Assembly (NCBI GenBank): GCA_017445405.1 | Contig: JAFSUD010000012.1 | Span: forward strand, 1-64,000 | Origin: Synergistaceae bacterium | GTDB lineage: Bacteria; Synergistota; Synergistia; Synergistales; Aminobacteriaceae | DNA: 64,000 nt | Direction: 5' to 3' | Part shown: piece after piece, positions 1 to 64,000 of the stretch | Layout of the letters: each line of letters starts with the position of its first letter | Position numbering within the stretch: the first letter of the stretch is position 1 | Made by a program: the position numbers and the translations under genes | Notes under the pieces: generated by a model | What the model was told of the DNA's origin: nothing | Database searches by the model: none | The model's input: the letters and a program-made list of their open reading frames with translations, nothing else

Positions 1-299
1 AGAATAAGAGCTTGCAGGTCAACAACTGGCGAGATGAATAACGCCTTCTCTATTTCGCATTCACCAAGTGAGAGCATAGCAAAGTATGCCCCGATACTGT
101 TTGCCAGAACGTAAATTACATCATAGTTTTCACGCGCTGAATCATACGCTGCAATAATTTTAGACTTCACTACACAAGGCAAATCACCGTCATCGTAATC
201 AACTCCCAAGACATCAAAGCCCTGACAACTCTTCGCAAAAATTCCTGACTCCGATGCACTCCCCCCTTTGCCGTGAATGTACAAGATTGCTTTATTCAC
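1..299 (-). CDS. alpha/beta-hydrolase-fold protein, 3' part cut by window edge
   Basis: The gene starts at a GTG (299-297) with a GAAGGG-type ribosome-binding site just upstream and runs off the left edge, so only about the first 99 residues are visible. Near the N terminus is an IHGKGGSA segment, the oxyanion-hole strand/loop of small serine hydrolases, and about 60 residues later NSIGAYFA, a G-x-S-x-G-like nucleophile elbow in which Asn replaces the first Gly. These suggest a small esterase or thioesterase-like alpha/beta hydrolase. The substrate cannot be told. It is divergent from groES. Family confidence is moderate because the catalytic Asp and His lie outside the window. Confidence 0.6.
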   Translation of the reverse strand, partial: MNKAILYIHGKGGSASESGIFAKSCQGFDVLGVDYDDGDLPCVVKSKIIAAYDSARENYDVIYVLANSIGAYFAMLSLGECEIEKALFISPVVDLQALI

Positions 300-380
300 G
301 ATAAATCACACACCCTTCAAGTTAATCATGTGAGGATATTATAGACACGAAAAATTTTCACGACTACGTAAAATTAACTA

Positions 381-409
381 TTGCACTTTTTGACTCATTG
401 GGCTATCAT
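381..409 (+). promoter_or_regulatory. sigma70-type promoter of groES-groEL
   Basis: TTGCAC (381-386) and TATCAT (404-409) are separated by 17 bp, placing the transcription start near 416, just before the CIRCE operator. It is the only good promoter match ahead of groES. Confidence 0.75.
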
Positions 410-425
410 TTCGCGCGTTGTTCGA

Positions 426-452
426 TTAGCACTCTTTATGATTGAGTGCCAT
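426..452 (+). promoter_or_regulatory. CIRCE operator (HrcA-binding inverted repeat)
   Basis: The left arm TTAGCACTC (426-434) matches the CIRCE consensus exactly, followed by a 9-base spacer and the right arm GAGTGCCAT (444-452), which departs from the consensus GAGTGCTAA in the last three bases. Its place between the promoter and groES implies heat-shock control by the HrcA repressor; hrcA itself is not in the window. Confidence 0.88.
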
Positions 453-478
453 TACATGAGAGAGAGGTAAATAGAATC

Positions 479-769
479 ATGAAACTTAAGCCGCTTGGCG
501 ACAGAATAGTTGTAAAAGTCTTAGAACGTGAAGAGAAAACCAAAGGCGGACTCTTCCTGCCTGACACAGCAAAAGAGAAACCCACCGAGGGTGAAGTTGT
601 TGCAGTAGGAACCGGCAAGATACTCGATAACGGACAGAAGCAGCCTGTTGAGCTTAAAGTAGGCGACAGAATAATCTTCAGCAAGTACGCAGGCACAGAG
701 GTCAAACTTGACGGTGAAGATTTCGTAATTTTCAGCGAGAGAGATGTCCTCGCAATCATCGAGAAATAA
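479..769 (+). CDS. groES: GroES (Hsp10) co-chaperonin
   Basis: This 96-residue protein is the cap of the GroEL chaperonin, closing the folding chamber in the cytoplasm during ATP-driven folding. The sequence opens [13 protein letters not shown], has the mobile loop ([12 protein letters not shown], about residues 18-29) that contacts GroEL and ends [11 protein letters not shown], typical full-length GroES. The ATG at 479 is chosen because GAGAGGT lies about 9 bases upstream and because the family begins MKLKPL; an in-frame ATG at 446 would translate through the CIRCE element. It is co-transcribed with groEL 34 bases downstream under the HrcA/CIRCE promoter. Confidence 0.97.
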
Positions 770-788
770 GAATAGTTAATATATCTAG

Positions 789-2438
<1,650 letters not shown>

Positions 2439-2459
2439 TCGCATCAAGCAAATAACAGT

Positions 2460-2491
2460 CCCCGAAGGCGTAAAACCTCCGGGGATTTCTT
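2460..2491 (+). terminator. terminator hairpin after groEL, shared with the convergent symporter gene
   Basis: CCCCGAAGG (2460-2468) pairs with CCTCCGGGG (2476-2484) over nine positions with one mismatch, followed by a T-rich tail. It lies between the convergent groEL and symporter stops, so it can serve both strands, though the U-tract is better on the plus strand. Confidence 0.8.
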
Positions 2492-4065
2492 TATGCCCTC
2501 ATGTATGGCAGCGCATAGCAGAACACAAAGAATACTCCTAATATTACCCCGAATAATGCATAAATATATGTCAGCATGAATGTAGCTCTGTCCTTCTCCG
2601 CAGACTTCTCGGACTCCGGGCGCACATGAAGAATGTCATACTCTCTCATATCATCATCACTGGCAGAATGAATTACGCTCCCGGCAATCAGCCCCGCAAT
2701 ACTGAGAAACATTCCGATGAAGAACGGATCAAGCCATAACGGCAAAGAAATTCCCTTCACAGCAGCATATATCTTAGGCACAATACATCCTGCAAATCCC
2801 AGAAACATACCCCAGAAAGCTCCGCACTCACTGATGTGCCTGAACCATACACTGGCAAGCGCAGTAATCCCCCATGATGATGCTATTACCGTTCCGCCGA
2901 AATACATCACCCAAAATATTTGAGGAGGGTTGAAGACTGCAAGCATAAGCACAAACAGCCCGGCCAAGAACATAACAAGCCTTGACATTTTCAGGCTTCC
3001 GGACTGCATAATGTCATTAGTCAGTGATGAGCCGATTAATGACAAAAATGTTGAGGCCGATGATATTCCGGCTGATAATATTCCAGTGAGCATCATTAAG
3101 CCTGCCGGCAAAGGTACTATATTCATTGCGGCCCAGACTAAATTTGTGCTTGCTGGTGAAATGTAAGGATTTATCTTGCGGACAAATGCGGCAGAAAAAT
3201 ATAACGCTGCTGTTACTGTAATCACACTCATTGAAGCCCACACTGATGAACGCATCACAGTATGTTCATCTTTTGCCATAAGATAACGGCTGGTCTGCTA
3301 GGGACTCACCATGACGACAACTGCCCAGACTATTCCGTAAGTAACTGCCCAGATAAGATTTTGCGTTCCTGACGGGTAAAGATAATCAAGATTGTTAGTC
3401 CATGATATTATGCCGGGACATGATGACGATAACGCAAGCTCAGTTATTGCCGTGTTCCAGCCTCCTGCCGTCCTCACTATATACGGAACGCAGACAAGAG
3501 ATGCAGCAAGAAATATCATGAACATAATAGTGTCAGTTATCAATACTCCATTAGCTCCAGAATAGACAGTGAAAATTGTGAAGGACAGCCAGGAAATTAT
3601 CACGCAAATTCTGTAGTCGAGTCCTGTTACTGACATCATGAGCGAAGAAATCCCCTGCATTGCTGATAATGTGTAGGCAGTTACAGCAAATATCAGCGTC
3701 ATTGATGACAGAACACGAAGCCGCCTAGAGTGAAATCTTTTCCCGAAATATTCAGGGACAGTGTTTGCTCTTGCACGCCGGATATATCTGCCGAACAGGT
3801 TAGCTCCGTAAACATAGCCCGATGCCTGAAGGATTCCGACTATCATTATTGCCATGAAGAAACCTGAATAGACTTCACCGGTATCGCCCATGAACGCGCC
3901 GGTGCTTAAGAATGAAGCGACCAATGACCCGACAATCAATATAACTGGGGCTTTTCTGCCTGCGACGTAATAATCATTTGTGTCCTTGACTGCACGGCCT
4001 GCTATTACTCCTATTATCACGAAGACAGCTATAGATATGCATATTCCGCAAGTGTAGATATTCAT
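2491..4065 (-). pseudogene. sodium:solute symporter (SSS family) interrupted by an in-frame TAG
   Basis: Reading from ATG 4065, a 255-codon segment ends at TAG (3300-3298) after VVVMVSP; six sense codons later the same frame continues with MAKDEHTVMRSS to 2491. Together this gives about 524 residues with roughly 13 hydrophobic segments, the size and layout of SSS transporters (sodium-coupled uptake of amino or organic acids). The N-terminal half has the family loop with NDYYVAGRK; the second half carries the later helices. No frame change is needed, only one sense codon at the TAG; related carriers tend to have a Trp here, and TGG to TAG is a single change. It is coupled (ATGA) to a 30-residue membrane peptide. 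Either a recent nonsense mutation, a readthrough gene or a base error. Confidence 0.8.
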
Positions 4066-4154
4066 TCTGCTTCACCTTTTTTTGCCATAAATCCATAAAA
4101 GATAGCTGACAGGATAAACCACAGCCCGAATATTATTGATAATGCAAGCTCCAT
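4062..4154 (-). CDS. 30-residue single-helix membrane peptide, probable symporter small accessory protein
   Basis: A short gene: ATG at 4154 preceded by AGAGG at a 7-base distance, and stop TGA (4064-4062) overlapping the symporter ATG as ATGA. The peptide has a hydrophobic stretch of about 20 residues (LALSIIFGLWFILSAIFYG) followed by a basic/acidic tail MAKKGEAE. Tiny one-helix proteins are encoded directly upstream of many SSS and NSS symporters and are annotated as symporter small subunits or accessory proteins; the overlap and topology fit that. The function is inferred from context. It begins 4 bases after the stop of the TupA-like gene. Confidence 0.7.
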   Translation of the reverse strand: MELALSIIFGLWFILSAIFYGFMAKKGEAE

Positions 4155-4157
4155 GAT

Positions 4158-5075
4158 TCAGCCTCTTTTTTCCGGGAGAGTGATGAACGCTCCGAACTGC
4201 TCATCATAAATTTCCGGCTTAAAATGACATAATCCGGCCTCGTGGTAAAAAGTCATTTCACCGATGTAGACTTTTCCTCCGGCAAGAAACGTATCTATCC
4301 TTACCTGCGGGATTCCGGCTGAAAGTTTGCGGGCTAGGCTTAACATTTCGTCATATTCTGACGGCTTGCTGTCATGTTCCGGAGAATTGGGATAACTTCC
4401 GGTTAGTGGAATATGAGTGAAGCCAATATCGTAGAAATCATTAGTGCGTCCGGCTGCGTGAGCTTTTCCCTTGCATACGAGGACAATTTTCGGTTCTCCG
4501 CTGAAGCAGAAAAATTTGTATTCGGCTGAAATATCCGGCAAATATTCTTCAGCTATTATGCGCGGCTTGATGTCTTTATAAACCCATTCACGGAACAATC
4601 TGAAAAAATCATGATTGAGTCCACGCGTCAGAAGGCGGCGGACATGTGCTCTATTGAAGCTGGTTTTGTCAGGGACGACTATAACGCTTCCGCTGTCATG
4701 AGTGCATTTCAGGACGAAACTACGAGGCAGGGAGTCAAAATTTATGTCGTCGAATTTGTCCCATACTCCAAGCAAGGGTATAACGTACTCACTGCCTATC
4801 TTGTCTGCTATCAGCTTCTTGACGGCGTATTTGTCTGCCATGAGCGTATATTCCGGCCGACGGTCATAGAGCTTGAGCCACTGCAATTTTTCTGTAAACG
4901 TTCGGGGATTGTCAAGGTCTAACTCTCTGCCCATGCGGAATTTGTACATGCGCTTCAAGTATTCATCATCAGGTACATTCCTGAAGACGAACCCTGAAAA
5001 CTTCAGGACAAGCAGCCAATATTCTTTAGGCATTAAAGCACGTAAAGTCTTATACGCAAACTTTAGGGGATTCAT
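4158..5075 (-). CDS. TupA-like ATP-grasp protein
   Basis: A 305-residue protein of the TupA-like ATP-grasp family (named for teichuronopeptide biosynthesis), often found in surface-polysaccharide loci, where members are thought to ligate an amino-acid-type substituent. Seen here: the N-terminal region with NPRTFTEKLQWLKLYD and LMADKYAVKKLI, the ATP-grasp core FVLKCTHDSGSVIVV and PRIIAEEYL, and near the C terminus DTFLAGGKVYIGEMTFY, the acidic metal-binding strand. Length is normal. It heads a minus-strand unit with the small peptide and symporter; a promoter candidate lies about 190 bases upstream. The substrate is unknown. Confidence 0.85.
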   Translation of the reverse strand: MNPLKFAYKTLRALMPKEYWLLVLKFSGFVFRNVPDDEYLKRMYKFRMGRELDLDNPRTFTEKLQWLKLYDRRPEYTLMADKYAVKKLIADKIGSEYVIPLLGVWDKFDDINFDSLPRSFVLKCTHDSGSVIVVPDKTSFNRAHVRRLLTRGLNHDFFRLFREWVYKDIKPRIIAEEYLPDISAEYKFFCFSGEPKIVLVCKGKAHAAGRTNDFYDIGFTHIPLTGSYPNSPEHDSKPSEYDEMLSLARKLSAGIPQVRIDTFLAGGKVYIGEMTFYHEAGLCHFKPEIYDEQFGAFITLPEKRG

Positions 5076-5265
5076 GATGCTGCCCCCTGCTTAAGCGAAC
5101 TTGTTGTGTGCTGGAAAAATAGATAGATTAGGCTGCTTTTAACTGTGAACTGCTGACTGAGATTACGATAAAATTTCTGTGAAGTGCAGGGTGATACGCG
5201 ATAAGTTTTCTGCGGAATGCCGACTGCAAAGCGCGCGATAGCTTCTGCGAACTGCAAATTGTAGA

Positions 5266-5293
5266 ATTATACACATTTTACGCACTCGTGTAA
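5266..5293 (-). promoter_or_regulatory. promoter candidate for the TupA-like gene
   Basis: On the minus strand TTACAC (5293-5288) and TATAAT (5271-5266) are 16 bp apart, with TG before the -10. This leaves a leader of about 185 bases before the ATG at 5075. The 307-base stretch 5076-5382 holds this promoter, the leader and a terminator; I see no convincing gene in it. Confidence 0.55.
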
Positions 5294-5334
5294 TCCTCCT
5301 TAATACTGAATTTTGCACATTGTACCATAACGAT

Positions 5335-5371
5335 AAATGAAAAACGAACTCCATTATTATTAGAGAGTCCG
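5335..5371 (-). terminator. terminator after the YunG-like gene
   Basis: On the minus strand CGGACTC (5371-5365) pairs with GAGTTCG (5351-5345) over 7 bp (one G-T) and is followed by TTTTTCATTT. It lies just downstream of the stop at 5383. Confidence 0.65.
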
Positions 5372-5382
5372 TCAATCTTTCC

Positions 5383-5826
5383 TCACTGAGTTATTCTCAT
5401 CAGCTCAGATTTCAGATATTCATAACGCTCCCTCTTCTCCTCACGCGCAAAATGATTCTCCCTGAACTGCTCGGGGTTATTGCTGTAAGATAAGCTCTCT
5501 CCTCCGAACTGTTCGCTCGTCAGGTCAAACACGTAACCATTCACAGCGTTGTAGCAATGTATGCTCCCCTCCGGCCTCACGATCCCGAAGACCCGTCCGC
5601 CGAAAATGTTCTGCGCAAGAAATGCCGTGATTGAGCACTGCCCCAGAGTGATATTCTCCTCGCTCCATGCCTGCCTCATTCTCGGGGCACAGGAATACTC
5701 ACACCACACATGCCTTAACGCATCATAGAGATCACAGGGGGTGATTATCCCCCTGTAGGTGTCATTGACTGCGTGAACGTTCAGAGAGTCCCGCCAGCCG
5801 TAAAAGCTATAGCTATTCATGGTCAT
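5383..5826 (-). CDS. YunG-like conserved protein
   Basis: A 147-residue cytoplasmic protein resembling the poorly characterised YunG family. The recognisable stretch is the Cys-containing TLGQCSITAFLAQNIFGG followed by a GSIHCYNAVNGYVFDLT segment, a Cys...His...Asp arrangement reminiscent of papain/transglutaminase-fold proteins. Activity is unproven. The start ATG 5826 overlaps the TGA of the upstream gene (ATGA) and has AGAGGA about 4 bases before it; a second ATG lies two codons on. Translation coupling to the TIM44-like gene suggests a shared transcript. A terminator follows at 5335-5371. Confidence 0.6.
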   Translation of the reverse strand: MTMNSYSFYGWRDSLNVHAVNDTYRGIITPCDLYDALRHVWCEYSCAPRMRQAWSEENITLGQCSITAFLAQNIFGGRVFGIVRPEGSIHCYNAVNGYVFDLTSEQFGGESLSYSNNPEQFRENHFAREEKRERYEYLKSELMRITQ

Positions 5827-6875
5827 ACTGTCCTCTGGGATATTCCCCTCATTCCGCAGATTGCCCAATCTGTATTTACGGTTGTGATGACGCTTCCGCA
5901 GTACTCGCACTGTGCCGACGCATTCAGCTTCAGGGGTGCTCCGCAGTGAGGGCATGTCTCAGTGTGAATTCCTTCTGCTTCGGGCTTGGTGGTCTCGCCG
6001 GACTTGCGGCAGAGTTCGATCTCGTACTCCATGAATTTTTCGCGCTTCTTGTCTCCGGAAATGAGTTCGCCTGTCCTGTCGTCGAGAGTGTAGCTGACTA
6101 TGCGGGAGTTGAGTCCGACGGTGATGTAGTCCATGCCTGCGGACTGCCTCCAGCCGCGAATATCTGTGCTGAGTACGGCGATGCGTTCGGTGTAGTCTGT
6201 CCTGCCGAGTTTCCTGAACTGGTCTAACTGCTTGTCCATCTGGCTGAAGAACTTATCCGTCATGTAGGGGCGCAGGCTCGAGATGTCTTTTGCCTGCCAT
6301 GTCTCCTGCATCTGGACGTAGAGATTGCTCATCCGGGATTTGATTCTTTCCTCGTCGAACTCGGGGTCAAGCTCCAAGTACTCATCCATCGGACGGAGGA
6401 CTCTCACCGGCTCGTTGATTGTCAGCTCGGCGTGATTCTGCTGTTGCCTCTTGCTCCTGCGGTGAATCATGTACCAGAACAGGAAGAACACTAACAGCAC
6501 AAACACTATGCCCATGCATTCATCAAAGTCTTCATCAGAGAGTTCCGAAGTGTCAGAGCCTCCGGAACGAATCCCGGTGGTCATGCCGGCCAGTCTGGTA
6601 ATGTCAATATTCGGGCTGCTGCTGCTGTCGTAGGTGCTGCCGGAACGCCGGGTGCTTAAGCTGGGGGAGTAGCTAGACGGGCGTGAGGAACTGCGGGATG
6701 ATGAACCTGAAGAGCTGCTGCTACGTGATGATGAACTTGATGATGAAGAACGTGATGAACTCCTTGAAGAGCTGTAGTCAGAGTTTCCGGAGAAGCTCCC
6801 GAAATCCGGCCAGGCTCTCCCCGCGAAGAGAAAGACTGTGATAATGAGAGTTAATGTCAATAATCTGCGTCTCAT
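5823..6875 (-). CDS. Ser-rich membrane protein with TIM44-like domain and C-terminal zinc ribbon
   Basis: A 350-residue protein. Residues about 1-23 form a signal peptide (LLTLTLIITVFLFAGRAWP); residues 25-85 are a very Ser-rich low-complexity linker; near 125-140 is one membrane helix (IVFVLLVFFLFWYMI). The middle region (from about 165, MSNLYVQMQETWQAKD) resembles the TIM44-like/mitochondrial ribosomal L45 fold seen in bacterial membrane proteins of unknown role. The C terminus carries CPHCGAPL and CEYCGS, a four-Cys zinc ribbon. The Ser tract is encoded by repeated AGC/TCA/TCC codons and may vary in length. The protein probably sits in the inner membrane with the TIM44-like and zinc parts on one side. 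Confidence 0.65.
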   Translation of the reverse strand: MRRRLLTLTLIITVFLFAGRAWPDFGSFSGNSDYSSSRSSSRSSSSSSSSRSSSSSGSSSRSSSRPSSYSPSLSTRRSGSTYDSSSSPNIDITRLAGMTTGIRSGGSDTSELSDEDFDECMGIVFVLLVFFLFWYMIHRRSKRQQQNHAELTINEPVRVLRPMDEYLELDPEFDEERIKSRMSNLYVQMQETWQAKDISSLRPYMTDKFFSQMDKQLDQFRKLGRTDYTERIAVLSTDIRGWRQSAGMDYITVGLNSRIVSYTLDDRTGELISGDKKREKFMEYEIELCRKSGETTKPEAEGIHTETCPHCGAPLKLNASAQCEYCGSVITTVNTDWAICGMRGISQRTV

Positions 6876-6929
6876 GAGTGAATGATGCCTCCGTTTAATT
6901 TATTGTGAATGATAGGCGTGATTATACAC

Positions 6930-6967
6930 AAAAAAGGGAAGCCTATAACCTTATACTTCAGCTTCCC
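6930..6967 (-). terminator. terminator downstream of the 7156-7656 gene
   Basis: GGGAAGC (minus, 6967-6961) pairs with GCTTCCC (6942-6936), followed by TTTTTTGTGT on the minus strand. The 280-base gap 6876-7155 otherwise shows no gene. Confidence 0.75.
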
Positions 6968-7155
6968 GGTAATGCAAGTTTTTACTGCGCAAGAGAATCA
7001 GGAATAAAGGGAGGCGCAAAATAACCTTGAACATGCGCCGTGTATAAAGAATAACAAGAATTAATAACGCATAACCTTAACCATGAACAGGAGGATTCGA
7101 ACCTCATTAGTCCAATAAAAGGGTCTGATTCCCTCACGCAGAAGGTAATTAATCT

Positions 7156-7656
7156 CTATATGTCTATCTCGAACTTCACGCTGTTATTCACAACGTCTAA
7201 TGCTGTCTGTGCCCTCGCAAGCTCGTCAGATACTTTGTCGTAATCTTTCGCGGCGGCCTCGATGTCGTAATTCGCGTATAAGTACTCTATTATCCCTGCA
7301 ACCCTGATGTATTCTCTGGACTTCGGGAGTCTGTCCTTCATGCCCGAAAGCTTGGCCTTCTTGTGCGTAAGCTGAGGGATATACACGAGCATCTGGTCTA
7401 TCGTCATTCCGAAGCCGGGGACTTCCTGCGTAAGGTTGAAGGTATTTATTGCGTGCTTGACCTTGCGGATCTGGGACTCTATCCCGTCAATCGCTGACTG
7501 TGCAGCTGCGTAATCATAGGCCGGCCTCGCTGACTCTACGTCCTCAGTTATCGCTGCCCTGAACGTAACACTCTGGGACTCCTGAGACTCGATAGATGAT
7601 TTCTTGTCGTTGAGCCTTCGTAAGAGCTTGGCTGCCTCTGCAGATGTGTATAGCAT
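7156..7656 (-). CDS. conserved protein of unknown function (helical, coiled-coil-like)
   Basis: A 166-residue protein with no signal or membrane segment, rich in long amphipathic helices (SAEAAKLLRRLNDKK; SAIDGIESQIRKVKHAI; YDKVSDELARAQTALDV). It contains TIDQMLVYIPQLTHKKAKL and ends with an acidic EIDI. I recognise the pattern as a conserved family in gut Clostridia and related anaerobes but know no function; a loose resemblance to DIP1984/septicolysin-type helical proteins is possible. The start ATG at 7656 follows an AGGAGG-containing leader. It is monocistronic, with a terminator at 6930-6967, and diverges from tRNA-Asn. Confidence 0.65.
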   Translation of the reverse strand: MLYTSAEAAKLLRRLNDKKSSIESQESQSVTFRAAITEDVESARPAYDYAAAQSAIDGIESQIRKVKHAINTFNLTQEVPGFGMTIDQMLVYIPQLTHKKAKLSGMKDRLPKSREYIRVAGIIEYLYANYDIEAAAKDYDKVSDELARAQTALDVVNNSVKFEIDI

Positions 7657-7727
7657 TATGTGCCTGATTCCTCCTTCTCGTGATTATGATTTATCGGGAA
7701 AATTATTGTCCGTGATTATAGCATGTG

Positions 7728-7756
7728 TTGACAAAACTTTTGCTCGGGGTTAAAAT
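7728..7756 (+). promoter_or_regulatory. promoter of tRNA-Asn
   Basis: TTGACA (7728-7733), a 17-bp spacer and TAAAAT (7751-7756), ending 13 bases before the mature tRNA. This is a near-consensus sigma70 promoter. Confidence 0.85.
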
Positions 7757-7769
7757 TCCCTTCGTTGTT

Positions 7770-7845
7770 TCCACAATAGCGCAATCGGCAGCGCGGATGA
7801 CTGTTAATCATTAGGTTCCAGGTTCGAGTCCTGGTTGTGGAGCCA
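7770..7845 (+). tRNA. tRNA-Asn (anticodon GTT)
   Basis: A 76-base cloverleaf: acceptor TCCACAA/TTGTGGA, anticodon arm GATGA-CTGTTAA-TCATT with GTT anticodon, T-arm CCAGG-TTCGAGT-CCTGG, discriminator G and an encoded CCA. A consensus promoter precedes it and a terminator follows at 7872. Confidence 0.97.
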
Positions 7846-7871
7846 AAAAAATTTCTTATCTGACATTAACT

Positions 7872-7908
7872 AGTTCCTGTGAAGCAATTTGCAGGAACTT
7901 TTCTTTTG
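7872..7908 (+). terminator. terminator after tRNA-Asn
   Basis: AGTTCCTG (7872-7879) pairs perfectly with CAGGAACT (7892-7899), followed by TTTTCTTTT. The sequence from here to metG (about 70 bases) holds only a leader and ribosome-binding site. Confidence 0.85.
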
Positions 7909-7980
7909 CGTCAATTTCTGCAGGATAGGTGATATGATTTATTCATCACAACTTTTGATTTTCAGGAGGAATTAATATTA

Positions 7981-9912
7981 ATGGCGCAAGATAAGACGTT
8001 CTACATAACGACACCAATATATTACGTCAATGACATACCGCACATAGGGCACGCATACACGACTATAGCCTGCGACACGATGGCACGTTACAAGCGCATG
8101 AAAGGCTATGATGTTCACTTCCTCACAGGGACAGACGAACACGGCCAGAAGATTCAGGCAGCAGCAGAAACGAAAGGCATAACACCTCAGCAGCTCGTTG
8201 ACCAGATACACGTGAACTTCAAGGACCTGTGGCGCGTCCTCAACATCAGCAATGACGACTTCATCAGGACGACCGAAGACCGCCATATCAAGACAGTGCA
8301 GGCAGTGTTCAGAAAGCTCATAGATCAGGGAGACATCTACAAAGGCACTTACTCCGGGTATTACTGCGTGCCTGATGAGACATACGTTCCGGAAAACGCA
8401 ATGGGTCCTAACAAGACCTGTCCCGACTGCGGAAGGCCATTAACAATAATGGAGGAAGAGAGCTACTTTTTCAGAGGGAGCAAGTATGTTCCTGAACTCA
8501 TCAAGTACTACGAGGAACACATGAAGGCAGTGATGCCCCGAGTGCGCTACAACGAGATAATGAGTTTTCTGAAGGGCGGAGTGAGGGATCAGTCAGTTTC
8601 ACGCACGAGCCTCAAATGGGGAATCCCTGTGCCCGGCGACGAAAAACATGTTATCTATGTCTGGTTCGACGCGCTCATCAACTACATGACTGCGGTCGGC
8701 TATCTCGACAATCCCGAAATGTTCAGCAAGTACTGGCCTAACGTCCGCCACATGGTCGGCAAGGACATTATCCGCTTCCACTGCGTAACCTGGCCTCTGA
8801 TGCTGTTAGCTTTGGGGCTGCCTCTCCCTGCAGAGATAATCGCTCACGGCTGGTGGACTGTCGACGGCGAGAAGATGAGCAAGACTCGCGGAAACGTAGT
8901 AGACCCCTTCAAGATGGTGAAGGCTTACGGACTCGACGCGTTCAGGTATTTTCTTCTGCGTGAAGTGCCCTTCGGCAACGACGGCGATTTTTCTGAGCTG
9001 GCACTCGTGAGCGGGATAAACAGCGACTTAGCTAACGATCTCGGCAATCTGCTCAACCGGACTCTCCAGATGATTCAGAGCTACCGTGAAGGCACAGTCC
9101 CCTCATGCAGTGATGCAAGCTCCGAACTCTCAAGGATGTACCCTGAAGTCCTCTCGCGCGTTGATGAGGCACTGAATAATTACGCCTACGACGAGGCACT
9201 AAAAGCGATATGGGAGTTCATCAGCCGGTCTAACAAGTTCATTGATGAGACCATGCCTTGGAAGCTCGCAAAGTCTCAGGAAGATTCGGACAAAGTCTCG
9301 CTCTCTCACGTCCTCCTGAATCTCTATGAGTCCCTCCGTCTCGCAGGACTCTTAATCGCCCCCTTCATGCCGGACACAGCAAAGCGGATCTACTCTCAGC
9401 TCGGGCAGGACGCAGACCCGCTCACGCTGAACTATGAATCGTTCACGTGGGGAGCAGGAGCAGGGAGCACCATCAAGAAGGGTGAAGTGCTTTTCCCGAG
9501 AATCGACCTCAAGGAGTGGAAGAAAGCCCGCGAGGCCGAGAATGCCCCGAAAGCTGAAGAACCGCCTCATGAGGCAGAGATAGGCATTGAGGACTTCGGC
9601 AAGGTAGAGATGCGTGTAGCTCAGGTAGTGAAGTGCGAAGAGATTCCCAAGAGCAAGAAACTCTACAAGCTCGAGGTTGATTTGGGCTACGAGAAGCGCA
9701 CTGTGTGTAGCGGCATCAAGGCATTCTTCACGACGGAGGAGCTGACAGGAAAGCGCGTTATTCTGGTTACTAACCTGAAACCGGCCAAGTTAATGGGCAT
9801 AGAGAGCAAGGGAATGATTCTGTGTGCGAGCGTGAAGAAAGACGGCAAGTCTGAACAATTAACCCTGCTGACTCCAGAGAAAGATATTCCGCTGGGAAGC
9901 CGAGTGAGCTGA
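7981..9912 (+). CDS. metG: methionine-tRNA ligase
   Basis: A 643-residue class I aminoacyl-tRNA synthetase that charges tRNA-Met in the cytoplasm. The HIGH signature is at residues 21-24 and KMSKTRG near 298; a Cys-rich insertion (CVPDETY...CPDCG, about residues 125-147) is the zinc knuckle; the anticodon-binding helical domain follows. The last ~110 residues (from about GIEDFGKVEMRVAQVV) form the OB-fold tRNA-binding domain found in longer MetG proteins. AGGAGG precedes the ATG. The downstream DUF2157 gene starts one base after the TGA, so the two are probably co-transcribed. Confidence 0.97.
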   Translation: MAQDKTFYITTPIYYVNDIPHIGHAYTTIACDTMARYKRMKGYDVHFLTGTDEHGQKIQAAAETKGITPQQLVDQIHVNFKDLWRVLNISNDDFIRTTEDRHIKTVQAVFRKLIDQGDIYKGTYSGYYCVPDETYVPENAMGPNKTCPDCGRPLTIMEEESYFFRGSKYVPELIKYYEEHMKAVMPRVRYNEIMSFLKGGVRDQSVSRTSLKWGIPVPGDEKHVIYVWFDALINYMTAVGYLDNPEMFSKYWPNVRHMVGKDIIRFHCVTWPLMLLALGLPLPAEIIAHGWWTVDGEKMSKTRGNVVDPFKMVKAYGLDAFRYFLLREVPFGNDGDFSELALVSGINSDLANDLGNLLNRTLQMIQSYREGTVPSCSDASSELSRMYPEVLSRVDEALNNYAYDEALKAIWEFISRSNKFIDETMPWKLAKSQEDSDKVSLSHVLLNLYESLRLAGLLIAPFMPDTAKRIYSQLGQDADPLTLNYESFTWGAGAGSTIKKGEVLFPRIDLKEWKKAREAENAPKAEEPPHEAEIGIEDFGKVEMRVAQVVKCEEIPKSKKLYKLEVDLGYEKRTVCSGIKAFFTTEELTGKRVILVTNLKPAKLMGIESKGMILCASVKKDGKSEQLTLLTPEKDIPLGSRVS

Positions 9913-9913
9913 C

Positions 9914-11008
9914 ATGACAGGCATATCAAGAAAGTACATGGAGTTCTTGGCCTCAGAGTCCGCAGTCTGGACAGAAGAAGGCATAATTTCAGAGGAACAG
10001 GCAGAGAGCATTACATCACTCTATGAAGTGCGTGAACACAGCCTGAGAAAGATTCTGCTCATTGCCGGAGGAGTACTTCTCGGCTTGGGAGGAGTGAGCT
10101 TTATTGCTGCGCATTGGCATCAATTCCCGAAGCTCATGCGTGTGTGCGTTATTCTTGCAGGTTACCTTGCCTCGCTGGCTGTTTACGCGTTCACAGGAAG
10201 AAGTTCGACCCGGACAGGGCGGGCGTTTCTTCTGCTGGGGAGCGTGATATTTGGTGCAGGAATCTACCTGATAACCAGAATGTATAACTATAAGCTCTCG
10301 TTCTCTGAAGTTCTGGGGTACTGGCTCGTCGAACTCATAATCACGGCTGTGTGTGCACGGGATACATGGCAGGTGTATTTTTCTCAGGCGGTCTCTCTGG
10401 TTTACCTGAACTGGATTAACGCAATAGATATTTTTGCTCTGGAGTTCATGAGCACGAGCAAGATTCCAGTAACACAATTTTTCCTGCCTCTTGAAGGCTT
10501 CGCATTGCTGGCTGCGTTGTGGCTGGTCTCAAGGCGAGTCCCGGATCGTACAGCCTTCAGCGTGAACATGCTGCTTACTCTGTTAGTGCTCGCGTCAAGA
10601 ATGAGTCTGTGTTTCGGCGGGACGTGGACATTGATAATTCTTGCTCTTGCGGGAGCGGGGCTATCGTTCTCGGGGTTCAGTGATGCGGAGATTATGGGGC
10701 TGCTGGCTGCGGGATTGTGCGGGCTGATTCTGACTTGGCCGGAAGTCTGGAGGGACGGCTTTGCAGAATGGGGAAGTATCCTCGCTGTAGTAAGTGCTGT
10801 GATCAGTGCGTGCGTTATGCTCGTGAACATTTACCGCGGACACGGGGCAATAGGCGTAACTTTTTGTGCATTGCTGGCAGTACGGTACTTCTTCGACCGA
10901 TTGTTTGGCTATATGCCCAAAGCGTGGGGATTTACTCTGCTGGGAATAGTTTTTCTGGCAGCGGGTATATTTTTCGGAAAGCTCAAGGAATACATCAGCC
11001 GCTTATAA
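9914..11008 (+). CDS. DUF2157 polytopic membrane protein
   Basis: A 364-residue protein. The first ~50 residues are cytoplasmic and helical, with the pattern WTEEGIISEEQAESI characteristic of DUF2157 N termini, followed by about 11 or 12 hydrophobic segments up to the C terminus (from LIAGGVLLGLGGVSFIAAHW on, where the His-Trp pair is also family-typical). Function is unknown for the family. It begins one base after the metG stop and is followed by a strong terminator, so it is likely the second gene of a metG transcript. Confidence 0.75.
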   Translation: MTGISRKYMEFLASESAVWTEEGIISEEQAESITSLYEVREHSLRKILLIAGGVLLGLGGVSFIAAHWHQFPKLMRVCVILAGYLASLAVYAFTGRSSTRTGRAFLLLGSVIFGAGIYLITRMYNYKLSFSEVLGYWLVELIITAVCARDTWQVYFSQAVSLVYLNWINAIDIFALEFMSTSKIPVTQFFLPLEGFALLAALWLVSRRVPDRTAFSVNMLLTLLVLASRMSLCFGGTWTLIILALAGAGLSFSGFSDAEIMGLLAAGLCGLILTWPEVWRDGFAEWGSILAVVSAVISACVMLVNIYRGHGAIGVTFCALLAVRYFFDRLFGYMPKAWGFTLLGIVFLAAGIFFGKLKEYISRL

Positions 11009-11014
11009 AGAATG

Positions 11015-11048
11015 CCCCCCTTTAAGATGAAGGGGGGTAAATTTTTCT
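11015..11048 (+). terminator. terminator after the metG unit
   Basis: CCCCCCTT (11015-11022) pairs with AAGGGGGG (11030-11037) over 8 bp with a 7-base loop and a T-rich tail. The ~100 bases up to the convergent gene at 11140 show nothing else. Confidence 0.88.
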
Positions 11049-11139
11049 TTCTCTACTTTTTGAAATTATTAGTGCATTATACTCCATTAGCTCAACCACA
11101 AAATACAGCCCCAATAAATTCAGGAGGCTACACTCTCAT

Positions 11140-11529
11140 TCAGACTCTTTCCTCTAGAATCTCTACTGCATTCCTCACGCAGTCATCGCATGAACATAAT
11201 ACTTTGCCTGTCCCTGCGCCTTTAAGCTCCCTGCAGATCGATCCTCCGCACTTCTCCGTGAACGCCTTGTACAGTTCCGCAGCATCCTTCCTGATGGGCT
11301 TCCCCTGGTACTTCATCATGCCGAGAATCATCTGCGCACCGCATAACGCTCCGCAAGTCGCCTCCATCGTTCCCATCCCGAGACCGAATCCTGCTCCGAG
11401 TTTTCTTAACGTCTCGTCGCTGAGTCCTGCCTCTTCAGCAAACACGCAGGCTACTGCCTGAGCGCAGTTGTAGTGTGAGTCTCCCGTCCTGTTCTTGAGT
11501 TCGACAGCCTTATCCTGCCGTGATGACAT
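11140..11529 (-). CDS. C_GCAxxG_C_C family (cysteine-motif, putative redox) protein
   Basis: A 129-residue protein of the C_GCAxxG_C_C family: YNCAQAV near residue 20, a Gly-rich GAGFGLGMGTMEATCGALCG around 45-64, and later Cys residues in CGGSICREL and CSCDDCV. The spaced cysteines suggest metal or cofactor binding and a redox role, but no member has a well-established function. It is cytoplasmic (no signal or membrane helix) and stands alone between a convergent terminator and the divergent cupin gene. The start ATG at 11529 is followed by MSSRQDKAVELKNRTG. Confidence 0.8.
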   Translation of the reverse strand: MSSRQDKAVELKNRTGDSHYNCAQAVACVFAEEAGLSDETLRKLGAGFGLGMGTMEATCGALCGAQMILGMMKYQGKPIRKDAAELYKAFTEKCGGSICRELKGAGTGKVLCSCDDCVRNAVEILEERV

Positions 11530-11613
11530 TTATAGTTTCCCCCTATGTCTTGATTTTCTGCAATGAGACTATATTATACCCGCAAAGCTGTTTACATGAG
11601 GAGGCAATCACAT

Positions 11614-11934
11614 ATGCTGAAAGGTAATCTTTTCTCCCCAGTTAGTCCCGCTCCTGAAGAGTTCACAGAAATATTAGCTTCCGGAAATTCTGACACATTC
11701 AGGATTGAGCGCATCGTCTCGCAGGGTCATGTATCACCTCCGGGATTCTGGTATGACCAAGACGAGTCGGAGTTTGCCGCAGTCCTTCAGGGCAGTGCAG
11801 AGCTTGAGTTCTCTGACGGGAAAATCTCTATGTCTTCCGGAGACTGGGTTATCATTCCTGAACATGAACGCCACAGAGTAACTTACACCTCAATCAATCC
11901 GCCCTGTGTCTGGCTCGCGGTCTTCTGGAAGTAA
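11614..11934 (+). CDS. small cupin-domain protein
   Basis: A 106-residue single-domain cupin. The first cupin motif is partial (ESEFAAVLQGSAELEFSDGK) and the second is GDWVIIPEHERHRV with its metal-binding His residues, so it probably binds a divalent metal in a small beta-barrel. The substrate is unknown. The start ATG 11614 follows AGGAGG with ideal spacing; upstream in-frame codons lack such a site. Its last ~35 bases are duplicated about 110 bp downstream in a degraded copy. Confidence 0.8.
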   Translation: MLKGNLFSPVSPAPEEFTEILASGNSDTFRIERIVSQGHVSPPGFWYDQDESEFAAVLQGSAELEFSDGKISMSSGDWVIIPEHERHRVTYTSINPPCVWLAVFWK

Positions 11935-12028
11935 ATAATGTCGCCGACAGAGCTTCACAATGACATGACAACCATTCACACCGCAGAGTCGCATACACCT
12001 CAATCAATCCGCCCTGTGTCTGGCTCGC
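11884..12028 (+). repeat. duplicated 3' end of the cupin gene (35-bp direct repeat)
   Basis: The 35 bases 11884-11918, inside the cupin gene's last codons, recur exactly at 11994-12028. Sequence before the second copy is also related to the cupin 3' end but diverged (CGCAGAGTCGCATACACC versus CACAGAGTAACTTACACC), so the downstream block is a decayed partial duplication. The 194-base gap 11935-12128 holds this remnant and the punA ribosome-binding site. Confidence 0.85.
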
Positions 12029-12128
12029 ACTCTTCACGCGCAAAAGTTAAGTATTGCCCGTTATCATTGCAATCAACACCTTATGCTAGAATACTTTATC
12101 CATTATTTACGGAGGCGGTTTATCATTC

Positions 12129-12944
12129 ATGACAAGCTATAACTATGAAGATGCCCTTGACTCTCTTCACTACATACAGAAATTCATCACGGCTATTCCT
12201 GAGTTCGCAATAGTCGCAGGTTCAGGTCTAGGCCGTATCGCTGACATGACAGAGAACAAGGTAATCATTGACGCAGAAACTATCCCTCATTGGCCGTGCT
12301 CAACTGCACCCGGTCATGCAGGAAAAATTATTCTCGGCACTATCTCAGGACATAACGTAATCATTCAGCAGGGACGGGTTCACAACTACGAGGGGTATTC
12401 CATGAAGGCAGTAACTTTCCCCGTAAGAGTACTCGGGATGCTCGGCGTGAGAGTCTACATTGCAACGAACGCATCAGGAGCAATCAACCCTTCTTACTCG
12501 CCGGGAGAGATTATAGCCATACGCGACCACATTAACCTCATGGGAGCTAACCCTCTGAGCGGGCCTAACGAGGACAGATGGAACGTCCGCTTTCCTGACA
12601 TGTCCCACGCTTACGACAGAGATATTCTCTCAGTGCTTGAGGGCTTCGGACTCAGAACTGGAGTCTACGCTGCCTTTGCCGGGCCGTCTTTCGAGACTCC
12701 TGCAGAAGTGAAGATGGCGGGAATTTTGGGTGCGGACTTGGCCGGAATGTCCACAGTCCCCGAAGTCATCACCGCTAATGCTATGGGCTTGAGGGTTGTG
12801 GGGCTGTCGTGCGTCGCTAACATGGCTGCAGGACTCGAGACAAACAAGACTCTCACCGGTCAGGAAGTCCTCGACAAGATGAGCGAAACCTCCTCAGAAC
12901 TTGCAGAACTCATCATCAGGTTAATTTCAGGAGCAAGAGAATGA
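12129..12944 (+). CDS. punA: purine-nucleoside phosphorylase (trimeric PNP-I type)
   Basis: A 271-residue enzyme that cleaves (deoxy)inosine and guanosine with phosphate to base and (deoxy)ribose-1-phosphate in purine salvage. Family marks: IVAGSGLGRIA, the phosphate-binding HWPCSTAPGHAG and QGRVHNYEGY regions, ATNASGAINPSYSPG and the base-binding GPSFETPAE with GMSTVPE. It is full length for the trimeric family. AGGCGG precedes the ATG. The stop overlaps the start of the M23 peptidase gene (ATGA). Confidence 0.95.
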   Translation: MTSYNYEDALDSLHYIQKFITAIPEFAIVAGSGLGRIADMTENKVIIDAETIPHWPCSTAPGHAGKIILGTISGHNVIIQQGRVHNYEGYSMKAVTFPVRVLGMLGVRVYIATNASGAINPSYSPGEIIAIRDHINLMGANPLSGPNEDRWNVRFPDMSHAYDRDILSVLEGFGLRTGVYAAFAGPSFETPAEVKMAGILGADLAGMSTVPEVITANAMGLRVVGLSCVANMAAGLETNKTLTGQEVLDKMSETSSELAELIIRLISGARE

Positions 12945-13852
12945 AGACTAGAAAATTTCTCCTGTTATTGCTGTTCGTCGCAATCACACCTTCTGCGTCA
13001 TTTGCTGCCTCATGGGTCAACTTCCCCACAAGCTGGGACATAGGACAGGCCTTCGCAGTGTCCATAACGTCAACTGCAGATTACTCAAGCCCCGTAGTTA
13101 CATGGATGAACCGGAGCATAAGCCTCAACGTTGAGCAGGGAGGCGCAGGAAAAATCTCTTACGGACTCTTAGGCTCAGATGTCCGCAATATCAAGCCCGG
13201 AAATTACGCGATATTGTTTGAGTTCACGCAGGGAGGCAAGAAGTACAAGGCATCAGGAAATATCTTCCTGAGAGCTAAAGAGTACCCGCGCGAGAATCTG
13301 AGAGTAAGTCCTAAGATGGTAAATCCTCCCAAGAAAGAATTACCCCGAATCAGGAATGAGCAAAAATTAGTAGGTAATGCCCTGCGTACAATGACACCAA
13401 CCAGACGATGGACGACTCCCCCTCAGCCTCCGTTGAGCAGCATCACTCTCACCAGTTTTTACGGCAAGCAGAGAGTCTACAACGGACAGCCACGGGCCGG
13501 ACATAACGGAGCAGACATCAGGGCAGCAACAGGTACGCCCATACGTGCACCATTCGCCGGAACTGTAGTTCTGACAGGCTTTCATTACTACGCAGGAGGA
13601 AGCGTGTATATTGATTCTGGAAACGGAGTAATAACAGCTTTCTTCCACCTGAGCCAGATTGACGTGAAGAAGGGCGACCTCGTCGAGAAAGGCCAGATTG
13701 TGGCAAAGTCAGGAGCTACAGGAAGAGTTACAGGGCCTCACCTGCATTACAGCTTAATTCTGGGCGGGCAGTTCGTTGACCCTATCCCCTTACTCTCTAC
13801 CAGCATTACCCAAATGCTTAAATTAGGTACTCAATCTATGGTGAATAACTGA
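12941..13852 (+). CDS. secreted M23-family peptidase (LytM domain)
   Basis: A 303-residue exported protein. Signal peptide at residues 1-22 (LLLLLFVAITPSASFA); a middle region of beta-strands of unknown fold; C-terminal M23 metallopeptidase domain from about residue 180 with GHNGADIRAATGTPIRAPF (first metal His and Asp) and GPHLHYSLI (H-x-H). It probably cleaves peptidoglycan cross-bridges, or acts as a cell-wall-binding regulator. The stop overlaps the start of manC (TGATG) and its start overlaps punA, so punA-M23-manC form one unit. Confidence 0.88.
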   Translation: MKTRKFLLLLLFVAITPSASFAASWVNFPTSWDIGQAFAVSITSTADYSSPVVTWMNRSISLNVEQGGAGKISYGLLGSDVRNIKPGNYAILFEFTQGGKKYKASGNIFLRAKEYPRENLRVSPKMVNPPKKELPRIRNEQKLVGNALRTMTPTRRWTTPPQPPLSSITLTSFYGKQRVYNGQPRAGHNGADIRAATGTPIRAPFAGTVVLTGFHYYAGGSVYIDSGNGVITAFFHLSQIDVKKGDLVEKGQIVAKSGATGRVTGPHLHYSLILGGQFVDPIPLLSTSITQMLKLGTQSMVNN

Positions 13853-14913
13853 TGAGCAATATATACGCATTGATTTTAAGCGGAGGCAGCGGTACTAGAT
13901 TATGGCCGCTCTCCCGTGAAAATTTCCCGAAACAGTTCATCCCCCTTTACGGCGAACGCACACTCCTTCAGAACACTGCGCTGCGCATGGTGAATATTGT
14001 CCCGCTGGAGTTCCTGAGAGTAATTTCAGGCGCAAAATGGCATGACTTAGTTATGCAGCAGTTAGGCGGAACTTTCGGGGCTGACAATCTCCCCGAACAC
14101 GTAATCATTGAAGAGCCTTGCGCAAGAGGAACAGGCCCGGCAATTCTGCTTGCTGCTGAGGAGCTTATGGAGCAGGGAGCAGGTGAAGACGACGTTATGA
14201 TTGTTGCCCCGAGCGACGCGTTCATCAGGGACAGCAGGATATTCACTGAGGCACTGAAAGTTTCTGTGAAGGCTGCAAGAGACGGCTATATCGCTACGTT
14301 GGGGATTGCTCCGACGAGACCGGAGACCGGCTTCGGGTACATAAGGCAGGGGAAGGAATTAGCAGGAGGGTACTATGAGGCCGAGCAGTTCGTCGAGAAA
14401 CCCGACCTGAAGACTGCGCAGGAGTATTTGCGTAACGGCTCGTACTTCTGGAACGGAGGAATATTTATCTTCACGCCGAGAAGCCTTTATGCTGAACTTG
14501 AGCACACTGACACGGAATTATTCTCTTTGGCAAAGACAGGCAGCATTCATTCAGACTTTGCGAATGTCAAGAATATCGCCTTTGACGTTGCAGTCATGGA
14601 GAAGGCAGAACGTGTTGCTGTCGTTCCGCTGGTTAATTCAGGTTGGTCGGATGTAGGCTCGTGGGATGCTCTGCATGATGATGTGCTGGAACATGACGAG
14701 GCAAGAAATGTAATCGTGGGAGAAGCCTTGCTGCTAGGGAGCGAAAATTGCTTCGTGCATTCCAGAGAGAAGCTCACAGTGATTAATGATGCTGATGATT
14801 TGGTCGTGGTTGATACTCCTGATGCATTGTTCATCACAAGAAGGGGAAAGTCTCAGGAAGTCCGCAATGTAGTGAAGGCGTTGAAGTCTCAAGGAATGAG
14901 TGAAAAGGTTTGA
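13852..14913 (+). CDS. manC: mannose-1-phosphate guanylyltransferase
   Basis: A 353-residue nucleotidyltransferase making GDP-mannose from mannose-1-phosphate and GTP for surface glycans. The N-terminal SGGSGTRLWPLSRENFPKQF is the family signature pyrophosphorylase loop; FVEKPDL and YFWNGGIFIF are the sugar-binding segments; GWSDVGSWDAL lies near the C-terminal end. It lacks the fused phosphomannose-isomerase domain found in longer ManC proteins. Translationally coupled to the upstream peptidase (TGATG). Its stop codon lies inside the -35 element of the tRNA-Leu promoter. Confidence 0.93.
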   Translation: MSNIYALILSGGSGTRLWPLSRENFPKQFIPLYGERTLLQNTALRMVNIVPLEFLRVISGAKWHDLVMQQLGGTFGADNLPEHVIIEEPCARGTGPAILLAAEELMEQGAGEDDVMIVAPSDAFIRDSRIFTEALKVSVKAARDGYIATLGIAPTRPETGFGYIRQGKELAGGYYEAEQFVEKPDLKTAQEYLRNGSYFWNGGIFIFTPRSLYAELEHTDTELFSLAKTGSIHSDFANVKNIAFDVAVMEKAERVAVVPLVNSGWSDVGSWDALHDDVLEHDEARNVIVGEALLLGSENCFVHSREKLTVINDADDLVVVDTPDALFITRRGKSQEVRNVVKALKSQGMSEKV

Positions 14914-14938
14914 CAAAATATTAATCGGAGTGTATTTT
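14910..14938 (+). promoter_or_regulatory. promoter of tRNA-Leu, overlapping the manC stop codon
   Basis: TTGACA (14910-14915) and TATTTT (14933-14938) are 17 bp apart, with TG just before the -10. The manC TGA is inside the -35 hexamer. The promoter probably also serves rpsT. Confidence 0.75.
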
Positions 14939-14955
14939 ATGCACTATCACTAAAA

Positions 14956-15038
14956 GCCGGAGTGGCGGAATGGTAGACGCAGCGGACTCAAAATCCGCCG
15001 GGGGCGACTCTGTGGGAGTTCGAGTCTCCCCTCCGGCA
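14956..15038 (+). tRNA. tRNA-Leu (anticodon CAA)
   Basis: An 83-base tRNA with a long variable arm: acceptor GCCGGAG/CTCCGGC, anticodon arm GCGGA-CTCAAAA-TCCGC (CAA), T-arm GGGAG-TTCGAGT-CTCCC, discriminator A. The next bases are TCA, so unlike tRNA-Asn in this window the CCA end is not encoded and must be added. Confidence 0.96.
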
Positions 15039-15070
15039 TCAATAACACAATCATTCAGGAGAGAAAATTA

Positions 15071-15337
15071 ATGCCGAACAAGAAATCAGCAGAAAGAAGA
15101 GTCAAAATAGCTGAACGCAACAGACTCTACAATAAGCACTGGACATCAATGTGCAAGACAGCCGTAAAGAGAGTACTTCAGGCCGTAGAAGCCGGAGACC
15201 AGACAGCAGCCCGCAAAAGTTTTGATACAGCACAGAGCGTGATAGACAAGGCAGTTGTGAAGGGCGTAATGCATAAGAATACGGCAGCAAGACGCAAGGA
15301 GTTAATGGCCAGAAACTTAAAACGCCTCGGTGCTTAA
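15071..15337 (+). CDS. rpsT: 30S ribosomal protein S20
   Basis: An 88-residue basic helical protein that binds the 5' domain of 16S rRNA early in small-subunit assembly. The family start MPNKKSAERRVKIAERN and the conserved VIDKAVVKGVMHKNTAARRK (residues 57-76) are intact, and length is normal. AGGAGAG precedes the ATG. It lies 33 bases after tRNA-Leu and probably shares its promoter. The conserved VIDKAVVKG codons are repeated twice more in the non-coding DNA downstream. Confidence 0.97.
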   Translation: MPNKKSAERRVKIAERNRLYNKHWTSMCKTAVKRVLQAVEAGDQTAARKSFDTAQSVIDKAVVKGVMHKNTAARRKELMARNLKRLGA

Positions 15338-15357
15338 CACTTAGTACAGACAATTTA

Positions 15358-15618
15358 CAGCCTCCCAATTTGCAGGGGGGCTATTTTATTGCCGTCTTAT
15401 CATCACAGAATGTAGAGTTATCGACAGAGCAGTTGTTAAGGGCGCAATGCAGATATTTCACAGCCTCCCGATTTACAGGGTGCTATTTTCTTGCAGCAGT
15501 ACCATCACAGCATATAGAGTTATCGATAAGTCAGTTGTTAAGAGCTTAACTTCAGATATTTCACAGCCTCACAATTACAAAGGGGCTTTCTCTTGCTGTC
15601 ATCTATTCACAAAAACAG
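15358..15618 (+). repeat. 103-bp tandem repeat made of rpsT 3' codons plus terminator
   Basis: The motif CAGCCTC starts at 15358, 15461 and 15564, an exact 103-bp period, with the third copy partial (about 55 bases recognisable). Each full unit holds a terminator-type hairpin and then a block encoding a decayed rpsT fragment: 15417-15452 would read VIDRAVVKGAMQ and 15519-15554 VIDKSVVKSLTS, matching S20 residues 57-68 (VIDKAVVKGVMH). The unit therefore looks like the rpsT 3' end plus its terminator, with an internal deletion, duplicated in tandem. No functional gene is seen in 15338-15663. Confidence 0.88.
15359..15390 (+). terminator. terminator after rpsT (first of three repeated copies)
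   Basis: AGCCTCCC (15359-15366) pairs with GGGGGGCT (15375-15382) over 8 bp (one T-G) and is followed by ATTTTATT. Degenerate copies of the same hairpin recur at about 15462 and 15565. Confidence 0.85.
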
Positions 15619-15663
15619 AGCCTCCCCGATTTCTCAGGAAGACCCCATCTCTCATTTCTTCTC

Positions 15664-17121
15664 TTACTCGTTCGTCATCGCAACTGCACGGTCAAACAAT
15701 GCCTCTACTTCCGCTGAAGGCTTGGCCGTGAACAATGACACTACCACAGCTACAAACAGTCCCGCAAAGAAACCGGGAATTATCTCGTATATCCCTGTGT
15801 CTGACATGTACGACAGCCATACTATATCTACAAATGCTCCCGTGAATATTCCAAAGGCTGCCCCCGCATATGTGCACCTCTTCCAGAACAAGCTCAATAA
15901 TATTGCAGGCCCGAATGCAGCTCCGAATACTCCCCATGCATTGGACACAAGAGACATTATTGACCCGGCATCAGGACGCGAAGCAATGTAGAGAGCTACT
16001 CCCGAAATGATGAGCACTACCCAACGCCCGGCCCACAGCATCTCGTGATTCTGCGCCTTGCCTCCGCGAATTACCGGCCCGTAAACATCTGACGCAAACG
16101 CCGAAGCTGCAGCAAGCAACTGACTGTCCGCCGTACTCATCGCTGCTGCTAATACTGCTGAGAGCATAAGCCCTGACACTAGCGCATGAAATACCCGTCT
16201 CGTCATCACTACAAATACAAGAGAGTTCGCATTCACATTCTCATCAAAGCCTATAAACATTCTCCCAACTACTCCAACAAGTACCGCAAACGTCAGAATT
16301 ATTACCGTCCATGAAATTCCTATCTTCGCTGACTTGCGAAGCTCCTTCTGTGAGTTGATTGACATGAACCGGATTATTATGTGAGGCATCCCAAAATAGC
16401 CTAAGCCCCACCCTAAACCCGATACTATATCCTGCCATGAGGAAAATACATTCCAGTAGTTGGGCGTATCTATTGAGGCTGATGCTCCCGCTTCAAGCAT
16501 TGACGCTGCCACTATGGGCACAATTAACATCGCTGCAAGCACTAACATTCCCTGAAAGAAATCTGTCCATGATACCGCACTGAATCCTCCCAAGAATGTA
16601 TAGCTGATTACTATTACCGCTGCTATGTACATTGCCGTCGTCGTGTCTATGCCTGTTACTGTGTTGAAAAGAGTTCCGCAGGCCTTGATGCTAGACGCTG
16701 AGTAGATAGTGTACGCCACAAGGAAAACAGCTGCAGAAATGATTTGCAGTGTCTTGGACTCTGAGAGGAAACGGTTTGTCAGGTATTGGGGAACTGTGAT
16801 TGAGTCATTGGCGGCTATTGAGAACGCACGCAGTCTCCCTGCCTCGTATATCCAGCTCAAAGAGTAGCCTAGTGCTAAACCTACAGCTATCCATATCTGC
16901 CCCAGACCAAGCGCATATATTGATGTGGGCAGCCCCATTAATACCCATGCGCTCATGTCTGACGCTCCCGCTGAAAGTGCTGCTACCCATGCTCCCATCT
17001 TGCGGTCGCCGAGAAAATACCCCTTCTCCGTCTGCTGCTTGTCCTTAAAGAAAAACCATACTCCTATCGACAGCATAAACAGCAGGTAAATTATAAATAC
17101 GCTTACTTCCGTTATGTTCAT
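15664..17121 (-). CDS. putP: sodium/proline symporter
   Basis: A 485-residue SSS-family inner-membrane carrier with about 13 helices importing proline with Na+. Recognisable PutP features are YFLGDRKMGAWVAALSAGASDMS (helix 2 with Na+-site residues), GLPTSIYALGLGQIWIAVGL, GGFSAVSWTDFFQG and YFGMPHIIIRFM. Unlike the symporter at 2.5-4.1 kb it is intact. AAAGGAG precedes the ATG. It is monocistronic, divergent from flhA and convergent with rpsT. Proline uptake fits an amino-acid-fermenting anaerobe. Confidence 0.92.
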   Translation of the reverse strand: MNITEVSVFIIYLLFMLSIGVWFFFKDKQQTEKGYFLGDRKMGAWVAALSAGASDMSAWVLMGLPTSIYALGLGQIWIAVGLALGYSLSWIYEAGRLRAFSIAANDSITVPQYLTNRFLSESKTLQIISAAVFLVAYTIYSASSIKACGTLFNTVTGIDTTTAMYIAAVIVISYTFLGGFSAVSWTDFFQGMLVLAAMLIVPIVAASMLEAGASASIDTPNYWNVFSSWQDIVSGLGWGLGYFGMPHIIIRFMSINSQKELRKSAKIGISWTVIILTFAVLVGVVGRMFIGFDENVNANSLVFVVMTRRVFHALVSGLMLSAVLAAAMSTADSQLLAAASAFASDVYGPVIRGGKAQNHEMLWAGRWVVLIISGVALYIASRPDAGSIMSLVSNAWGVFGAAFGPAILLSLFWKRCTYAGAAFGIFTGAFVDIVWLSYMSDTGIYEIIPGFFAGLFVAVVVSLFTAKPSAEVEALFDRAVAMTNE

Positions 17122-17290
17122 CGTGTGATTATTTCTCCTTTTCTGTCAAAAATTCGCTGCAGTTTACCATATCACGCATTTTTTAAGCAAGCTCATTTAT
17201 TACACCTTTTTAGTATGGTTTCCCGTTTTAGGGCTTTTCGTGTAAAATACATGCCTGATTTTTCCTTTAACTCTTTTATCTCGATGGGGG

Positions 17291-19462
17291 ATGATTTTTA
17301 CTTTGCCGGATGCCGCCGCTTTAGCTGCAGTTCCAACTATGCGCAAAAAGGTTCAGAGCTATTCCGATATTGGCGTGGCTCTCCTTATGGTGCTCATCAT
17401 TATTATGATGGTCGTTCCCCTCCCCACTTGGCTCATTGATATTCTCCTCGCTATGAATATCACCCTGGGCGTGGTTACCCTGCTCGTTACTTTCTACGTA
17501 AAGAGAGCTTTAGACTTGTCCATCTTCCCGACTTTGCTGTTAATCTCGACGCTGTTTCGTCTCTCTCTCAACGTCTCCACAACTAGGCTTATACTCCTTT
17601 ATGGAAACGCAGGAGAACTCATTAACGCTTTCGGCAATTTCGTTGTCGGCGGTAATTATGTCGTCGGTATCATCATGTTCCTGATCCTCGTCATCATTCA
17701 GATGCTCGTCATCACTAAAGGCGCAGAAAGAGTCGCTGAAGTCGCAGCTAGATTTACTCTCGACGCTATGCCCGGAAAGCAGATGTCTATTGATGCTGAC
17801 CTAAATTCAGGCCTCATTGATGAACAGGGCGCAAAGCAACGACGGCAGGATATTCAGAGTGAAGCAGATTTTTACGGTGCTATGGACGGCGCAAGCAAAT
17901 TCGTTAAGGGTGATGCTATTGCCGGGCTTATCATCACTACTATTAACATCATCGGAGGACTGTCTATCGGTATCTTCATGAGAGGTATGGATGCAGGACA
18001 GGCTGCTGCTCATTACAGCCTCCTTACTGTAGGCGACGGCTTGGTCGGACAGATACCCGCTCTCCTCATGTCTACCGCTATGGGCGTTATAGTTACCAGA
18101 GCTGCTGCAAGTTCAGAACTCGGCCCGGACCTCATTAACTCATTCACTCGCTACCCCAGACCCCTTTACATTGCTGCAGGTATGCTCTTGTCGCTCGGGC
18201 TTATTCCGGGACTGCCTACAGCTCCTTTCGTAGGACTGGCTTTACTTACAGGCTTTCTAGGCTATTCCGTCAGCAGAGAAGCTGCCTTGCAGTCTATTAA
18301 CGCTGAGGAACAGGCTGCTTCCGCTCCTTCATCAACCGGGGCAGCTCCCCAAGCAGGAACACCCGGAGCACCCGCAGGACAGGCAGGCGCACAGGCTGAA
18401 GCCCCAAAAGCTGAACCCGTTTCTCCTGAAGATGTCATGAAATTATTAACCGTTGAACCTATGGAGGCAGAAATCGGTTACGCTATTATCCCCCTCATTG
18501 ACCCGGGACAAGGTGGAGATATGCTTGAACGCATAGGCACTATCCGCAAACAAATGGCTCTGGAAATGGGCATCGTAGTTCCTCCCATAAGAATACGCGA
18601 TAACATTCAGATTAAACCTACTGAATATATTCTGCGCGTTAAAGGTGCTGAGGCCGGAAGAGGTGAATTATTGCCTGACCATTACCTCGCCATGAATACC
18701 GGCGCGGTCGCTGAAGACTTGATAGGCGTTCCCACTAAAGAACCTGCCTTCGGGCTTCCCGCTCTGTGGATTTCGCCGGATCTGCGCGATAAGGCTGAAG
18801 CTATGGGCTATACTGTCGTCGATGCTCCGTCTGTCCTGGCTACGCATTTGTCTGAAGTCATAAGGAAAAACGGCGCAGAATTATTAACCCGTCAGGAAGT
18901 ACAGAAATTAACTGATATGGTTAAGGAAAATTCCCCCGCCGTCGTCAGTGATTTGTTAGCATCTTTATCTCTAGGCGAAATTCAGAAGGTGTTACAGAAC
19001 CTCATACGTGAACAAATTCCTATTCGCGACCTCGTTACTATCTTTGAGGCTCTCGCTGATTACGGCAAAATGTCCAGAAGCGTCGACTTCCTCACTGAAC
19101 GCGCAAGAGAAGCATTATCACGCCTAATTTCCCTCAAAATTCAAGGCCCGGACGGCATCATTACTGCTGCTACTCTCTCTCCTAACTGGGAACAGAAAAT
19201 TACTGCGGGCGTTGACGGCGATTTGGCTAGAGGATGGCAGCTTAATTTAGACCCCAGAGATGTCCAGAAAATGGTGAACGCTATCGCTAAGGCTATGGAC
19301 TTGATGATTGCTAAGAATTTACCCCCTGTACTCCTCGTTCATCCGGATGTCAGGCTCATCGTTAGAAGATTAATTGAAGGCTCGGTTAATAATATCTTCG
19401 TCGTGTCTTATAATGAGATTACGCGCGGAGTGCAAATAAAAACCGTCGGAATGGTGGAATAA
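17291..19462 (+). CDS. flhA: flagellar export-gate protein FlhA
   Basis: A protein of up to 723 residues forming the nonameric export gate of the flagellar type III system. Eight membrane helices occupy residues ~25-345, with the conserved cytoplasmic loop FTLDAMPGKQMSIDADLNSG between them; the C-terminal cytoplasmic half (about 375 onward), which docks chaperone-substrate complexes, follows a Pro/Ala-rich linker. Start is uncertain: ATG 17291 directly follows a GATGGGGG run without proper spacing; MRKKVQSYSDIG at 17339 is the alternative. An extended -10 (TGTAAAAT, 17241-17248) lies upstream. First gene of the flagellar/chemotaxis operon; codons end mostly in T or C. Confidence 0.96.
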   Translation: MIFTLPDAAALAAVPTMRKKVQSYSDIGVALLMVLIIIMMVVPLPTWLIDILLAMNITLGVVTLLVTFYVKRALDLSIFPTLLLISTLFRLSLNVSTTRLILLYGNAGELINAFGNFVVGGNYVVGIIMFLILVIIQMLVITKGAERVAEVAARFTLDAMPGKQMSIDADLNSGLIDEQGAKQRRQDIQSEADFYGAMDGASKFVKGDAIAGLIITTINIIGGLSIGIFMRGMDAGQAAAHYSLLTVGDGLVGQIPALLMSTAMGVIVTRAAASSELGPDLINSFTRYPRPLYIAAGMLLSLGLIPGLPTAPFVGLALLTGFLGYSVSREAALQSINAEEQAASAPSSTGAAPQAGTPGAPAGQAGAQAEAPKAEPVSPEDVMKLLTVEPMEAEIGYAIIPLIDPGQGGDMLERIGTIRKQMALEMGIVVPPIRIRDNIQIKPTEYILRVKGAEAGRGELLPDHYLAMNTGAVAEDLIGVPTKEPAFGLPALWISPDLRDKAEAMGYTVVDAPSVLATHLSEVIRKNGAELLTRQEVQKLTDMVKENSPAVVSDLLASLSLGEIQKVLQNLIREQIPIRDLVTIFEALADYGKMSRSVDFLTERAREALSRLISLKIQGPDGIITAATLSPNWEQKITAGVDGDLARGWQLNLDPRDVQKMVNAIAKAMDLMIAKNLPPVLLVHPDVRLIVRRLIEGSVNNIFVVSYNEITRGVQIKTVGMVE

Positions 19463-19464
19463 TT

Positions 19465-19722
19465 ATGCAGATTAATAATTTTTCTTATACTGTGCGTGAT
19501 GAATTGCTGGCAAATTATTCTAGAACCGCTCAGGCTCTCAGGAATAATATTGCTTCACGCTTTGATAACGTATTCGATGAGGTATTGGCTAAGAGAATTA
19601 ATTACTCTGAACAAGATAAAATAATCGCCGGGACTGCTCAGGTTTACGTAAGAGCTAAGGACATTTCAGGACATTTTGACCCCGTCCTCGCTGCTTATTC
19701 CAGAAATGGGAATTTAACATGA
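19465..19722 (+). CDS. unknown 85-residue protein between flhA and flhF
   Basis: I do not recognise this protein. It starts 2 bases after the flhA stop and its stop overlaps the flhF ATG (ATGA), so it is clearly part of the operon. It has no signal or membrane segment; the N-terminal half is helical (YTVRDELLANYSRTAQALRN) and the middle reads KRINYSEQDKIIAG. Codon use matches flhA and flhF. A small flagellar accessory or regulatory role is inferred only from position. Confidence 0.6.
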   Translation: MQINNFSYTVRDELLANYSRTAQALRNNIASRFDNVFDEVLAKRINYSEQDKIIAGTAQVYVRAKDISGHFDPVLAAYSRNGNLT

Positions 19723-21206
19723 GAGTTACTAACCAGATTACTTTTACCGCTAAAGATGATGCAGAAGCCCTAAGGCTCGCCTCTGAACGACTGGGAAGAG
19801 ATGCCGTCATTCTCTCTACCCAGATGATTAAAGAAGGCGGGGTGTTAGGCATGTTTAAACATTCCGTCCTCAAAGTTACTGCAGGCATCCTTGAAGATGA
19901 TGAACCTGTGCCCCAGAACAGGCAGAGATTACAGCCCTCCGCTGCTGCCTCCGCCTCCGCTATGGATGATGACACAAGGCGCGAAAACTTAATCGCTTTC
20001 CAAAAACTTATGGAGTTTAAGGAACGTTCGGGAAACATTTCGGCTGCTCCTTCCGCTCCTATGACCGCTTCCCTGGGCGATGAAGGCTACAGGCTTCCTC
20101 AGAGCGAGAATATCTCTATCTCCCCTGAAGGCCTCAGAAATGCTTATGGACTTACTACAAGGCCAGCTCCCGTTCAGACTGCCGTAACTCAGCTTGGCTT
20201 GGGACAGCATACCGTAACTCAGCCTAATTCGGGAACAGAGACTACAAACACTATGTCAGGCAATGACGCAAAATTGCTTAAGGAACAAGTGGGCGCACTC
20301 GCTGACAGAATTGACGTGCTCCTGCAGAGAATTTCCGCTGTCGAAAACGGCGTAACTACAGCAGTTCAGCAGGCACAGCAAAAGTCTATTCCTCAGCAGT
20401 TGCAGAATTTGCCCCAGCTCTCTCAGGAAGATTCAGGCATAGAAACAAGATTAAAAGCCTCCGATGTCGACGAAAAATATATACGCAAACTTCTGGCAGA
20501 TTACTCCATCGCTGCAAGAAAAGACAGAACCAAAAAATTACCCTTCGCTAAATGGTTAGCTGCTCAGATTGAGTGCTCTGGCGATAACGGCTCAGATGCC
20601 GCAGGAGGAAGAAAAGTTATGCTATTAGGCCCTACAGGCGTAGGAAAAACTACTACTATCGCTAAATTAGCTGCCATCAAAGCACTGTGGGAACATAAAA
20701 AAGTCCTCCTGCTCACCAGCGATACATACAGAATTGCTGCCGTTGAACAGCTTAAAACTTATGCTAAAATTTTAGGTGTCCCAATAGAAATTATATTTGA
20801 CATCAATACTATTCCGGGCGTGGTCAGCGAACATGATAACGCTGATATTATCCTACTCGATACCGCAGGACGTTCACAGAGAGACAAGAAAAATATGGAG
20901 TTGTTCGAAAACCTCTATAATTCCTTCGCTCCCGATGCTGTCCATCTCGTCCTCGCTGCTAATATGAAGTATAAGGATATGTTAGATGTCGTCGAACACA
21001 TACCTACTATCCCTATCACTCATCTGCTGTTCACTAAACTTGATGAAACTATAAGCTACGGCTCCATCTTCAATATTCAGCAGGTTATGGGATGCCCTGT
21101 CTCTTTCCTCACTGTCGGCCAGAATGTCCCTAAAGATATTGAAACCGCTTCAGGCCAGAGAATTGCTGACTTCCTCCTGAAATCTGAAGATGAACGCAAA
21201 CGCTGA
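19719..21206 (+). CDS. flhF: flagellar placement GTPase FlhF
   Basis: A 495-residue SRP-type GTPase that sets flagellar position and number. The N-terminal B domain (about 1-70) begins VTNQITFTAKDDAEALRLA; a variable, Ala/Gln-rich linker follows (about 70-240); the NG domain carries GPTGVGKTTTIAKLAA (G1, about residues 300-315), DTYRIAAVEQLKTYA (G2), DTAGRSQRD (G3) and TKLDET (G4). The start overlaps the preceding orf (ATGA). It partners with FlhG, encoded next with a 17-base overlap. Confidence 0.95.
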   Translation: MRVTNQITFTAKDDAEALRLASERLGRDAVILSTQMIKEGGVLGMFKHSVLKVTAGILEDDEPVPQNRQRLQPSAAASASAMDDDTRRENLIAFQKLMEFKERSGNISAAPSAPMTASLGDEGYRLPQSENISISPEGLRNAYGLTTRPAPVQTAVTQLGLGQHTVTQPNSGTETTNTMSGNDAKLLKEQVGALADRIDVLLQRISAVENGVTTAVQQAQQKSIPQQLQNLPQLSQEDSGIETRLKASDVDEKYIRKLLADYSIAARKDRTKKLPFAKWLAAQIECSGDNGSDAAGGRKVMLLGPTGVGKTTTIAKLAAIKALWEHKKVLLLTSDTYRIAAVEQLKTYAKILGVPIEIIFDINTIPGVVSEHDNADIILLDTAGRSQRDKKNMELFENLYNSFAPDAVHLVLAANMKYKDMLDVVEHIPTIPITHLLFTKLDETISYGSIFNIQQVMGCPVSFLTVGQNVPKDIETASGQRIADFLLKSEDERKR

Positions 21207-22194
21207 AAAAATGGCTAGATATGATTACAATAAACCTGACCAAGCTGGAGAATTAAGACGTATGGTAAACGATAACAGGCAGAAAAATTTATCCGCTTCT
21301 ACTCATAACAGGCTGCATACCCTCTCCGTACTCAGCGGAAAAGGAGGCGTAGGCAAAAGCAATATCGCTGCTGCTTTGGCCTTCGCTCTCGCTGACTTCG
21401 GAAAAAGAACCGTCCTCATTGATGCGGATCTGGGCATGGCTAACCTCGATATCCTCTGCGGGGTCGATAATGCACGCTATAACATTTCGCACCTCATTGA
21501 CGGCTCTAGAAACCTTAATGAAATTCTGGTGCACTTCAGAACTTCTCAGCGCGCTACCTCTCAGAACGGCGCAGTAGCTCTCCTCCCAGGAGGTGTAGGC
21601 CTCAAGAATATTGCTGACCTCGATGATAATGACATGGAAAGGCTCTTCGAGAAATTATCAGCCCTAGAGGCTATGTCTGATTACCTCATCATGGACGCGG
21701 GCGCAGGTATTCACAGAGGCGTGCTCTCCTTCGCTTATGCCTCCGAAATTACTATCCTCGTTACTACCCCGGAACCTACCAGTATACGCGACGCTTACGG
21801 GGTCATTAAGTCTTTGGGGGCTGCTGCTTGGGAAAGCATTGAGGGCGCAGCTACCGGCTTGATGCTCGTCGTCAATATGGCTAGCTCCAGCAGAGAAGCA
21901 AGTGAAGTCGCCGAAAGAATAAGGCTCGCGTCTATGCAGTTCTTAGGCAATGCTCCCGTCTACTTGGGCTATGTACTCAAAGATGAAAATATTGAGCAGT
22001 CTGTAAGAGCCAGAAAAATTTTTTACCGCACTGACCCGGATTCTAATGCTAGTATATGCATCAGAAATTTAGCAGGTGAATTGTTAAGGCTATGCGAAGG
22101 CGCGGACATAAGGCATGAAGCTGTTCACGGAAACGGGCCGGTTAGGTCATTCTTCAGCAGATTAGCTAAGAGTTTATTCACCGGCAAGAAATAA
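21190..22194 (+). CDS. flhG: MinD-like ATPase FlhG (YlxH)
   Basis: A ParA/MinD-type ATPase (up to 334 residues) that counters FlhF and limits flagellar number. The deviant Walker A KGGVGKSN is near residue 50-57, LIDADLGMANLDILCG follows, and MDAGAGIHRGVL is the switch region. An N-terminal segment with Asn-Arg-Gln residues (MVNDNRQKN) resembles the FlhF GTPase-activating DQAxxLR helix (here DQAGELR). The start at 21190 overlaps flhF by 17 bases; ATG 21211, 4 bases after the flhF stop, is the alternative and neither has a strong ribosome-binding site. Confidence 0.92.
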   Translation: MNANAEKMARYDYNKPDQAGELRRMVNDNRQKNLSASTHNRLHTLSVLSGKGGVGKSNIAAALAFALADFGKRTVLIDADLGMANLDILCGVDNARYNISHLIDGSRNLNEILVHFRTSQRATSQNGAVALLPGGVGLKNIADLDDNDMERLFEKLSALEAMSDYLIMDAGAGIHRGVLSFAYASEITILVTTPEPTSIRDAYGVIKSLGAAAWESIEGAATGLMLVVNMASSSREASEVAERIRLASMQFLGNAPVYLGYVLKDENIEQSVRARKIFYRTDPDSNASICIRNLAGELLRLCEGADIRHEAVHGNGPVRSFFSRLAKSLFTGKK

Positions 22195-22198
22195 CCGC

Positions 22199-22228
22199 TA
22201 TAATTACACACAATATGCTGAAAGGAGG
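22199..22228 (+). promoter_or_regulatory. consensus -10 and unused strong ribosome-binding site between flhG and cheB
   Basis: TATAAT (22199-22204) lies 4 bases after the flhG stop without a clear -35. AAAGGAGG (22221-22228) follows, but the best-placed codon after it (CTG 22238) is out of the cheB frame; it would read an 11-codon ORF whose TGA overlaps the cheB ATG 22270 (ATGA). This may be an internal promoter with a coupled leader peptide for cheB. Confidence 0.4.
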
Positions 22229-22269
22229 TGCACTCTGCTGACTCATATTTACTGGGACAGCAGATTAAT

Positions 22270-23367
22270 ATGATACCTAGGGGCGCAAAAATAAGGGTAT
22301 TAGTCGTTGATGACAGTGCGCTTATGAGGCAGTTCATCAGCGATATTCTTAGGTCTGACCCGCGAATTGAAGTTGCAGGCACAGCTAGAGACGGCAAAGA
22401 TGCACTGGCACAAATACATAACCTTAAGCCTGATTTGGTTACTATGGATGTTGAGATGCCTAACATGAGCGGACTTCAAGCTCTCGAGGAAATTATGAGA
22501 ACTAATCCTCTTCCCGTTATCATGGTTAGTTCTATGACTCAGGAAGGAGCAGAGACGACACTAAAAGCTCTTGCGCTCGGCTGCGTTGACTTCATAGGGA
22601 AACCTTCAGGGTCAATATCTCTGAACATCAAGACAATAGGGCAGGAACTTATAGACAAGGTAATAGCAGCAAGCACAGCGAGACTCAGGACACCCAGCAG
22701 GGCAGGTATCTTCGGAGGCGCAAGGCTTAATGTTGCCCCCGCTCCAGACTTCCGGAGAATGAACCCTCCCGCTAATTTCCCCGGCCTCTCGGGTCGGCGC
22801 GACATCGTGGCCATCGCAAGCTCAACCGGAGGGCCTATGGCTCTCTCTGAACTCATCCCTAAGCTGCCCAAAAAGTTCCCCGTCCCCATCGTCATCACTC
22901 AGCACATGCCGAAGGAGTTCACTCCGTCTTTCGCTAAGAGACTCGACGAGACTTCAGAGGTCGAGGTCGTCGAAGGCTTCGAGGGACTGACACTCAAGCC
23001 GGGAAGAGTCGTCATCGCACCGGGAGGAAAACACCTCACCATCAAAAGACGCGCAGGTGTCGCAGTGTGCTCATTGTCTGACGCTCCACCCGTCCTCTCC
23101 GTTAAGCCCGCTGCTAATATTATGTTCCTGAGCATCGCCGACGAGTTCGGAGGTAACGTTTTGTGCGTCATCCTCACCGGCATGGGACGAGACGGGACAG
23201 ACGGAGCGACCGCCCTCAAGCGCAAAGGTGCATACGTCATAGCCGAAAGCCAGAAATCCTGCGTCGTGTACGGAATGCCTAAAGCTGCAGTTGACGCAGG
23301 CATCGTTGATGAAGTGCTCCCGCTAAATGAAATTCCTGACGCTATGGTCAGAATCGTGAAGCAATAA
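22270..23367 (+). CDS. cheB: chemotaxis response regulator / protein-glutamate methylesterase CheB
   Basis: A 365-residue protein that demethylates and deamidates chemoreceptors. The N-terminal receiver domain has the acidic pair in VLVVDDSALMR and the phospho-acceptor Asp in MDVEMPNMSG (about residue 60), with Lys in GKPSG. The C-terminal methylesterase domain shows the catalytic Ser (SSTGGP), His (ITQHMP) and Asp (GMGRDGTDGA). The start is set at ATG 22270 since it best fits family length; the GTG at 22228 lies inside the upstream ribosome-binding site. Activated by CheA phosphorylation. Confidence 0.95.
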   Translation: MIPRGAKIRVLVVDDSALMRQFISDILRSDPRIEVAGTARDGKDALAQIHNLKPDLVTMDVEMPNMSGLQALEEIMRTNPLPVIMVSSMTQEGAETTLKALALGCVDFIGKPSGSISLNIKTIGQELIDKVIAASTARLRTPSRAGIFGGARLNVAPAPDFRRMNPPANFPGLSGRRDIVAIASSTGGPMALSELIPKLPKKFPVPIVITQHMPKEFTPSFAKRLDETSEVEVVEGFEGLTLKPGRVVIAPGGKHLTIKRRAGVAVCSLSDAPPVLSVKPAANIMFLSIADEFGGNVLCVILTGMGRDGTDGATALKRKGAYVIAESQKSCVVYGMPKAAVDAGIVDEVLPLNEIPDAMVRIVKQ

Positions 23368-23395
23368 ATTTATCCTTGAAGGAGGAATAATAACT

Positions 23396-25441
23396 TTGGC
23401 AGATATGGATATGAGCCAGTATCTGGGCGCGTTCCTGGATGAAACTGACGACAATTTGCAGAGATTAGATGATATGCTGCTGGCCCTTGAGAAAAATATG
23501 GTTGATATGGACGTAATCAACGAAATCTTCAGGTCAGCCCACACGCTTAAAGGTATGGCTGGAACAATGGGCTTCACTCAGATGATGGGTCTCACCCACG
23601 CAATGGAAGACCGCCTTGACGAGGCACGCAAAGGGACGAGACCGCTCACTGAAGGGGACATGAATTTATTGTTCACGGGGCTTGATAACCTTCAGGCAAT
23701 GGCAGACAGCATCAGAGGCGGAGGGAATGACGCGCATATCGACGTATCCGAAATAGTTGCGCAGTTACGCGACAAAGCACCCGCGCCCGCTCAGGCAGCC
23801 CCCGTTCAGGCAGCAGGCCAAGAGCAGGGCACTTCCGGAGGCTCGCAGGATTCCGAATGGGTGAAGAAAGCTAATGATGAAGGTGCAAATGCCTTCAGCG
23901 TTCATGTTACCCTCAGCCAATCCTGCCTCCTAAAAGCTGCAAGAGCTTATATGGTCGTCAACAGGCTAGAGGAATTGGGCGAAATCTTCAGAGCTGACCC
24001 TCCCACTGACGCGCTCGAGAGGGAAGAGTTCGAGTTCGAGTTCACAATCTACGTCGCGACTCCAGCTCCCGCCGAAGAGGTCAAGGCTGCCATCGAGAAA
24101 ATAGGCGACGTGCAGACCGCTGACGTTGAAGAGGTCAAGGCTACGAGTGCCCCGTCCGCCCCGAGTCCGAGTCCCGCAGTGCAGGAGAGTCCCGAGCCGA
24201 GTCCGTCCGCCCCGAGTCCGAGTCCCGCACCAGCGAGTGCTCCAGCAGCCCAAACACCGGCCAAGAAAGAGGGAGCGAAGAAGTCGAGTCAGACCGTCCG
24301 AGTGGACATAGGGAGGCTCGATAAGCTCATGAATCTTGTGGGCGAGCTGGTCATCTCTAGAGCACGCATTGAACGCCTCGTGCAGGAAGCTAGACTCCGC
24401 CAGTTCGACGAGACTCTCTCTCAGTTGGGGCGCATCTCAGGAGACATTCAGGAACTCGTTACTAAATTGCGTATGGTCCCGGTCAGCTTCACTTTCGACA
24501 GATTCCCGCGCCTCATTCGCGACCTCAGCAAAACTCTCAACAAAAACGTTGAGCTTGTCCTAGAGGGCGAAGATACTGAACTTGACCGCACCGTCATTGA
24601 TGAGATAGGCGACCCTATGGTTCACTTGATACGCAACTCTATGGATCACGGCATTGAACACCCTGAAGAACGCAAGGCCCTCGGTAAGCCCGAAAAAGGC
24701 ATCCTGAAAATAGCTGCGTATCAGGAAGGCTCAGGCGTTGTAATAGAGGTGAGCGACGACGGAGCAGGTATTGACCCCGACAAGGTGAAGAAGAAGGCCA
24801 TAGAGCGCGGAATTCTGACAGAGGACAGAGCAGCCATAATGAGCGATGAAGAGGCCACGCAGATAGTGTTACTGCCCGGCTTCAGCATGGCCAAGCAGAT
24901 TACTGACCTGTCAGGGCGAGGGGTAGGTATGGACGCTGTAAAGACTAAAGTTGAACAGTTAGGCGGACAGTTCGATTTGGTCAGCAAGAAGAATGAAGGC
25001 ACTCACGTTTACATCAGGCTTCCGCTGACATTGGCTATTGTGCTGTCGCTGCTGATCAAGGTCGGCAATGAGACCTACGCAATATCCCTTGAGAACGTGG
25101 AGGAAACTATAATGGTGCGCCGTGAGGACGTAAAAACTGTTCACGGTGAACCGACTACACTTCTGCGCGGTGAAGTCCTCTCACTAAACATTCTGGGCGA
25201 TATTCTGGGCACTGAGGAAATTGAACGCGACCGTGATGAATACCCTGTAGTAGTGGTGAAGATAGGCAAGAACAAGATAGGGTTTATCGTAAGCCAGTTA
25301 ATAGGCCAGCAGGAAATAGTGATTAAGTCATTAGGGCGTTTTCTGTCAAAGATAGACGGCATAACCGGCGGAACTATTTTAGGGGACGGCAACGTAGCAT
25401 TAATATTAGATGTGGCATCGTTCTATTCGACAAAGAATTAG
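23396..25441 (+). CDS. cheA: chemotaxis sensor histidine kinase CheA
   Basis: A 681-residue kinase that phosphorylates CheY and CheB in response to receptor state. Domains in order: Hpt (residues ~5-110) with RSAHTLKGMAGTMGF containing the phospho-His near 48; P2-like domain (~165-240); a long Ser/Pro/Ala linker (~245-295) whose DNA has near-identical repeats of CCCCGAGTCCGAGTCCCGC; dimerisation helices; HATPase domain with LIRNSMDHGIE (N box), DDGAGID (G1) and GRGVGMDAV (G2); C-terminal CheW-like domain. The start is TTG 23396, 10 bases after GGAGG; an in-frame ATG is at 23405. The stop is TAG. Confidence 0.95.
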   Translation: MADMDMSQYLGAFLDETDDNLQRLDDMLLALEKNMVDMDVINEIFRSAHTLKGMAGTMGFTQMMGLTHAMEDRLDEARKGTRPLTEGDMNLLFTGLDNLQAMADSIRGGGNDAHIDVSEIVAQLRDKAPAPAQAAPVQAAGQEQGTSGGSQDSEWVKKANDEGANAFSVHVTLSQSCLLKAARAYMVVNRLEELGEIFRADPPTDALEREEFEFEFTIYVATPAPAEEVKAAIEKIGDVQTADVEEVKATSAPSAPSPSPAVQESPEPSPSAPSPSPAPASAPAAQTPAKKEGAKKSSQTVRVDIGRLDKLMNLVGELVISRARIERLVQEARLRQFDETLSQLGRISGDIQELVTKLRMVPVSFTFDRFPRLIRDLSKTLNKNVELVLEGEDTELDRTVIDEIGDPMVHLIRNSMDHGIEHPEERKALGKPEKGILKIAAYQEGSGVVIEVSDDGAGIDPDKVKKKAIERGILTEDRAAIMSDEEATQIVLLPGFSMAKQITDLSGRGVGMDAVKTKVEQLGGQFDLVSKKNEGTHVYIRLPLTLAIVLSLLIKVGNETYAISLENVEETIMVRREDVKTVHGEPTTLLRGEVLSLNILGDILGTEEIERDRDEYPVVVVKIGKNKIGFIVSQLIGQQEIVIKSLGRFLSKIDGITGGTILGDGNVALILDVASFYSTKN

Positions 25442-25454
25442 GAGAGTATTATCA

Positions 25455-26111
25455 ATGTCTGACAATGAGTTTGCCCCTTCGGACACGCACTTAACAGCTC
25501 TTCAGTTAGACGCAATAAAGGAAGTCGGAAACATAGGCACAGGCAATGCAGCGACGGCATTATCGGGCCTTTTGTCAACGCGCATAAATATGACCGTGCC
25601 ACAGTGCGAAATGGTGTCAATTTATGAGCTAGGCGAACATTACGGCGACCCGATGCAGATAGTAGGAGCGGTATTTGTGCGTTCACTTGGGGGCTTTCAG
25701 TGCAGCCTGATATTCATTCAGAATGAGGAAGATGCTGCATTGATGGTTGAATTATTGCTCAAGCAGCAGTTCGGCACATTTATTCCTGTCGGCGAAATCC
25801 CCCAGGAAATGACTGACAGCGCATTAAGTGAAGTGGGTAATATAGTTCTGAGTTCCTTTCTGAATGCGATAAATATGCTTCTAGGAACGCAGCACCAGAT
25901 AAGCGTGCCCGGAGTAGCGCATGACATGCTGAGTTCAATACTTGATGTAGTGGCCTCAATATACGGGCAGATGGGAGAAACAGCATTGCTTGTGAACACA
26001 GAACTTAGTGTTGAAGGCCTAGAAAGCGGGCGCAAAGTATCAGGGCATATAATCTTAATCCCGGACCCTGACGCGCTTGAAATGCTGCTAAGAAAGCTGA
26101 AGGTGATGTAA
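25455..26111 (+). CDS. cheC: CheY-P phosphatase CheC
   Basis: A 218-residue phosphatase of CheY-P, working with CheD in the adaptation system known from Bacillus and Thermotoga. Two copies of the CheC active-site motif are visible, DAIKEVGNIGTGNA near residue 20 and SALSEVGNIVLSSFLNA near 120, each with the conserved Glu and Asn. The start ATG 25455 has AGGAGAG upstream; an in-frame start earlier would overlap cheA. From here the operon's codons shift to A/G-ending forms (ATA, GTA, GTG, GCG). Confidence 0.93.
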   Translation: MSDNEFAPSDTHLTALQLDAIKEVGNIGTGNAATALSGLLSTRINMTVPQCEMVSIYELGEHYGDPMQIVGAVFVRSLGGFQCSLIFIQNEEDAALMVELLLKQQFGTFIPVGEIPQEMTDSALSEVGNIVLSSFLNAINMLLGTQHQISVPGVAHDMLSSILDVVASIYGQMGETALLVNTELSVEGLESGRKVSGHIILIPDPDALEMLLRKLKVM

Positions 26112-26114
26112 TGA

Positions 26115-26606
26115 ATGGCTGAAAACAGTATAGTGTTGGGCATGGCTGATTTATTGGTCATACGTGCTCCTGTGAAATTAATAACTCTTGGCCTCGGGTC
26201 ATGCATAGGCCTTGTAGTTTATGACAGTTTCGCCAAAATAGCAGGCATGGCGCACATAATGCTTCCTAACAGCCGGGGGCTTATGGCCTCAGAGAAAGTA
26301 GGGAAGTTTGCAGATACGGCCGTTCCCCGCATAATAGAAGACATGGTGAAGCTGGGAGCGACGCGTGCCCGTATAAAGGCGAAGATAGCCGGAGGAGCGC
26401 AGATGTTTGCGCTGCCGGGAATGTCGGCGGATTTCCTGACGGTGGGTGCAAAGAACGTAAGCGAGACAATGTTACGTTTGCGCCGTCTTGGAATAGCCCT
26501 TGTAGCCTCAGACACCGGGGGGAATAAGGGGCGTACGATAGAGTTTTCAACGTCAAACTGGATGCTGAAGGTGAAGACGCTTGGCAAAGGAGTAAGTGAG
26601 ATATAG
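26115..26606 (+). CDS. cheD: chemoreceptor glutamine deamidase CheD
   Basis: A 163-residue deamidase acting on receptor glutamines and partner of CheC. The catalytic Cys30 is in LGLGSCIG and His47 in AGMAHIMLP, followed by a conserved KAKIAGGAQMF segment with the third catalytic Thr/Ser region. Starts 3 bases after the cheC stop and ends in TAG. Order cheC-cheD-sigma matches the Bacillus fla/che operon, but cheW is missing between cheA and cheC. Confidence 0.94.
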   Translation: MAENSIVLGMADLLVIRAPVKLITLGLGSCIGLVVYDSFAKIAGMAHIMLPNSRGLMASEKVGKFADTAVPRIIEDMVKLGATRARIKAKIAGGAQMFALPGMSADFLTVGAKNVSETMLRLRRLGIALVASDTGGNKGRTIEFSTSNWMLKVKTLGKGVSEI

Positions 26607-26625
26607 GGGGTTTATTGCAGCCGTA

Positions 26626-27378
26626 ATGAATACAGAAGACGAGAAAAAGATGTGGGAAGAATTTACGCGAACCGGGAAAGGCCGTGATGAACTAGTGATG
26701 CGTTATCTTCCCCTGATTAAGTATGTAGTCGGCAGAATGGCTGTAACTCCCCCTTCAGGCCTCGATTATGAAGATGTCCTGAGTTTCGGGGTGTTCGGCC
26801 TCCTTGATGCCGTTGATAAATTTGACCCGTCTAAAGGCTTTGTGTTCCAGACTTACGCAATACCCAGAATACGCGGTGCAATACTAGATGAGCTGCGTAA
26901 ATGCGACTGGTTTTCACGTACCGGGCGCGAGAAAGTGCAGAAGTATAACCGAGCGATGGAAAAAGTATTGCGTGATAAGGGAGAAATGCGTGATGAATTA
27001 ATCATGTCCGAGATGGGCATAGATGCGGAAGAGTATTACGAGGTGCAGGAATTAGCGTCTCGTGGATATATCACCTCACTTGATGACACCACGCCCCTAG
27101 ATGACGGCGACGTATCAGTTGAGGCGACATTGGCGGATGACCGTGAGAGTGCAGCAGACAGGTTAGACGACGAGAGCGACCGAGAGCAGCTGAGAGAGGC
27201 ATTGAGTGAGCTTCCTGACCGTGAACGCCAGATGCTGAGTCTGTACTACTACGAGGGTCTGACGCTGAAGGAGATAGGTGCAATAATGGGAGTAACGGAG
27301 AGCCGGGTATCCCAGATACATGGTAAAGGGTTATCAATGCTGCGAACTATTTTGAAGGCGAAGATGAATGCGTGGTGA
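26626..27378 (+). CDS. fliA: flagellar sigma factor FliA (sigma-28/SigD/WhiG type)
   Basis: A 250-residue sigma factor directing RNA polymerase to late flagellar and chemotaxis genes. Region 2 contains DYEDVLSFGVFGLLDAVDKFDPSKGFVFQTYAIPRIRGAI-type residues (about 45-85), region 3 lies in the middle, and region 4 contains LPDRERQMLSLYYYEGLTL and VTESRVSQIHGKGL (about 205-240). The ATG 26626 fits the family start (MNTEDEKKMWEEF); a GTG at 26596 inside cheD has AAAGGAG only 3 bases upstream and is the alternative. Its last codons recur in a downstream tandem duplication. Confidence 0.94.
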   Translation: MNTEDEKKMWEEFTRTGKGRDELVMRYLPLIKYVVGRMAVTPPSGLDYEDVLSFGVFGLLDAVDKFDPSKGFVFQTYAIPRIRGAILDELRKCDWFSRTGREKVQKYNRAMEKVLRDKGEMRDELIMSEMGIDAEEYYEVQELASRGYITSLDDTTPLDDGDVSVEATLADDRESAADRLDDESDREQLREALSELPDRERQMLSLYYYEGLTLKEIGAIMGVTESRVSQIHGKGLSMLRTILKAKMNAW

Positions 27379-27511
27379 GAGAATGCGGGGGCTGATTTAT
27401 CATGCGCACAAATACCCCCTGAATACGATACTGAAAGCAGAGTGCGGGGGCTGATTTATCATGCGCACAAATACTCCCCTCATCTGAATACGATACTTGA
27501 AAGCGTGGTGA
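27370..27511 (+). repeat. 59-bp tandem duplication after fliA
   Basis: TGCGGGGGCTGATTTATCAT begins at 27384 and again at 27443, and the shared block extends through CGATACT(T)GAAAGC. The fliA terminal codons GCGTGGTGA (27370-27378) also recur at about 27504. The duplication thus includes the fliA 3' end. Both copies can form a long-loop GGGGG/CCCCC hairpin but have no U-tract. Confidence 0.85.
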
Positions 27512-27517
27512 AAGAAC

Positions 27518-29134
27518 ATGATAGGGAGTGAAAAATTTACTCTGGAAGCCCTTCCAGACGGAATATATTTATCAAGCAGCACGAAGGATTTCAAGGAGAA
27601 TGAAGTATACGCATACCTTAAGGAATACGGAATAGTGCGATATGACTTCAAGGCGATACGCAAATTCATAACAGACGGAGAACGCTGCAAAGTAAGTTTG
27701 CGCAACCCAGCCTTTGAGAAGGACGCGAAGATACTAGTAACATTAGCTGGGCACAAGATGACGGCCAGCGTAGAAATTGAGCCTCCGTTTTTCGCCAAGC
27801 CGTGGCCGAGTGTTGAGGACGTAATGAGTTCACTATCAGCACATGGAGTGAAAGTAGGGATAGACCGCAAAGCCGTAGAGTCATTATTGGCGCGCAAGCT
27901 GGGCAGTCAGCCCGTAGTAGTAGCTTCCGGCATACCAGCAGTAGAAGGTCAGGACGCATACATTGAGCTGCTGAAGGATCCGGACAGGCCGTTTGAGGTA
28001 AGCGACGATGAAAAGATAGACTTCTGGAGCCGTAGCACGATAGTAACGGTGCATCCCGGTCAGGAGATAGCGGTCAAGCACCCTTTAGTGAGCGGGAAGA
28101 ACGGCACGGACGTAACCGGGGGAACAGTGAAGTACAAGCCAGTGCGTAATGTGGAGTTTTCCTTCGGGGACGGCCTCAAGCGCGATGATGTAAACCCTTT
28201 ACTTCTTGTGGCGACAGCGGAAGGTCAGCTCAAGAATGAGCACGGAAGGCTTGTAGTGCTGCCCGAACTTGATATTCACCGGGACATAGATTTTGCGGTC
28301 GGTAGCATAGACTTCACGGGAGCGGTGAAGATACACGGAGCGGTGCGTGATGGCTTCCACGTGATAGCGCAGGGGAATATAGACATACACGGCCCAGTAG
28401 AGGGAGCGGACGTAGACAGTCAGGGAGTGATAGTGATTCACGGCGGAGTACGCGGAACAGGCAAGGGAACAATCCGAGCGAACGGGGACATCAGCTTGAA
28501 TTTCTGCGACCAGGCGACGATACGTTCTGGCGGAAGTATTCTAGTGAAGAATGCGGTGCTTCACAGCCGGTTGTATGCCCAGCGAGCCGTAATAGCCCTA
28601 GACTCCGGCAAACAGTCTCAGATAGCGGGCGGACGTATAGAGGCGGGATTAGAGGTAGCGTGCAATATTCTCGGCTCAGAGATGGGAACGAAGACGGAGG
28701 TAATAGTAGGCCTTCCCCCCGAGCAGCTGGAGAAGCGCAAAGTCTTCACGTCAGAGATAAAGCGTTGTGAAGAGAACCTAGAGCGCATCGAGCCTAATTT
28801 AGCCCTCTTAAAGAAGCTGGAGTTATCTGGCCAGTTAGACGACCCCAAGCGAGCAATGATGATGAAGCTGACGAAGATGAAGTTTCAGCTTCAGGCAGCG
28901 TTAGAGGGTATGAAGAAGGAGCTAACCGAGCTAGATGAACAGTTAGCCTTAGTGCGGGACAAGGGGATAATCCGTGTGAAGGAGATCTGCTACGGCGGAG
29001 TAATAATCTCAGTTCGGGGACTGAAATACATAGTGAACGAGCCGTGCAAATACACGTCATTCATAGCGGATGATGAGAAGCGTGAAATAGTGTTAAAGCC
29101 GTATGACTACAACAAGGGGCGATTAGGGGGTTAG
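27518..29134 (+). CDS. FapA/DUF342 family protein
   Basis: A 538-residue DUF342 (flagellar assembly protein A) member. The N-terminal region (about 1-170) is alpha/beta; then HPLVSGKNGTDVTGGTV, the family hallmark; then a beta-solenoid of short Gly/Ile/Val repeats (GAVKIHGAVRDGFHVIAQGNIDI-like, about residues 260-390), here rich in ATA and GTG codons; a coiled-coil helix (about 400-480, CEENLERIEPNLALLKKLE) and a C-terminal strand. The molecular role is unsettled; members accompany flagellar operons and bind polar factors in Vibrio. Start ATG has no strong ribosome-binding site. Ends in TAG. Confidence 0.88.
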   Translation: MIGSEKFTLEALPDGIYLSSSTKDFKENEVYAYLKEYGIVRYDFKAIRKFITDGERCKVSLRNPAFEKDAKILVTLAGHKMTASVEIEPPFFAKPWPSVEDVMSSLSAHGVKVGIDRKAVESLLARKLGSQPVVVASGIPAVEGQDAYIELLKDPDRPFEVSDDEKIDFWSRSTIVTVHPGQEIAVKHPLVSGKNGTDVTGGTVKYKPVRNVEFSFGDGLKRDDVNPLLLVATAEGQLKNEHGRLVVLPELDIHRDIDFAVGSIDFTGAVKIHGAVRDGFHVIAQGNIDIHGPVEGADVDSQGVIVIHGGVRGTGKGTIRANGDISLNFCDQATIRSGGSILVKNAVLHSRLYAQRAVIALDSGKQSQIAGGRIEAGLEVACNILGSEMGTKTEVIVGLPPEQLEKRKVFTSEIKRCEENLERIEPNLALLKKLELSGQLDDPKRAMMMKLTKMKFQLQAALEGMKKELTELDEQLALVRDKGIIRVKEICYGGVIISVRGLKYIVNEPCKYTSFIADDEKREIVLKPYDYNKGRLGG

Positions 29135-29139
29135 AAGCA

Positions 29140-29496
29140 ATGTCAACGAGTATGCAGCCTGTAAGTATGCTTATGTCTAATTTGAATGTAGAGAGTGCAG
29201 CGAAAGTATCGCCGAATGCCTTATCAGCAGCGCAGGACACCGGTCAGAGTCAGGAAATAATCCGTGAGGGGATACGTGCAGTTCAGACGGTACAGGCGAA
29301 CACGGCAGCCACAGAGGCGCAGCGAGTCCACCGCAAGGACGCAGGGGACGAGCAGGAGGGCCGTAGACGCGGAGGGCGGCAGTCTCAGGACAGCTACGAG
29401 CACACGGAATCAGAGCCTCAGTCTGTGAAGTCTGGGAATGCGCCGTTAATTCATGAGCCACTGAAGACGCGGAAAAGTATTGAGTTTCTGGCATAA
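29140..29496 (+). CDS. unknown 118-residue hydrophilic protein
   Basis: I do not recognise this protein. The N-terminal half is Met/Ser/Ala/Gln-rich and the C-terminal half is strongly charged and Arg/Glu/Gln-rich (RRRGGRQSQDSYEHTE), probably disordered, with no signal or membrane helix. It starts 5 bases after fapA and its stop abuts the whiA ATG, so it is part of the operon. Length and hydrophilicity recall small flagellar or division accessory proteins, but no function is proposed. Confidence 0.6.
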   Translation: MSTSMQPVSMLMSNLNVESAAKVSPNALSAAQDTGQSQEIIREGIRAVQTVQANTAATEAQRVHRKDAGDEQEGRRRGGRQSQDSYEHTESEPQSVKSGNAPLIHEPLKTRKSIEFLA

Positions 29497-30357
29497 ATGG
29501 ACAAGGAAATGCAGTTAGCTTCACTGTGGGATGAATGGCTTATTTCCCCTGCGAAGTCATTAACTAGTGCGGATTATGAGGCATCAGGGCTGTTAATGGG
29601 GATGAGGCACAAGCGCATAACCTTCACGACCAACCGTCTTAAGGCAGCGCGCCGACTGACCGGGCCCGGCAAATTTCCCTTATGGCAGATGACAACTTAC
29701 GCCCGGACGCTACCTCTTGCAGTGTCAATGACAACCCGTCCGGGCCGTAAACCTTCAGTAAGTTTCCGGTGTCCTGTTGAGCTTCTGAAAGTGCCTAAGA
29801 GTCAGGTTAATGCGTGGTCATGGCTTAGGGGAATATGGGGGAGTGCAGGAGGGTTATATTTTCCGAAGGTCGGCTATTATCTTGCGCTGATAATTTCCTC
29901 ACCGGACACGGCAGAGATAGCGCATACGGCCCTAAAGCTCACTGGTTTATCCTGGAATGCGCACGGCAATGAATACACGTTACGCAATCATGATGACATA
30001 ATGACGTTCCTATGCAATGCCGGTATGCCTTCCGGAGCACTTGAATTTGATGCAGTTGCGATGATGCGTTCAGTGCGGAGCCGAGCGAACCGAGAGAGCA
30101 ACTATGACAGTGCGAACATAGAGCGGAGTCTTAATGCAGCCCGAGAGCAGACGATGACTGCGCGGAAAGTATTAGAGCTTGGGCTACTAGAGAAACTATC
30201 AGCGAAACTCAGGGAAGTAATAACGTTAAGGCTTGAATACCCTGAGGAAACGTTATCCGGCTTAGGTAACAGACTAACGCCCCCTATAACGAAGGCAGCA
30301 GTAAAATACCGTTGGCGTGCAATAGAGGAAATACTATCCTCACATACCGGCAAATAA
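29497..30357 (+). CDS. whiA: WhiA family DNA-binding regulator
   Basis: A 286-residue homologue of WhiA, a regulator of sporulation septation in Streptomyces and of cell division/segregation in other bacteria. The N-terminal domain (~1-90) is followed by the LAGLIDADG-like domain (AWSWLRGIWGSAGGLYFP, about 108-125), a conserved RSRANRESNYDSANIERS linker (~190-207) and a C-terminal helix-turn-helix with LREVITLRLEYPEETLSGLG and LTPPITKAAVKYRWRAI. Normally whiA follows rapZ and yvcK; here it ends a flagellar/chemotaxis operon and precedes pgk. Its last codons seed the tandem array downstream. Confidence 0.9.
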   Translation: MDKEMQLASLWDEWLISPAKSLTSADYEASGLLMGMRHKRITFTTNRLKAARRLTGPGKFPLWQMTTYARTLPLAVSMTTRPGRKPSVSFRCPVELLKVPKSQVNAWSWLRGIWGSAGGLYFPKVGYYLALIISSPDTAEIAHTALKLTGLSWNAHGNEYTLRNHDDIMTFLCNAGMPSGALEFDAVAMMRSVRSRANRESNYDSANIERSLNAAREQTMTARKVLELGLLEKLSAKLREVITLRLEYPEETLSGLGNRLTPPITKAAVKYRWRAIEEILSSHTGK

Positions 30358-31012
30358 AGCCCGCATCACTCTCACTGTTAAGAAGGCGCAGAGCCTAACA
30401 TTCCCCAATGCAGCAGCAAAACACCCTCCCCACAGCCCGGCAAACAAAGCCCGCATCACACTCACTGTTCAGAAAGCGCAAAGCCTAACCTCCCACAATG
30501 CAGCAGCACCCCCCCCTCCTCACAGCCCGGCAAACAAAGCCCGCAAAAACTCTCACTGTTCATAAATCGCACAGCCTAACATCCCCAATGCAGCGCAAAA
30601 TACCCTCCCCACAACCCGGCAAATAACCTCCCGCCTCACTCTCACTGTTCAGAAAGCGCAAAGCCTAACCTCCCACAAGTCAGCAAAACGCCCTCCTCAC
30701 AGCCCAACAAACAAAGCCCCGCATCACACTCACTGTTCAGAGAGCGCAAAGCCTAACCTCCCACAAGTCAGCAAAACCCCCTCTTCACAGCCCGGCAAAT
30801 AACCTCCCGCCTCACTCTCACTGTTCAGAAAGCGCAAAGCCTAACCTCCCCCAATGCAGCAGCACCCCCCCCTCCTCACAGCCCGGCAAACAAAGCCCGC
30901 AAAACTCTCACTGTTCATAAAGCGCACAGCCTAACATCCCACGAGACAGCAAAACACTCTCCTCACAGCCCAACAAACAAAGCCCGCAAAACTCTCACTG
31001 TTCATAAAGCGG
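30337..31012 (+). repeat. array of 8 tandem repeats (87-91 bp) spanning whiA 3' end to pgk promoter
   Basis: The marker CACTGTT occurs at 30373, 30463, 30554, 30643, 30731, 30819, 30909 and 30996. Each unit contains a CTCACAGCCCGGCAAACAAA-like block matching the last whiA codons and stop, then CACTGTTCA-xAAAGCGCA-xAGCC. The final unit runs into the pgk promoter region, where the same bases lead to TGTAAAAT. Units differ by substitutions and a few indels, so the array is old or mosaic. No open frame or U-tract is conserved. It fills the 725-base gap 30358-31082. Confidence 0.9.
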
Positions 31013-31018
31013 ACATGC

Positions 31019-31026
31019 TGTAAAAT
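31019..31026 (+). promoter_or_regulatory. extended -10 of pgk at the end of the repeat array
   Basis: TGTAAAAT (31019-31026), an extended -10, with a TGTTCA hexamer (30999-31004) 16 bp upstream contributed by the last repeat unit. It leaves a leader of about 50 bases before pgk, which has GGAGG at about 31068. Confidence 0.5.
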
Positions 31027-31082
31027 ATGCAATAAGAAAACGACCCCACGAATCACGAGACAAAGACGGAGGCAAAAGAGTA

Positions 31083-32270
31083 ATGAAGCTGAAGACATTC
31101 ACGCCTGCAGACGTAGCGGGCAAGAAAGTATTAATGCGTGTAGACTTCAACGTCCCGTTCAAGGGCGGAAAAGTAACTGACAATGCGCGGATATTGGCGC
31201 ACACGAGCACGTTAAAGAAGCTGATAGACGCAGGAGCGAAAGTAGCGTTAATATCGCATTTCGGCCGGCCGAAGGGGAAAATCGACCCAGCTTATTCGCT
31301 TTCCCAGATAGTGCCCGACATAGAGAAAGCCTACGGACTGAAAGTAGTATTTGTAGATGACTGTGTAGGCGACAAAGTAGCCTCAGCAGTAGATGCCCTG
31401 AAGCCCGGCGAAATAGCTGTGCTTGAGAACTCGCGCTATCACCCAGAGGAGCAGAAGAACGACCCCGAGTTCAGCCGTAAGATGGCAGCACCATTTGATG
31501 TTTTCGTGATGGATGCGTTCAGTGCAAGCCACCGGGCGGACTGCTCAACGTGCGGAGTAATTCCTTACGTGAAGGCAGCGTTTGCGGGCGACCTGCTATC
31601 ACGTGAAGGGGACATGCTGGGTGCAGTGAGTGAGAACCCTGCGAAGCCCTACGTTCTGATACTAGGAGGAGCGAAAGTCTCAGACAAGATAGACATAGTA
31701 GGCAATCTGTTAGACAAGGCGACGACAATATTAATCGGCGGAGGGATGGCGTACACGTTCCTGAAGGCGCAGGGAAAAGAGATAGGCAAGTCCTTATGCG
31801 ACACGGAAAGGCTTGATTTTGCGCGTGATACTCTCGCCAAAGCTGCAGGCATGGGAGTAAAGATACTTCTTCCGGTAGACAGCGTAGTAGCTTCTGGCAT
31901 GGACGCGACGGACACGGAAATAGTGAGCAGTGATGCGATGCCTTCTGACAAGATGGGCTTAGACATCGGCCCTGAGACAGTGAAGCAGTTCATAGCAGCC
32001 CTAGACGGTGCAAAGTCAGTACTCTGGAACGGCCCAATGGGAGTATTTGAGGATGCGAAGTTTGCGGAAGGTACGAAGGCCTTAGCCGAGGCGGTAGCAG
32101 CGATAACGTCCAAAGGAGCGACGACAGTAATCGGCGGAGGGGACACAGCGTCAGCGGTCCGTCAGTTCAAAGTTGCGGACAAAGTGTCTCACGTGTCTAC
32201 CGGCGGAGGAGCGAGCCTGGAGTATTGTGAAGGCAAGAAGCTTCCCGGCATGGAGCCTTTCAGGGTGTAA
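31083..32270 (+). CDS. pgk: phosphoglycerate kinase
   Basis: A 395-residue glycolytic enzyme transferring phosphate between 1,3-bisphosphoglycerate and ADP. Family signature RVDFNVPFKGGKVTDNARI near residues 18-36, substrate-binding SHFGRPKG and ENSRYHPEEQKN, the LILGGAKVSDKI segment, and the nucleotide-binding GGGDTASAVRQF and STGGGASLEY near the C terminus. AGACGGAGG precedes the ATG. Co-directional with tpiA, with a structured-RNA candidate between them. Confidence 0.97.
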   Translation: MKLKTFTPADVAGKKVLMRVDFNVPFKGGKVTDNARILAHTSTLKKLIDAGAKVALISHFGRPKGKIDPAYSLSQIVPDIEKAYGLKVVFVDDCVGDKVASAVDALKPGEIAVLENSRYHPEEQKNDPEFSRKMAAPFDVFVMDAFSASHRADCSTCGVIPYVKAAFAGDLLSREGDMLGAVSENPAKPYVLILGGAKVSDKIDIVGNLLDKATTILIGGGMAYTFLKAQGKEIGKSLCDTERLDFARDTLAKAAGMGVKILLPVDSVVASGMDATDTEIVSSDAMPSDKMGLDIGPETVKQFIAALDGAKSVLWNGPMGVFEDAKFAEGTKALAEAVAAITSKGATTVIGGGDTASAVRQFKVADKVSHVSTGGGASLEYCEGKKLPGMEPFRV

Positions 32271-32280
32271 TGTGTACTAT

Positions 32281-32490
32281 CTGCCGACTTAGGCAGTGAA
32301 GTATATGGCTGGGGCATGTCTGCGACGTGCTGCGCGACCAGCCATTGGAGGAGAGCCAGTAAGTCCGGAGCAATCCGGCAGGTTTGTTTATACCACAATC
32401 CCCTAGCTTTCGGGCTGTGAAGCGGGAGTATGTCAAGGGAACTGGAAGATGAACAGCTTCCCGCCGGTCGGAAGACTGAGCATTCATCAG
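32281..32490 (+). ncRNA. structured RNA candidate between pgk and tpiA, HEARO/omega-RNA-like
   Basis: The 265-base gap contains many nested helices: CTGCC/GGCAG (32281-32295); a long hairpin ATGGCTGG/CCAGCCAT (32305-32312/32338-32345) with inner GCATGTC/GACGTGC and a TGC apex; GCCAGT followed by CCGGA-GCAA-TCCGG (32365-32378, GNRA loop); AGC/GCT with closing CCC/GGG; GGGAACTG/CAGCTTCCC (32437-32462); and a GTC-GGAA-GAC hairpin near 32467. The first hairpin with a TGCGAC apex and the GCCAGT plus GGA-GCAA-TC hairpin resemble, from memory, HEARO (omega-RNA) scaffolds next to IscB nucleases. No iscB is present. RNA is likely; the family call is tentative. Confidence 0.5.
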
Positions 32491-32535
32491 AATTTAATGT
32501 TTAGGCCGGTATTATTAACTCGGTGAGGTAATATC

Positions 32536-33285
32536 ATGAGCAAAAAAATATACCTGTTCGGAAATTGGAAAATGAACAACACGTACAGTGAGACGGAAAA
32601 ATTCTTCACGGAATTTCCCTCAGCGTACGAGCCGTTCAAGGGAGATGCGAATTTAGAGGTAGGCATATTTGCGCCATTTACGTCATTATGGCCTCTATCG
32701 CAGGGAGCGAAGAAGTGCGGAATAGTCTTTGGAGCGCAGAATGTGTACTACGAGCCTAAAGGGGCATTCACGGGTGAAATCTCAATCCCTATGCTGAAGG
32801 AATACGGCGTAACGCACATAATACTTGGCCACAGCGAAAGACGGCACATCTTCCTTGAGAGCGACGAAGTAATCGCTAAGAAGACGAAGGCAGTGTTAGA
32901 CGCAGGAATGATCCCTGTTCTTTGTTACGGCGAGCTTTTAGAGGAGCGAGAATCTGGCAACACGTTTACAGTAATGGAACGTCAGCTCAAGAGCGCGCTA
33001 TCGGGTCTGAGTGCAGCAGAAACTGGAAAGATAATCTACGCCTATGAACCAGTATGGGCAATCGGCACTGGCAAGACGGCGACCCCGGACCAGGCGGAAG
33101 AAGTCTGCAAGTGGAGTCGTGAGCTTATCGGCCAGAAGGACGCAGTAATTCTTTACGGCGGAAGCGTGAAGGGTTCAAACGCGAAGGAGCTGCTCTCAAT
33201 GCCTGACATTGACGGCGCACTAGTGGGAGGAGCGAGCCTGAAGCCCGCCTCATTCTTGGAGATCTACGGAGCGTACAAGGGCTAA
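32536..33285 (+). CDS. tpiA: triose-phosphate isomerase
   Basis: A 249-residue TIM-barrel enzyme interconverting dihydroxyacetone phosphate and glyceraldehyde-3-phosphate. Catalytic residues are visible: Lys in GNWKMN (about residue 13), His in LGHSERR (about 97) and Glu in AYEPVWAIGTGKTATP (about 169), with the phosphate-binding YGGSVKGSN near 212. GTGAGGT precedes the ATG. A strong terminator follows. Confidence 0.97.
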   Translation: MSKKIYLFGNWKMNNTYSETEKFFTEFPSAYEPFKGDANLEVGIFAPFTSLWPLSQGAKKCGIVFGAQNVYYEPKGAFTGEISIPMLKEYGVTHIILGHSERRHIFLESDEVIAKKTKAVLDAGMIPVLCYGELLEERESGNTFTVMERQLKSALSGLSAAETGKIIYAYEPVWAIGTGKTATPDQAEEVCKWSRELIGQKDAVILYGGSVKGSNAKELLSMPDIDGALVGGASLKPASFLEIYGAYKG

Positions 33286-33295
33286 GAGAATAACT

Positions 33296-33334
33296 GTACT
33301 CTCCTGTAAAAATTGCGGGGGAGTACTTTTTTTG
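33296..33334 (+). terminator. terminator after tpiA
   Basis: GTACTCTCC (33296-33304) pairs with GGGGGAGTAC (33317-33326) and is followed by seven Ts. It closes the pgk-tpiA unit. Confidence 0.88.
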
Positions 33335-33352
33335 TCAATAAAGGAGGCAGGA

Positions 33353-35002
33353 ATGAAGAAATTACTATCACTAACAATACTGTGCACGCTGCTGTGTAGT
33401 GCCCCTGCATTTTCATCACAGCCAGAGGACGCACTAAGCCCGCAGTATGATGATTCAGTGTATTTAGTTCTGAGGCTTGAAGACACGTCAAGTCTTCTGA
33501 AGTGGATATTTTCGCGTGATAACCTGAATCTGTTTATGCCGTTAATCCTGAAGGGAAAAAGTGAGCTGGAAATAATGGCAGCGTCCGAGTTTCTAAGTGC
33601 TATGGCGTTAATGACCCCATTGCGTTCAATGGCCGTAGTAACAGGGATGAGCAAGCGTGATATAGCTTCGATGACACCGTTATTGCAGGCAGCGTTCAAG
33701 GTAAGCCCTGAAGTATCGGACACAGTGAAGAAGATAGCGAACGGACAGGCAGAAGCGATAGACGTAGCGACGTTATTTATAGGGAGTCGTATAGCCGCGG
33801 CATTTGCTGAGACGATGATAAAGGTAGAGCGCGAGAAGGATAATATCTTCCGTGTGAACAATGATATATTCATGGCAGCCTCAGATGACGTAGTAATATT
33901 CGGTTCATCAATAAACAATGTGCGTCTTTCATTGAAGGCACTTAGCGACCCTAAATCGCGCCTGTTCACGAATAAGCCTTTGCGCTTCCGAGAGAAGGAC
34001 TATGCGTTTCTTCATGTGGACTACGAGACGGCCTCCGAACTTGATGACGAGGGGGAACTAGACGATTTAGACGCGCGCAAATACTTTGACAAGCCGCTTG
34101 AGATAGAATTAGCTTTCCAGCGACTCAAGAATAAGTTCCTGATGTCTGCAGCACTGAATTTCAGCACAGCCCTCAAGAAGGAATATGCAGATAAGATAGC
34201 TAAGGATCTTGCGTTGGTGAAGGGTGGCAATATAGACCTTGACAGCACAGGCAGCAGCGCGAGTCCACTCTTAGCAGTCGGCGGTTATCTGGACTTTGCT
34301 GCAATGAAGGAACAGGAAATTTTGAAGCCCATGATAGACCGTACACTGCGTAATCTGCGGGTACGTTTCGGCATAAGCGAGTCTGAGGCAGCGGATCTTT
34401 TCACCGGAGCATTTTCCGCAGTAGTGAACGGCACAGTAACCTTTGAGTCGTTCCGTCTTCCTGCAGTGTATATCTCTAAGACCGGCCAAGAAGGAGCAGC
34501 AGGGAAAGTGTTTGACCGGCTCACGAAGTCGCCTCATTTCTCGAAGGTACAGGACGGAATACTGCAGCTTGATTCATCACTCAGTCCTATATCCTGTCTT
34601 GCAGCGGACAAAGGCGAAACATTGGGGCTTTACTTTGCGGAACTTGCGAGCCTGTCAGACAAGCCGTCAGTCAAACCCGCGCTGTCTGACCTTATGGAGC
34701 GTGAGTCTATTTCGTCTTTATGGCTGGACTTTGCGGAGATGCAAAACTGGCTGAATGACGAAGCTAACGGAGTATTTGCAGCGATAGGGCCGTTAATGAC
34801 ATTCGGAGGCTACGGGCAGTACTTCAAGGCGTTGCGTGAAATTCTGAGTGCGGAGCTTTCAGTGCCGAGCGTGTCATTGTGGGCGGAGTCGCCGGAAGTT
34901 TTCCGCACAGAGTTTGCGGTGAAGGACATCAACGCTGATAATGGCCTCTTTGCGAAGATAATCAAGCTCTATCAGGAACTGAAGACACCTCCAAAGAAGT
35001 AG
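33353..35002 (+). CDS. exported protein of unknown function (549 residues)
   Basis: An N-terminal signal peptide (LLSLTILCTLLCSAPAFSSQ, residues ~4-23) marks export to the periplasm or surface. The rest is a large alpha/beta region without membrane helices; segments such as DDSVYLVLRLEDTSSLLKWI, MAASDDVVIFGSS and YAFLHVDYETASEL suggest a repeated layout like periplasmic proteins of the DUF3352 kind, but I cannot assign a family. The start ATG 33353 follows AAAGGAGG with 6-base spacing and gives the signal peptide; an earlier in-frame start at 33332 lies within the terminator U-tract. Ends in TAG. Confidence 0.72.
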   Translation: MKKLLSLTILCTLLCSAPAFSSQPEDALSPQYDDSVYLVLRLEDTSSLLKWIFSRDNLNLFMPLILKGKSELEIMAASEFLSAMALMTPLRSMAVVTGMSKRDIASMTPLLQAAFKVSPEVSDTVKKIANGQAEAIDVATLFIGSRIAAAFAETMIKVEREKDNIFRVNNDIFMAASDDVVIFGSSINNVRLSLKALSDPKSRLFTNKPLRFREKDYAFLHVDYETASELDDEGELDDLDARKYFDKPLEIELAFQRLKNKFLMSAALNFSTALKKEYADKIAKDLALVKGGNIDLDSTGSSASPLLAVGGYLDFAAMKEQEILKPMIDRTLRNLRVRFGISESEAADLFTGAFSAVVNGTVTFESFRLPAVYISKTGQEGAAGKVFDRLTKSPHFSKVQDGILQLDSSLSPISCLAADKGETLGLYFAELASLSDKPSVKPALSDLMERESISSLWLDFAEMQNWLNDEANGVFAAIGPLMTFGGYGQYFKALREILSAELSVPSVSLWAESPEVFRTEFAVKDINADNGLFAKIIKLYQELKTPPKK

Positions 35003-35036
35003 CAGACACATACACAACAGCTTATTACTACATTCA

Positions 35037-35076
35037 CCTCCGGCTTCCAGAAAAAGGGGGTCGGAGGATATTTTTT
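35037..35076 (+). terminator. terminator after the exported protein gene
   Basis: CCTCCG (35037-35042) pairs with CGGAGG (35062-35067) around a 19-base loop and is followed by ATATTTTTT. It lies between 35002 and nrdJ. Confidence 0.6.
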
Positions 35077-35103
35077 GCGAAAGGGGAAGGCAATTACTAC
35101 GAA

Positions 35104-37596
35104 ATGAGCATTCATCAATACTTCAGCAACATAGACTCTGCATCATTGGAAAGCAGGGGAGAGTCTAGGCTCTCGGAAAATGCGTTATGGCTTCTCGAGC
35201 AAAGATACTTTGTGCCCAGATATGACCAGGAGATTCAGGCTGTCAGGAAAGAGAAGGATTTTGAGGAGTTCGCGAGACGTGTAGCACGCATAGTGGCCAG
35301 CGCAGAGGTGAACTATTCGGACTCTGCGGAGTGGATACGGACAGTCGAGAAGAATATTGCATCTGACATACTAGGCAGACGGTTTCTCTTCAACTCGCCG
35401 TGCCTGTTCAGTGCAGCAGCAGGCCTCACAGTGATACCCGAACTGTCAGCGATAATATACAAGTCTCCTGACGAGATGACGATAGAGGATTACCGGAAAC
35501 TCTACGCCTCACGCACGAAGAACCAGCAGCTATTTGCGTGTTTTGTGATAAGCGTACCCGACAGCATCGAGGGAATATTTGAGTCGGTGAAGAACGCGAG
35601 CATAATAAGCAAGTTCGGAGGCGGAGTCGGCGGGAACTTCGGGCATTTGCGGGAGCACAGCTCCGAGATAGCGGGCGGAACAGGAGGCAAAGCATCCGGC
35701 CCTGTGTCATTCATGGAGACGTGGAACACAATGGGAGCAGTAGTCGTTCAGGGAGGCAAGAGGCGCGCGGCATTAATGGGGATGCTGTTCGATGACCACC
35801 CGGACATCTTCGACTTCATAGACTGCAAGACTGAGGACGGCAGACTGTCATACTTCAACATCTCAGTAGCGATTTCCGACAAGCTGATGAACGAGGCGGA
35901 GAAGGACGGAGATTTTGAGCTTCATTCGCGTGTAGACGGAAGCACGGTGCGGACGATTAAGGCTCGTGAACTGATGAATCACATCTGCGAATCTGCATGG
36001 AAGCGCGGAGATCCCGGAGTATTCTTTATAGACCGAGCACGTCAGGATAACTTACTCAAGCTCGGCGGTGCGAAGTGGGAGATAGAGTCAACTAACCCCT
36101 GCGGAGAGCAGCCGTTGCCTAACTTCACGAGCTGCAATCTCGGCTCAATCAACGTAGAGATGTTTGCTTGCAAAGATGGCTTTGACTGGTCAGGCTTACG
36201 CGCACAAGTCTTCCGTTCAATGTACTATCTTGATTTAGTTATAGATGCGTGCAGTTACCCCCTTGAAGAGATAGGTGAGCGCACGAAGGCAATACGTCCT
36301 GTAGGATTGGGGATAATGGGGCTTGCTGATGCGTCAATTCTTCAGGGAATAGTCTACGGTTCAGAAGATTTCAATAATTTCTGCCGTAAGCTGGGAGGGG
36401 AATTAGCGCGTTCCGCCTTAAGAGCGACGGTAGGAATAGTGCGGGACATGAAGAAGCCCGCATTCCCTGAACACGAACTAGTTAGCAAGTTATTTGACGG
36501 TGTGAAAGTTCCCTCGACACAGGAGGAGTATTCCTCAATGCTTCAGTCTATGCGTGAAGGAAAGGTAGTGCCTGTAACATTGCTGAACACGTTAGAGGGC
36601 TTTACGTTTGATGAGGCGCGTGAAATACTGCCTGATATATTATCTGGGAACATGCGGAACAGCCGGAGGTTATCAATTGCGCCTACTGGTTCAATCTCAA
36701 TGATACTGGATGCGTCATCAGGTATCGAGCCGAATTTTGCGTGGTCATGGAACAGGCGGGTAATGAAGACTGACGGCTCAGGCTTTGAGAACCGGGACTT
36801 TTGGCACAAGCTACTCACTCCCGAACAGCGTAACGAGTACCGGGCATCAGGCGGTCATCTCTCATCCCCGGAGTACGTAACGGCGTACGACATCACGACG
36901 GAACAGCACGTGAATGTAACGGGAATATTTGCGCAGGTAGTAGACAGCGGGATAAGCAAGACAGTAAATCTTCCTAACAGTGCGACGGTAGGAGATGTGC
37001 AGAGAGTATATCAGGACTGCTATAACATGGGCTGCAAGGGCATAACGATATACCGTGATGGGTCGCGTTCATTCCAGCCCATCGAGGTGAAGAAGGAAGA
37101 GAAGACCCCTGACCCCATACCGGAGGAGAAGTCGCAGAGAGTGAAAGCTCGTCCCGGTTTAATGATGTTCGGGAAGACGATAAAGGACACGACACCGTGG
37201 GGGAGCATTTACGTAACGCTGAATCTTGACGGCAAAGACCCCTTCGAAATATTTGTGAATGTGGGCAAAAGCGGTTCAGAGATGAAGGCGATGACGGAGG
37301 CACTCTCCAGAGTAATATCAATAGGTCTGCGTTCAGGGTGCAGTTTGGAGGACTTTATCGACACATTGAAGGGCTTATCTGGCAAAGAGTACTGGATGCT
37401 GAATTGTGATGAGAGCCATGTAGTGAGGTCGATACCAGATGCGATAGCGTTATTGCTGGAGAAGCTGATTGACCGAGAGGCAGTTGCAGCGAGGCGTAAC
37501 GACAAGGAGCTTATTTGCCCTGAATGCGGGTCGCCTTTAGAGATGATTTCCGGGTGTGAGTATTGCTTCTCGTGCGGATATTCCCCCTGCAAATAA
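35104..37596 (+). CDS. nrdJ: adenosylcobalamin-dependent (class II) ribonucleotide reductase
   Basis: An 830-residue enzyme that reduces ribonucleotides to deoxyribonucleotides with a B12-generated radical and no oxygen need. The N-terminal region has LGRRFLFNSPCLFSA; the catalytic barrel shows NPCGEQPLPNFTSCNLGSIN-type residues (active-site Cys in NPCGE), IRPVGLGIMGLAD and the later SIAPTGSISMI loop. The C-terminal ~230 residues include the NrdJ extension, ending in a zinc ribbon CPECGSPL...CEYCFSCGY, which in the family carries cysteines for re-reduction. The ATG follows an AAGGGGAAGG stretch. No cobalamin riboswitch is seen upstream. Confidence 0.95.
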   Translation: MSIHQYFSNIDSASLESRGESRLSENALWLLEQRYFVPRYDQEIQAVRKEKDFEEFARRVARIVASAEVNYSDSAEWIRTVEKNIASDILGRRFLFNSPCLFSAAAGLTVIPELSAIIYKSPDEMTIEDYRKLYASRTKNQQLFACFVISVPDSIEGIFESVKNASIISKFGGGVGGNFGHLREHSSEIAGGTGGKASGPVSFMETWNTMGAVVVQGGKRRAALMGMLFDDHPDIFDFIDCKTEDGRLSYFNISVAISDKLMNEAEKDGDFELHSRVDGSTVRTIKARELMNHICESAWKRGDPGVFFIDRARQDNLLKLGGAKWEIESTNPCGEQPLPNFTSCNLGSINVEMFACKDGFDWSGLRAQVFRSMYYLDLVIDACSYPLEEIGERTKAIRPVGLGIMGLADASILQGIVYGSEDFNNFCRKLGGELARSALRATVGIVRDMKKPAFPEHELVSKLFDGVKVPSTQEEYSSMLQSMREGKVVPVTLLNTLEGFTFDEAREILPDILSGNMRNSRRLSIAPTGSISMILDASSGIEPNFAWSWNRRVMKTDGSGFENRDFWHKLLTPEQRNEYRASGGHLSSPEYVTAYDITTEQHVNVTGIFAQVVDSGISKTVNLPNSATVGDVQRVYQDCYNMGCKGITIYRDGSRSFQPIEVKKEEKTPDPIPEEKSQRVKARPGLMMFGKTIKDTTPWGSIYVTLNLDGKDPFEIFVNVGKSGSEMKAMTEALSRVISIGLRSGCSLEDFIDTLKGLSGKEYWMLNCDESHVVRSIPDAIALLLEKLIDREAVAARRNDKELICPECGSPLEMISGCEYCFSCGYSPCK

Positions 37597-37611
37597 ATGA
37601 AGGAGATTATT

Positions 37612-38061
37612 TTGACTATGTTTAAGCGTATTATTTCTTCGTTGGTTATATTGGCTGTGTTTGCGTCGTTGTCTCTGGCGAAGGCTAAGGATTTCGGCCC
37701 GCTTACTATTGATGTTCCTTCCGGCTGGAAGATACTTAGAGCCAATGACAGCACTATCGTCATAAGCACTTTGGACGAGACGAAAGCCCTTCGTGTAGAT
37801 GCCGGCAGACTTGACGGAAGGACATTGGAAGAGGTTGCGCAGGCTGCAGCGAAGGAGATGAACGGAACGAAGCCTCGTTACGACAAGAAGACTGGAACAT
37901 ATCGTTTTAGGGGTATGCTAGAGTCGATGTATGAGATGAACATAATTGTGCGAGGTTTTGAGAACAGTGATGTTGTAGTACGTATATTTTGGGCTGCAGA
38001 TGGAGCAAGTATCAGCAAGAAGCAAGTTGAAAGCATACTCAATTCTCTCAGAGTAAGGTAG
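37612..38061 (+). CDS. small exported protein of unknown function
   Basis: About 149 residues with a signal peptide (FKRIISSLVILAVFASLSLA) followed by a short alpha/beta domain beginning FGPLTIDVPSGWKIL and including STLDETKALRVDAGRLDG, a pattern seen in secreted lipoprotein-like domains; I cannot name the family. The start is TTG 37612, 6 bases after AAGGAG, or ATG 37618; the ATG at 37597 directly after the nrdJ stop forms part of the ribosome-binding site and is less likely. It follows nrdJ closely and may be co-transcribed. Ends in TAG, followed by a terminator. Confidence 0.68.
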   Translation: MTMFKRIISSLVILAVFASLSLAKAKDFGPLTIDVPSGWKILRANDSTIVISTLDETKALRVDAGRLDGRTLEEVAQAAAKEMNGTKPRYDKKTGTYRFRGMLESMYEMNIIVRGFENSDVVVRIFWAADGASISKKQVESILNSLRVR

Positions 38062-38076
38062 TATCAATAAATGCAT

Positions 38077-38110
38077 ATCCCCCAGCCTGCTGAATGCCGG
38101 GGGATTTCAT
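38077..38110 (+). terminator. terminator after 37612-38061, between convergent genes
   Basis: ATCCCCC (38077-38083) pairs with GGGGGAT (38099-38105), followed by TTCATT. It lies between the plus-strand small gene and the minus-strand sugar transferase and could act both ways. Confidence 0.7.
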
Positions 38111-38116
38111 TACGCT

Positions 38117-39298
38117 CTAATATGCTCCGTCCGCCTTGAACACCACCGGAAACGTCTTCAGAATTAGCTTCACGTCCTCCCAAATGCTCATGTTCTCTAT
38201 GTAGTCTAAATCCATCTCAATCCATTGCTCCCACTTAATGTCTGCTCTTCCGCTGACCTGCCAGTAGCACGTAAGGCCTGGACGTACGAGCCATCTTTGT
38301 TTGTCGTAATCATCGCAAGTATCCATGTGGAGAGTGATAATCGGACGAGGGCCGACGACTGACATATCACCGACAAAGATATTCCAAAGCTGAGGGAGTT
38401 CATCAATGCTGTACTTTCTGATGAAATGCCCTACTTTAGTAATTCTTGGGTCATCCTTAATCTTGAATGTGTGGCCTGTCATCTCGTTATCCTTCAGGAG
38501 TTCCTTAATCTTGGCCTCAGCATTGGGTATCATTGAGCGGAACTTGTGCATGTGGAAAGTTGACATGTCTTTACCGTAGCGTTTGGCACTGAAAAATACC
38601 GGGCCTCCGTCTTCGAGCTTGATAGCTATTGCGGTGATTAGCAGCACCGGCGATAAAATTACAAGTGCAAATCCTGACGATACAATGTCAAACGCCCTCT
38701 TGATGAACAGGTAGACCTTGCTCTTCTTGGCGAGGACAGCCTTCATGTTGTGCCTGTAGTCCTTGCGCAGGGAAGTATCCGGAATTTCCGGGGGATTTTC
38801 TGCAGCACACGCAGGCTTTGCGGTGAAGAGAGTGAATGCTTCTGACCTCGAGGCCAAGACATGGCGCAGTGAGTACCTGAAGAGGAAGTTTACAGCCATG
38901 AAGAGTAGGAGGCTCGCCATGACGGGGAAGAACGGCACAGGTACATCGCTGGTGAAGGCGAACAGCACCGTCAAAATCACAATCAGTGTCCACGCCCTGA
39001 CAAGTTTTCTTTTCTCCTCCCTGAACTCTCGGTACAGGATGCCATACCCATAGAGTGAGCTGAATGCGTAACACAGGGGGATTATTCCAGAGAGGAAGAG
39101 GTCATAGCCTGCTTCAAGTGTTTCTGCTGACAGCGCGAGCAATGCCGACAGTAAGGCCTGATGAATGACTAGGTCAAACGCTGCCTGAATAACTGCTGAT
39201 GATAGATTGAGAACTTTACGTGTTAGTGCTGACGGTGTTACTTGAGAAAGTGAATCAGGTGGTGTGGTGTGGTGTGGTGTGCTAGTGTACACGTTCAT
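38117..39298 (-). CDS. priming sugar transferase (polyprenyl-phosphate sugar-phosphotransferase)
   Basis: A 393-residue membrane enzyme that transfers a sugar-phosphate to the lipid carrier to begin a surface glycan. The N-terminal part has about four membrane helices (residues ~30-150); a linker with the AEAFTLFTAK region follows; the C-terminal bacterial sugar transferase domain (~195-393) has FDIVSSGFALVILSP, KRYGKDMSTFHMHKFRSM, DELPQLWNIFVGDMSVVGPRP and PGLTCYWQVSGR. Unlike its paralogue at 44.3 kb it lacks the full nucleotide-binding middle domain. Codons 8-14 are written in a 5-bp tandem repeat, so repeat-number change would shift the frame just after the start. Confidence 0.92.
   Translation of the reverse strand: MNVYTSTPHHTTPPDSLSQVTPSALTRKVLNLSSAVIQAAFDLVIHQALLSALLALSAETLEAGYDLFLSGIIPLCYAFSSLYGYGILYREFREEKRKLVRAWTLIVILTVLFAFTSDVPVPFFPVMASLLLFMAVNFLFRYSLRHVLASRSEAFTLFTAKPACAAENPPEIPDTSLRKDYRHNMKAVLAKKSKVYLFIKRAFDIVSSGFALVILSPVLLITAIAIKLEDGGPVFFSAKRYGKDMSTFHMHKFRSMIPNAEAKIKELLKDNEMTGHTFKIKDDPRITKVGHFIRKYSIDELPQLWNIFVGDMSVVGPRPIITLHMDTCDDYDKQRWLVRPGLTCYWQVSGRADIKWEQWIEMDLDYIENMSIWEDVKLILKTFPVVFKADGAY
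39258..39280 (-). repeat. GGTGT microsatellite (4 units) in the sugar transferase 5' coding end
   Basis: Four perfect GGTGT units (plus strand, 39261-39280) preceded by a partial GGT. On the coding strand they encode part of STPHHTTPP, within the first 15 codons. A 5-bp unit is not a multiple of three. Confidence 0.9.
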
Positions 39299-39349
39299 GA
39301 CGATTATGTCAAGTCCTTTCGTTATAATGTATTATTGCTGGCGAGATTA

Positions 39350-39381
39350 TATCATGAAACCCCCGCAATGACTCACGGGGG
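39350..39381 (-). terminator. terminator candidate after folD
   Basis: On the minus strand CCCCCG (39381-39376) pairs with CGGGGG (39365-39360), followed by TTTCATGATAT. The tail is only moderately U-rich. An extended -10 (TGATATAAT) for the sugar transferase overlaps the tail. Confidence 0.55.
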
Positions 39382-39394
39382 CGATATTAACTCT

Positions 39395-40243
39395 TTACCC
39401 TAACATTTTTGCGGCCTTCAACAAGTTCTCGGCGAGTATTGATGTAGTTACCGCTCCTACTCCTCCGGGCACAGGACTCACCGCACGAACTATAGGCTCT
39501 ACCTTCTCGAAGTCCACATCTCCGCACAAGTTGCCTTCACTGTCCGTGTCAATCCCAACGTCAACAACTACACTCTTCCTCGTAACGTAGTCCGCAGTGA
39601 GCATCTTAGCTTGTCCCGCAGCAGCTATCACTATATCCGCACGCTTGCAGATCTCCTGAATGTTCTGCGTCCTGCTGTGGCACACTGTAACTGTCGCATT
39701 AGCCTTCAGCATCAGCATCGCTAGTGGACGGCCCACGACCATACTGCGACCAACTATTACGACATTATGTCCTGCAACGTCATAGCCGTATTGTGCGAGC
39801 ATAGCCATCACCGCCGACGGAGTGCACGGAGCAAAGCCCTCATTCTCTCCGGCAAATATTCTCGCCGCGTTCACCGGACTCATGCCGTCAATATCCTTCT
39901 TGGGGTTCATGTGAAGTATTGCGTAGTTGTCGCTCAGTCCTTCAGGTAATGGTCTGAACAGCAATATTCCGTGAATATATGGGTCATCGTTTACTAACAT
40001 GAACTGTGAATCGAAGTCGTCCTGCGAGATGTCCTCAGGTAGTTCATGAACATCTACATCAATACCCAAAGTGTGAAAGCGTTTGAGTATGGAGCGTTCA
40101 TAGACCAAATCATCATCTCTGTTCCCTACACGGACAATCCCTAGCGTAGGATTTATGCCTTTGCCCTTGAGTTCAGAGACTTTTGCTAAGAGCATTTCCT
40201 TCATTCTTGCGGATACTTCTTTTCCGCTCATCACTACAGCCAT
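39395..40243 (-). CDS. folD: methylenetetrahydrofolate dehydrogenase / methenyltetrahydrofolate cyclohydrolase
   Basis: A 282-residue bifunctional folate enzyme linking methylene-, methenyl- and 10-formyl-tetrahydrofolate. Visible: N-terminal catalytic region with VYERSILKRFHTLGID (Lys in the family YxxxK motif appears as YERSILK), ILLFRPLPEG, the P-loop-like HNVVIVGRSMVVGRPLAMLM and the C-terminal SPVPGGVGAVTTSIL. The start shares the A of the upstream fchA stop (TAATG). Third gene of fhs-fchA-folD. Confidence 0.95.
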   Translation of the reverse strand: MAVVMSGKEVSARMKEMLLAKVSELKGKGINPTLGIVRVGNRDDDLVYERSILKRFHTLGIDVDVHELPEDISQDDFDSQFMLVNDDPYIHGILLFRPLPEGLSDNYAILHMNPKKDIDGMSPVNAARIFAGENEGFAPCTPSAVMAMLAQYGYDVAGHNVVIVGRSMVVGRPLAMLMLKANATVTVCHSRTQNIQEICKRADIVIAAAGQAKMLTADYVTRKSVVVDVGIDTDSEGNLCGDVDFEKVEPIVRAVSPVPGGVGAVTTSILAENLLKAAKMLG

Positions 40244-40860
40244 TATTTCACCGCCTCCTGTATTTCACGCAGTAATTCTTCTGCTTCATGTTCTGCGTTC
40301 TCTGCCCATGCTCTCACACGCTTTACATACTCTGCATCATGAATCACGGCCAAGTTAGCGCGTATGCTGTCCATAGCGATTAATATTCCTGCATGAGCCT
40401 CAATCCCTGCAGCAGCCAAATCACAAGCTGCTGTTGCGTTGGACTTCCCGAGAAGATTTTTCGAGAGCCTCATCACTTCTAGGCAGTTGTTGATGGTGTT
40501 CGTAGGTGCTGAAGTTGCAGACTTGTACGCCTCCTGCAATGCCCGCGAACGTTCAGCCTTCTCATCATCTGTAGACTTAGGAAGCCTGAGTGCAGCAATA
40601 ACGCCGTTGTAGGAAGACATGTCGTCCCTAAGACAGTCAAGCAATCTTTGTGTGAGTGCCTCAGATTTCGTGAGAGTCTCCCTCGCCAAAGCATCATAAT
40701 CTGCATACTTAGGCCTTCCTGCTGTGAGATTGCAGAGCATCGAGACGAGAGCAGCTCCCATTGCGCCGGATAATGCAGCTACGCTCCCTCCGCCCGGAGC
40801 AGGAGACCCCGAACCTAACTCTGCGAGAAAATCGCTAACTGTTACTGTCTTGATGTCCAT
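40243..40860 (-). CDS. fchA: methenyltetrahydrofolate cyclohydrolase, cyclodeaminase/cyclohydrolase family
   Basis: A 205-residue all-helical protein of the formiminotransferase-cyclodeaminase family. The N terminus carries FLAELGSGSPAPGGGSVAAL, the signature loop, followed by helices with LCNLTAGRPKY. In anaerobes, free-standing members act as methenyl-THF cyclohydrolase (FchA) or, with histidine degradation, as cyclodeaminase (FtcD C domain); position between fhs and folD favours the cyclohydrolase role. The start ATG at 40860 is 2 bases after the fhs TAG; an earlier in-frame start would overlap fhs. Confidence 0.88.
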   Translation of the reverse strand: MDIKTVTVSDFLAELGSGSPAPGGGSVAALSGAMGAALVSMLCNLTAGRPKYADYDALARETLTKSEALTQRLLDCLRDDMSSYNGVIAALRLPKSTDDEKAERSRALQEAYKSATSAPTNTINNCLEVMRLSKNLLGKSNATAACDLAAAGIEAHAGILIAMDSIRANLAVIHDAEYVKRVRAWAENAEHEAEELLREIQEAVK

Positions 40861-40861
40861 G

Positions 40862-42535
40862 CTAGAACAGCCCCGTAATCTTTCCGTCAGCGTCAACGTC
40901 AATATTCAGTGCAGCAGGTTTCTTAGGGAGGCCGGGCATTGTCATTATGCTTCCTGTAATCGCCACTAAGAAGCCCGCACCTGCAGAGAGCCTCACTTCA
41001 CGAACTGTAATTCTGAAGCCTGAAGGCCTCCCGATTTTTGCGGGGTCGTCTGAGAGTGAGTATTGAGTTTTTGCCATGCATACGAGCAAATTATCTTTGC
41101 CGAGTTCGTGAATGCGTTCTAAGTCCTTCTCTGCCTGAAGCGTGAAGTCCACTCCGTCAGCACCGTAGATTTCGCGGGCTATGGCGTTCATCTTCTCTTT
41201 AGGGGACATGTCAGCGTCATAGATGAACTTGAACGTTGAGGGTTTTTCGCACGCCTTCACAACTTTCTGCGCTAACTCTATGCCTCCTTTTCCGCCCTTC
41301 TCCCAGACTTCAGAGAGTGCAAACTCCGCACCGAGTTCTTCACACTTCTTTGCAACGAGTGCAAGCTCCGCGTTGGTGTCAGTGGGGAACTTGTTAATTG
41401 CCACGACGACAGGGAGGCCGTACTTCGTGATGTTCTCTATGTGCTTGATGAGGTTCGGGATACCTGCCTCTAATGCGTCTAAGTCCTCTCGCGCTAAATC
41501 CTTCTTGCTGAGGCCTCCGTGCATCTTCAACGCCCTCACTGTCGCAACAACGACTACTGCATCAGGCTTGAGGCCCGCCATTCTGCACTTGATGTCAAGG
41601 AATTTCTCTGCTCCCAAGTCAGCACCGAAGCCCGCCTCCGTTACGAGATAGTCAGCGCACTTGAGGCCGAGCCGTGTAGCCTGTACGGAGTTGCAGCCGT
41701 GAGCAATATTCGCGAAAGGCCCTCCGTGAATGAATGCTGGTGAACCTTCGAGAGTCTGAGCTAAATTCGGCTTGATTGCGTCTTTGAGGAGTGCAGCCAT
41801 TGACCCCGCAGCGTGAATATCATCAACAGTTACGGGCTTGTTGTCGTAAGTGTAGGCCAAGACCATACGGCCGAGACGAGCCTTCAGATCCATCAAGTCA
41901 GACGCGAGACAGAATATCGCCATTACCTCAGAAGCTACCGTGATGTCAAAGCCTGATTCTCTGGGTACGCCGTTAGCCGGGCCTCCCAAGCCTATAACGA
42001 TATTTCGGAGAGCGCGCTCGTTGAGATCCATTGCCCGCCGGAAAACTATTCTTCGTGGGTCAATGCCGAGTTCGTTTCCCTGCTGAATGTGATTGTCGAG
42101 CATGGCTGCGCAGAGATTATGAGCTGTCGTGATTGCGTGAAGGTCTCCGGTGAAGTGAAGGTTAATATCCTCCATCGGGATAACTTGTGCGTAACCTCCT
42201 CCAGCTGCTCCGCCCTTAAGTCCGAAGCTCGGCCCGAGAGACGGCTCGCGCAAAGCTGCACATGCTTTCTTGCCTATAGCGTTAAGGCCGTCAGTGAGTC
42301 CGACGCTTGTAGTAGTCTTGCCTTCACCTGCAGGTGTAGGCGTGATTGCTGTAACGAGTATTAATTTGCCGTCTGGTTTGTCCTTGAGGCTCTTTAGTAC
42401 TGCGGGAGAAATTTTAGCCTTATACCTGCCGTAAAGCTCCAAATCGTCCTCAGAGATGCCTAACTTTTCAGCTACCTTGACGATTGGCAGAGGGTTAGCT
42501 GCCTGTGCAATTTCTATGTCGCTGAGAAATGCCAT
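40862..42535 (-). CDS. fhs: formate-tetrahydrofolate ligase
   Basis: A 557-residue enzyme joining formate to tetrahydrofolate with ATP, giving 10-formyl-THF. The P-loop [16 protein letters not shown] is near residue 65-80; other family stretches are [23 protein letters not shown] (shown in parts), [25 protein letters not shown] and [11 protein letters not shown]. Length is normal. First gene of the C1 cluster; a TATAAT on the opposite strand (42599) belongs to the divergent rpn gene. The cluster supports formate assimilation or glycine/histidine-linked C1 flux. Ends in TAG. Confidence 0.97.
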
Positions 42536-42598
42536 TAATAATTTATCCTCCTAAGCTGTTAATTGATTGAGTGGATATTCTACCAGATTTGCAGGGGC

Positions 42599-42604
42599 TA
42601 TAAT
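42599..42604 (+). promoter_or_regulatory. consensus -10 of the Rpn nuclease gene
   Basis: TATAAT (42599-42604) lies about 24 bases before the start codon; no convincing -35 hexamer is found at 16-18 bp. Confidence 0.45.
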
Positions 42605-42627
42605 ATCAACATGAGGAGGTGAAATGT

Positions 42628-43593
42628 TTGTGCAGTGAAGTATTTAATGATTACGAAGACGAAGAACGGTTTGATTATGACGGGTTCTGGAAGGACTTGA
42701 TAGAAGTATTCTGGCGTGAGATGCTGCAGGCTGCTATACCAGACTTGTACGAGGCTGCAGACTTGAGCCAGGAGCCTGAATTTCTGAGCAAGGAATTACG
42801 CGACACAATATTTATTCCTGAGAACAGCGGACATAACCCGGCGCAGTTTATTGACGAGCTGCTGAATATTGCTCTGAAGGCTGGCGGAAGTGCGTGGGTA
42901 CTGCTTCACATTGAGATACAGGGGCAGGGAGGCAGTGATATATCTGCGAGGATGTTTAATTATTTCTGCCTGATAGCGTCGCATTATAAGCGTTACCCTG
43001 CTGGTCTTGTGATTCTGACTGCTCCCCGGCCTTCAAGGGAGACACCGGGGGAATTTGAAGTTTCGCAGTACGGCACATCAGTAATCTACAGGTATAACGT
43101 AATTGACCTATGGAGCTTGAGGGATGATGAGCTTCTGGAGGGCAATAACCCGTTCAAGTTTATTATGTATGCTGCCCGTAAAGCGTTATCAAGCCGCAAG
43201 AATGAGATGCAGAAATTTGTGTATCTCAAGGAGTTGAGGAAACTGCTTCAGTTCGGAGGCTGGGGCAAGGAAGAGTCGAGGGTGCTTCTGCTGTTCATTG
43301 AACGGATAATGAATCTGAGGAGCAAGACACTTCGGGTCGAGTATGATGAATTTGTTGCAGACACGGAAGGAGGAAAGAGGATGCCGTATGAATCGTGGAT
43401 AGAGAAGTCCTTTCACGACAAGGGATTAGCTGAAGGCATAGCAGAGGGCCGGGCTGAAGGCAAAGCTGAAGAACGTAAAAATCTGCTCGAGGCAGCGAAA
43501 CGTTTTGTTGCTGATGGTATATCCCTGAGTAAGGTAGCTGAAATTATGCGTCTAACACCAGCAGAGATAGCCTCACTGTCGGTCGGACTCTGA
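42628..43593 (+). CDS. Rpn-family (PD-(D/E)XK) nuclease, full-length toxin-like form
   Basis: A 321-residue protein of the Rpn family (recombination-promoting nuclease / putative transposase). The nuclease core lies in residues ~5-120: FWKDLIEVFWREML and, after ELRDTIF, WVLLHIEIQGQGG, the strand with the Glu-x-Gln catalytic pattern. Residues ~250-321 form the C-terminal helical segment with EGIAEGRAEGKAEERKNLL and a small helix-turn-helix-like end (LSKVAEIMRLTPAEIASL). Start is TTG 42628, 8 bases after GGAGG; a nearby ATG is out of frame. In E. coli the C-terminal part is also made separately from an internal start as an inhibitor; the same layout is visible here. Confidence 0.85.
   Translation: MCSEVFNDYEDEERFDYDGFWKDLIEVFWREMLQAAIPDLYEAADLSQEPEFLSKELRDTIFIPENSGHNPAQFIDELLNIALKAGGSAWVLLHIEIQGQGGSDISARMFNYFCLIASHYKRYPAGLVILTAPRPSRETPGEFEVSQYGTSVIYRYNVIDLWSLRDDELLEGNNPFKFIMYAARKALSSRKNEMQKFVYLKELRKLLQFGGWGKEESRVLLLFIERIMNLRSKTLRVEYDEFVADTEGGKRMPYESWIEKSFHDKGLAEGIAEGRAEGKAEERKNLLEAAKRFVADGISLSKVAEIMRLTPAEIASLSVGL
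43367..43373 (+). promoter_or_regulatory. internal ribosome-binding site within the rpn gene
   Basis: AAGGAGG (43367-43373) is 7 bases ahead of the in-frame ATG 43381, ideal spacing for a second translation start inside the nuclease gene. The same MPYESW start recurs in each downstream mini-gene. Confidence 0.8.
43381..43593 (+). CDS. intragenic C-terminal product of the Rpn gene (RpnS-like)
   Basis: In-frame internal gene of 70 residues starting MPYESWIEKSF, with its own strong ribosome-binding site. It comprises only the charged coiled-coil (GLAEGIAEGRAEGKAEERK) and the terminal SLSKVAEIMRLTPAEIA segment, without the nuclease core. By analogy with E. coli RpnS proteins, which come from internal starts and neutralise the full-length nuclease, it is probably an antitoxin. 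The call is inferred from architecture; expression is not proven. Confidence 0.65.
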   Translation: MPYESWIEKSFHDKGLAEGIAEGRAEGKAEERKNLLEAAKRFVADGISLSKVAEIMRLTPAEIASLSVGL

Positions 43594-43623
43594 GGCTTGC
43601 TGTGAGATACAGGAGGATGAATA

Positions 43624-43836
43624 ATGCCGTATGAGTCATGGATAGAGAGATCATTTCACGACAAGGGATTAGCTGAAGGCATAGCAGAGGGCCGGGCTGA
43701 AGGCAAAGCTGAAGAACGTAAAAATCTGCTCGAGGCAGCGAAACGCCTTTTAGCTGAGAATATGTCCCTAAGCAAGGTAGCTGAAATTATGCGGCTAACA
43801 CCAGCAGAGGTAGCCTCACTGTCAGCCGGACTCTGA
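43624..43836 (+). CDS. free-standing Rpn C-terminal mini-gene, copy 1
   Basis: A 70-residue tandem copy of the Rpn C-terminal product, starting MPYESWIERSFHDKG and identical in length. It differs mainly in RLLAENMS where the parent has RFVADGIS. AGGAGG lies 6 bases ahead of the ATG, within a 30-base spacer (43594-43623) repeated before every copy. An intact frame and ribosome-binding site argue for selection to stay translated. Confidence 0.75.
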   Translation: MPYESWIERSFHDKGLAEGIAEGRAEGKAEERKNLLEAAKRLLAENMSLSKVAEIMRLTPAEVASLSAGL

Positions 43837-43866
43837 GGCTTGCTGTGAGATACAGGAGGATGAACA

Positions 43867-44067
43867 ATGCCGTATGAATCGTGGATAGAGAGATCATTTC
43901 ACGACAGAGGTCTAACAGAAGGTCGCGAGGAAGGTCGCGCAGAGGAACGCAAGAACCTGCTCGAGTCAGCGAAACGTTTTGTTGCTGATGGTATATCCCT
44001 AAGCAAGGTAGCTGAAATTATGCGGCTAACACCAGCAGAGGTAGCCTCACTGTCGGCCGGACTCTGA
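43867..44067 (+). CDS. free-standing Rpn C-terminal mini-gene, copy 2
   Basis: A 66-residue copy with a shortened coiled-coil (GLTEGREEGRAEERK, one EGxA unit fewer) and the parent-type RFVADGIS, so it mixes features of the parent and copy 1. The end LTPAEVASLSAGL matches copy 1. The spacer and AGGAGG before it are nearly identical to those of copy 1. Confidence 0.75.
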   Translation: MPYESWIERSFHDRGLTEGREEGRAEERKNLLESAKRFVADGISLSKVAEIMRLTPAEVASLSAGL

Positions 44068-44097
44068 GGCTTGCTGTGAGATACAGGAGGATGAACA

Positions 44098-44277
44098 ATG
44101 CCGTATGAATCGTGGATAGAGAAGTCCTTTCGAGAAAAAGGTCGTGCAGATGAACGTAGAAACTTGCTCGAGGCAGCGAAACGCCTTTTAGCTGAGAATA
44201 TATCCCTAAGCAAAGTAGCTGAATTTATGCAGCTCACGCCTGAAGAAGTACAGCTCATAACTGCCGCGCAGAACTAA
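44098..44277 (+). CDS. free-standing Rpn C-terminal mini-gene, copy 3 (most diverged)
   Basis: A 59-residue copy: MPYESWIEKSFREKGRADERRNL has a much shorter coil, the middle RLLAENIS is as in copy 1, and the end is new (LTPEEVQLITAAQN in place of LTPAEVASLSAGL). The start has the same AGGAGG spacer. It is the last unit and is followed by a terminator, so the divergent end may be the original 3' end of the ancestral gene. Confidence 0.75.
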   Translation: MPYESWIEKSFREKGRADERRNLLEAAKRLLAENISLSKVAEFMQLTPEEVQLITAAQN

Positions 44278-44287
44278 GGCACAGAAA

Positions 44288-44325
44288 GAGGGAGGCCGTA
44301 ATTCTTCACCTCCCTCACTGTTTCA
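44288..44325 (+). terminator. terminator after the Rpn array (bidirectional)
   Basis: GAGGGAGG (44288-44295) pairs perfectly with CCTCCCTC (44309-44316). U-tracts on both sides are weak (TGTTTCATT on plus, CTTTCTGTG on minus). It separates the array from the convergent sugar transferase. Confidence 0.7.
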
Positions 44326-45582
44326 TTAATATGCCCCTGTTCCCCTGAAGACCTCCCGGACCGTCCGAAGCATAATCATAATATCAAGCCACACAGACCA
44401 ATTATGTATGTAGTACAGGTCATAATCTATCCTGCGGTTGTAATCATCAACATCATTGCGTCCGCTGACCTGCCAAAATCCAGTCATGCCCGGCTTCACA
44501 TGGAAAATCTGCCTCGCTGTCCTGTAGCCGTAATAAAGCTCTATTTCACGCTGAACTATTGGACGAGGCCCTACTAGACTCATTTCTCCCTTGAGTACGT
44601 TGAATATCTGCGGAAGTTCATCCATGCTAGTGCGCCTCAACACCTGCCCTATCTCCGTAATTCTCGGGTCATTCTTGAACTTGAAGGCCTCCTCAAACTC
44701 TGCCCGCAGTTTCTCGTCCTTCAGCATCTCCTTCAGTATCTCCTCTGCATTCGGCACCATAGTTCTGAACTTGTACAGCCAAAACTCTTTAAGTTCTCTG
44801 CCTATTCTCTTATGCCTGAAAAATATTCTCCCTCCGTCTTCACGCTTTATCTTCCACGCTGAATAAATCATCAATGGCGACGCGAGAACCAGAGCTGCTA
44901 ATCCTCCTGCGTAATCAACTACCGACTTCACGAACCTGTTCACTGGATTCAGGAGTCCCTGCGAGGCTGAGATGATGGGCATTCCGTCAATGTTGCTCAC
45001 TGTTGCCGACATCGTCGTAAGCATGTACATATCAGGAATGTATAACACTCTATCTACATAGTCCTCTACGACGTTGAGAGTCCCCGCAAGAGTCTTCCGT
45101 GAGGCTGTAGGTATAGCGATAACTGCCTCGTCTGCATGAAGCTCTCTCTGTACACTCTCGAAGTCCGCGAGCCGTCCAAGCACCGGGATACCTGCAATGA
45201 GTTTTCCCTGTTTTCCGCCGTCATCATCAAGGAAGCCCACGACCTTACGCGCAATGAACGGCGAAGATATTATGCTCTGAGCGAAGAGTTCTCCTGCACT
45301 GCCTGCACCGAGAATGATTACTGACTTGTGGAGCACTCCCAGCGCAAAAAGCACGCTTCTGAAGAAATATCGTGCAGTCAGGTCAACAGCCAAGAACGAC
45401 CCGAGACACGCAATCATGAAGACGAAGGGCAGATTAACTTTGCTGGTGTAGATGAATAATGCACTGACGAGAAGAATCATGAGGCCTGAACGCAAGATAG
45501 CCTTTGTCTCTTCCCAGAATGTCCAGTTGCGGAAGCCGTATAATGACCCGAACAGGAAGAACACCGACATTGTACCTATCAA
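44326..45582 (-). CDS. WbaP-type priming sugar transferase, 5' end out of frame at a 7-bp repeat
   Basis: At least 418 residues from TTG 45582: membrane helices, a Rossmann-like domain (VIILGAGSAGELFAQSI, VVGFLDDDGGKQG), then the bacterial sugar transferase domain with FRHKRIGRELKEFWLYKFRT, DELPQIFNVLKGEMSLVGPRP and PGMTGFWQVSGRNDVDD. The frame is open further to a TAA at 45750, and the extra residues (SPKFRKTLRFILAVLQAILD) match the N terminus of the paralogue at 38.1-39.3 kb, but contain no ATG, GTG or TTG. Starts in GTGs at 45766 and 45778 are out of register by exactly one 7-bp repeat unit, so the full-length protein is probably switched off in this sequence. Confidence 0.85.
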   Translation of the reverse strand: MIGTMSVFFLFGSLYGFRNWTFWEETKAILRSGLMILLVSALFIYTSKVNLPFVFMIACLGSFLAVDLTARYFFRSVLFALGVLHKSVIILGAGSAGELFAQSIISSPFIARKVVGFLDDDGGKQGKLIAGIPVLGRLADFESVQRELHADEAVIAIPTASRKTLAGTLNVVEDYVDRVLYIPDMYMLTTMSATVSNIDGMPIISASQGLLNPVNRFVKSVVDYAGGLAALVLASPLMIYSAWKIKREDGGRIFFRHKRIGRELKEFWLYKFRTMVPNAEEILKEMLKDEKLRAEFEEAFKFKNDPRITEIGQVLRRTSMDELPQIFNVLKGEMSLVGPRPIVQREIELYYGYRTARQIFHVKPGMTGFWQVSGRNDVDDYNRRIDYDLYYIHNWSVWLDIMIMLRTVREVFRGTGAY

Positions 45583-45720
45583 GAATGCGCGTACCTCAAA
45601 GGTCAGAGAGACGGGAAGGAGTGTGAAGCATATGTTATAGATGATTAGGTCTAGTATTGCCTGAAGGACTGCCAGAATAAATCTTAATGTTTTACGGAAT
45701 TTCGGAGATAAGAATAGCCC

Positions 45721-45744
45721 TGATGCCTGATGCCTGATGCCTGA
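45721..45744 (-). repeat. TGATGCC heptamer repeat (3 units) at the 5' end of the sugar transferase
   Basis: TGATGCC is repeated at 45721, 45728 and 45735, followed by TGA (45742-45744). It sits between possible GTG starts (45766, 45778) and the conserved N-terminal coding region. Losing one unit or gaining two would bring the two into one frame. Confidence 0.85.
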
Positions 45745-45746
45745 AT

Positions 45747-45775
45747 ATTATAGCCGCGTTTTGCACTTTTGTCTT
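45747..45775 (-). promoter_or_regulatory. promoter candidate of the sugar transferase
   Basis: On the minus strand AAGACA (45775-45770) and TATAAT (45752-45747) are 17 bp apart, which would start transcription in the heptamer repeat. A second TATAAT at 45808-45803 would start upstream and include both GTGs. I cannot tell which is used. Confidence 0.4.
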
Positions 45776-45804
45776 CACTCTTTCTGCTGATATTTTCTCA
45801 TGAT

Positions 45805-45840
45805 TATAACAAATACCCTCCCGATTCTGAGTCAGGAGGG
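45805..45840 (-). terminator. terminator after ptb
   Basis: On the minus strand CCCTCC (45840-45835) pairs with GGAGGG (45821-45816), followed by TATTTGTTATAAT. The tail overlaps a -10 for the sugar transferase. Confidence 0.55.
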
Positions 45841-45868
45841 ATGATGTGATTTCAGTCTTGCAGATAAC

Positions 45869-46804
45869 TTACTTGCTCTGATGATGTGCAAGCATTACAG
45901 CACCGGCGATTGAGAGCAATTTTGCGCGCGGTGAGTCTGCACGGCTGGTGAGGACTACGGGAGCTGCAGCACCGATGATGAGTCCTGCTGTCTCGCTGCC
46001 CTTTGCGAAGAAGCTGATTGACTTTGCGAGAGCATTTCCGACCTCGATCTGCGGAACAAACAGTACGTCAGCATGTCCGGCTACAGGGGACTTGATGTGC
46101 TTGATGCGTGCTGCTTCCTCGTCGATTGCGTTATCGAGAGCGAGCGGGCCGTCTACTACGCAGTTCTTGATCTGTCCGCGTGCGTTCATCTGGACGAGAG
46201 CTGTAGCGTCGAGAGTGCAGGGCATGTCAGGATTGACCATCTCGACGGCTGCGAGGCATGCGACCTTCGGGCACTCAACACCGAGCGAGCGGGCGAAGTT
46301 GACTGTGTTCTGCACGATGTCAGCCTTCATCTTGAGGTCAGGGTACATGTTGAATGCGCCGTCAGCAATGAAGAGTACGCGGTCATAGCCCGGGACTGAG
46401 TGGAAATAGCAGTGGGAAATGGCACGCTTGCCGACTCGGAGTCCGACTTCCTTGTTGAGCATTCCGCGCAGGAAGTTATCAGTGTGGAGCTGGCCCTTCA
46501 TGTAGATGTCTGCACGCTTCGACGAGACTTCAGTTACTGCGACGATTCCGCAGGCTGCTTCGTTGGTCTCGGGAATGATGTGGTAGCTGGACTCGCTGGC
46601 TCCTGCTTCGGCTATGCAGGCCTTGACCTTCTCGGGATTGCCGACGAGAGTTGCCTCTACGAGTCCCATTTTGCGGGCTTCCTCGATTGCGGAGATGAGT
46701 CCTGCGTCCTCAGCCATAGCTACGGAAATGCGCTTGCGTCCTTTCTCTGCACAGAGCTTAGTAGCTTCCTCGATTAACTGCGACAATGAGCGAATCTGTT
46801 CCAT
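45869..46804 (-). CDS. ptb: phosphate butyryltransferase / phosphate acyltransferase
   Basis: A 311-residue enzyme of the phosphate acetyl/butyryltransferase family that swaps CoA for phosphate on short-chain acyl-CoA, giving acyl-phosphate for ATP formation by a kinase (not in the window). Visible: SVAMAEDAGLISAIEEARK near the N terminus, YMKGQLHTDNFLRGML, VPGYDRVLFIADGAFNMYP, VNPDMPCTLDATALVQM and GLIIGAAAPVVLTSRAD at the C terminus. Length fits Ptb rather than the longer Pta. It fits fermentation of amino acids to short-chain fatty acids. AGGAGG lies ahead of the ATG; a 60-bp repeat array lies upstream. Confidence 0.88.
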   Translation of the reverse strand: MEQIRSLSQLIEEATKLCAEKGRKRISVAMAEDAGLISAIEEARKMGLVEATLVGNPEKVKACIAEAGASESSYHIIPETNEAACGIVAVTEVSSKRADIYMKGQLHTDNFLRGMLNKEVGLRVGKRAISHCYFHSVPGYDRVLFIADGAFNMYPDLKMKADIVQNTVNFARSLGVECPKVACLAAVEMVNPDMPCTLDATALVQMNARGQIKNCVVDGPLALDNAIDEEAARIKHIKSPVAGHADVLFVPQIEVGNALAKSISFFAKGSETAGLIIGAAAPVVLTSRADSPRAKLLSIAGAVMLAHHQSK

Positions 46805-46880
46805 GAAACAATTTACCTCCTGATAAAGATTTATGTATCTTGCGACTTCAGGGCAGACGTTTTACCCCGAAGGTGTTGCC

Positions 46881-47112
46881 GAATGTAATGCGATTGCGGG
46901 ATGTGATGTGCGCTTCAGAGAGCGACTCCCGCTGCCTTGCGTAATGTGATGCTTTCACGGGATGTGTATGCGCTTCGGAGAGCGACTCCCGCTGCCTTGC
47001 GTAATGTGATGCTTTCACGTGGTGCGTGCACTTCGGAGAGCGACTCCCACTGCCCTGCGTAATGTGATGCTTTCACGGGATGTGAAGTGCGCTTCAGAGA
47101 CAGCGACTCCTC
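46881..47112 (-). repeat. about four tandem copies of a ~60-bp repeat between the aminotransferase and ptb
   Basis: AGCGACTCC occurs at 46921, 46981, 47039 and 47102 (periods 60, 58, 63). Each unit has GCGCTTCAGAGAGCGACTCC, CTGCCTTGCGTAATGTGATG and CTTTCACGGGATGTG. It lies between two minus-strand genes in the 389-base gap 46805-47193, which otherwise holds the ptb leader and a GCCC run (47161-47178). No terminator-like tail is seen. Confidence 0.88.
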
Positions 47113-47193
47113 CCACACTATGACGGTGATGTCCGCTCGATATATCGTCGCGTCCATCAGACCCGCCCGCCCGCCCGCAAAAAACAAAGCAGG

Positions 47194-48018
47194 TTACTCT
47201 AACCATTTCTCCATATACTTAACGTACAGCTCGGAGAGTCTCTGCGTAATCTTTCCCGGCTTGCCGTCTCCGATAGTTATTCCGCCTATCTTCACTGCCG
47301 GCACAATTAACTTCATACTCCCTGTGATGAACGCTTCAGACGCTCCCGAAAGCTCCGACCAAAGAGGACATCTCTCCTCAACAATATAGCCTTCCTGTTT
47401 CGCAAGCTCGATAGTCGCTCCTCGTGTCGTGCCTTTGAGTACACGGCTCAGAGGAGCTGTAATGATTCTGCCGTCCACGACAAGGAAGAAGTTGCTGTGT
47501 CCGCACTCGGTTATCTCGCCGTTCGGGCAGTAAAGTATATCGTATGCGTACTTGGGCATCTTGTAGGTTGCACGGTAATTCACGCTCTTCACTTCGGGAT
47601 TGTCGCGTCCGAATGACACAGGCTCGAGAATTACTCCGCGCTTCTTCACGTCTTCAGGGATTAAGCCTACATCATCAAATATCACGAAAAATCTCGGCTC
47701 GGGGAAGCATCCCTTCTCTGCGTCAAAATCATCTCCGCCGGTCAGGAACGTGCGTATCCTCACATCACGACCGACCTTCGCAATGCCTTCACGCACTACG
47801 TTCTTCATGAACTCCACATCAGGAATATTCGCTATTTCCGAACTCTTTGCACTCGCTATAAACCTGTTCATGTGAGGAGTGAGCATCAAGGGCTTGCCGT
47901 TAAACGACGCAAACGCCTCAAACACTCCTACACCGCGCTGAATAATCAGGTCTGACATTGGGAGCACTGCTTCTTCGGGCTTAACAAATTTTCCGTCAAC
48001 GTAACATAACAACATCAT
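47194..48018 (-). CDS. class IV aminotransferase (IlvE / D-amino-acid aminotransferase-like)
   Basis: A 274-residue PLP enzyme of fold type IV. The N terminus reads VDGKFVKPEEAVLPMSDLIIQRGVGVFEAF, a family start; Lys in VKSVNYRATYK (about residue 147) is the likely PLP lysine; ITECGHSNFF and LKGTTRGATIELA contain the conserved Glu and phosphate-binding loop. It could serve branched-chain amino acids, D-amino acids or aminodeoxychorismate; sequence alone does not decide. It starts 4 bases after the LptD-like gene stop and so may share that transcript. Confidence 0.88.
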   Translation of the reverse strand: MMLLCYVDGKFVKPEEAVLPMSDLIIQRGVGVFEAFASFNGKPLMLTPHMNRFIASAKSSEIANIPDVEFMKNVVREGIAKVGRDVRIRTFLTGGDDFDAEKGCFPEPRFFVIFDDVGLIPEDVKKRGVILEPVSFGRDNPEVKSVNYRATYKMPKYAYDILYCPNGEITECGHSNFFLVVDGRIITAPLSRVLKGTTRGATIELAKQEGYIVEERCPLWSELSGASEAFITGSMKLIVPAVKIGGITIGDGKPGKITQRLSELYVKYMEKWLE

Positions 48019-48022
48019 CTTG

Positions 48023-49753
48023 CTAGAATAACCTCGCTTCTTTCTCGTCTTCAGGTACTTCTCTCGGCCTCACGAACGGGTCAACATCTAACCGCTGACC
48101 GAACGATGCGGGCCTGTCAGGAAATGCCAGTATGTACAGCGACAAACCTATTTCGTCATCACTGCCTGATGTCCTGTCGTCCTTGTAATGCAAGTCCCAC
48201 AGCATACAATCAGTCTGCCACTGAAGACTATAAATTATCTCGTCTACCATGTCTTTATCGAGATCATAGCTTCCGCGCGCTGCAGCATATATTTCACGCC
48301 CTACAGGAAACCTCACCTTCTGATGAATCCTCTCGCGTTTACGGTATTGATCCCAATGCATGGGACTGCTGCCCCAGACATATTGACGTTCATAACCTGT
48401 TCCTAGTTCGAATACGCCTATTTTATAACGTAAACCTGTAAAACTCCTCAGCATTTCATGGTCAGAATCATCGCGGTCATAGAACCAAACTACACCCTGA
48501 CTGTCAACAAACAGCTCTATAGCTCCCTTGTCGTCCAGCGGATGCTCTAAATAGTTCCTGAAGCCCATTCCGTAACGCGAGGTAACTTCTCCTTCCGCGC
48601 TTCCGTGAAGAGTCTCCTTGAAGCTGCCGTATGATGCATAAAGCCTCATCCATGAATACGCTGAACTCTTGAACCACGGAGCATACACGACAAGTTCCGG
48701 CCTTCTGTCTAAGCGTCCCTTGAACTCGTTTTCGCTGTCCTTCTGGTCAGAAATGTACTCATTGCGGCTCCAGTTTATACGTGCCTCCCAGCCCTTGTGG
48801 GAATACATCAATGACGCGTAAGGCCTCCAGACTCTCTCGTCCCACTCGTCGTCCCATGAGTGCTCGACTCCGGCCAAGATGGAGAAATCCTCGTTAAGTT
48901 CCTGTTCAACCTCGAGCATGAACTCAAACTCTGCTTTCTCGGAATATATCAGGCCTATTGATGCTGCGCCTGTCTCCCAGCCTATTGTTCCGGTTACTCC
49001 TGCACCGATGCCTTTAGTGTCGCTGCGCTGAAAGTAGGGCAGGAATGAGTACTGCACTGCTCTGCGCTTGAGCTGGACTACATAATCCATAGGAGACGTG
49101 AAAAGGTATGTGTTGCCGAGATAGACCCGGGGCTTCTTGGCCGTGATCGTCCTTCCGGGAATGAACGTTATAGTTTTCGACTCGAGCCTGTAGTGAGGGT
49201 GATCCAGTGCACAAGTAGTGAGTACAACGTCGCGCCACTGCAGCATGTAGTCTTCGGGAGTGCCCTTGACGAGTCCTCTTGACTGTGCAAGCTCCCACGG
49301 CATAACGTCTATTTCGCTGCCGTAGACGTAAAGCACTGCGCCTTCTCCTACAGCGAGACGGGTAATAGCTCCGGAGAGTATGCCCTCTCTGCTGTTGAGG
49401 TCGTACTCGAGCTGGTCGCCTCTGATTGACCGTGTGCCGTTCGTGAGGACTATCTGGCTTCCGGGCAGGGGCATAGCCTGTACTTTCTGAGTCTCTGCGT
49501 CATACTCTATGCGTTCTGCCATTATGGTAGTGTCCTGATATGTCAGGACTGCATTACCCTGAGCGTATGCGCGTCCAGTCTCATCGTTGAATGACACGCG
49601 GTCAGCATTCAGAGTAACATTATCAGGAACAGCCTGCTCCGAAGGTGTATCATAATTATCTGTGTAATAATCCTCAAAATCTGCGGCATTAATACTCACA
49701 GCACACAGAAAAATCATGCTAATTACTATCAACGTTTTAGTGGTTTTACCCAT
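48023..49753 (-). CDS. LptD-like outer-membrane protein with LptA/OstA N-terminal domain
   Basis: A 576-residue exported protein: signal peptide (LIVISMIFLCAVSINA), an LptA/OstA-type beta-jellyroll (NVTLNADRVSFNDETGRAYAQGNAVL, about residues 45-140), then a C-terminal region of alternating strands with many Trp/Tyr residues, as in an outer-membrane barrel. It is shorter than proteobacterial LptD (~780) but matches the reduced LptD-like proteins of other diderms. It probably passes lipopolysaccharide to the outer leaflet. Start overlaps the LptC-like gene by 25 bases. The Cys pair of LptD disulfides appears reduced (TTCALDH, DCMLW). Confidence 0.75.
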   Translation of the reverse strand: MGKTTKTLIVISMIFLCAVSINAADFEDYYTDNYDTPSEQAVPDNVTLNADRVSFNDETGRAYAQGNAVLTYQDTTIMAERIEYDAETQKVQAMPLPGSQIVLTNGTRSIRGDQLEYDLNSREGILSGAITRLAVGEGAVLYVYGSEIDVMPWELAQSRGLVKGTPEDYMLQWRDVVLTTCALDHPHYRLESKTITFIPGRTITAKKPRVYLGNTYLFTSPMDYVVQLKRRAVQYSFLPYFQRSDTKGIGAGVTGTIGWETGAASIGLIYSEKAEFEFMLEVEQELNEDFSILAGVEHSWDDEWDERVWRPYASLMYSHKGWEARINWSRNEYISDQKDSENEFKGRLDRRPELVVYAPWFKSSAYSWMRLYASYGSFKETLHGSAEGEVTSRYGMGFRNYLEHPLDDKGAIELFVDSQGVVWFYDRDDSDHEMLRSFTGLRYKIGVFELGTGYERQYVWGSSPMHWDQYRKRERIHQKVRFPVGREIYAAARGSYDLDKDMVDEIIYSLQWQTDCMLWDLHYKDDRTSGSDDEIGLSLYILAFPDRPASFGQRLDVDPFVRPREVPEDEKEARLF

Positions 49754-50286
49754 TGAATTACGCCTCCCTTCTCTAATAATATCACGCCGCTTTTGTCTAT
49801 ACTTGCCTGCGGTGTCCTGACCCTCAGCTCATCATCATAGATAGTGAGTCCTTCAGGAAAGACGAGGGAGTCTCTGCCCTCCTGCCAGTCGAGACGAGTG
49901 CTCTCAAGATTCCACGTTCTGGAGTCGCTGTTGAGAGTCCCCAAGAGTCCGGTGATGCTCGCTGCCTTGATGTCGTGCGAGTAGATGCCTTCGCGCCCGA
50001 AGAAGTACCACTCGCCTTTGTCTCCGCTGAGATGCCGTCTCACGTCGAGGGAACGCAGGTGTACGGTGCTGCCTTCACGGTCAAGGTAGGGGAGTCTGAC
50101 GCGCCACATGTCGCCGGATATTTCGCGGGACATCTGGATGTTCTCCATGACGAGTCCGGGCATGTTTAGGAGACTCTCGCGGAGGAGGTCTACGTCGAGC
50201 TGCATATCGCGCATCGCGTAGCGGACGAGGACGACGAGTCCGAAGAAGAGGGCGGCCATGATGATTCGCGGACGGGAGAGCTTCAT
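49729..50286 (-). CDS. LptC-like inner-membrane LPS-export protein
   Basis: A 185-residue bitopic protein: a single N-terminal helix (IIMAALFFGLVVLVRYAM) and a periplasmic beta-rich domain typical of LptC (SGDMWRVRLPYLDREGSTVHL, ITGLLGTLNSDSRTWNLES, GLTIYDDELRVRTPQASID). It bridges the LptBFG transporter to LptA and LptD-type proteins. The 3' end overlaps the LptD-like gene by 25 bases; the ankyrin gene lies 6 bases downstream of its start region on the same strand. No lptB, lptF or lptG is in the window. Confidence 0.75.
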   Translation of the reverse strand: MKLSRPRIIMAALFFGLVVLVRYAMRDMQLDVDLLRESLLNMPGLVMENIQMSREISGDMWRVRLPYLDREGSTVHLRSLDVRRHLSGDKGEWYFFGREGIYSHDIKAASITGLLGTLNSDSRTWNLESTRLDWQEGRDSLVFPEGLTIYDDELRVRTPQASIDKSGVILLEKGGVIQWVKPLKR

Positions 50287-50292
50287 AACGAG

Positions 50293-51975
50293 TTACTTGC
50301 TGAGTCGTTCAAGACGTTTGAAGGTTGCTGTGCTTCTGAAGATTTCTCCTATAAGCCCCTCAATAGGAGCAGCATTATCCAGTGCGGTTTTGCCCTCATT
50401 GTCTTTCGCCTTGACATCTGCCCCTGCATCTATAAGGTAATCAACAGCTTTCACATTGCCGTACATTGAAGCATACATAAGCGCGGTTTTGCCGTCCTTG
50501 TATTTAGCGTTTACATCAGCTCCGGCATCAATCAGAATTTTGATAGCTTCAGCGTTTTTCGTCGGCAATGCAGCTCTCATCAGTGCCGTCCAGCCGTCAT
50601 CAGTCTTAGCATTGACATACGCTCCGGCCTTAAGCAAAGCACTTACAGCATCAGCCTGACCTTCACTTGCAGCATACATCAATGCAGTCCAGCCTCCTTT
50701 ATATTTAATGTTCACATCTGCTTTAGCTCTTATCAATGCTTTGACAATACTAGTATGTTCTTTCTCAACTGCTAGTAAAAGTGCTGTAAATCCTGCCTTG
50801 TTTCTTGCGTTGACATTAGGCTTGCCCTTCAGCAAAACATTGACAGCATCAACATGCCCCTTGCTTGCAGCATACATAAGAGCCGTCCAGCCATTTTTGT
50901 CCTGAGTATTTACATCAGCTTTTGCATTAATAAGTGCACTGACAGCTTCAGTACTGCCTTTATCTGCTGCATGAGTAAGAGCCGTCCAGCCGTCTTTATC
51001 CTGAGCATTGAGATTTGCTTTAACTTTGACAAGAGCATTGACAGCTTCAGCATGATTACTGAACGCGGCCATCATCAGCGGGGTTATATCGTCCTGCAGC
51101 TTAATGTTTGCATCAGCTTTTGCCTTGATCAGTGCATTAATAGCCCCGGCATGTCCATGAATTGCGGCAAATACAAGAGCCGTCCAGCCGTCTTTATTCT
51201 TTGCATTTACATCAGCCTTAGCCCTGATAAGTGCGTTTACAACTTCAGTATGACCATTTCCCGCAGAATACATCAAGGCAGTCATATTATCATTGTTCTT
51301 AACGTTTACGTCTGCTTTAGACTTAGCCAGTACATTAACAACTTCCGTATGGGCATTCCGTGCGGCGGCCATAAGAGCCGTCCAGCCTTTCTTGTTCTTG
51401 CTCTTTACGTCAGCTCCAGCCTGAAGCAGTACCTTGACGGTTTCAGTATGACCTTTCATAGCAGCATACATCAGCGCATTAAGACCGTCATTGTCTTTAG
51501 GCTTTACGTTTGCCCCGGCCTTCAATAGTGCGCTTGCAATTTCAGTATTACCATTATCTGCGGCATACATCAGAGAAGTAATACCGTTATTGTCATTAGC
51601 ATTAACTTCCGCTCCGGCCTTCAAAAGAGCATTGACAGATTCAGAACGCCCCAACGCTGCAGCTACTATCAGAGCAGTAGAACCATTTTTATATCTAGAT
51701 TCCAGATCTGCGCCAGCATTCACCATTACATTAATAGCTTCAATATATCCTCTGCTTGCGGCCCACATCAGAGCAGTTTCGCTATCTTTATCTTTGGCAT
51801 GAACATTCGCTCCTGAAATGACAGCATCAATTATCTCCTGCTCAGAACCTTTTTTGCAGAGTTCTAGAAACTGATTGTTAGTCATTCTGTCAGCGGAGAC
51901 ACACAAGGACGGCATAACGAGCATTATCACTACAGCCAACAATACTACCGGTAAAATACACTTGCTACGTAACAT
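50293..51975 (-). CDS. exported ankyrin-repeat protein (about 15 repeats)
   Basis: A 560-residue protein with a signal peptide (VVLLAVVIMLVMPSLCVSA, residues ~10-28) followed by about 15 ankyrin repeats of 33 residues from about 35 to 545, each with the GWTALMYAASKGH / AVNALIKAKADVNAK pattern. The final repeats are tightest to consensus. ATG 51975 is chosen over the earlier in-frame start because AGGAGG lies 7 bases upstream and the signal peptide begins there. It is located upstream of the LptC-like gene in the same direction. Role unknown: probably periplasmic or secreted protein-binding. Confidence 0.88.
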   Translation of the reverse strand: MLRSKCILPVVLLAVVIMLVMPSLCVSADRMTNNQFLELCKKGSEQEIIDAVISGANVHAKDKDSETALMWAASRGYIEAINVMVNAGADLESRYKNGSTALIVAAALGRSESVNALLKAGAEVNANDNNGITSLMYAADNGNTEIASALLKAGANVKPKDNDGLNALMYAAMKGHTETVKVLLQAGADVKSKNKKGWTALMAAARNAHTEVVNVLAKSKADVNVKNNDNMTALMYSAGNGHTEVVNALIRAKADVNAKNKDGWTALVFAAIHGHAGAINALIKAKADANIKLQDDITPLMMAAFSNHAEAVNALVKVKANLNAQDKDGWTALTHAADKGSTEAVSALINAKADVNTQDKNGWTALMYAASKGHVDAVNVLLKGKPNVNARNKAGFTALLLAVEKEHTSIVKALIRAKADVNIKYKGGWTALMYAASEGQADAVSALLKAGAYVNAKTDDGWTALMRAALPTKNAEAIKILIDAGADVNAKYKDGKTALMYASMYGNVKAVDYLIDAGADVKAKDNEGKTALDNAAPIEGLIGEIFRSTATFKRLERLSK

Positions 51976-51998
51976 AACTATTCCTCCTAATAGATTAT

Positions 51999-53111
51999 TT
52001 ACCACACTACCCGCCATGATGACCCCTCCCGCGTTATACCGAGCGTCCGGGTAACTACAGACTTGAACACTAGACTCTTCCTCGTCGTGATGATCTTTGC
52101 CCTCTCTTCGCCTACCCAGTCAACCCGGTAATCCGCCCTCAAGCCCTCACGGAACGCAGAATCCTTCGCAATCGCTTTCGCAAAATTCTCGCGGGAAATA
52201 TTCCGCCTCGATGAGTCATTCAGCATGTCATACATCTCTCCCGGCCTGTTCTCGCTCCACAGCGCAAGAAATTTCCTTAACACGCTTTCCTTGCTCACGT
52301 AAGAGTTATCTACGTTTGCCGGTCTCGCCGGGGATGCCGGAGCACTGTCCCGAGATACCCGCCTTCTCTTGTCCATGCTCTCACGCATCGCCTTCACGAA
52401 CTCCTCAATGTCGCTCGAGGTCTCCCTCAGTGCCAGCGGTACAGGCTTCTGCGGAATCGGAGGCGGAGGAGGCGGAGTCTGCTTCTTCGGAGGAATCACC
52501 GGAGCGGGCTTGCTCTGCTTCTTGGGGAGGCTGACCACCACGACATCATTCTTCTTCTTGGCCGGAGCAGGAGGGGGAGTCTCGGCAGGTGCGAACGAGA
52601 AAACGCGTTCCTTGCTGTCCATGCCGCGAATGCCTATCACGTAATCCTTGCTGCTCTGCTTCGGGAAAAACACGAGTCCCTGAACTACTCCTCCCGACGG
52701 ATTGTCGAGGCTTCCGTCGTAACGTGTCGGCTTCACCCTCTCGCCCTCTGCAGTGAAGAGAGAGATATTGTCCTTCACCGGCGACAAGTTCACAGGCCTT
52801 CCTCCGAACGAATACACGCTCACTAAGAACGTCTCGGACTTGTCTAGCTGAAGCTCGCTCACGAAATTTTCTCTGTACCTTGCGCGGTCTGAATCGCTCA
52901 TCCCTGACCTGAGAGCCTCCGCATTCGCCCACGCATCCGCAATCTCTTCAGGGTAATGCACAACCCACACAAAGCAGTCCTGCCCCCAATGCGCACACGT
53001 CCAGCGTTCAAGAAGCCTCACAGTCTCTTCATGAGGCGATAACTCAGCGGCATATGCAGACAAAAAATTACCCGCCCCGACAATCATCAGGGCGAGCAAT
53101 AAATTTCTCAG
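51999..53111 (-). CDS. exported Pro-rich protein of unknown function
   Basis: About 370 residues. A signal peptide is visible (RNLLLALMIVGAGNFLSAYA), then a domain (WTCAHWGQDCFVWVVHYPEE) of unknown type, a long Pro/Lys linker with PPPPPPIPQKPVP (around the middle), and a C-terminal SnoaL/NTF2-like region (VLRKFLALWSENRPGEMYDM to REGSSWRVVW). The start is uncertain because the only candidates giving the signal peptide are non-ATG codons (CTG 53111 or ATT 53117, overlapping the previous stop); ATG 53087 would truncate the signal. Function is not known. Confidence 0.6.
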   Translation of the reverse strand: MRNLLLALMIVGAGNFLSAYAAELSPHEETVRLLERWTCAHWGQDCFVWVVHYPEEIADAWANAEALRSGMSDSDRARYRENFVSELQLDKSETFLVSVYSFGGRPVNLSPVKDNISLFTAEGERVKPTRYDGSLDNPSGGVVQGLVFFPKQSSKDYVIGIRGMDSKERVFSFAPAETPPPAPAKKKNDVVVVSLPKKQSKPAPVIPPKKQTPPPPPPIPQKPVPLALRETSSDIEEFVKAMRESMDKRRRVSRDSAPASPARPANVDNSYVSKESVLRKFLALWSENRPGEMYDMLNDSSRRNISRENFAKAIAKDSAFREGLRADYRVDWVGEERAKIITTRKSLVFKSVVTRTLGITREGSSWRVVW

Positions 53112-53112
53112 T

Positions 53113-54261
53113 CTAATTAACGCTTTGTTCCGAAGGCAGCTCAAAGTCTCCACCTGTATTACTGCTTGATGACGGCGCAGTTGTCCCCGTGTCCGAAGGT
53201 GTGCTGTAAGTTCCTGTGCCTGATGAAGTACTGCTCCCTGCGTCATAGCCCGATGAATCCGTCGCCTGTGATGATGCCGGCTGAAGGCTTATCGGTATAG
53301 GGTATGCTGACACTGTAATATCTCCCGAAGTCTGCACAAACGTTACCGAACCTGCAGCTATCTTTATCGAGTTGCCCCTGATGAACACTCCGCTCACGAG
53401 TCCTACAGGCCCTAAGAGTGCTGCTCCGGCAATGCTCAGTGCTCCGGCTCCGACGATCGCTCCCTCTCCCCGTGAACCTGCTTTGCGTGCATCACGTATA
53501 GCTTTCTGCGCTGCATCTCCGACAGTAACAGAAGGTCTCTGCGGGCCAAGAGGCTTCAGCTCGTTGAACGACAGCCTGACTTCTCCGGGTATTCCGAACA
53601 TTCTCGGACGCTTGACCTCGCGGACTTCCGTGAGCAGTAACGATCCTGCAGGAGCTATGAGGTTCTGATTCACGATGACATCATCAGTAAGCTCTAATCT
53701 CACGAAATCGCCGACTCTTGAGGTTGCGGGGCTGAGTTCGTCCATGAAGCGGAACTTCATTACTGTGTTGCTGGGAAGAGTTACGGGCTGGGCTGTTACA
53801 GGATCCATGATGAGCGTTGCTAGCAGACTCTCGACACGCATAACTATCGGGCTTCCTGTCTTGGCCGCTCCTGTGAGGTTGACCTCCAAGTTCTCGAGAC
53901 GCTTTACTGCTGCTTCTGAGGCGTTAATCTTCTTGTCAACTACCCATTCTGCTATGCCGAGCTTGAACATCATAGAGGGCTGTTCATCTGTGCCTACGTC
54001 TATGAAGTTCAGGATTGCCGCATGACGGTCGGCTATCGTTCCGGGCAGACTTCTTCCGAACAAGTCTTCCTCAACTTTGGCGAGCCTGTCAATGAGGCCT
54101 CCCGGTGAGACGTAACCGTAAATTATCTTCTCGATGCTCTCCATCATCTGGCGCGACGAACTCCCGCTCAGATCGGGGTCTGGCACTGCTTCAGATGCCA
54201 TACACGCAGACGACGCGAACACTAACATAACTGCAAGCACATAAACTTTCACAGCCTTCAT
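53113..54261 (-). CDS. exported protein of unknown function (382 residues)
   Basis: Signal peptide at residues 1-22 (VYVLAVMLVFASSACMA), a helical first domain (MMESIEKIIYGYVSPGGLIDRLAKVEEDLFG, given in parts), then a beta-rich part with VGDFVRLELTDDVIVN, a Gly-rich hydrophobic segment (GAIVGAGALSIAGAALLGPV), and a Ser/Thr/Gly-rich C-terminal tail (about 330-382) that is likely disordered. I do not know the family. The stop TAG at 53115-53113 adjoins the next gene; the start lies 3 bases downstream of the pyrG stop, so it is co-transcribed with pyrG. Confidence 0.68.
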   Translation of the reverse strand: MKAVKVYVLAVMLVFASSACMASEAVPDPDLSGSSSRQMMESIEKIIYGYVSPGGLIDRLAKVEEDLFGRSLPGTIADRHAAILNFIDVGTDEQPSMMFKLGIAEWVVDKKINASEAAVKRLENLEVNLTGAAKTGSPIVMRVESLLATLIMDPVTAQPVTLPSNTVMKFRFMDELSPATSRVGDFVRLELTDDVIVNQNLIAPAGSLLLTEVREVKRPRMFGIPGEVRLSFNELKPLGPQRPSVTVGDAAQKAIRDARKAGSRGEGAIVGAGALSIAGAALLGPVGLVSGVFIRGNSIKIAAGSVTFVQTSGDITVSAYPIPISLQPASSQATDSSGYDAGSSTSSGTGTYSTPSDTGTTAPSSSSNTGGDFELPSEQSVN

Positions 54262-54264
54262 TAA

Positions 54265-57487
<3,223 letters not shown>

Positions 57488-57712
57488 AAAATATTCCTCC
57501 CCACCTGCCGCGCAATTATGCTTTCATCAATAATCTACGACATGTTATTTTTGTGAACCCCTTCTGAACTTCCCCAAACTTGAACGCCGGGGGCTTATTA
57601 TTCGCTGGCGTGTTCAGTCCGCCAATACACAACAAGGCAGAATAATTCTCTGCTTGTGCGCCTTTAGGTGCTTATTAACTTTGTAATTATCAGTTGGATA
57701 CTAGGTATTATA
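57488..57712 (-). promoter_or_regulatory. promoter and long structured leader of the LysM-M23 gene
   Basis: TATAAT on the minus strand (57712-57707) with a TG two bases before it, giving a leader of about 215 bases. It contains perfect hairpins GCAGA/TCTGC (around 57635-57652) and TGGCG/CGCCA (around 57606-57625), the latter near a GCCCCCGGCG stretch. It does not match the c-di-AMP (ydaO) or c-di-GMP riboswitch cores that I know. The gap to 57790 otherwise holds nothing visible. Confidence 0.35.
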
Positions 57713-57790
57713 GCATACAAACAAGTACAGCAAAATACTTAGTCCATCTAGCAAATTATCATTTCGTGATTTCGGGTAATTATAACACAG

Positions 57791-58255
57791 CTAAATTCCC
57801 TCACTAACCCAAGAATCCCAGACTTTGCGCAGCCTGTCAGAGAGCCTGCGTGTGAGGCCTGCAGACATTCCGGCGGTGCATACAGATACAGCAACGTTTT
57901 CATGATTGATGAGCGAAGGAAAGAAGAAATCACATTCACTCTGAGAATCGCAGACGTTGACGGGTATTCCATGAGCTTTTGCGATGGAGTTAATGAGCGA
58001 GTTGACTTCCCGGCTGTCCGTTGCAGCAATGATCAGCATGTAGTCTGATGTGATGTCTTCAGGAGTGAAGGTCCGCGTGATTCTGTGCGTGCCTTTCGGG
58101 AACTCCGGCGAGAACTCGGGACTCACTGCAGCGATCCGGGCACCGCAGCGGAGGAGAGTCTCTGCACGGCGGGAGGCTACGAGTCCTCCTCCTACGACGA
58201 GCACGGATTTTCCCTGCAGGTCAATCATCATCGGGAAATATGGCGGTCTGGTCAT
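57791..58255 (-). CDS. precorrin-2 dehydrogenase / sirohydrochlorin ferrochelatase-like (CysG N-terminal domain)
   Basis: A 154-residue protein of the siroheme synthase N-terminal family, oxidising precorrin-2 with NAD+ en route to siroheme or cobalamin. The Rossmann motif is intact (SVLVVGGGLVASRRAETLL, about residues 17-35), followed by FTPEDITSDYMLIIAATDSREVN and the FFFPSLI active region. It is shorter than the usual ~200 residues because most of the C-terminal dimerisation/chelatase helices are missing. Three partial repeats of its 5' end lie upstream. The nrdJ in this genome needs B12, but no other corrin genes are in the window. Confidence 0.85.
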   Translation of the reverse strand: MTRPPYFPMMIDLQGKSVLVVGGGLVASRRAETLLRCGARIAAVSPEFSPEFPKGTHRITRTFTPEDITSDYMLIIAATDSREVNSLINSIAKAHGIPVNVCDSQSECDFFFPSLINHENVAVSVCTAGMSAGLTRRLSDRLRKVWDSWVSEGI

Positions 58256-58498
58256 TAGTTCTGTCCTCGCTGGTGTCGTACATTATGAGAGTCTCCGTCC
58301 GGCGGGAGGCTGCGAGTCCTCTTCGCATGTCAATCATCATCGGGAAGTATGGCGGTCTGGTCATTAGTTCCGTCCTCGCTGATACCGCACATCATTGAGA
58401 GTCTCTGCCCGGCGGGAGGCTACGAGTCCTCCTCCTACGACGAGCACGGATTTTCCCTGAAGGTCAATCATCATTGGGAAGTATGGCGGTCTGGTCAT
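58256..58498 (-). pseudogene. two truncated tandem copies of the siroheme-synthase gene 5' end
   Basis: ATGs at 58498 and 58364 both begin MTRPPYFPMMID like the intact gene at 58255. The first copy keeps the Rossmann loop (SVLVVGGGLVASRRAETL) and stops after 44 residues with a TAA overlapping the second ATG (TAATG); the second lacks most of the loop. The linker with TCAGCGAGGAC is repeated between all units, at spacings of 134 and 109 bp. They look like 5'-end duplications, not functional genes, though copy 1 could be translated. Confidence 0.85.
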
Positions 58499-58573
58499 GT
58501 ACTTATTCCTTGCAATATTTATGTTTCCGTGTATTCTATCACCATTCACAAATCTCACATGGGAGATGACATC

Positions 58574-59323
58574 ATGGCAAAGAAACGCTTCGGTTACGGC
58601 GATTACTACTGTTGGAACTGCGGAAGGAATATCGAGACTGGATGCGACAACTGCCCTTCCTGCGGTGCAAGCTATGAGGGAGAAGGGAAGTTCGGTGAAG
58701 TAAAGGCACTAGGCGCGGGAGGCGTGGGCTGGTCAAATCAGGAGAAGCATAAATCCTTCGCAGCCTACCACAAGAGAAACCGCAGAACCTTCCAAATATG
58801 TATGGTGATACTTAGCCTGATAATAGGAGTTGTCCTGTTTGTTGTACCGGGAGAACTTGATTTTGATGAAGAAGGCCTGAAGATTTACGCCGGAGTCTTG
58901 GCCATAGTGTGGGCAATAGACCTTGCATGGTACTTCATCAGCAACAAGACTAGCAAGAGCTGGGAAGGTGTCGTGTCAGGCAGACGGACAGAAGATTACA
59001 CGACGGAGAGCAAGGATGACGAGACCGGCCGGGTTACCGTGAAGCCTCACACTCGGTATATTGTGCTTTTCCGGACGAATGACGGCAAGGAGGAGAAGCT
59101 CTCAGTTGTCGATAATCCTGCATGGTACGATTACCTGAAGGATGAAGACAGAGTGCGTTATCATGGCAGCAAGGGCATGAACTATTACGAGAAGTACGAC
59201 AAATCCCATGACGAAACAATACCCTGTGCTGGGTGCGGTTCAGACCGTGATGCGAGAGAGAATTTCTGCGGAAGGTGCGGATGTATCATCATGAAGGCCA
59301 AGAACGGAGGAGATAACAAATGA
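58574..59323 (+). CDS. membrane protein with zinc ribbons at both ends
   Basis: A 249-residue protein. Residues ~12-34 have CWNCGRNIETGCDNCPSCG and the C terminus has CAGCGSDRDARENFCGRCGC, two four-Cys zinc ribbons flanking two membrane helices (~75-95, MVILSLIIGVVLFVVPG; ~105-125, IYAGVLAIVWAIDLAWYFI) and a soluble beta-rich domain (YIVLFRTNDGKEEKLSV). Both ends are likely cytoplasmic. Start ATG 58574 has GGGAG 9 bases before; the frame is open further upstream but covers the siroheme repeats. Its stop overlaps the next gene (ATGA). Function unknown. Confidence 0.68.
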   Translation: MAKKRFGYGDYYCWNCGRNIETGCDNCPSCGASYEGEGKFGEVKALGAGGVGWSNQEKHKSFAAYHKRNRRTFQICMVILSLIIGVVLFVVPGELDFDEEGLKIYAGVLAIVWAIDLAWYFISNKTSKSWEGVVSGRRTEDYTTESKDDETGRVTVKPHTRYIVLFRTNDGKEEKLSVVDNPAWYDYLKDEDRVRYHGSKGMNYYEKYDKSHDETIPCAGCGSDRDARENFCGRCGCIIMKAKNGGDNK

Positions 59324-59670
59324 GGAGACTTTGCAGGTTAGCGGCCGTGCTTGCGCTTGCGGTGATGATATGCGGAATATCTGAGGCAGTTATCCGCGAC
59401 GAAGGCATCAGAGGAAAGAAGGGCATATCTTACGGAAGCATCAGGTATTCATTCGAGAGCCTGAGTATCGTCATCAGGAACAGCAACCCTCATAACGTGA
59501 ACTTTGGAGGGAGCATGTTATTTCTTGACAAGAACTACAGGGTAATAGCACGTGCAGAATTGCTCTCAGCTACGATAAAGCGTCATTCATCGAGGCAGTA
59601 TAAGGCGTTCTTCAGTGAAGGGAGCGGCAACGAGGCACAGGCAGCGAAATACTTAGAGTGGGAATTCTGA
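59320..59670 (+). CDS. small exported protein of unknown function
   Basis: 116 residues with a signal peptide (LAAVLALAVMICGISEA, residues ~7-23) followed by an immunoglobulin-like beta region (YSFESLSIVIRNSNPHNVNF, MLFLDKNYRVIARAEL), the layout of FxLYD-type domains. The start overlaps the zinc-ribbon gene (ATGA), and hicA starts 3 bases after its stop, so it belongs to the same unit. Function is unknown. Confidence 0.62.
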   Translation: MRRLCRLAAVLALAVMICGISEAVIRDEGIRGKKGISYGSIRYSFESLSIVIRNSNPHNVNFGGSMLFLDKNYRVIARAELLSATIKRHSSRQYKAFFSEGSGNEAQAAKYLEWEF

Positions 59671-59673
59671 GTC

Positions 59674-59865
59674 ATGGGCAAACAGTACAGCAGAAGAGAA
59701 CTCATAGCTATAGCACTTGCTCAGGGCTGGACGATTGACGAAAGACGAGGCAAGGGAAGCCACGTTATGGCTCTCAAAGACGGCGAACGTCCTTTCCCGA
59801 TACCACGCAAGCTGTCATCGGGAGTTCATGACATGATAAAGAAGAGACTAGGCCTCAAGGATTAG
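59674..59865 (+). CDS. hicA: HicA-type mRNA interferase toxin
   Basis: A 63-residue toxin with the double-stranded-RNA-binding-like HicA fold: GWTIDERRGKGSHVMALKDG contains the catalytic His in GKGSH, followed by PFPIPRKLSSGVHDMIKKRL. It cleaves mRNA during translation when not bound by HicB. It lies 15 bases upstream of hicB, toxin first, as is usual for the family. Length is normal. Confidence 0.9.
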   Translation: MGKQYSRRELIAIALAQGWTIDERRGKGSHVMALKDGERPFPIPRKLSSGVHDMIKKRLGLKD

Positions 59866-59880
59866 CAAAAGGAGGGAATT

Positions 59881-60195
59881 ATGATGAAGCATCCTGATTA
59901 CTATATGTATCCTGCAGTGTTTCAGAATGAAGGTGATATGTGGACTGTAACATTCCCTGATATTGACAACGCATTTACCTCAGCGGACACTCTTGAAGAG
60001 GCAATAATTGACGCTCAGGCAGTATTAGAAGACTGTATGTATTTCCGTGAAGAACAGAACGACGAGATACCTAAGCCGTCAAGAATGAGTCAGTTATCTG
60101 ACGTGCCTAGAGGATTTATCCAGAGGGTTGTAGCCGTGATGAAGCCTGTGCGCAATGCATGGAGAAATGCTGAACTTGCGGAGGCTTTGGCATGA
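59881..60195 (+). CDS. hicB: HicB-type antitoxin
   Basis: A 104-residue antitoxin: the N-terminal partial RNase H-like fold has YPAVFQNEGDMWTVTFPDID and TLEEAIIDAQAVLEDC, the HicB signature; the C-terminal ~35 residues probably hold the DNA-binding or linker part. AGGAGG precedes the ATG pair (ATGATG). Its stop overlaps the start of the following exported protein gene (ATGA), which is unusual: toxin-antitoxin pairs rarely couple to a downstream secretory gene. Confidence 0.87.
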   Translation: MMKHPDYYMYPAVFQNEGDMWTVTFPDIDNAFTSADTLEEAIIDAQAVLEDCMYFREEQNDEIPKPSRMSQLSDVPRGFIQRVVAVMKPVRNAWRNAELAEALA

Positions 60196-60722
60196 AAAAG
60201 TTAATGTGTGCTCTAATGCTTATACTCTGCTTGTCGTGCGAGAGTAATGCTGCCTCAAACAGCGCAGATGCCTTCATGTCTCTGACGTTTGGCCTGACTT
60301 ACGCCCGGACTCAGAAGCGCATGGAGAACAGCGGAGCAGCAACCATCACTCCCCGCAAAGAGACTCTCACGATGTCCGGAATGTTTGAGGGCTACCCTGC
60401 AACATACATTTTCGGTTTCCACAACAAGAAGCTGCTGAAGAGCAAATCAGTGTACCTTCAGAGCATGGGGGACGCAGAGACTGACCGGAGATTTTACGAG
60501 GCAGTGCAGAAAGGCTTCAATGCAGCTTACGGCTCTGGAAAGGAGTCTCCCACAGTGAACAACAGGGCAGCAGGAAAAATAATGCTCCGTAACGTCTGGA
60601 CACCCGACAGGTACACTACTATCACGCTAACATACAACCCTGAAATGTCGAAACGATTCCCCGGCAACTCACTCAACAGCCGGTTCATTCAGTTAATCTG
60701 GAAATATGACAAGTGGGATTGA
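60192..60722 (+). CDS. exported protein of unknown function (176 residues)
   Basis: N-terminal signal (KKLMCALMLILCLSCESNA), with a Cys after LCLS that could act as a loose lipobox. The mature region has many basic and aromatic residues and a segment GMFEGYPATYIFGFHNKKLL. No family recognised. The start overlaps the hicB stop, so it is translated with the toxin-antitoxin pair or was inserted beside it. Confidence 0.6.
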   Translation: MKKLMCALMLILCLSCESNAASNSADAFMSLTFGLTYARTQKRMENSGAATITPRKETLTMSGMFEGYPATYIFGFHNKKLLKSKSVYLQSMGDAETDRRFYEAVQKGFNAAYGSGKESPTVNNRAAGKIMLRNVWTPDRYTTITLTYNPEMSKRFPGNSLNSRFIQLIWKYDKWD

Positions 60723-60750
60723 TTATTTGTGAAGAATACCCCCCTCACAC

Positions 60751-60771
60751 TCCCCCCTAAGCTAGGGGGGA
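60751..60771 (+). other. perfect hairpin in the gap before thrB
   Basis: TCCCCCCTA (60751-60759) pairs with TAGGGGGGA (60763-60771) around an AGC loop. Neither side has a U-tract, so a terminator role is uncertain. It lies between convergent genes (60722 and thrB end 60788) and resembles the C6/G6 terminator at 11015. Confidence 0.6.
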
Positions 60772-60787
60772 AATAAAGGAGGGTATA

Positions 60788-61714
60788 TTACTCTGCGACA
60801 GCTCCGGAACTCGAGCAGTTCAGCACAAAGAAGTGTGATGCCGCTCCTCCCTCAGTAAATATCCTGCACATAGCTTCAGACAGCTTCCCCGCCTTGCCGT
60901 GAACAATCGCAATCATTGTAGGCCCTGAACCGGAAATCGCCGTTGCCACGCAGTCGGGATGTTCTGCAATCTCGTTCAGGAACTTCTCGCCTGTCGTGCC
61001 GGGAAAGAGCTTCGCCCTGTGAGTCTGGTGGAGTCTGTCCTCCATGCCGACACGGAGCAAGTCCCACCGTCCCATCGCCCACGCTGCGCAAAGTATGCTC
61101 GCATGACTCACATTGAACACCGCATCACGGAACGGCACGCTCTCGGGCAGGATTCTTCTTGCGTCCTCAGTGTGAACCTCGAAGTCCGGGACAGCAGCAA
61201 TGACGTTGAGGTCGTCCGGCAGTGCAGGAAGCCTTACGTAACGCAGACTCTCTCCGTCCCAGCATGATACGGTCATTCCGCCGATGCAGCAGGGCACGAC
61301 GTTATCAGGATGCCCCTCTATTTTCGTCATCACGCGCAGGAGTTCAGCTTCAGGATGTTTACTTCCTCCGAGAATATTCGCAATCATCACTCCGGCAACT
61401 ACAGCAGTTGATGAGCTGCCCAATCCTCTATTAAGCGGTACAGCGTTGCAGCTCTCGAACGCAAAACCTGTCGGCTCTTGTCCCCAAATCTCGCACGCCT
61501 TCAGGTAACTCGTTACGAGCATGTTCTTCTTCGCATCGGTCAGAATGTCAACGCCCTCGCCCCAAATCTCGCTGGTGTACTCTCCGGCTGGCAATAACTC
61601 TTTCACCGTGAAGATGTTGTAGAGGCTGAGAGCCATTCCCAGAGTGTCGAACCCCGAGCCGAGATTCGCAGTCGTAGCAGGAATCTTTAACCGGATATTT
61701 GCTCTGCGGGTCAT
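60788..61714 (-). CDS. thrB: homoserine kinase
   Basis: A 308-residue GHMP kinase that phosphorylates homoserine in threonine synthesis. Marks: RLKIPATTANLGSGFDTLGM at the N terminus, the ATP-binding loop PLNRGLGSSSTAVVAG (about residues 92-107), and the C-terminal SGSGPTMIAI. Length is normal. Its start overlaps the thrC stop (ATGA), so threonine synthase and homoserine kinase are translationally coupled. Confidence 0.95.
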   Translation of the reverse strand: MTRRANIRLKIPATTANLGSGFDTLGMALSLYNIFTVKELLPAGEYTSEIWGEGVDILTDAKKNMLVTSYLKACEIWGQEPTGFAFESCNAVPLNRGLGSSSTAVVAGVMIANILGGSKHPEAELLRVMTKIEGHPDNVVPCCIGGMTVSCWDGESLRYVRLPALPDDLNVIAAVPDFEVHTEDARRILPESVPFRDAVFNVSHASILCAAWAMGRWDLLRVGMEDRLHQTHRAKLFPGTTGEKFLNEIAEHPDCVATAISGSGPTMIAIVHGKAGKLSEAMCRIFTEGGAASHFFVLNCSSSGAVAE

Positions 61715-62754
61715 CTGCTCTCAAGTACCCTCATCAAGTCGTCTAATGTGTCGTTAATCTCTATGGGCTTGCCGACCTGAGTCATCGCAGTATCAGGATC
61801 TTTGAGGCCGTTTCCTGTGAGAATCATTGTTACTGTGATGCCTTCGGGGAGTCTGCCTTCACGCTTGAGCTTGAGGAGTCCCGCCAACGGTGCGCATGAT
61901 GCAGGCTCGGCGAACACTCCGCCCTCTGCAGCGAGTATCCTCTGTGCCTCGAGAATCTGATCGTCTGTTACTGCGTTGAACTCTCCTCCCGACTCGCTCA
62001 CTGCTGCTCTGGCCAAGTGTGCACTCACAGGGTTGCCGATGCGTATTGCCGTCGCGACTGTCTCGGGATTCGGGCACGGCTTGTTGTAGACGAGGGGAGC
62101 TGCTCCTTCTGCCTGAAAGCCCATCATTCGCGGAAGAGCTGAGATCTTGCCGAGCTTCTTGTACTCGTTGTAGCCGGCCCAGTATGCGCTGATGTTTCCT
62201 GCATTGCCTACAGGGATTGCGTGCCAGTCCGGAGCTTTGCCGAGAACGTCGCATATCTCCCACGCTCCCGAACGCTGGCCGATGAGACGGTAAGGGTTCA
62301 CGCTGTTGACCATTGCACAGCCGGTTTTGTCTGCTCCCTCGCGCGCTAGCTCAAGAGCACGGTCAAAGTTGCCCTTCACTGCGATAACCTTTGCGCCGTA
62401 CATGAGAGCTTGGGCGAGTTTCCCGAGAGCGACTTTTCCTGCAGGCAGCAGCACGAAGCACGGGATGCCCTGACTTGCTGCGTAGGCTGCTGCACTCGCT
62501 GAGGTGTTGCCGGTCGATGCGCAGATTACTGCACTCTTGCCGTCCTCTAAGGCTTTCGCTACAGCTAAGACCATGCCCCTATCCTTGAATGAGCCTGAAG
62601 GGTTGCAGCCCTCAAATTTGCCGTAAAGTGTTATGCCTAATCTCCTGCTCACTCTAGGAAGCGGGATTAATGGTGTCATGCCTTCCTCGAGGTTTACGTC
62701 TGGTGTCTTGTCTGTTATGGGTAATAGTTCTCGGTAGTGTTTCAGTACTCCCAT
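61711..62754 (-). CDS. thrC: threonine synthase
   Basis: A 347-residue PLP enzyme converting O-phosphohomoserine to threonine. The PLP lysine is in FEGCNPSGSFKDRGM (about residue 60), the phosphate loop in STGNTSASAAAYAA, and GNAGNISAYWAGYNEYKK is family-typical. N terminus is short, of the bacterial ThrC-II kind. Preceded by a leader with AGGAGG. First gene of thrC-thrB on the minus strand. Confidence 0.96.
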   Translation of the reverse strand: MGVLKHYRELLPITDKTPDVNLEEGMTPLIPLPRVSRRLGITLYGKFEGCNPSGSFKDRGMVLAVAKALEDGKSAVICASTGNTSASAAAYAASQGIPCFVLLPAGKVALGKLAQALMYGAKVIAVKGNFDRALELAREGADKTGCAMVNSVNPYRLIGQRSGAWEICDVLGKAPDWHAIPVGNAGNISAYWAGYNEYKKLGKISALPRMMGFQAEGAAPLVYNKPCPNPETVATAIRIGNPVSAHLARAAVSESGGEFNAVTDDQILEAQRILAAEGGVFAEPASCAPLAGLLKLKREGRLPEGITVTMILTGNGLKDPDTAMTQVGKPIEINDTLDDLMRVLESR

Positions 62755-62844
62755 TTGTGATTAATGCCTCCTGATTCATAGTGTCTCAGAGAATATTATA
62801 ACCATGAGGCAGAATTTTAGCTCAATGATTGTGTAAAAGGTTGG

Positions 62845-63423
62845 TTAGAGTACCCTCATGTACTGGATGTATTGCTGGTCTTCTTCTGGTGAAAAGCGTT
62901 CTCCGAATTTCTGGAAGCTCTCTGTGTCGTAAAAGCGTTTCAGCGTGTCGATGTCCTCACAGTCAAGGTAGACTATTCCTCCGCCTATCTGGTGCTGAAT
63001 GCTGACGAGAATATCATTCACTATGCTCATGAGTTCATGGCCGGTTATGCGTGTGCCATTATCGAGGCCGTAATTCTTGCCGAGCTGGGCTACTAGGAAT
63101 GCAGATGCCATGTATTCTCCTGAGGCGGGGTCGGGTCTTGCGAAACGTTCGAGCTTCTTGCGGAATGTGTTGCTGAAGCCTTCAGAGGGAAGCAGTACGG
63201 CTTTATGTGTCAGAGCCAAGCAGCCGAGTAATGCGCCGTCTGTCGGATCAGAGACCATGTATGTGATGGATACTTTCCTGCGCGAGAAATTTATAGCGTT
63301 ATTCCTGAAGAAGTTTTCTATTTTGGGATTGACAGGGCAGGAGAAGGAGGATAAGTATTCTCTGACCTTCTCCTATCCCCTCTTCTCAATGTCATCAAGA
63401 ATGTTTGTAATATCATTGTTCAT
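62845..63423 (-). pseudogene. GNAT-family acetyltransferase interrupted by an in-frame TAG
   Basis: From ATG 63423 the frame reads MNNDITNILDDIEKRG, then TAG (63375-63373), then EKVREYLSSFSCPVNPKIEN and on to 62845 without other stops, about 192 codons. The part after the stop is a GNAT domain (SRRKVSITYMVSD, ALLGCLALTHKA, GRITGHELMS-like regions ending with YLDCEDIDTLKRFYD) of a kind common in gut Firmicutes. The stop is between two clearly joined segments, so it is a nonsense mutation, readthrough or error. The ATG overlaps the TGA of the small partner gene (ATGA). An ATG at 63258 could still give a 137-residue fragment. Confidence 0.78.
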
Positions 63424-63614
63424 GATTTCTTCCTCATATTTTTCTCGCGAAGCTCCCAGATTTTATGTACTTCTTCAGGAGTAGCTACCCTCGCTACAGA
63501 GCCTTCAGGTCTCACATATGGATGTGCCAATGATGCCTCTAATGCGTTTGCGAATGCCTCTATCTTTTCCGGCGTGTCTAATATTACGTGATGAAATATG
63601 CTTGATACTGCCAT
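63420..63614 (-). CDS. small partner protein of the GNAT gene (64 residues)
   Basis: A 64-residue soluble protein: MAVSSIFHHVILDTPEKIEA then a helix with FANALEASLAHP and a basic C-terminal tail (WELREKNMRKKS). I recognise the pairing of such a short protein with a downstream GNAT enzyme from gut anaerobes but know of no verified function; the layout (small gene first, ATGA coupling) resembles a toxin-antitoxin or regulator-enzyme pair. A TATAAT on the minus strand (63655-63650) lies about 40 bases upstream. Confidence 0.6.
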   Translation of the reverse strand: MAVSSIFHHVILDTPEKIEAFANALEASLAHPYVRPEGSVARVATPEEVHKIWELREKNMRKKS

Positions 63615-63666
63615 CTTTACCGCTCCTCGCTATTGATATGCTGGCGGAAATTATACACTCTATGCA

Positions 63667-63700
63667 CAAAAAAGGGAGACAGTATATTTTACCTGCTCCC
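63667..63700 (-). terminator. terminator after the GH13 gene
   Basis: On the minus strand GGGAGCAG (63700-63693) pairs imperfectly with CTGTCTCCC (63682-63674), followed by TTTTTTGTGC. It resembles the terminator at 6930-6967. Confidence 0.7.
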
Positions 63701-63714
63701 TGATAAACGCTGTA

Positions 63715-64000
63715 CTACTTCACAAGCATCACAATAGCTTCATATGGCTTCATCATCTTGTGCGAGCCTGAATAATTCCCGATAAGAACTTCGCCGTGAA
63801 GAGCTATTCCCGTGAACGTCTGATCCTGTCCGCTGAAGTTGCAGATGACTACGAGATGTTCGCTGCCCAGCCTGCGCTCATAGGCCATCACGTAGACGTT
63901 GCCGGTCTCGAGAAACTCAATGCTCCCTTCAGAGATTACCGGGTACTCCTTCCTGAGCTTCACAAGCTGCCGGTAGTAGTTCAGGATCGACTCCGAGTCC
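63715..64000 (-). CDS. 3' end of a GH13 alpha-glucosidase (oligo-1,6-glucosidase/trehalose-6-phosphate hydrolase-like)
   Basis: The last ~94 residues of a gene that continues beyond the right edge. The visible segment begins DSESILNYYRQLVKLRKEYP, the helix at the end of the GH13 (beta/alpha)8 barrel, and then VISEGSIEFLETGNVYVMAY and the C-terminal beta domain (VICNFSGQDQTF). No catalytic residues are in the window, so only the family is claimed. Followed by a terminator. Confidence 0.82.
   Translation of the reverse strand, partial: DSESILNYYRQLVKLRKEYPVISEGSIEFLETGNVYVMAYERRLGSEHLVVICNFSGQDQTFTGIALHGEVLIGNYSGSHKMMKPYEAIVMLVK

Follow-up and report, generated by a model that had tools for sequence, protein, structure and literature searches.

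The region between pgk and tpiA in a rumen-type Synergistaceae bacterium contains the scaffold of a transposon guide RNA. Comparative sequence analysis identifies positions 32303-32436 of the window (the whole 64,000-nucleotide stretch of DNA that was analysed) as a scaffold belonging to the right-end RNA (reRNA) of a TnpB element of the IS200/IS605 type, and the nucleotides that follow, in the slot of the guide, carry the most highly conserved part of tpiA in the form that relatives have. We give roughly even chances to the reading that this is a stand-alone, domesticated TnpB reRNA, which would be loaded in trans and would direct TnpB to tpiA alleles that have not been recoded, sparing the linked tpiA.

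The RNA in the pgk-tpiA gap

The gap measures 265 nt and is rich in helices. Gene order is constant in the genus, pgk lying immediately 5' of tpiA in all 30 genomes examined; the leader/element is missing between the two genes in 28 of the 30, the gap being mostly 3-26 nt. A second host with the same pgk-RNA-tpiA arrangement, G032, is another species in a different branch of the genus. In a further genome (G027, locus L067) the gap holds a different, 231-nt insertion of repeated hairpin-like units. The features assigned in the window are as follows.

31083-32270, + strand: pgk (phosphoglycerate kinase), upstream neighbour, ORF of 395 aa
32274-32304, + strand: 5' hairpin, CTGCC/GGCAG within a GUACU/AGUAU stem; kept in G032 too; the pair 32284/32293 shows a compensatory C-G to U-A change
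32303-32436, + strand: scaffold of a TnpB reRNA (TnpB omega-RNA), identical in kind to a right end of the IS200/IS605 type; from covariance model R1 and blastn to the Helicobacter suis tnpB 3' end
32305-32345, + strand: stem 1, ATGGCTG/CAGCCAT; helix 1 of the 66 copies, with C-G to U-A compensation at 32309/32341 between window and G032
32313-32317, + strand: 5' strand of the pseudoknot, GGCAU, pairing with AUGUC at 32430-32434; scored cells 100% paired in 66 copies
32318-32338, + strand: 21-nt insertion in the loop of stem 1, a small dispersed repeat; missing in the G032 copy
32354-32384, + strand: stem 3, AGCC (32354-32357)/GGTT (32381-32384), enclosing stem 2; helix 3, 98.5% of cells paired
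32365-32378, + strand: stem 2, CCGGA-GCAA-TCCGG; helix 4; the pair 32367/32376 shows G-C to U-A compensation against G032
32400-32426, + strand: right-end hairpin (CCCCTAGC...GCT...GGG); helices 5-7, with C-G to U-A compensation at 32407/32414
32430-32436, + strand: 3' strand of the pseudoknot, ATGTC, plus AA; right end ...TCAA, IS608-like, near-invariant in 66 copies
32437-32456, + strand: guide GGGAACTGGAAGATGAACAG, the tpiA GNWKMN motif; 19 nt identical to tpiA of genome G026
32457-32535, + strand: leader from the guide to the tpiA start, holding the tpiA ribosome-binding site; 82% identical to G032
32536-33285, + strand: tpiA (triosephosphate isomerase), linked gene, ORF of 249 aa
32556-32579, + strand: site in the resident tpiA corresponding to the guide, GTTC followed by GGAAATTGGAAAATGAACAA; TTAC absent, four mismatches at guide positions 3, 6, 12 and 20

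The folding energy of the gap stands out little from that of shuffled sequences (z = -1.62; 12 of 200 shuffles were equally low). With so weak an energy signal the fold alone is no proof of an RNA; proof comes from comparative evidence. A covariance model (R1) was built from 13 other copies, leaving out the window copy and its nearest relative, and it gave 82 bits (E=3.3e-18) to 32303-32436; the score of the G032 copy was 95.5 bits. Its matches number 110 and are spread over 25 of 43 genus genomes; at one position the window copy has T where all 13 model sequences have G. Across 66 copies, standard pairs make up 95.8% of pair cells, against 33-37% for slid partners, and two-sided changes occur at 22 of 29 pairs. 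All proposed helices covary, including a TnpB-type pseudoknot beside the guide, for which compensatory types (GGCGU/ACGUC, GACAC/GUGUC, GGUGU/ACACC) were seen and which is intact in the window copy; in the structure of ISDra2 TnpB a corresponding pseudoknot immediately precedes the guide on its 5' side (PMC10097598). In a blastn search against plasmids, positions 32345-32436, through the end ...GGGAGTATGTCAA, match Helicobacter suis tnpB 3' ends. The scaffold core is found again in the window's own genome and in the genus, several of these loci overlapping a tnpB 3' end directly, and the sequence 3' of the right end varies between copies, as guides do. Taken together, the model match, the covariation with its pseudoknot and the homology to tnpB 3' ends identify the scaffold as that of a TnpB reRNA.

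The original prediction, that the gap encodes a structured RNA, was thus borne out by an independent model built from relatives. Its assignment of that RNA to the HEARO/IscB omega-RNA family, on the strength of a GNRA hairpin and of sequence motifs, reflects a superficial likeness and now has practically no chance of being right. Searches with HEARO (RF02033) were negative both at the locus (E up to 10) and genome-wide, the IscB-specific RRXRR domain (PF14239) was absent at E<=10, and the homology is to tnpB right ends; within the genome searched, which is 88% complete, the HEARO/IscB reading is ruled out. At the gathering score, Rfam reports two tRNAs and nothing else over the whole window, and a permissive Rfam scan of the gap returned snoRNA and sRNA matches at chance level only. 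The hairpin with the GCAA loop is real and is stem 2 of the reRNA. The TGCGAC apex read as an IscB scaffold feature stems from the repeat inserted at 32318-32338. The suggestion of a guide-type RNA served in trans holds insofar as the scaffold is of a transposon guide type and solitary, so that a nuclease could act only in trans; the IscB kind was mistaken. The search of the genome for iscB and for other copies yielded scaffold copies elsewhere, and no IscB domain.

There is no tnpB gene at the pgk-tpiA site, no clear left end is recognisable in the window element, and a search for a local promoter found none. The 5' hairpin is possibly a remnant of the IS left-end hairpin, as judged by likeness. 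Sequences of 20-24 nt resembling the insertion in stem 1 recur elsewhere in the genome. Together they make up a dispersed repeat roughly 21-24 nt in length (TGTCTGCGACGTGCTGCGCGACC with its variants), found at loci L006-L011 on contigs C37, C74, C34, C17, C10 and C12; L007 and L008 are flanked on both sides by repeated sequence.

The guide and the resident tpiA genes

The guide of a TnpB reRNA sits 3' of the right end. An RNA of this type therefore has its guide at 32437-32456, and not in the 5' flank (32285-32304) as originally proposed, where a conserved hairpin precedes the scaffold. The guide covers codons 9-14 and part of codon 15 of tpiA as found in relatives, and the corresponding slot in G032 reads GGCAACTGGAAAATGAACAG. 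Each guide has its closest alleles in tpiA genes that include those of its own branch, the window guide in G026 and the G032 guide in G017 and several other genomes, with a single mismatch in each case, at position 20. The form of the target in relatives is TTAC + GGNAACTGGAARATGAAC. TTAC is the target motif of IS608-type elements; here it was read from the left border of a dozen near-identical copies in one genome. Near-identical copies in another genome share TGAC at that border. The match between guide and tpiA sits in exact register behind this motif. Since TTAC directly precedes the guide-matching stretch of tpiA in 17 Synergistaceae genomes, register and motif agree.

The likeness to tpiA stops after 19-20 nt, where the guide ends. 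The 79 nt that follow show none when compared with tpiA, and the idea that they are decayed tpiA sequence was rejected. They belong to a leader (32457-32535) whose sole whole-length match among 188 genomes of the phylum is in G032; 82% of it is kept between the two hosts, and all models leave the conservation of these approximately 80 nt unexplained. A coding reading of 32429-32500 (MSRELEDEQLPAGRK...) was rejected after comparison with G032 by eye: the changes between the two sequences are mostly amino-acid replacing, which indicates that this stretch is no gene. Nor do solitary guides match their neighbours as a general rule; in the other copies, comparison of guides with their neighbourhood gave nothing beyond short repeats and chance-level matches.

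The tpiA genes that reside beside the two guides no longer match them. TTAC is missing in both (GTTC in the window, ATAT in G032), which is weak evidence by itself because it is missing from most relatives too. Both genes differ from their own guide at positions 3 and 6, that is, at two of the first six bases; for TldR, a nuclease-dead TnpB homologue, a 6-nt seed has been described (PMC13418256). Both hosts use AAT at the codon of position 6 (Asn), and none of the 36 further members of the genus does, a comparison picked post hoc (Fisher p about 0.0014, by hand).

Distribution, solitary copies and candidate nucleases

G032 is probably the goat-rumen metagenome-assembled genome RGIG3196 (JAFSJJ010000019.1, goat reticulum). 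Among 83 family genomes the unit occurs in the window host and G032 and in no others; over 84,980 species genomes an exact pattern retrieved G032 as the sole other carrier, and a search of viral contigs found none. A tree of pgk and tpiA places the two hosts in different branches. Between them the element is about 85% identical overall (82-90% from the scaffold onward, 75% in the 5' hairpin), as compared with 35-37% identity at the 4-fold sites of pgk and tpiA, which are saturated neutral sites; the differences comprise four compensatory changes and leave no reRNA pair broken. Two histories would fit: great age under strong selection, accompanied by many losses, or an en bloc transfer at some earlier time. 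Neither pgk nor tpiA showed a co-conversion tract, so recent transfer of the whole segment as a block lacks support and was rejected.

Solitary reRNAs are ordinary in this genus. About 65 of the non-redundant copies have no upstream tnpB, some of them owing to a contig end; a left-end hairpin and a TATAAT-like box are present in many of them. What is unusual about the tpiA copy is its guide. Multi-copy stand-alone elements made of left-end hairpin, TATAAT-like box and right end, without tnpB, are exemplified by L153-L168 in G036 (a dozen of the copies in this genome being near-identical), L124-L129 in G029 and L023/L123 in G035. Many solitary copies have an extra conserved 5' domain, a hairpin of the GGTTAAGCAGGGGTGAAATCCGCTAGCC type, between the promoter-like box and the scaffold (L005, L024, L029, L114, L139 and L142). 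At L028 (contig C115 of G028), tnpB has an in-frame TAG and the adjoining right end is of the window element's rare subtype (GACTGTGAAGCGGG).

As to nucleases, the window's own genome has 11 loci with a TNB domain, and it includes tnpB genes that look intact. At least four of these genes adjoin an reRNA of the present type and keep the D-E-D residues, or the sequenced part of them. The single Y1 transposase of the genome lies near tnpB on contig C29, where positions 48090-49642 (L202, L003) hold a seemingly complete IS605-type element consisting of the transposase, a D-E-D tnpB and an reRNA/right end. Three distant TNB-domain proteins (L088-L090) have Q at the aligned E position, with only weak matches to the reRNA model beside them. 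G032 encodes a TNB-domain ORF of 398 aa and shorter ones.

Possible roles and relation to known systems

On the reading that we favour, an reRNA, freed from its IS200/IS605 transposon, was retained between pgk and tpiA, and the pgk-tpiA transcript would carry its scaffold. A TnpB encoded elsewhere in the genome would recognise three of its features (stem 1, pseudoknot and right-end hairpin) and trim it, leaving a guide of about 20 nt that starts at 32437 and is directed at TTAC + the target sequence in tpiA of related species. The resident tpiA, about 100 nt downstream, would escape because TTAC is missing and seed positions 3 and 6 are changed. Unrecoded tpiA alleles that enter the cell, or that reside in cells receiving the segment, might then be cut, and the cutting of other alleles could favour the linked segment. 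It is tempting to extend this into a natural cleave-and-rescue-like cassette, in which a solitary TnpB guide against the near-universal GNWKMN site of tpiA is linked to a tpiA made immune by recoding; a TnpB shared within the cell would then exclude other alleles and favour the pgk-RNA-tpiA segment; we regard this extension, drawn from sequence comparisons, as rather doubtful.

The main rival, which we consider unlikely and yet a serious contender, is that the locus is a relic. An IS200/IS605 element would have inserted at TTAC in an old copy of tpiA, the rest of both being deleted later, and the 20 nt would be its frozen right flank with no present function. Elements of this kind do take their guides from insertion flanks, the stretch shared with tpiA lies in register with TTAC, a tnpB with an in-frame TAG in G028 is adjoined by a right end closely related to the present one, and the window scaffold carries an insertion. 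Against a frozen flank stand the end of the likeness to tpiA at 19-20 nt, with none in the following 79 nt, and the recoding of tpiA in both hosts, which such a relic does not predict. Moreover, neutral-like decay would be expected, yet 82-90% of the sequence is kept against 35-37% at 4-fold sites, with compensatory changes in addition. We think it improbable that the transposon-derived RNA serves instead as a cis-acting 5' regulatory element of tpiA, operating through processing, attenuation or translation control, with the guide incidental or pairing within the leader. The region from the pgk stop to the tpiA start is conserved throughout, including the 80 nt that follow the guide and hold the ribosome-binding site; and since TnpB processes its own mRNA into omega-RNA (PMC10278001), such processing could cut the tpiA leader. 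However, 28 of 30 genus genomes run pgk-tpiA with no such leader, two-sided changes fall exclusively in the 5' hairpin and in helices of the reRNA, with none in the 3' part, and a regulatory leader gives no reason for 20 tpiA-identical nucleotides behind an intact pseudoknot. Very improbable, in our judgment, is silencing of a tpiA allele by a nuclease-dead TnpB homologue that uses the guide without cutting. There is a precedent in TldR, whose guide is directed against a host flagellin gene and which brings its own flagellin (PMC13418256), but the reRNA-linked TnpBs of this genome keep their D-E-D catalytic residues, no effector is linked to the locus, and the proteins with Q at the E position are adjoined by only weak model matches.

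Solitary TnpB guide RNAs are usually taken for transposon debris, their guides being supplied by whichever sequence adjoins the insertion. The present guide is a conserved piece of a core metabolic gene; it has outlasted neutral sequence and lies beside a version of that gene which it no longer matches. Should the stand-alone reRNA be active, it would mean that domestication can turn transposon guide RNAs into genes of their own, which use shared nucleases against alleles of core genes and form an intermediate between selfish homing and programmed RNA-guided systems.

The element resembles IS200/IS605 TnpB reRNAs, such as those of ISDra2 and of IS608-type elements: the scaffold overlaps the right end, the pseudoknot is formed with the bases immediately before the guide, the guide adjoins the right end on its 3' side, and a TTAC-type motif lies 5' of the target. 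It departs from them in the lack of tnpB at the locus, in an altered right-end hairpin, and in a guide that is a 20-nt piece of the neighbouring gene and does not simply continue the insertion-site flank. Being solitary, it recalls palindrome-associated elements (PATEs), non-autonomous IS200/IS605 derivatives reduced to their ends, and the genus has many solitary copies equipped with a left end, a promoter-like box, an reRNA and a right end; unlike PATEs, the tpiA copy lacks a clear left end, and two distant species have it at the same junction of pgk and tpiA, where it has evolved with compensatory changes. HEARO/IscB omega-RNA is likewise an OMEGA-type guide RNA but a separate family, with a 5' guide and the IscB nuclease. 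As with TldR and its flagellin swap, a guide faces a host gene while the linked version of that gene is spared; in contrast to TldR, the guide adjoins the spared gene, no effector is linked to it, and the TnpBs that accompany this reRNA type keep their catalytic residues. Finally, the arrangement invites comparison with the TnpB-driven spread of insertion sequences in plasmids (PMC11870625) and with synthetic cleave-and-rescue, where the element-less version is targeted and the linked one is immune. It differs from both in that target and immune copy would be alleles of a core metabolic gene and that drive is, here, a proposal.
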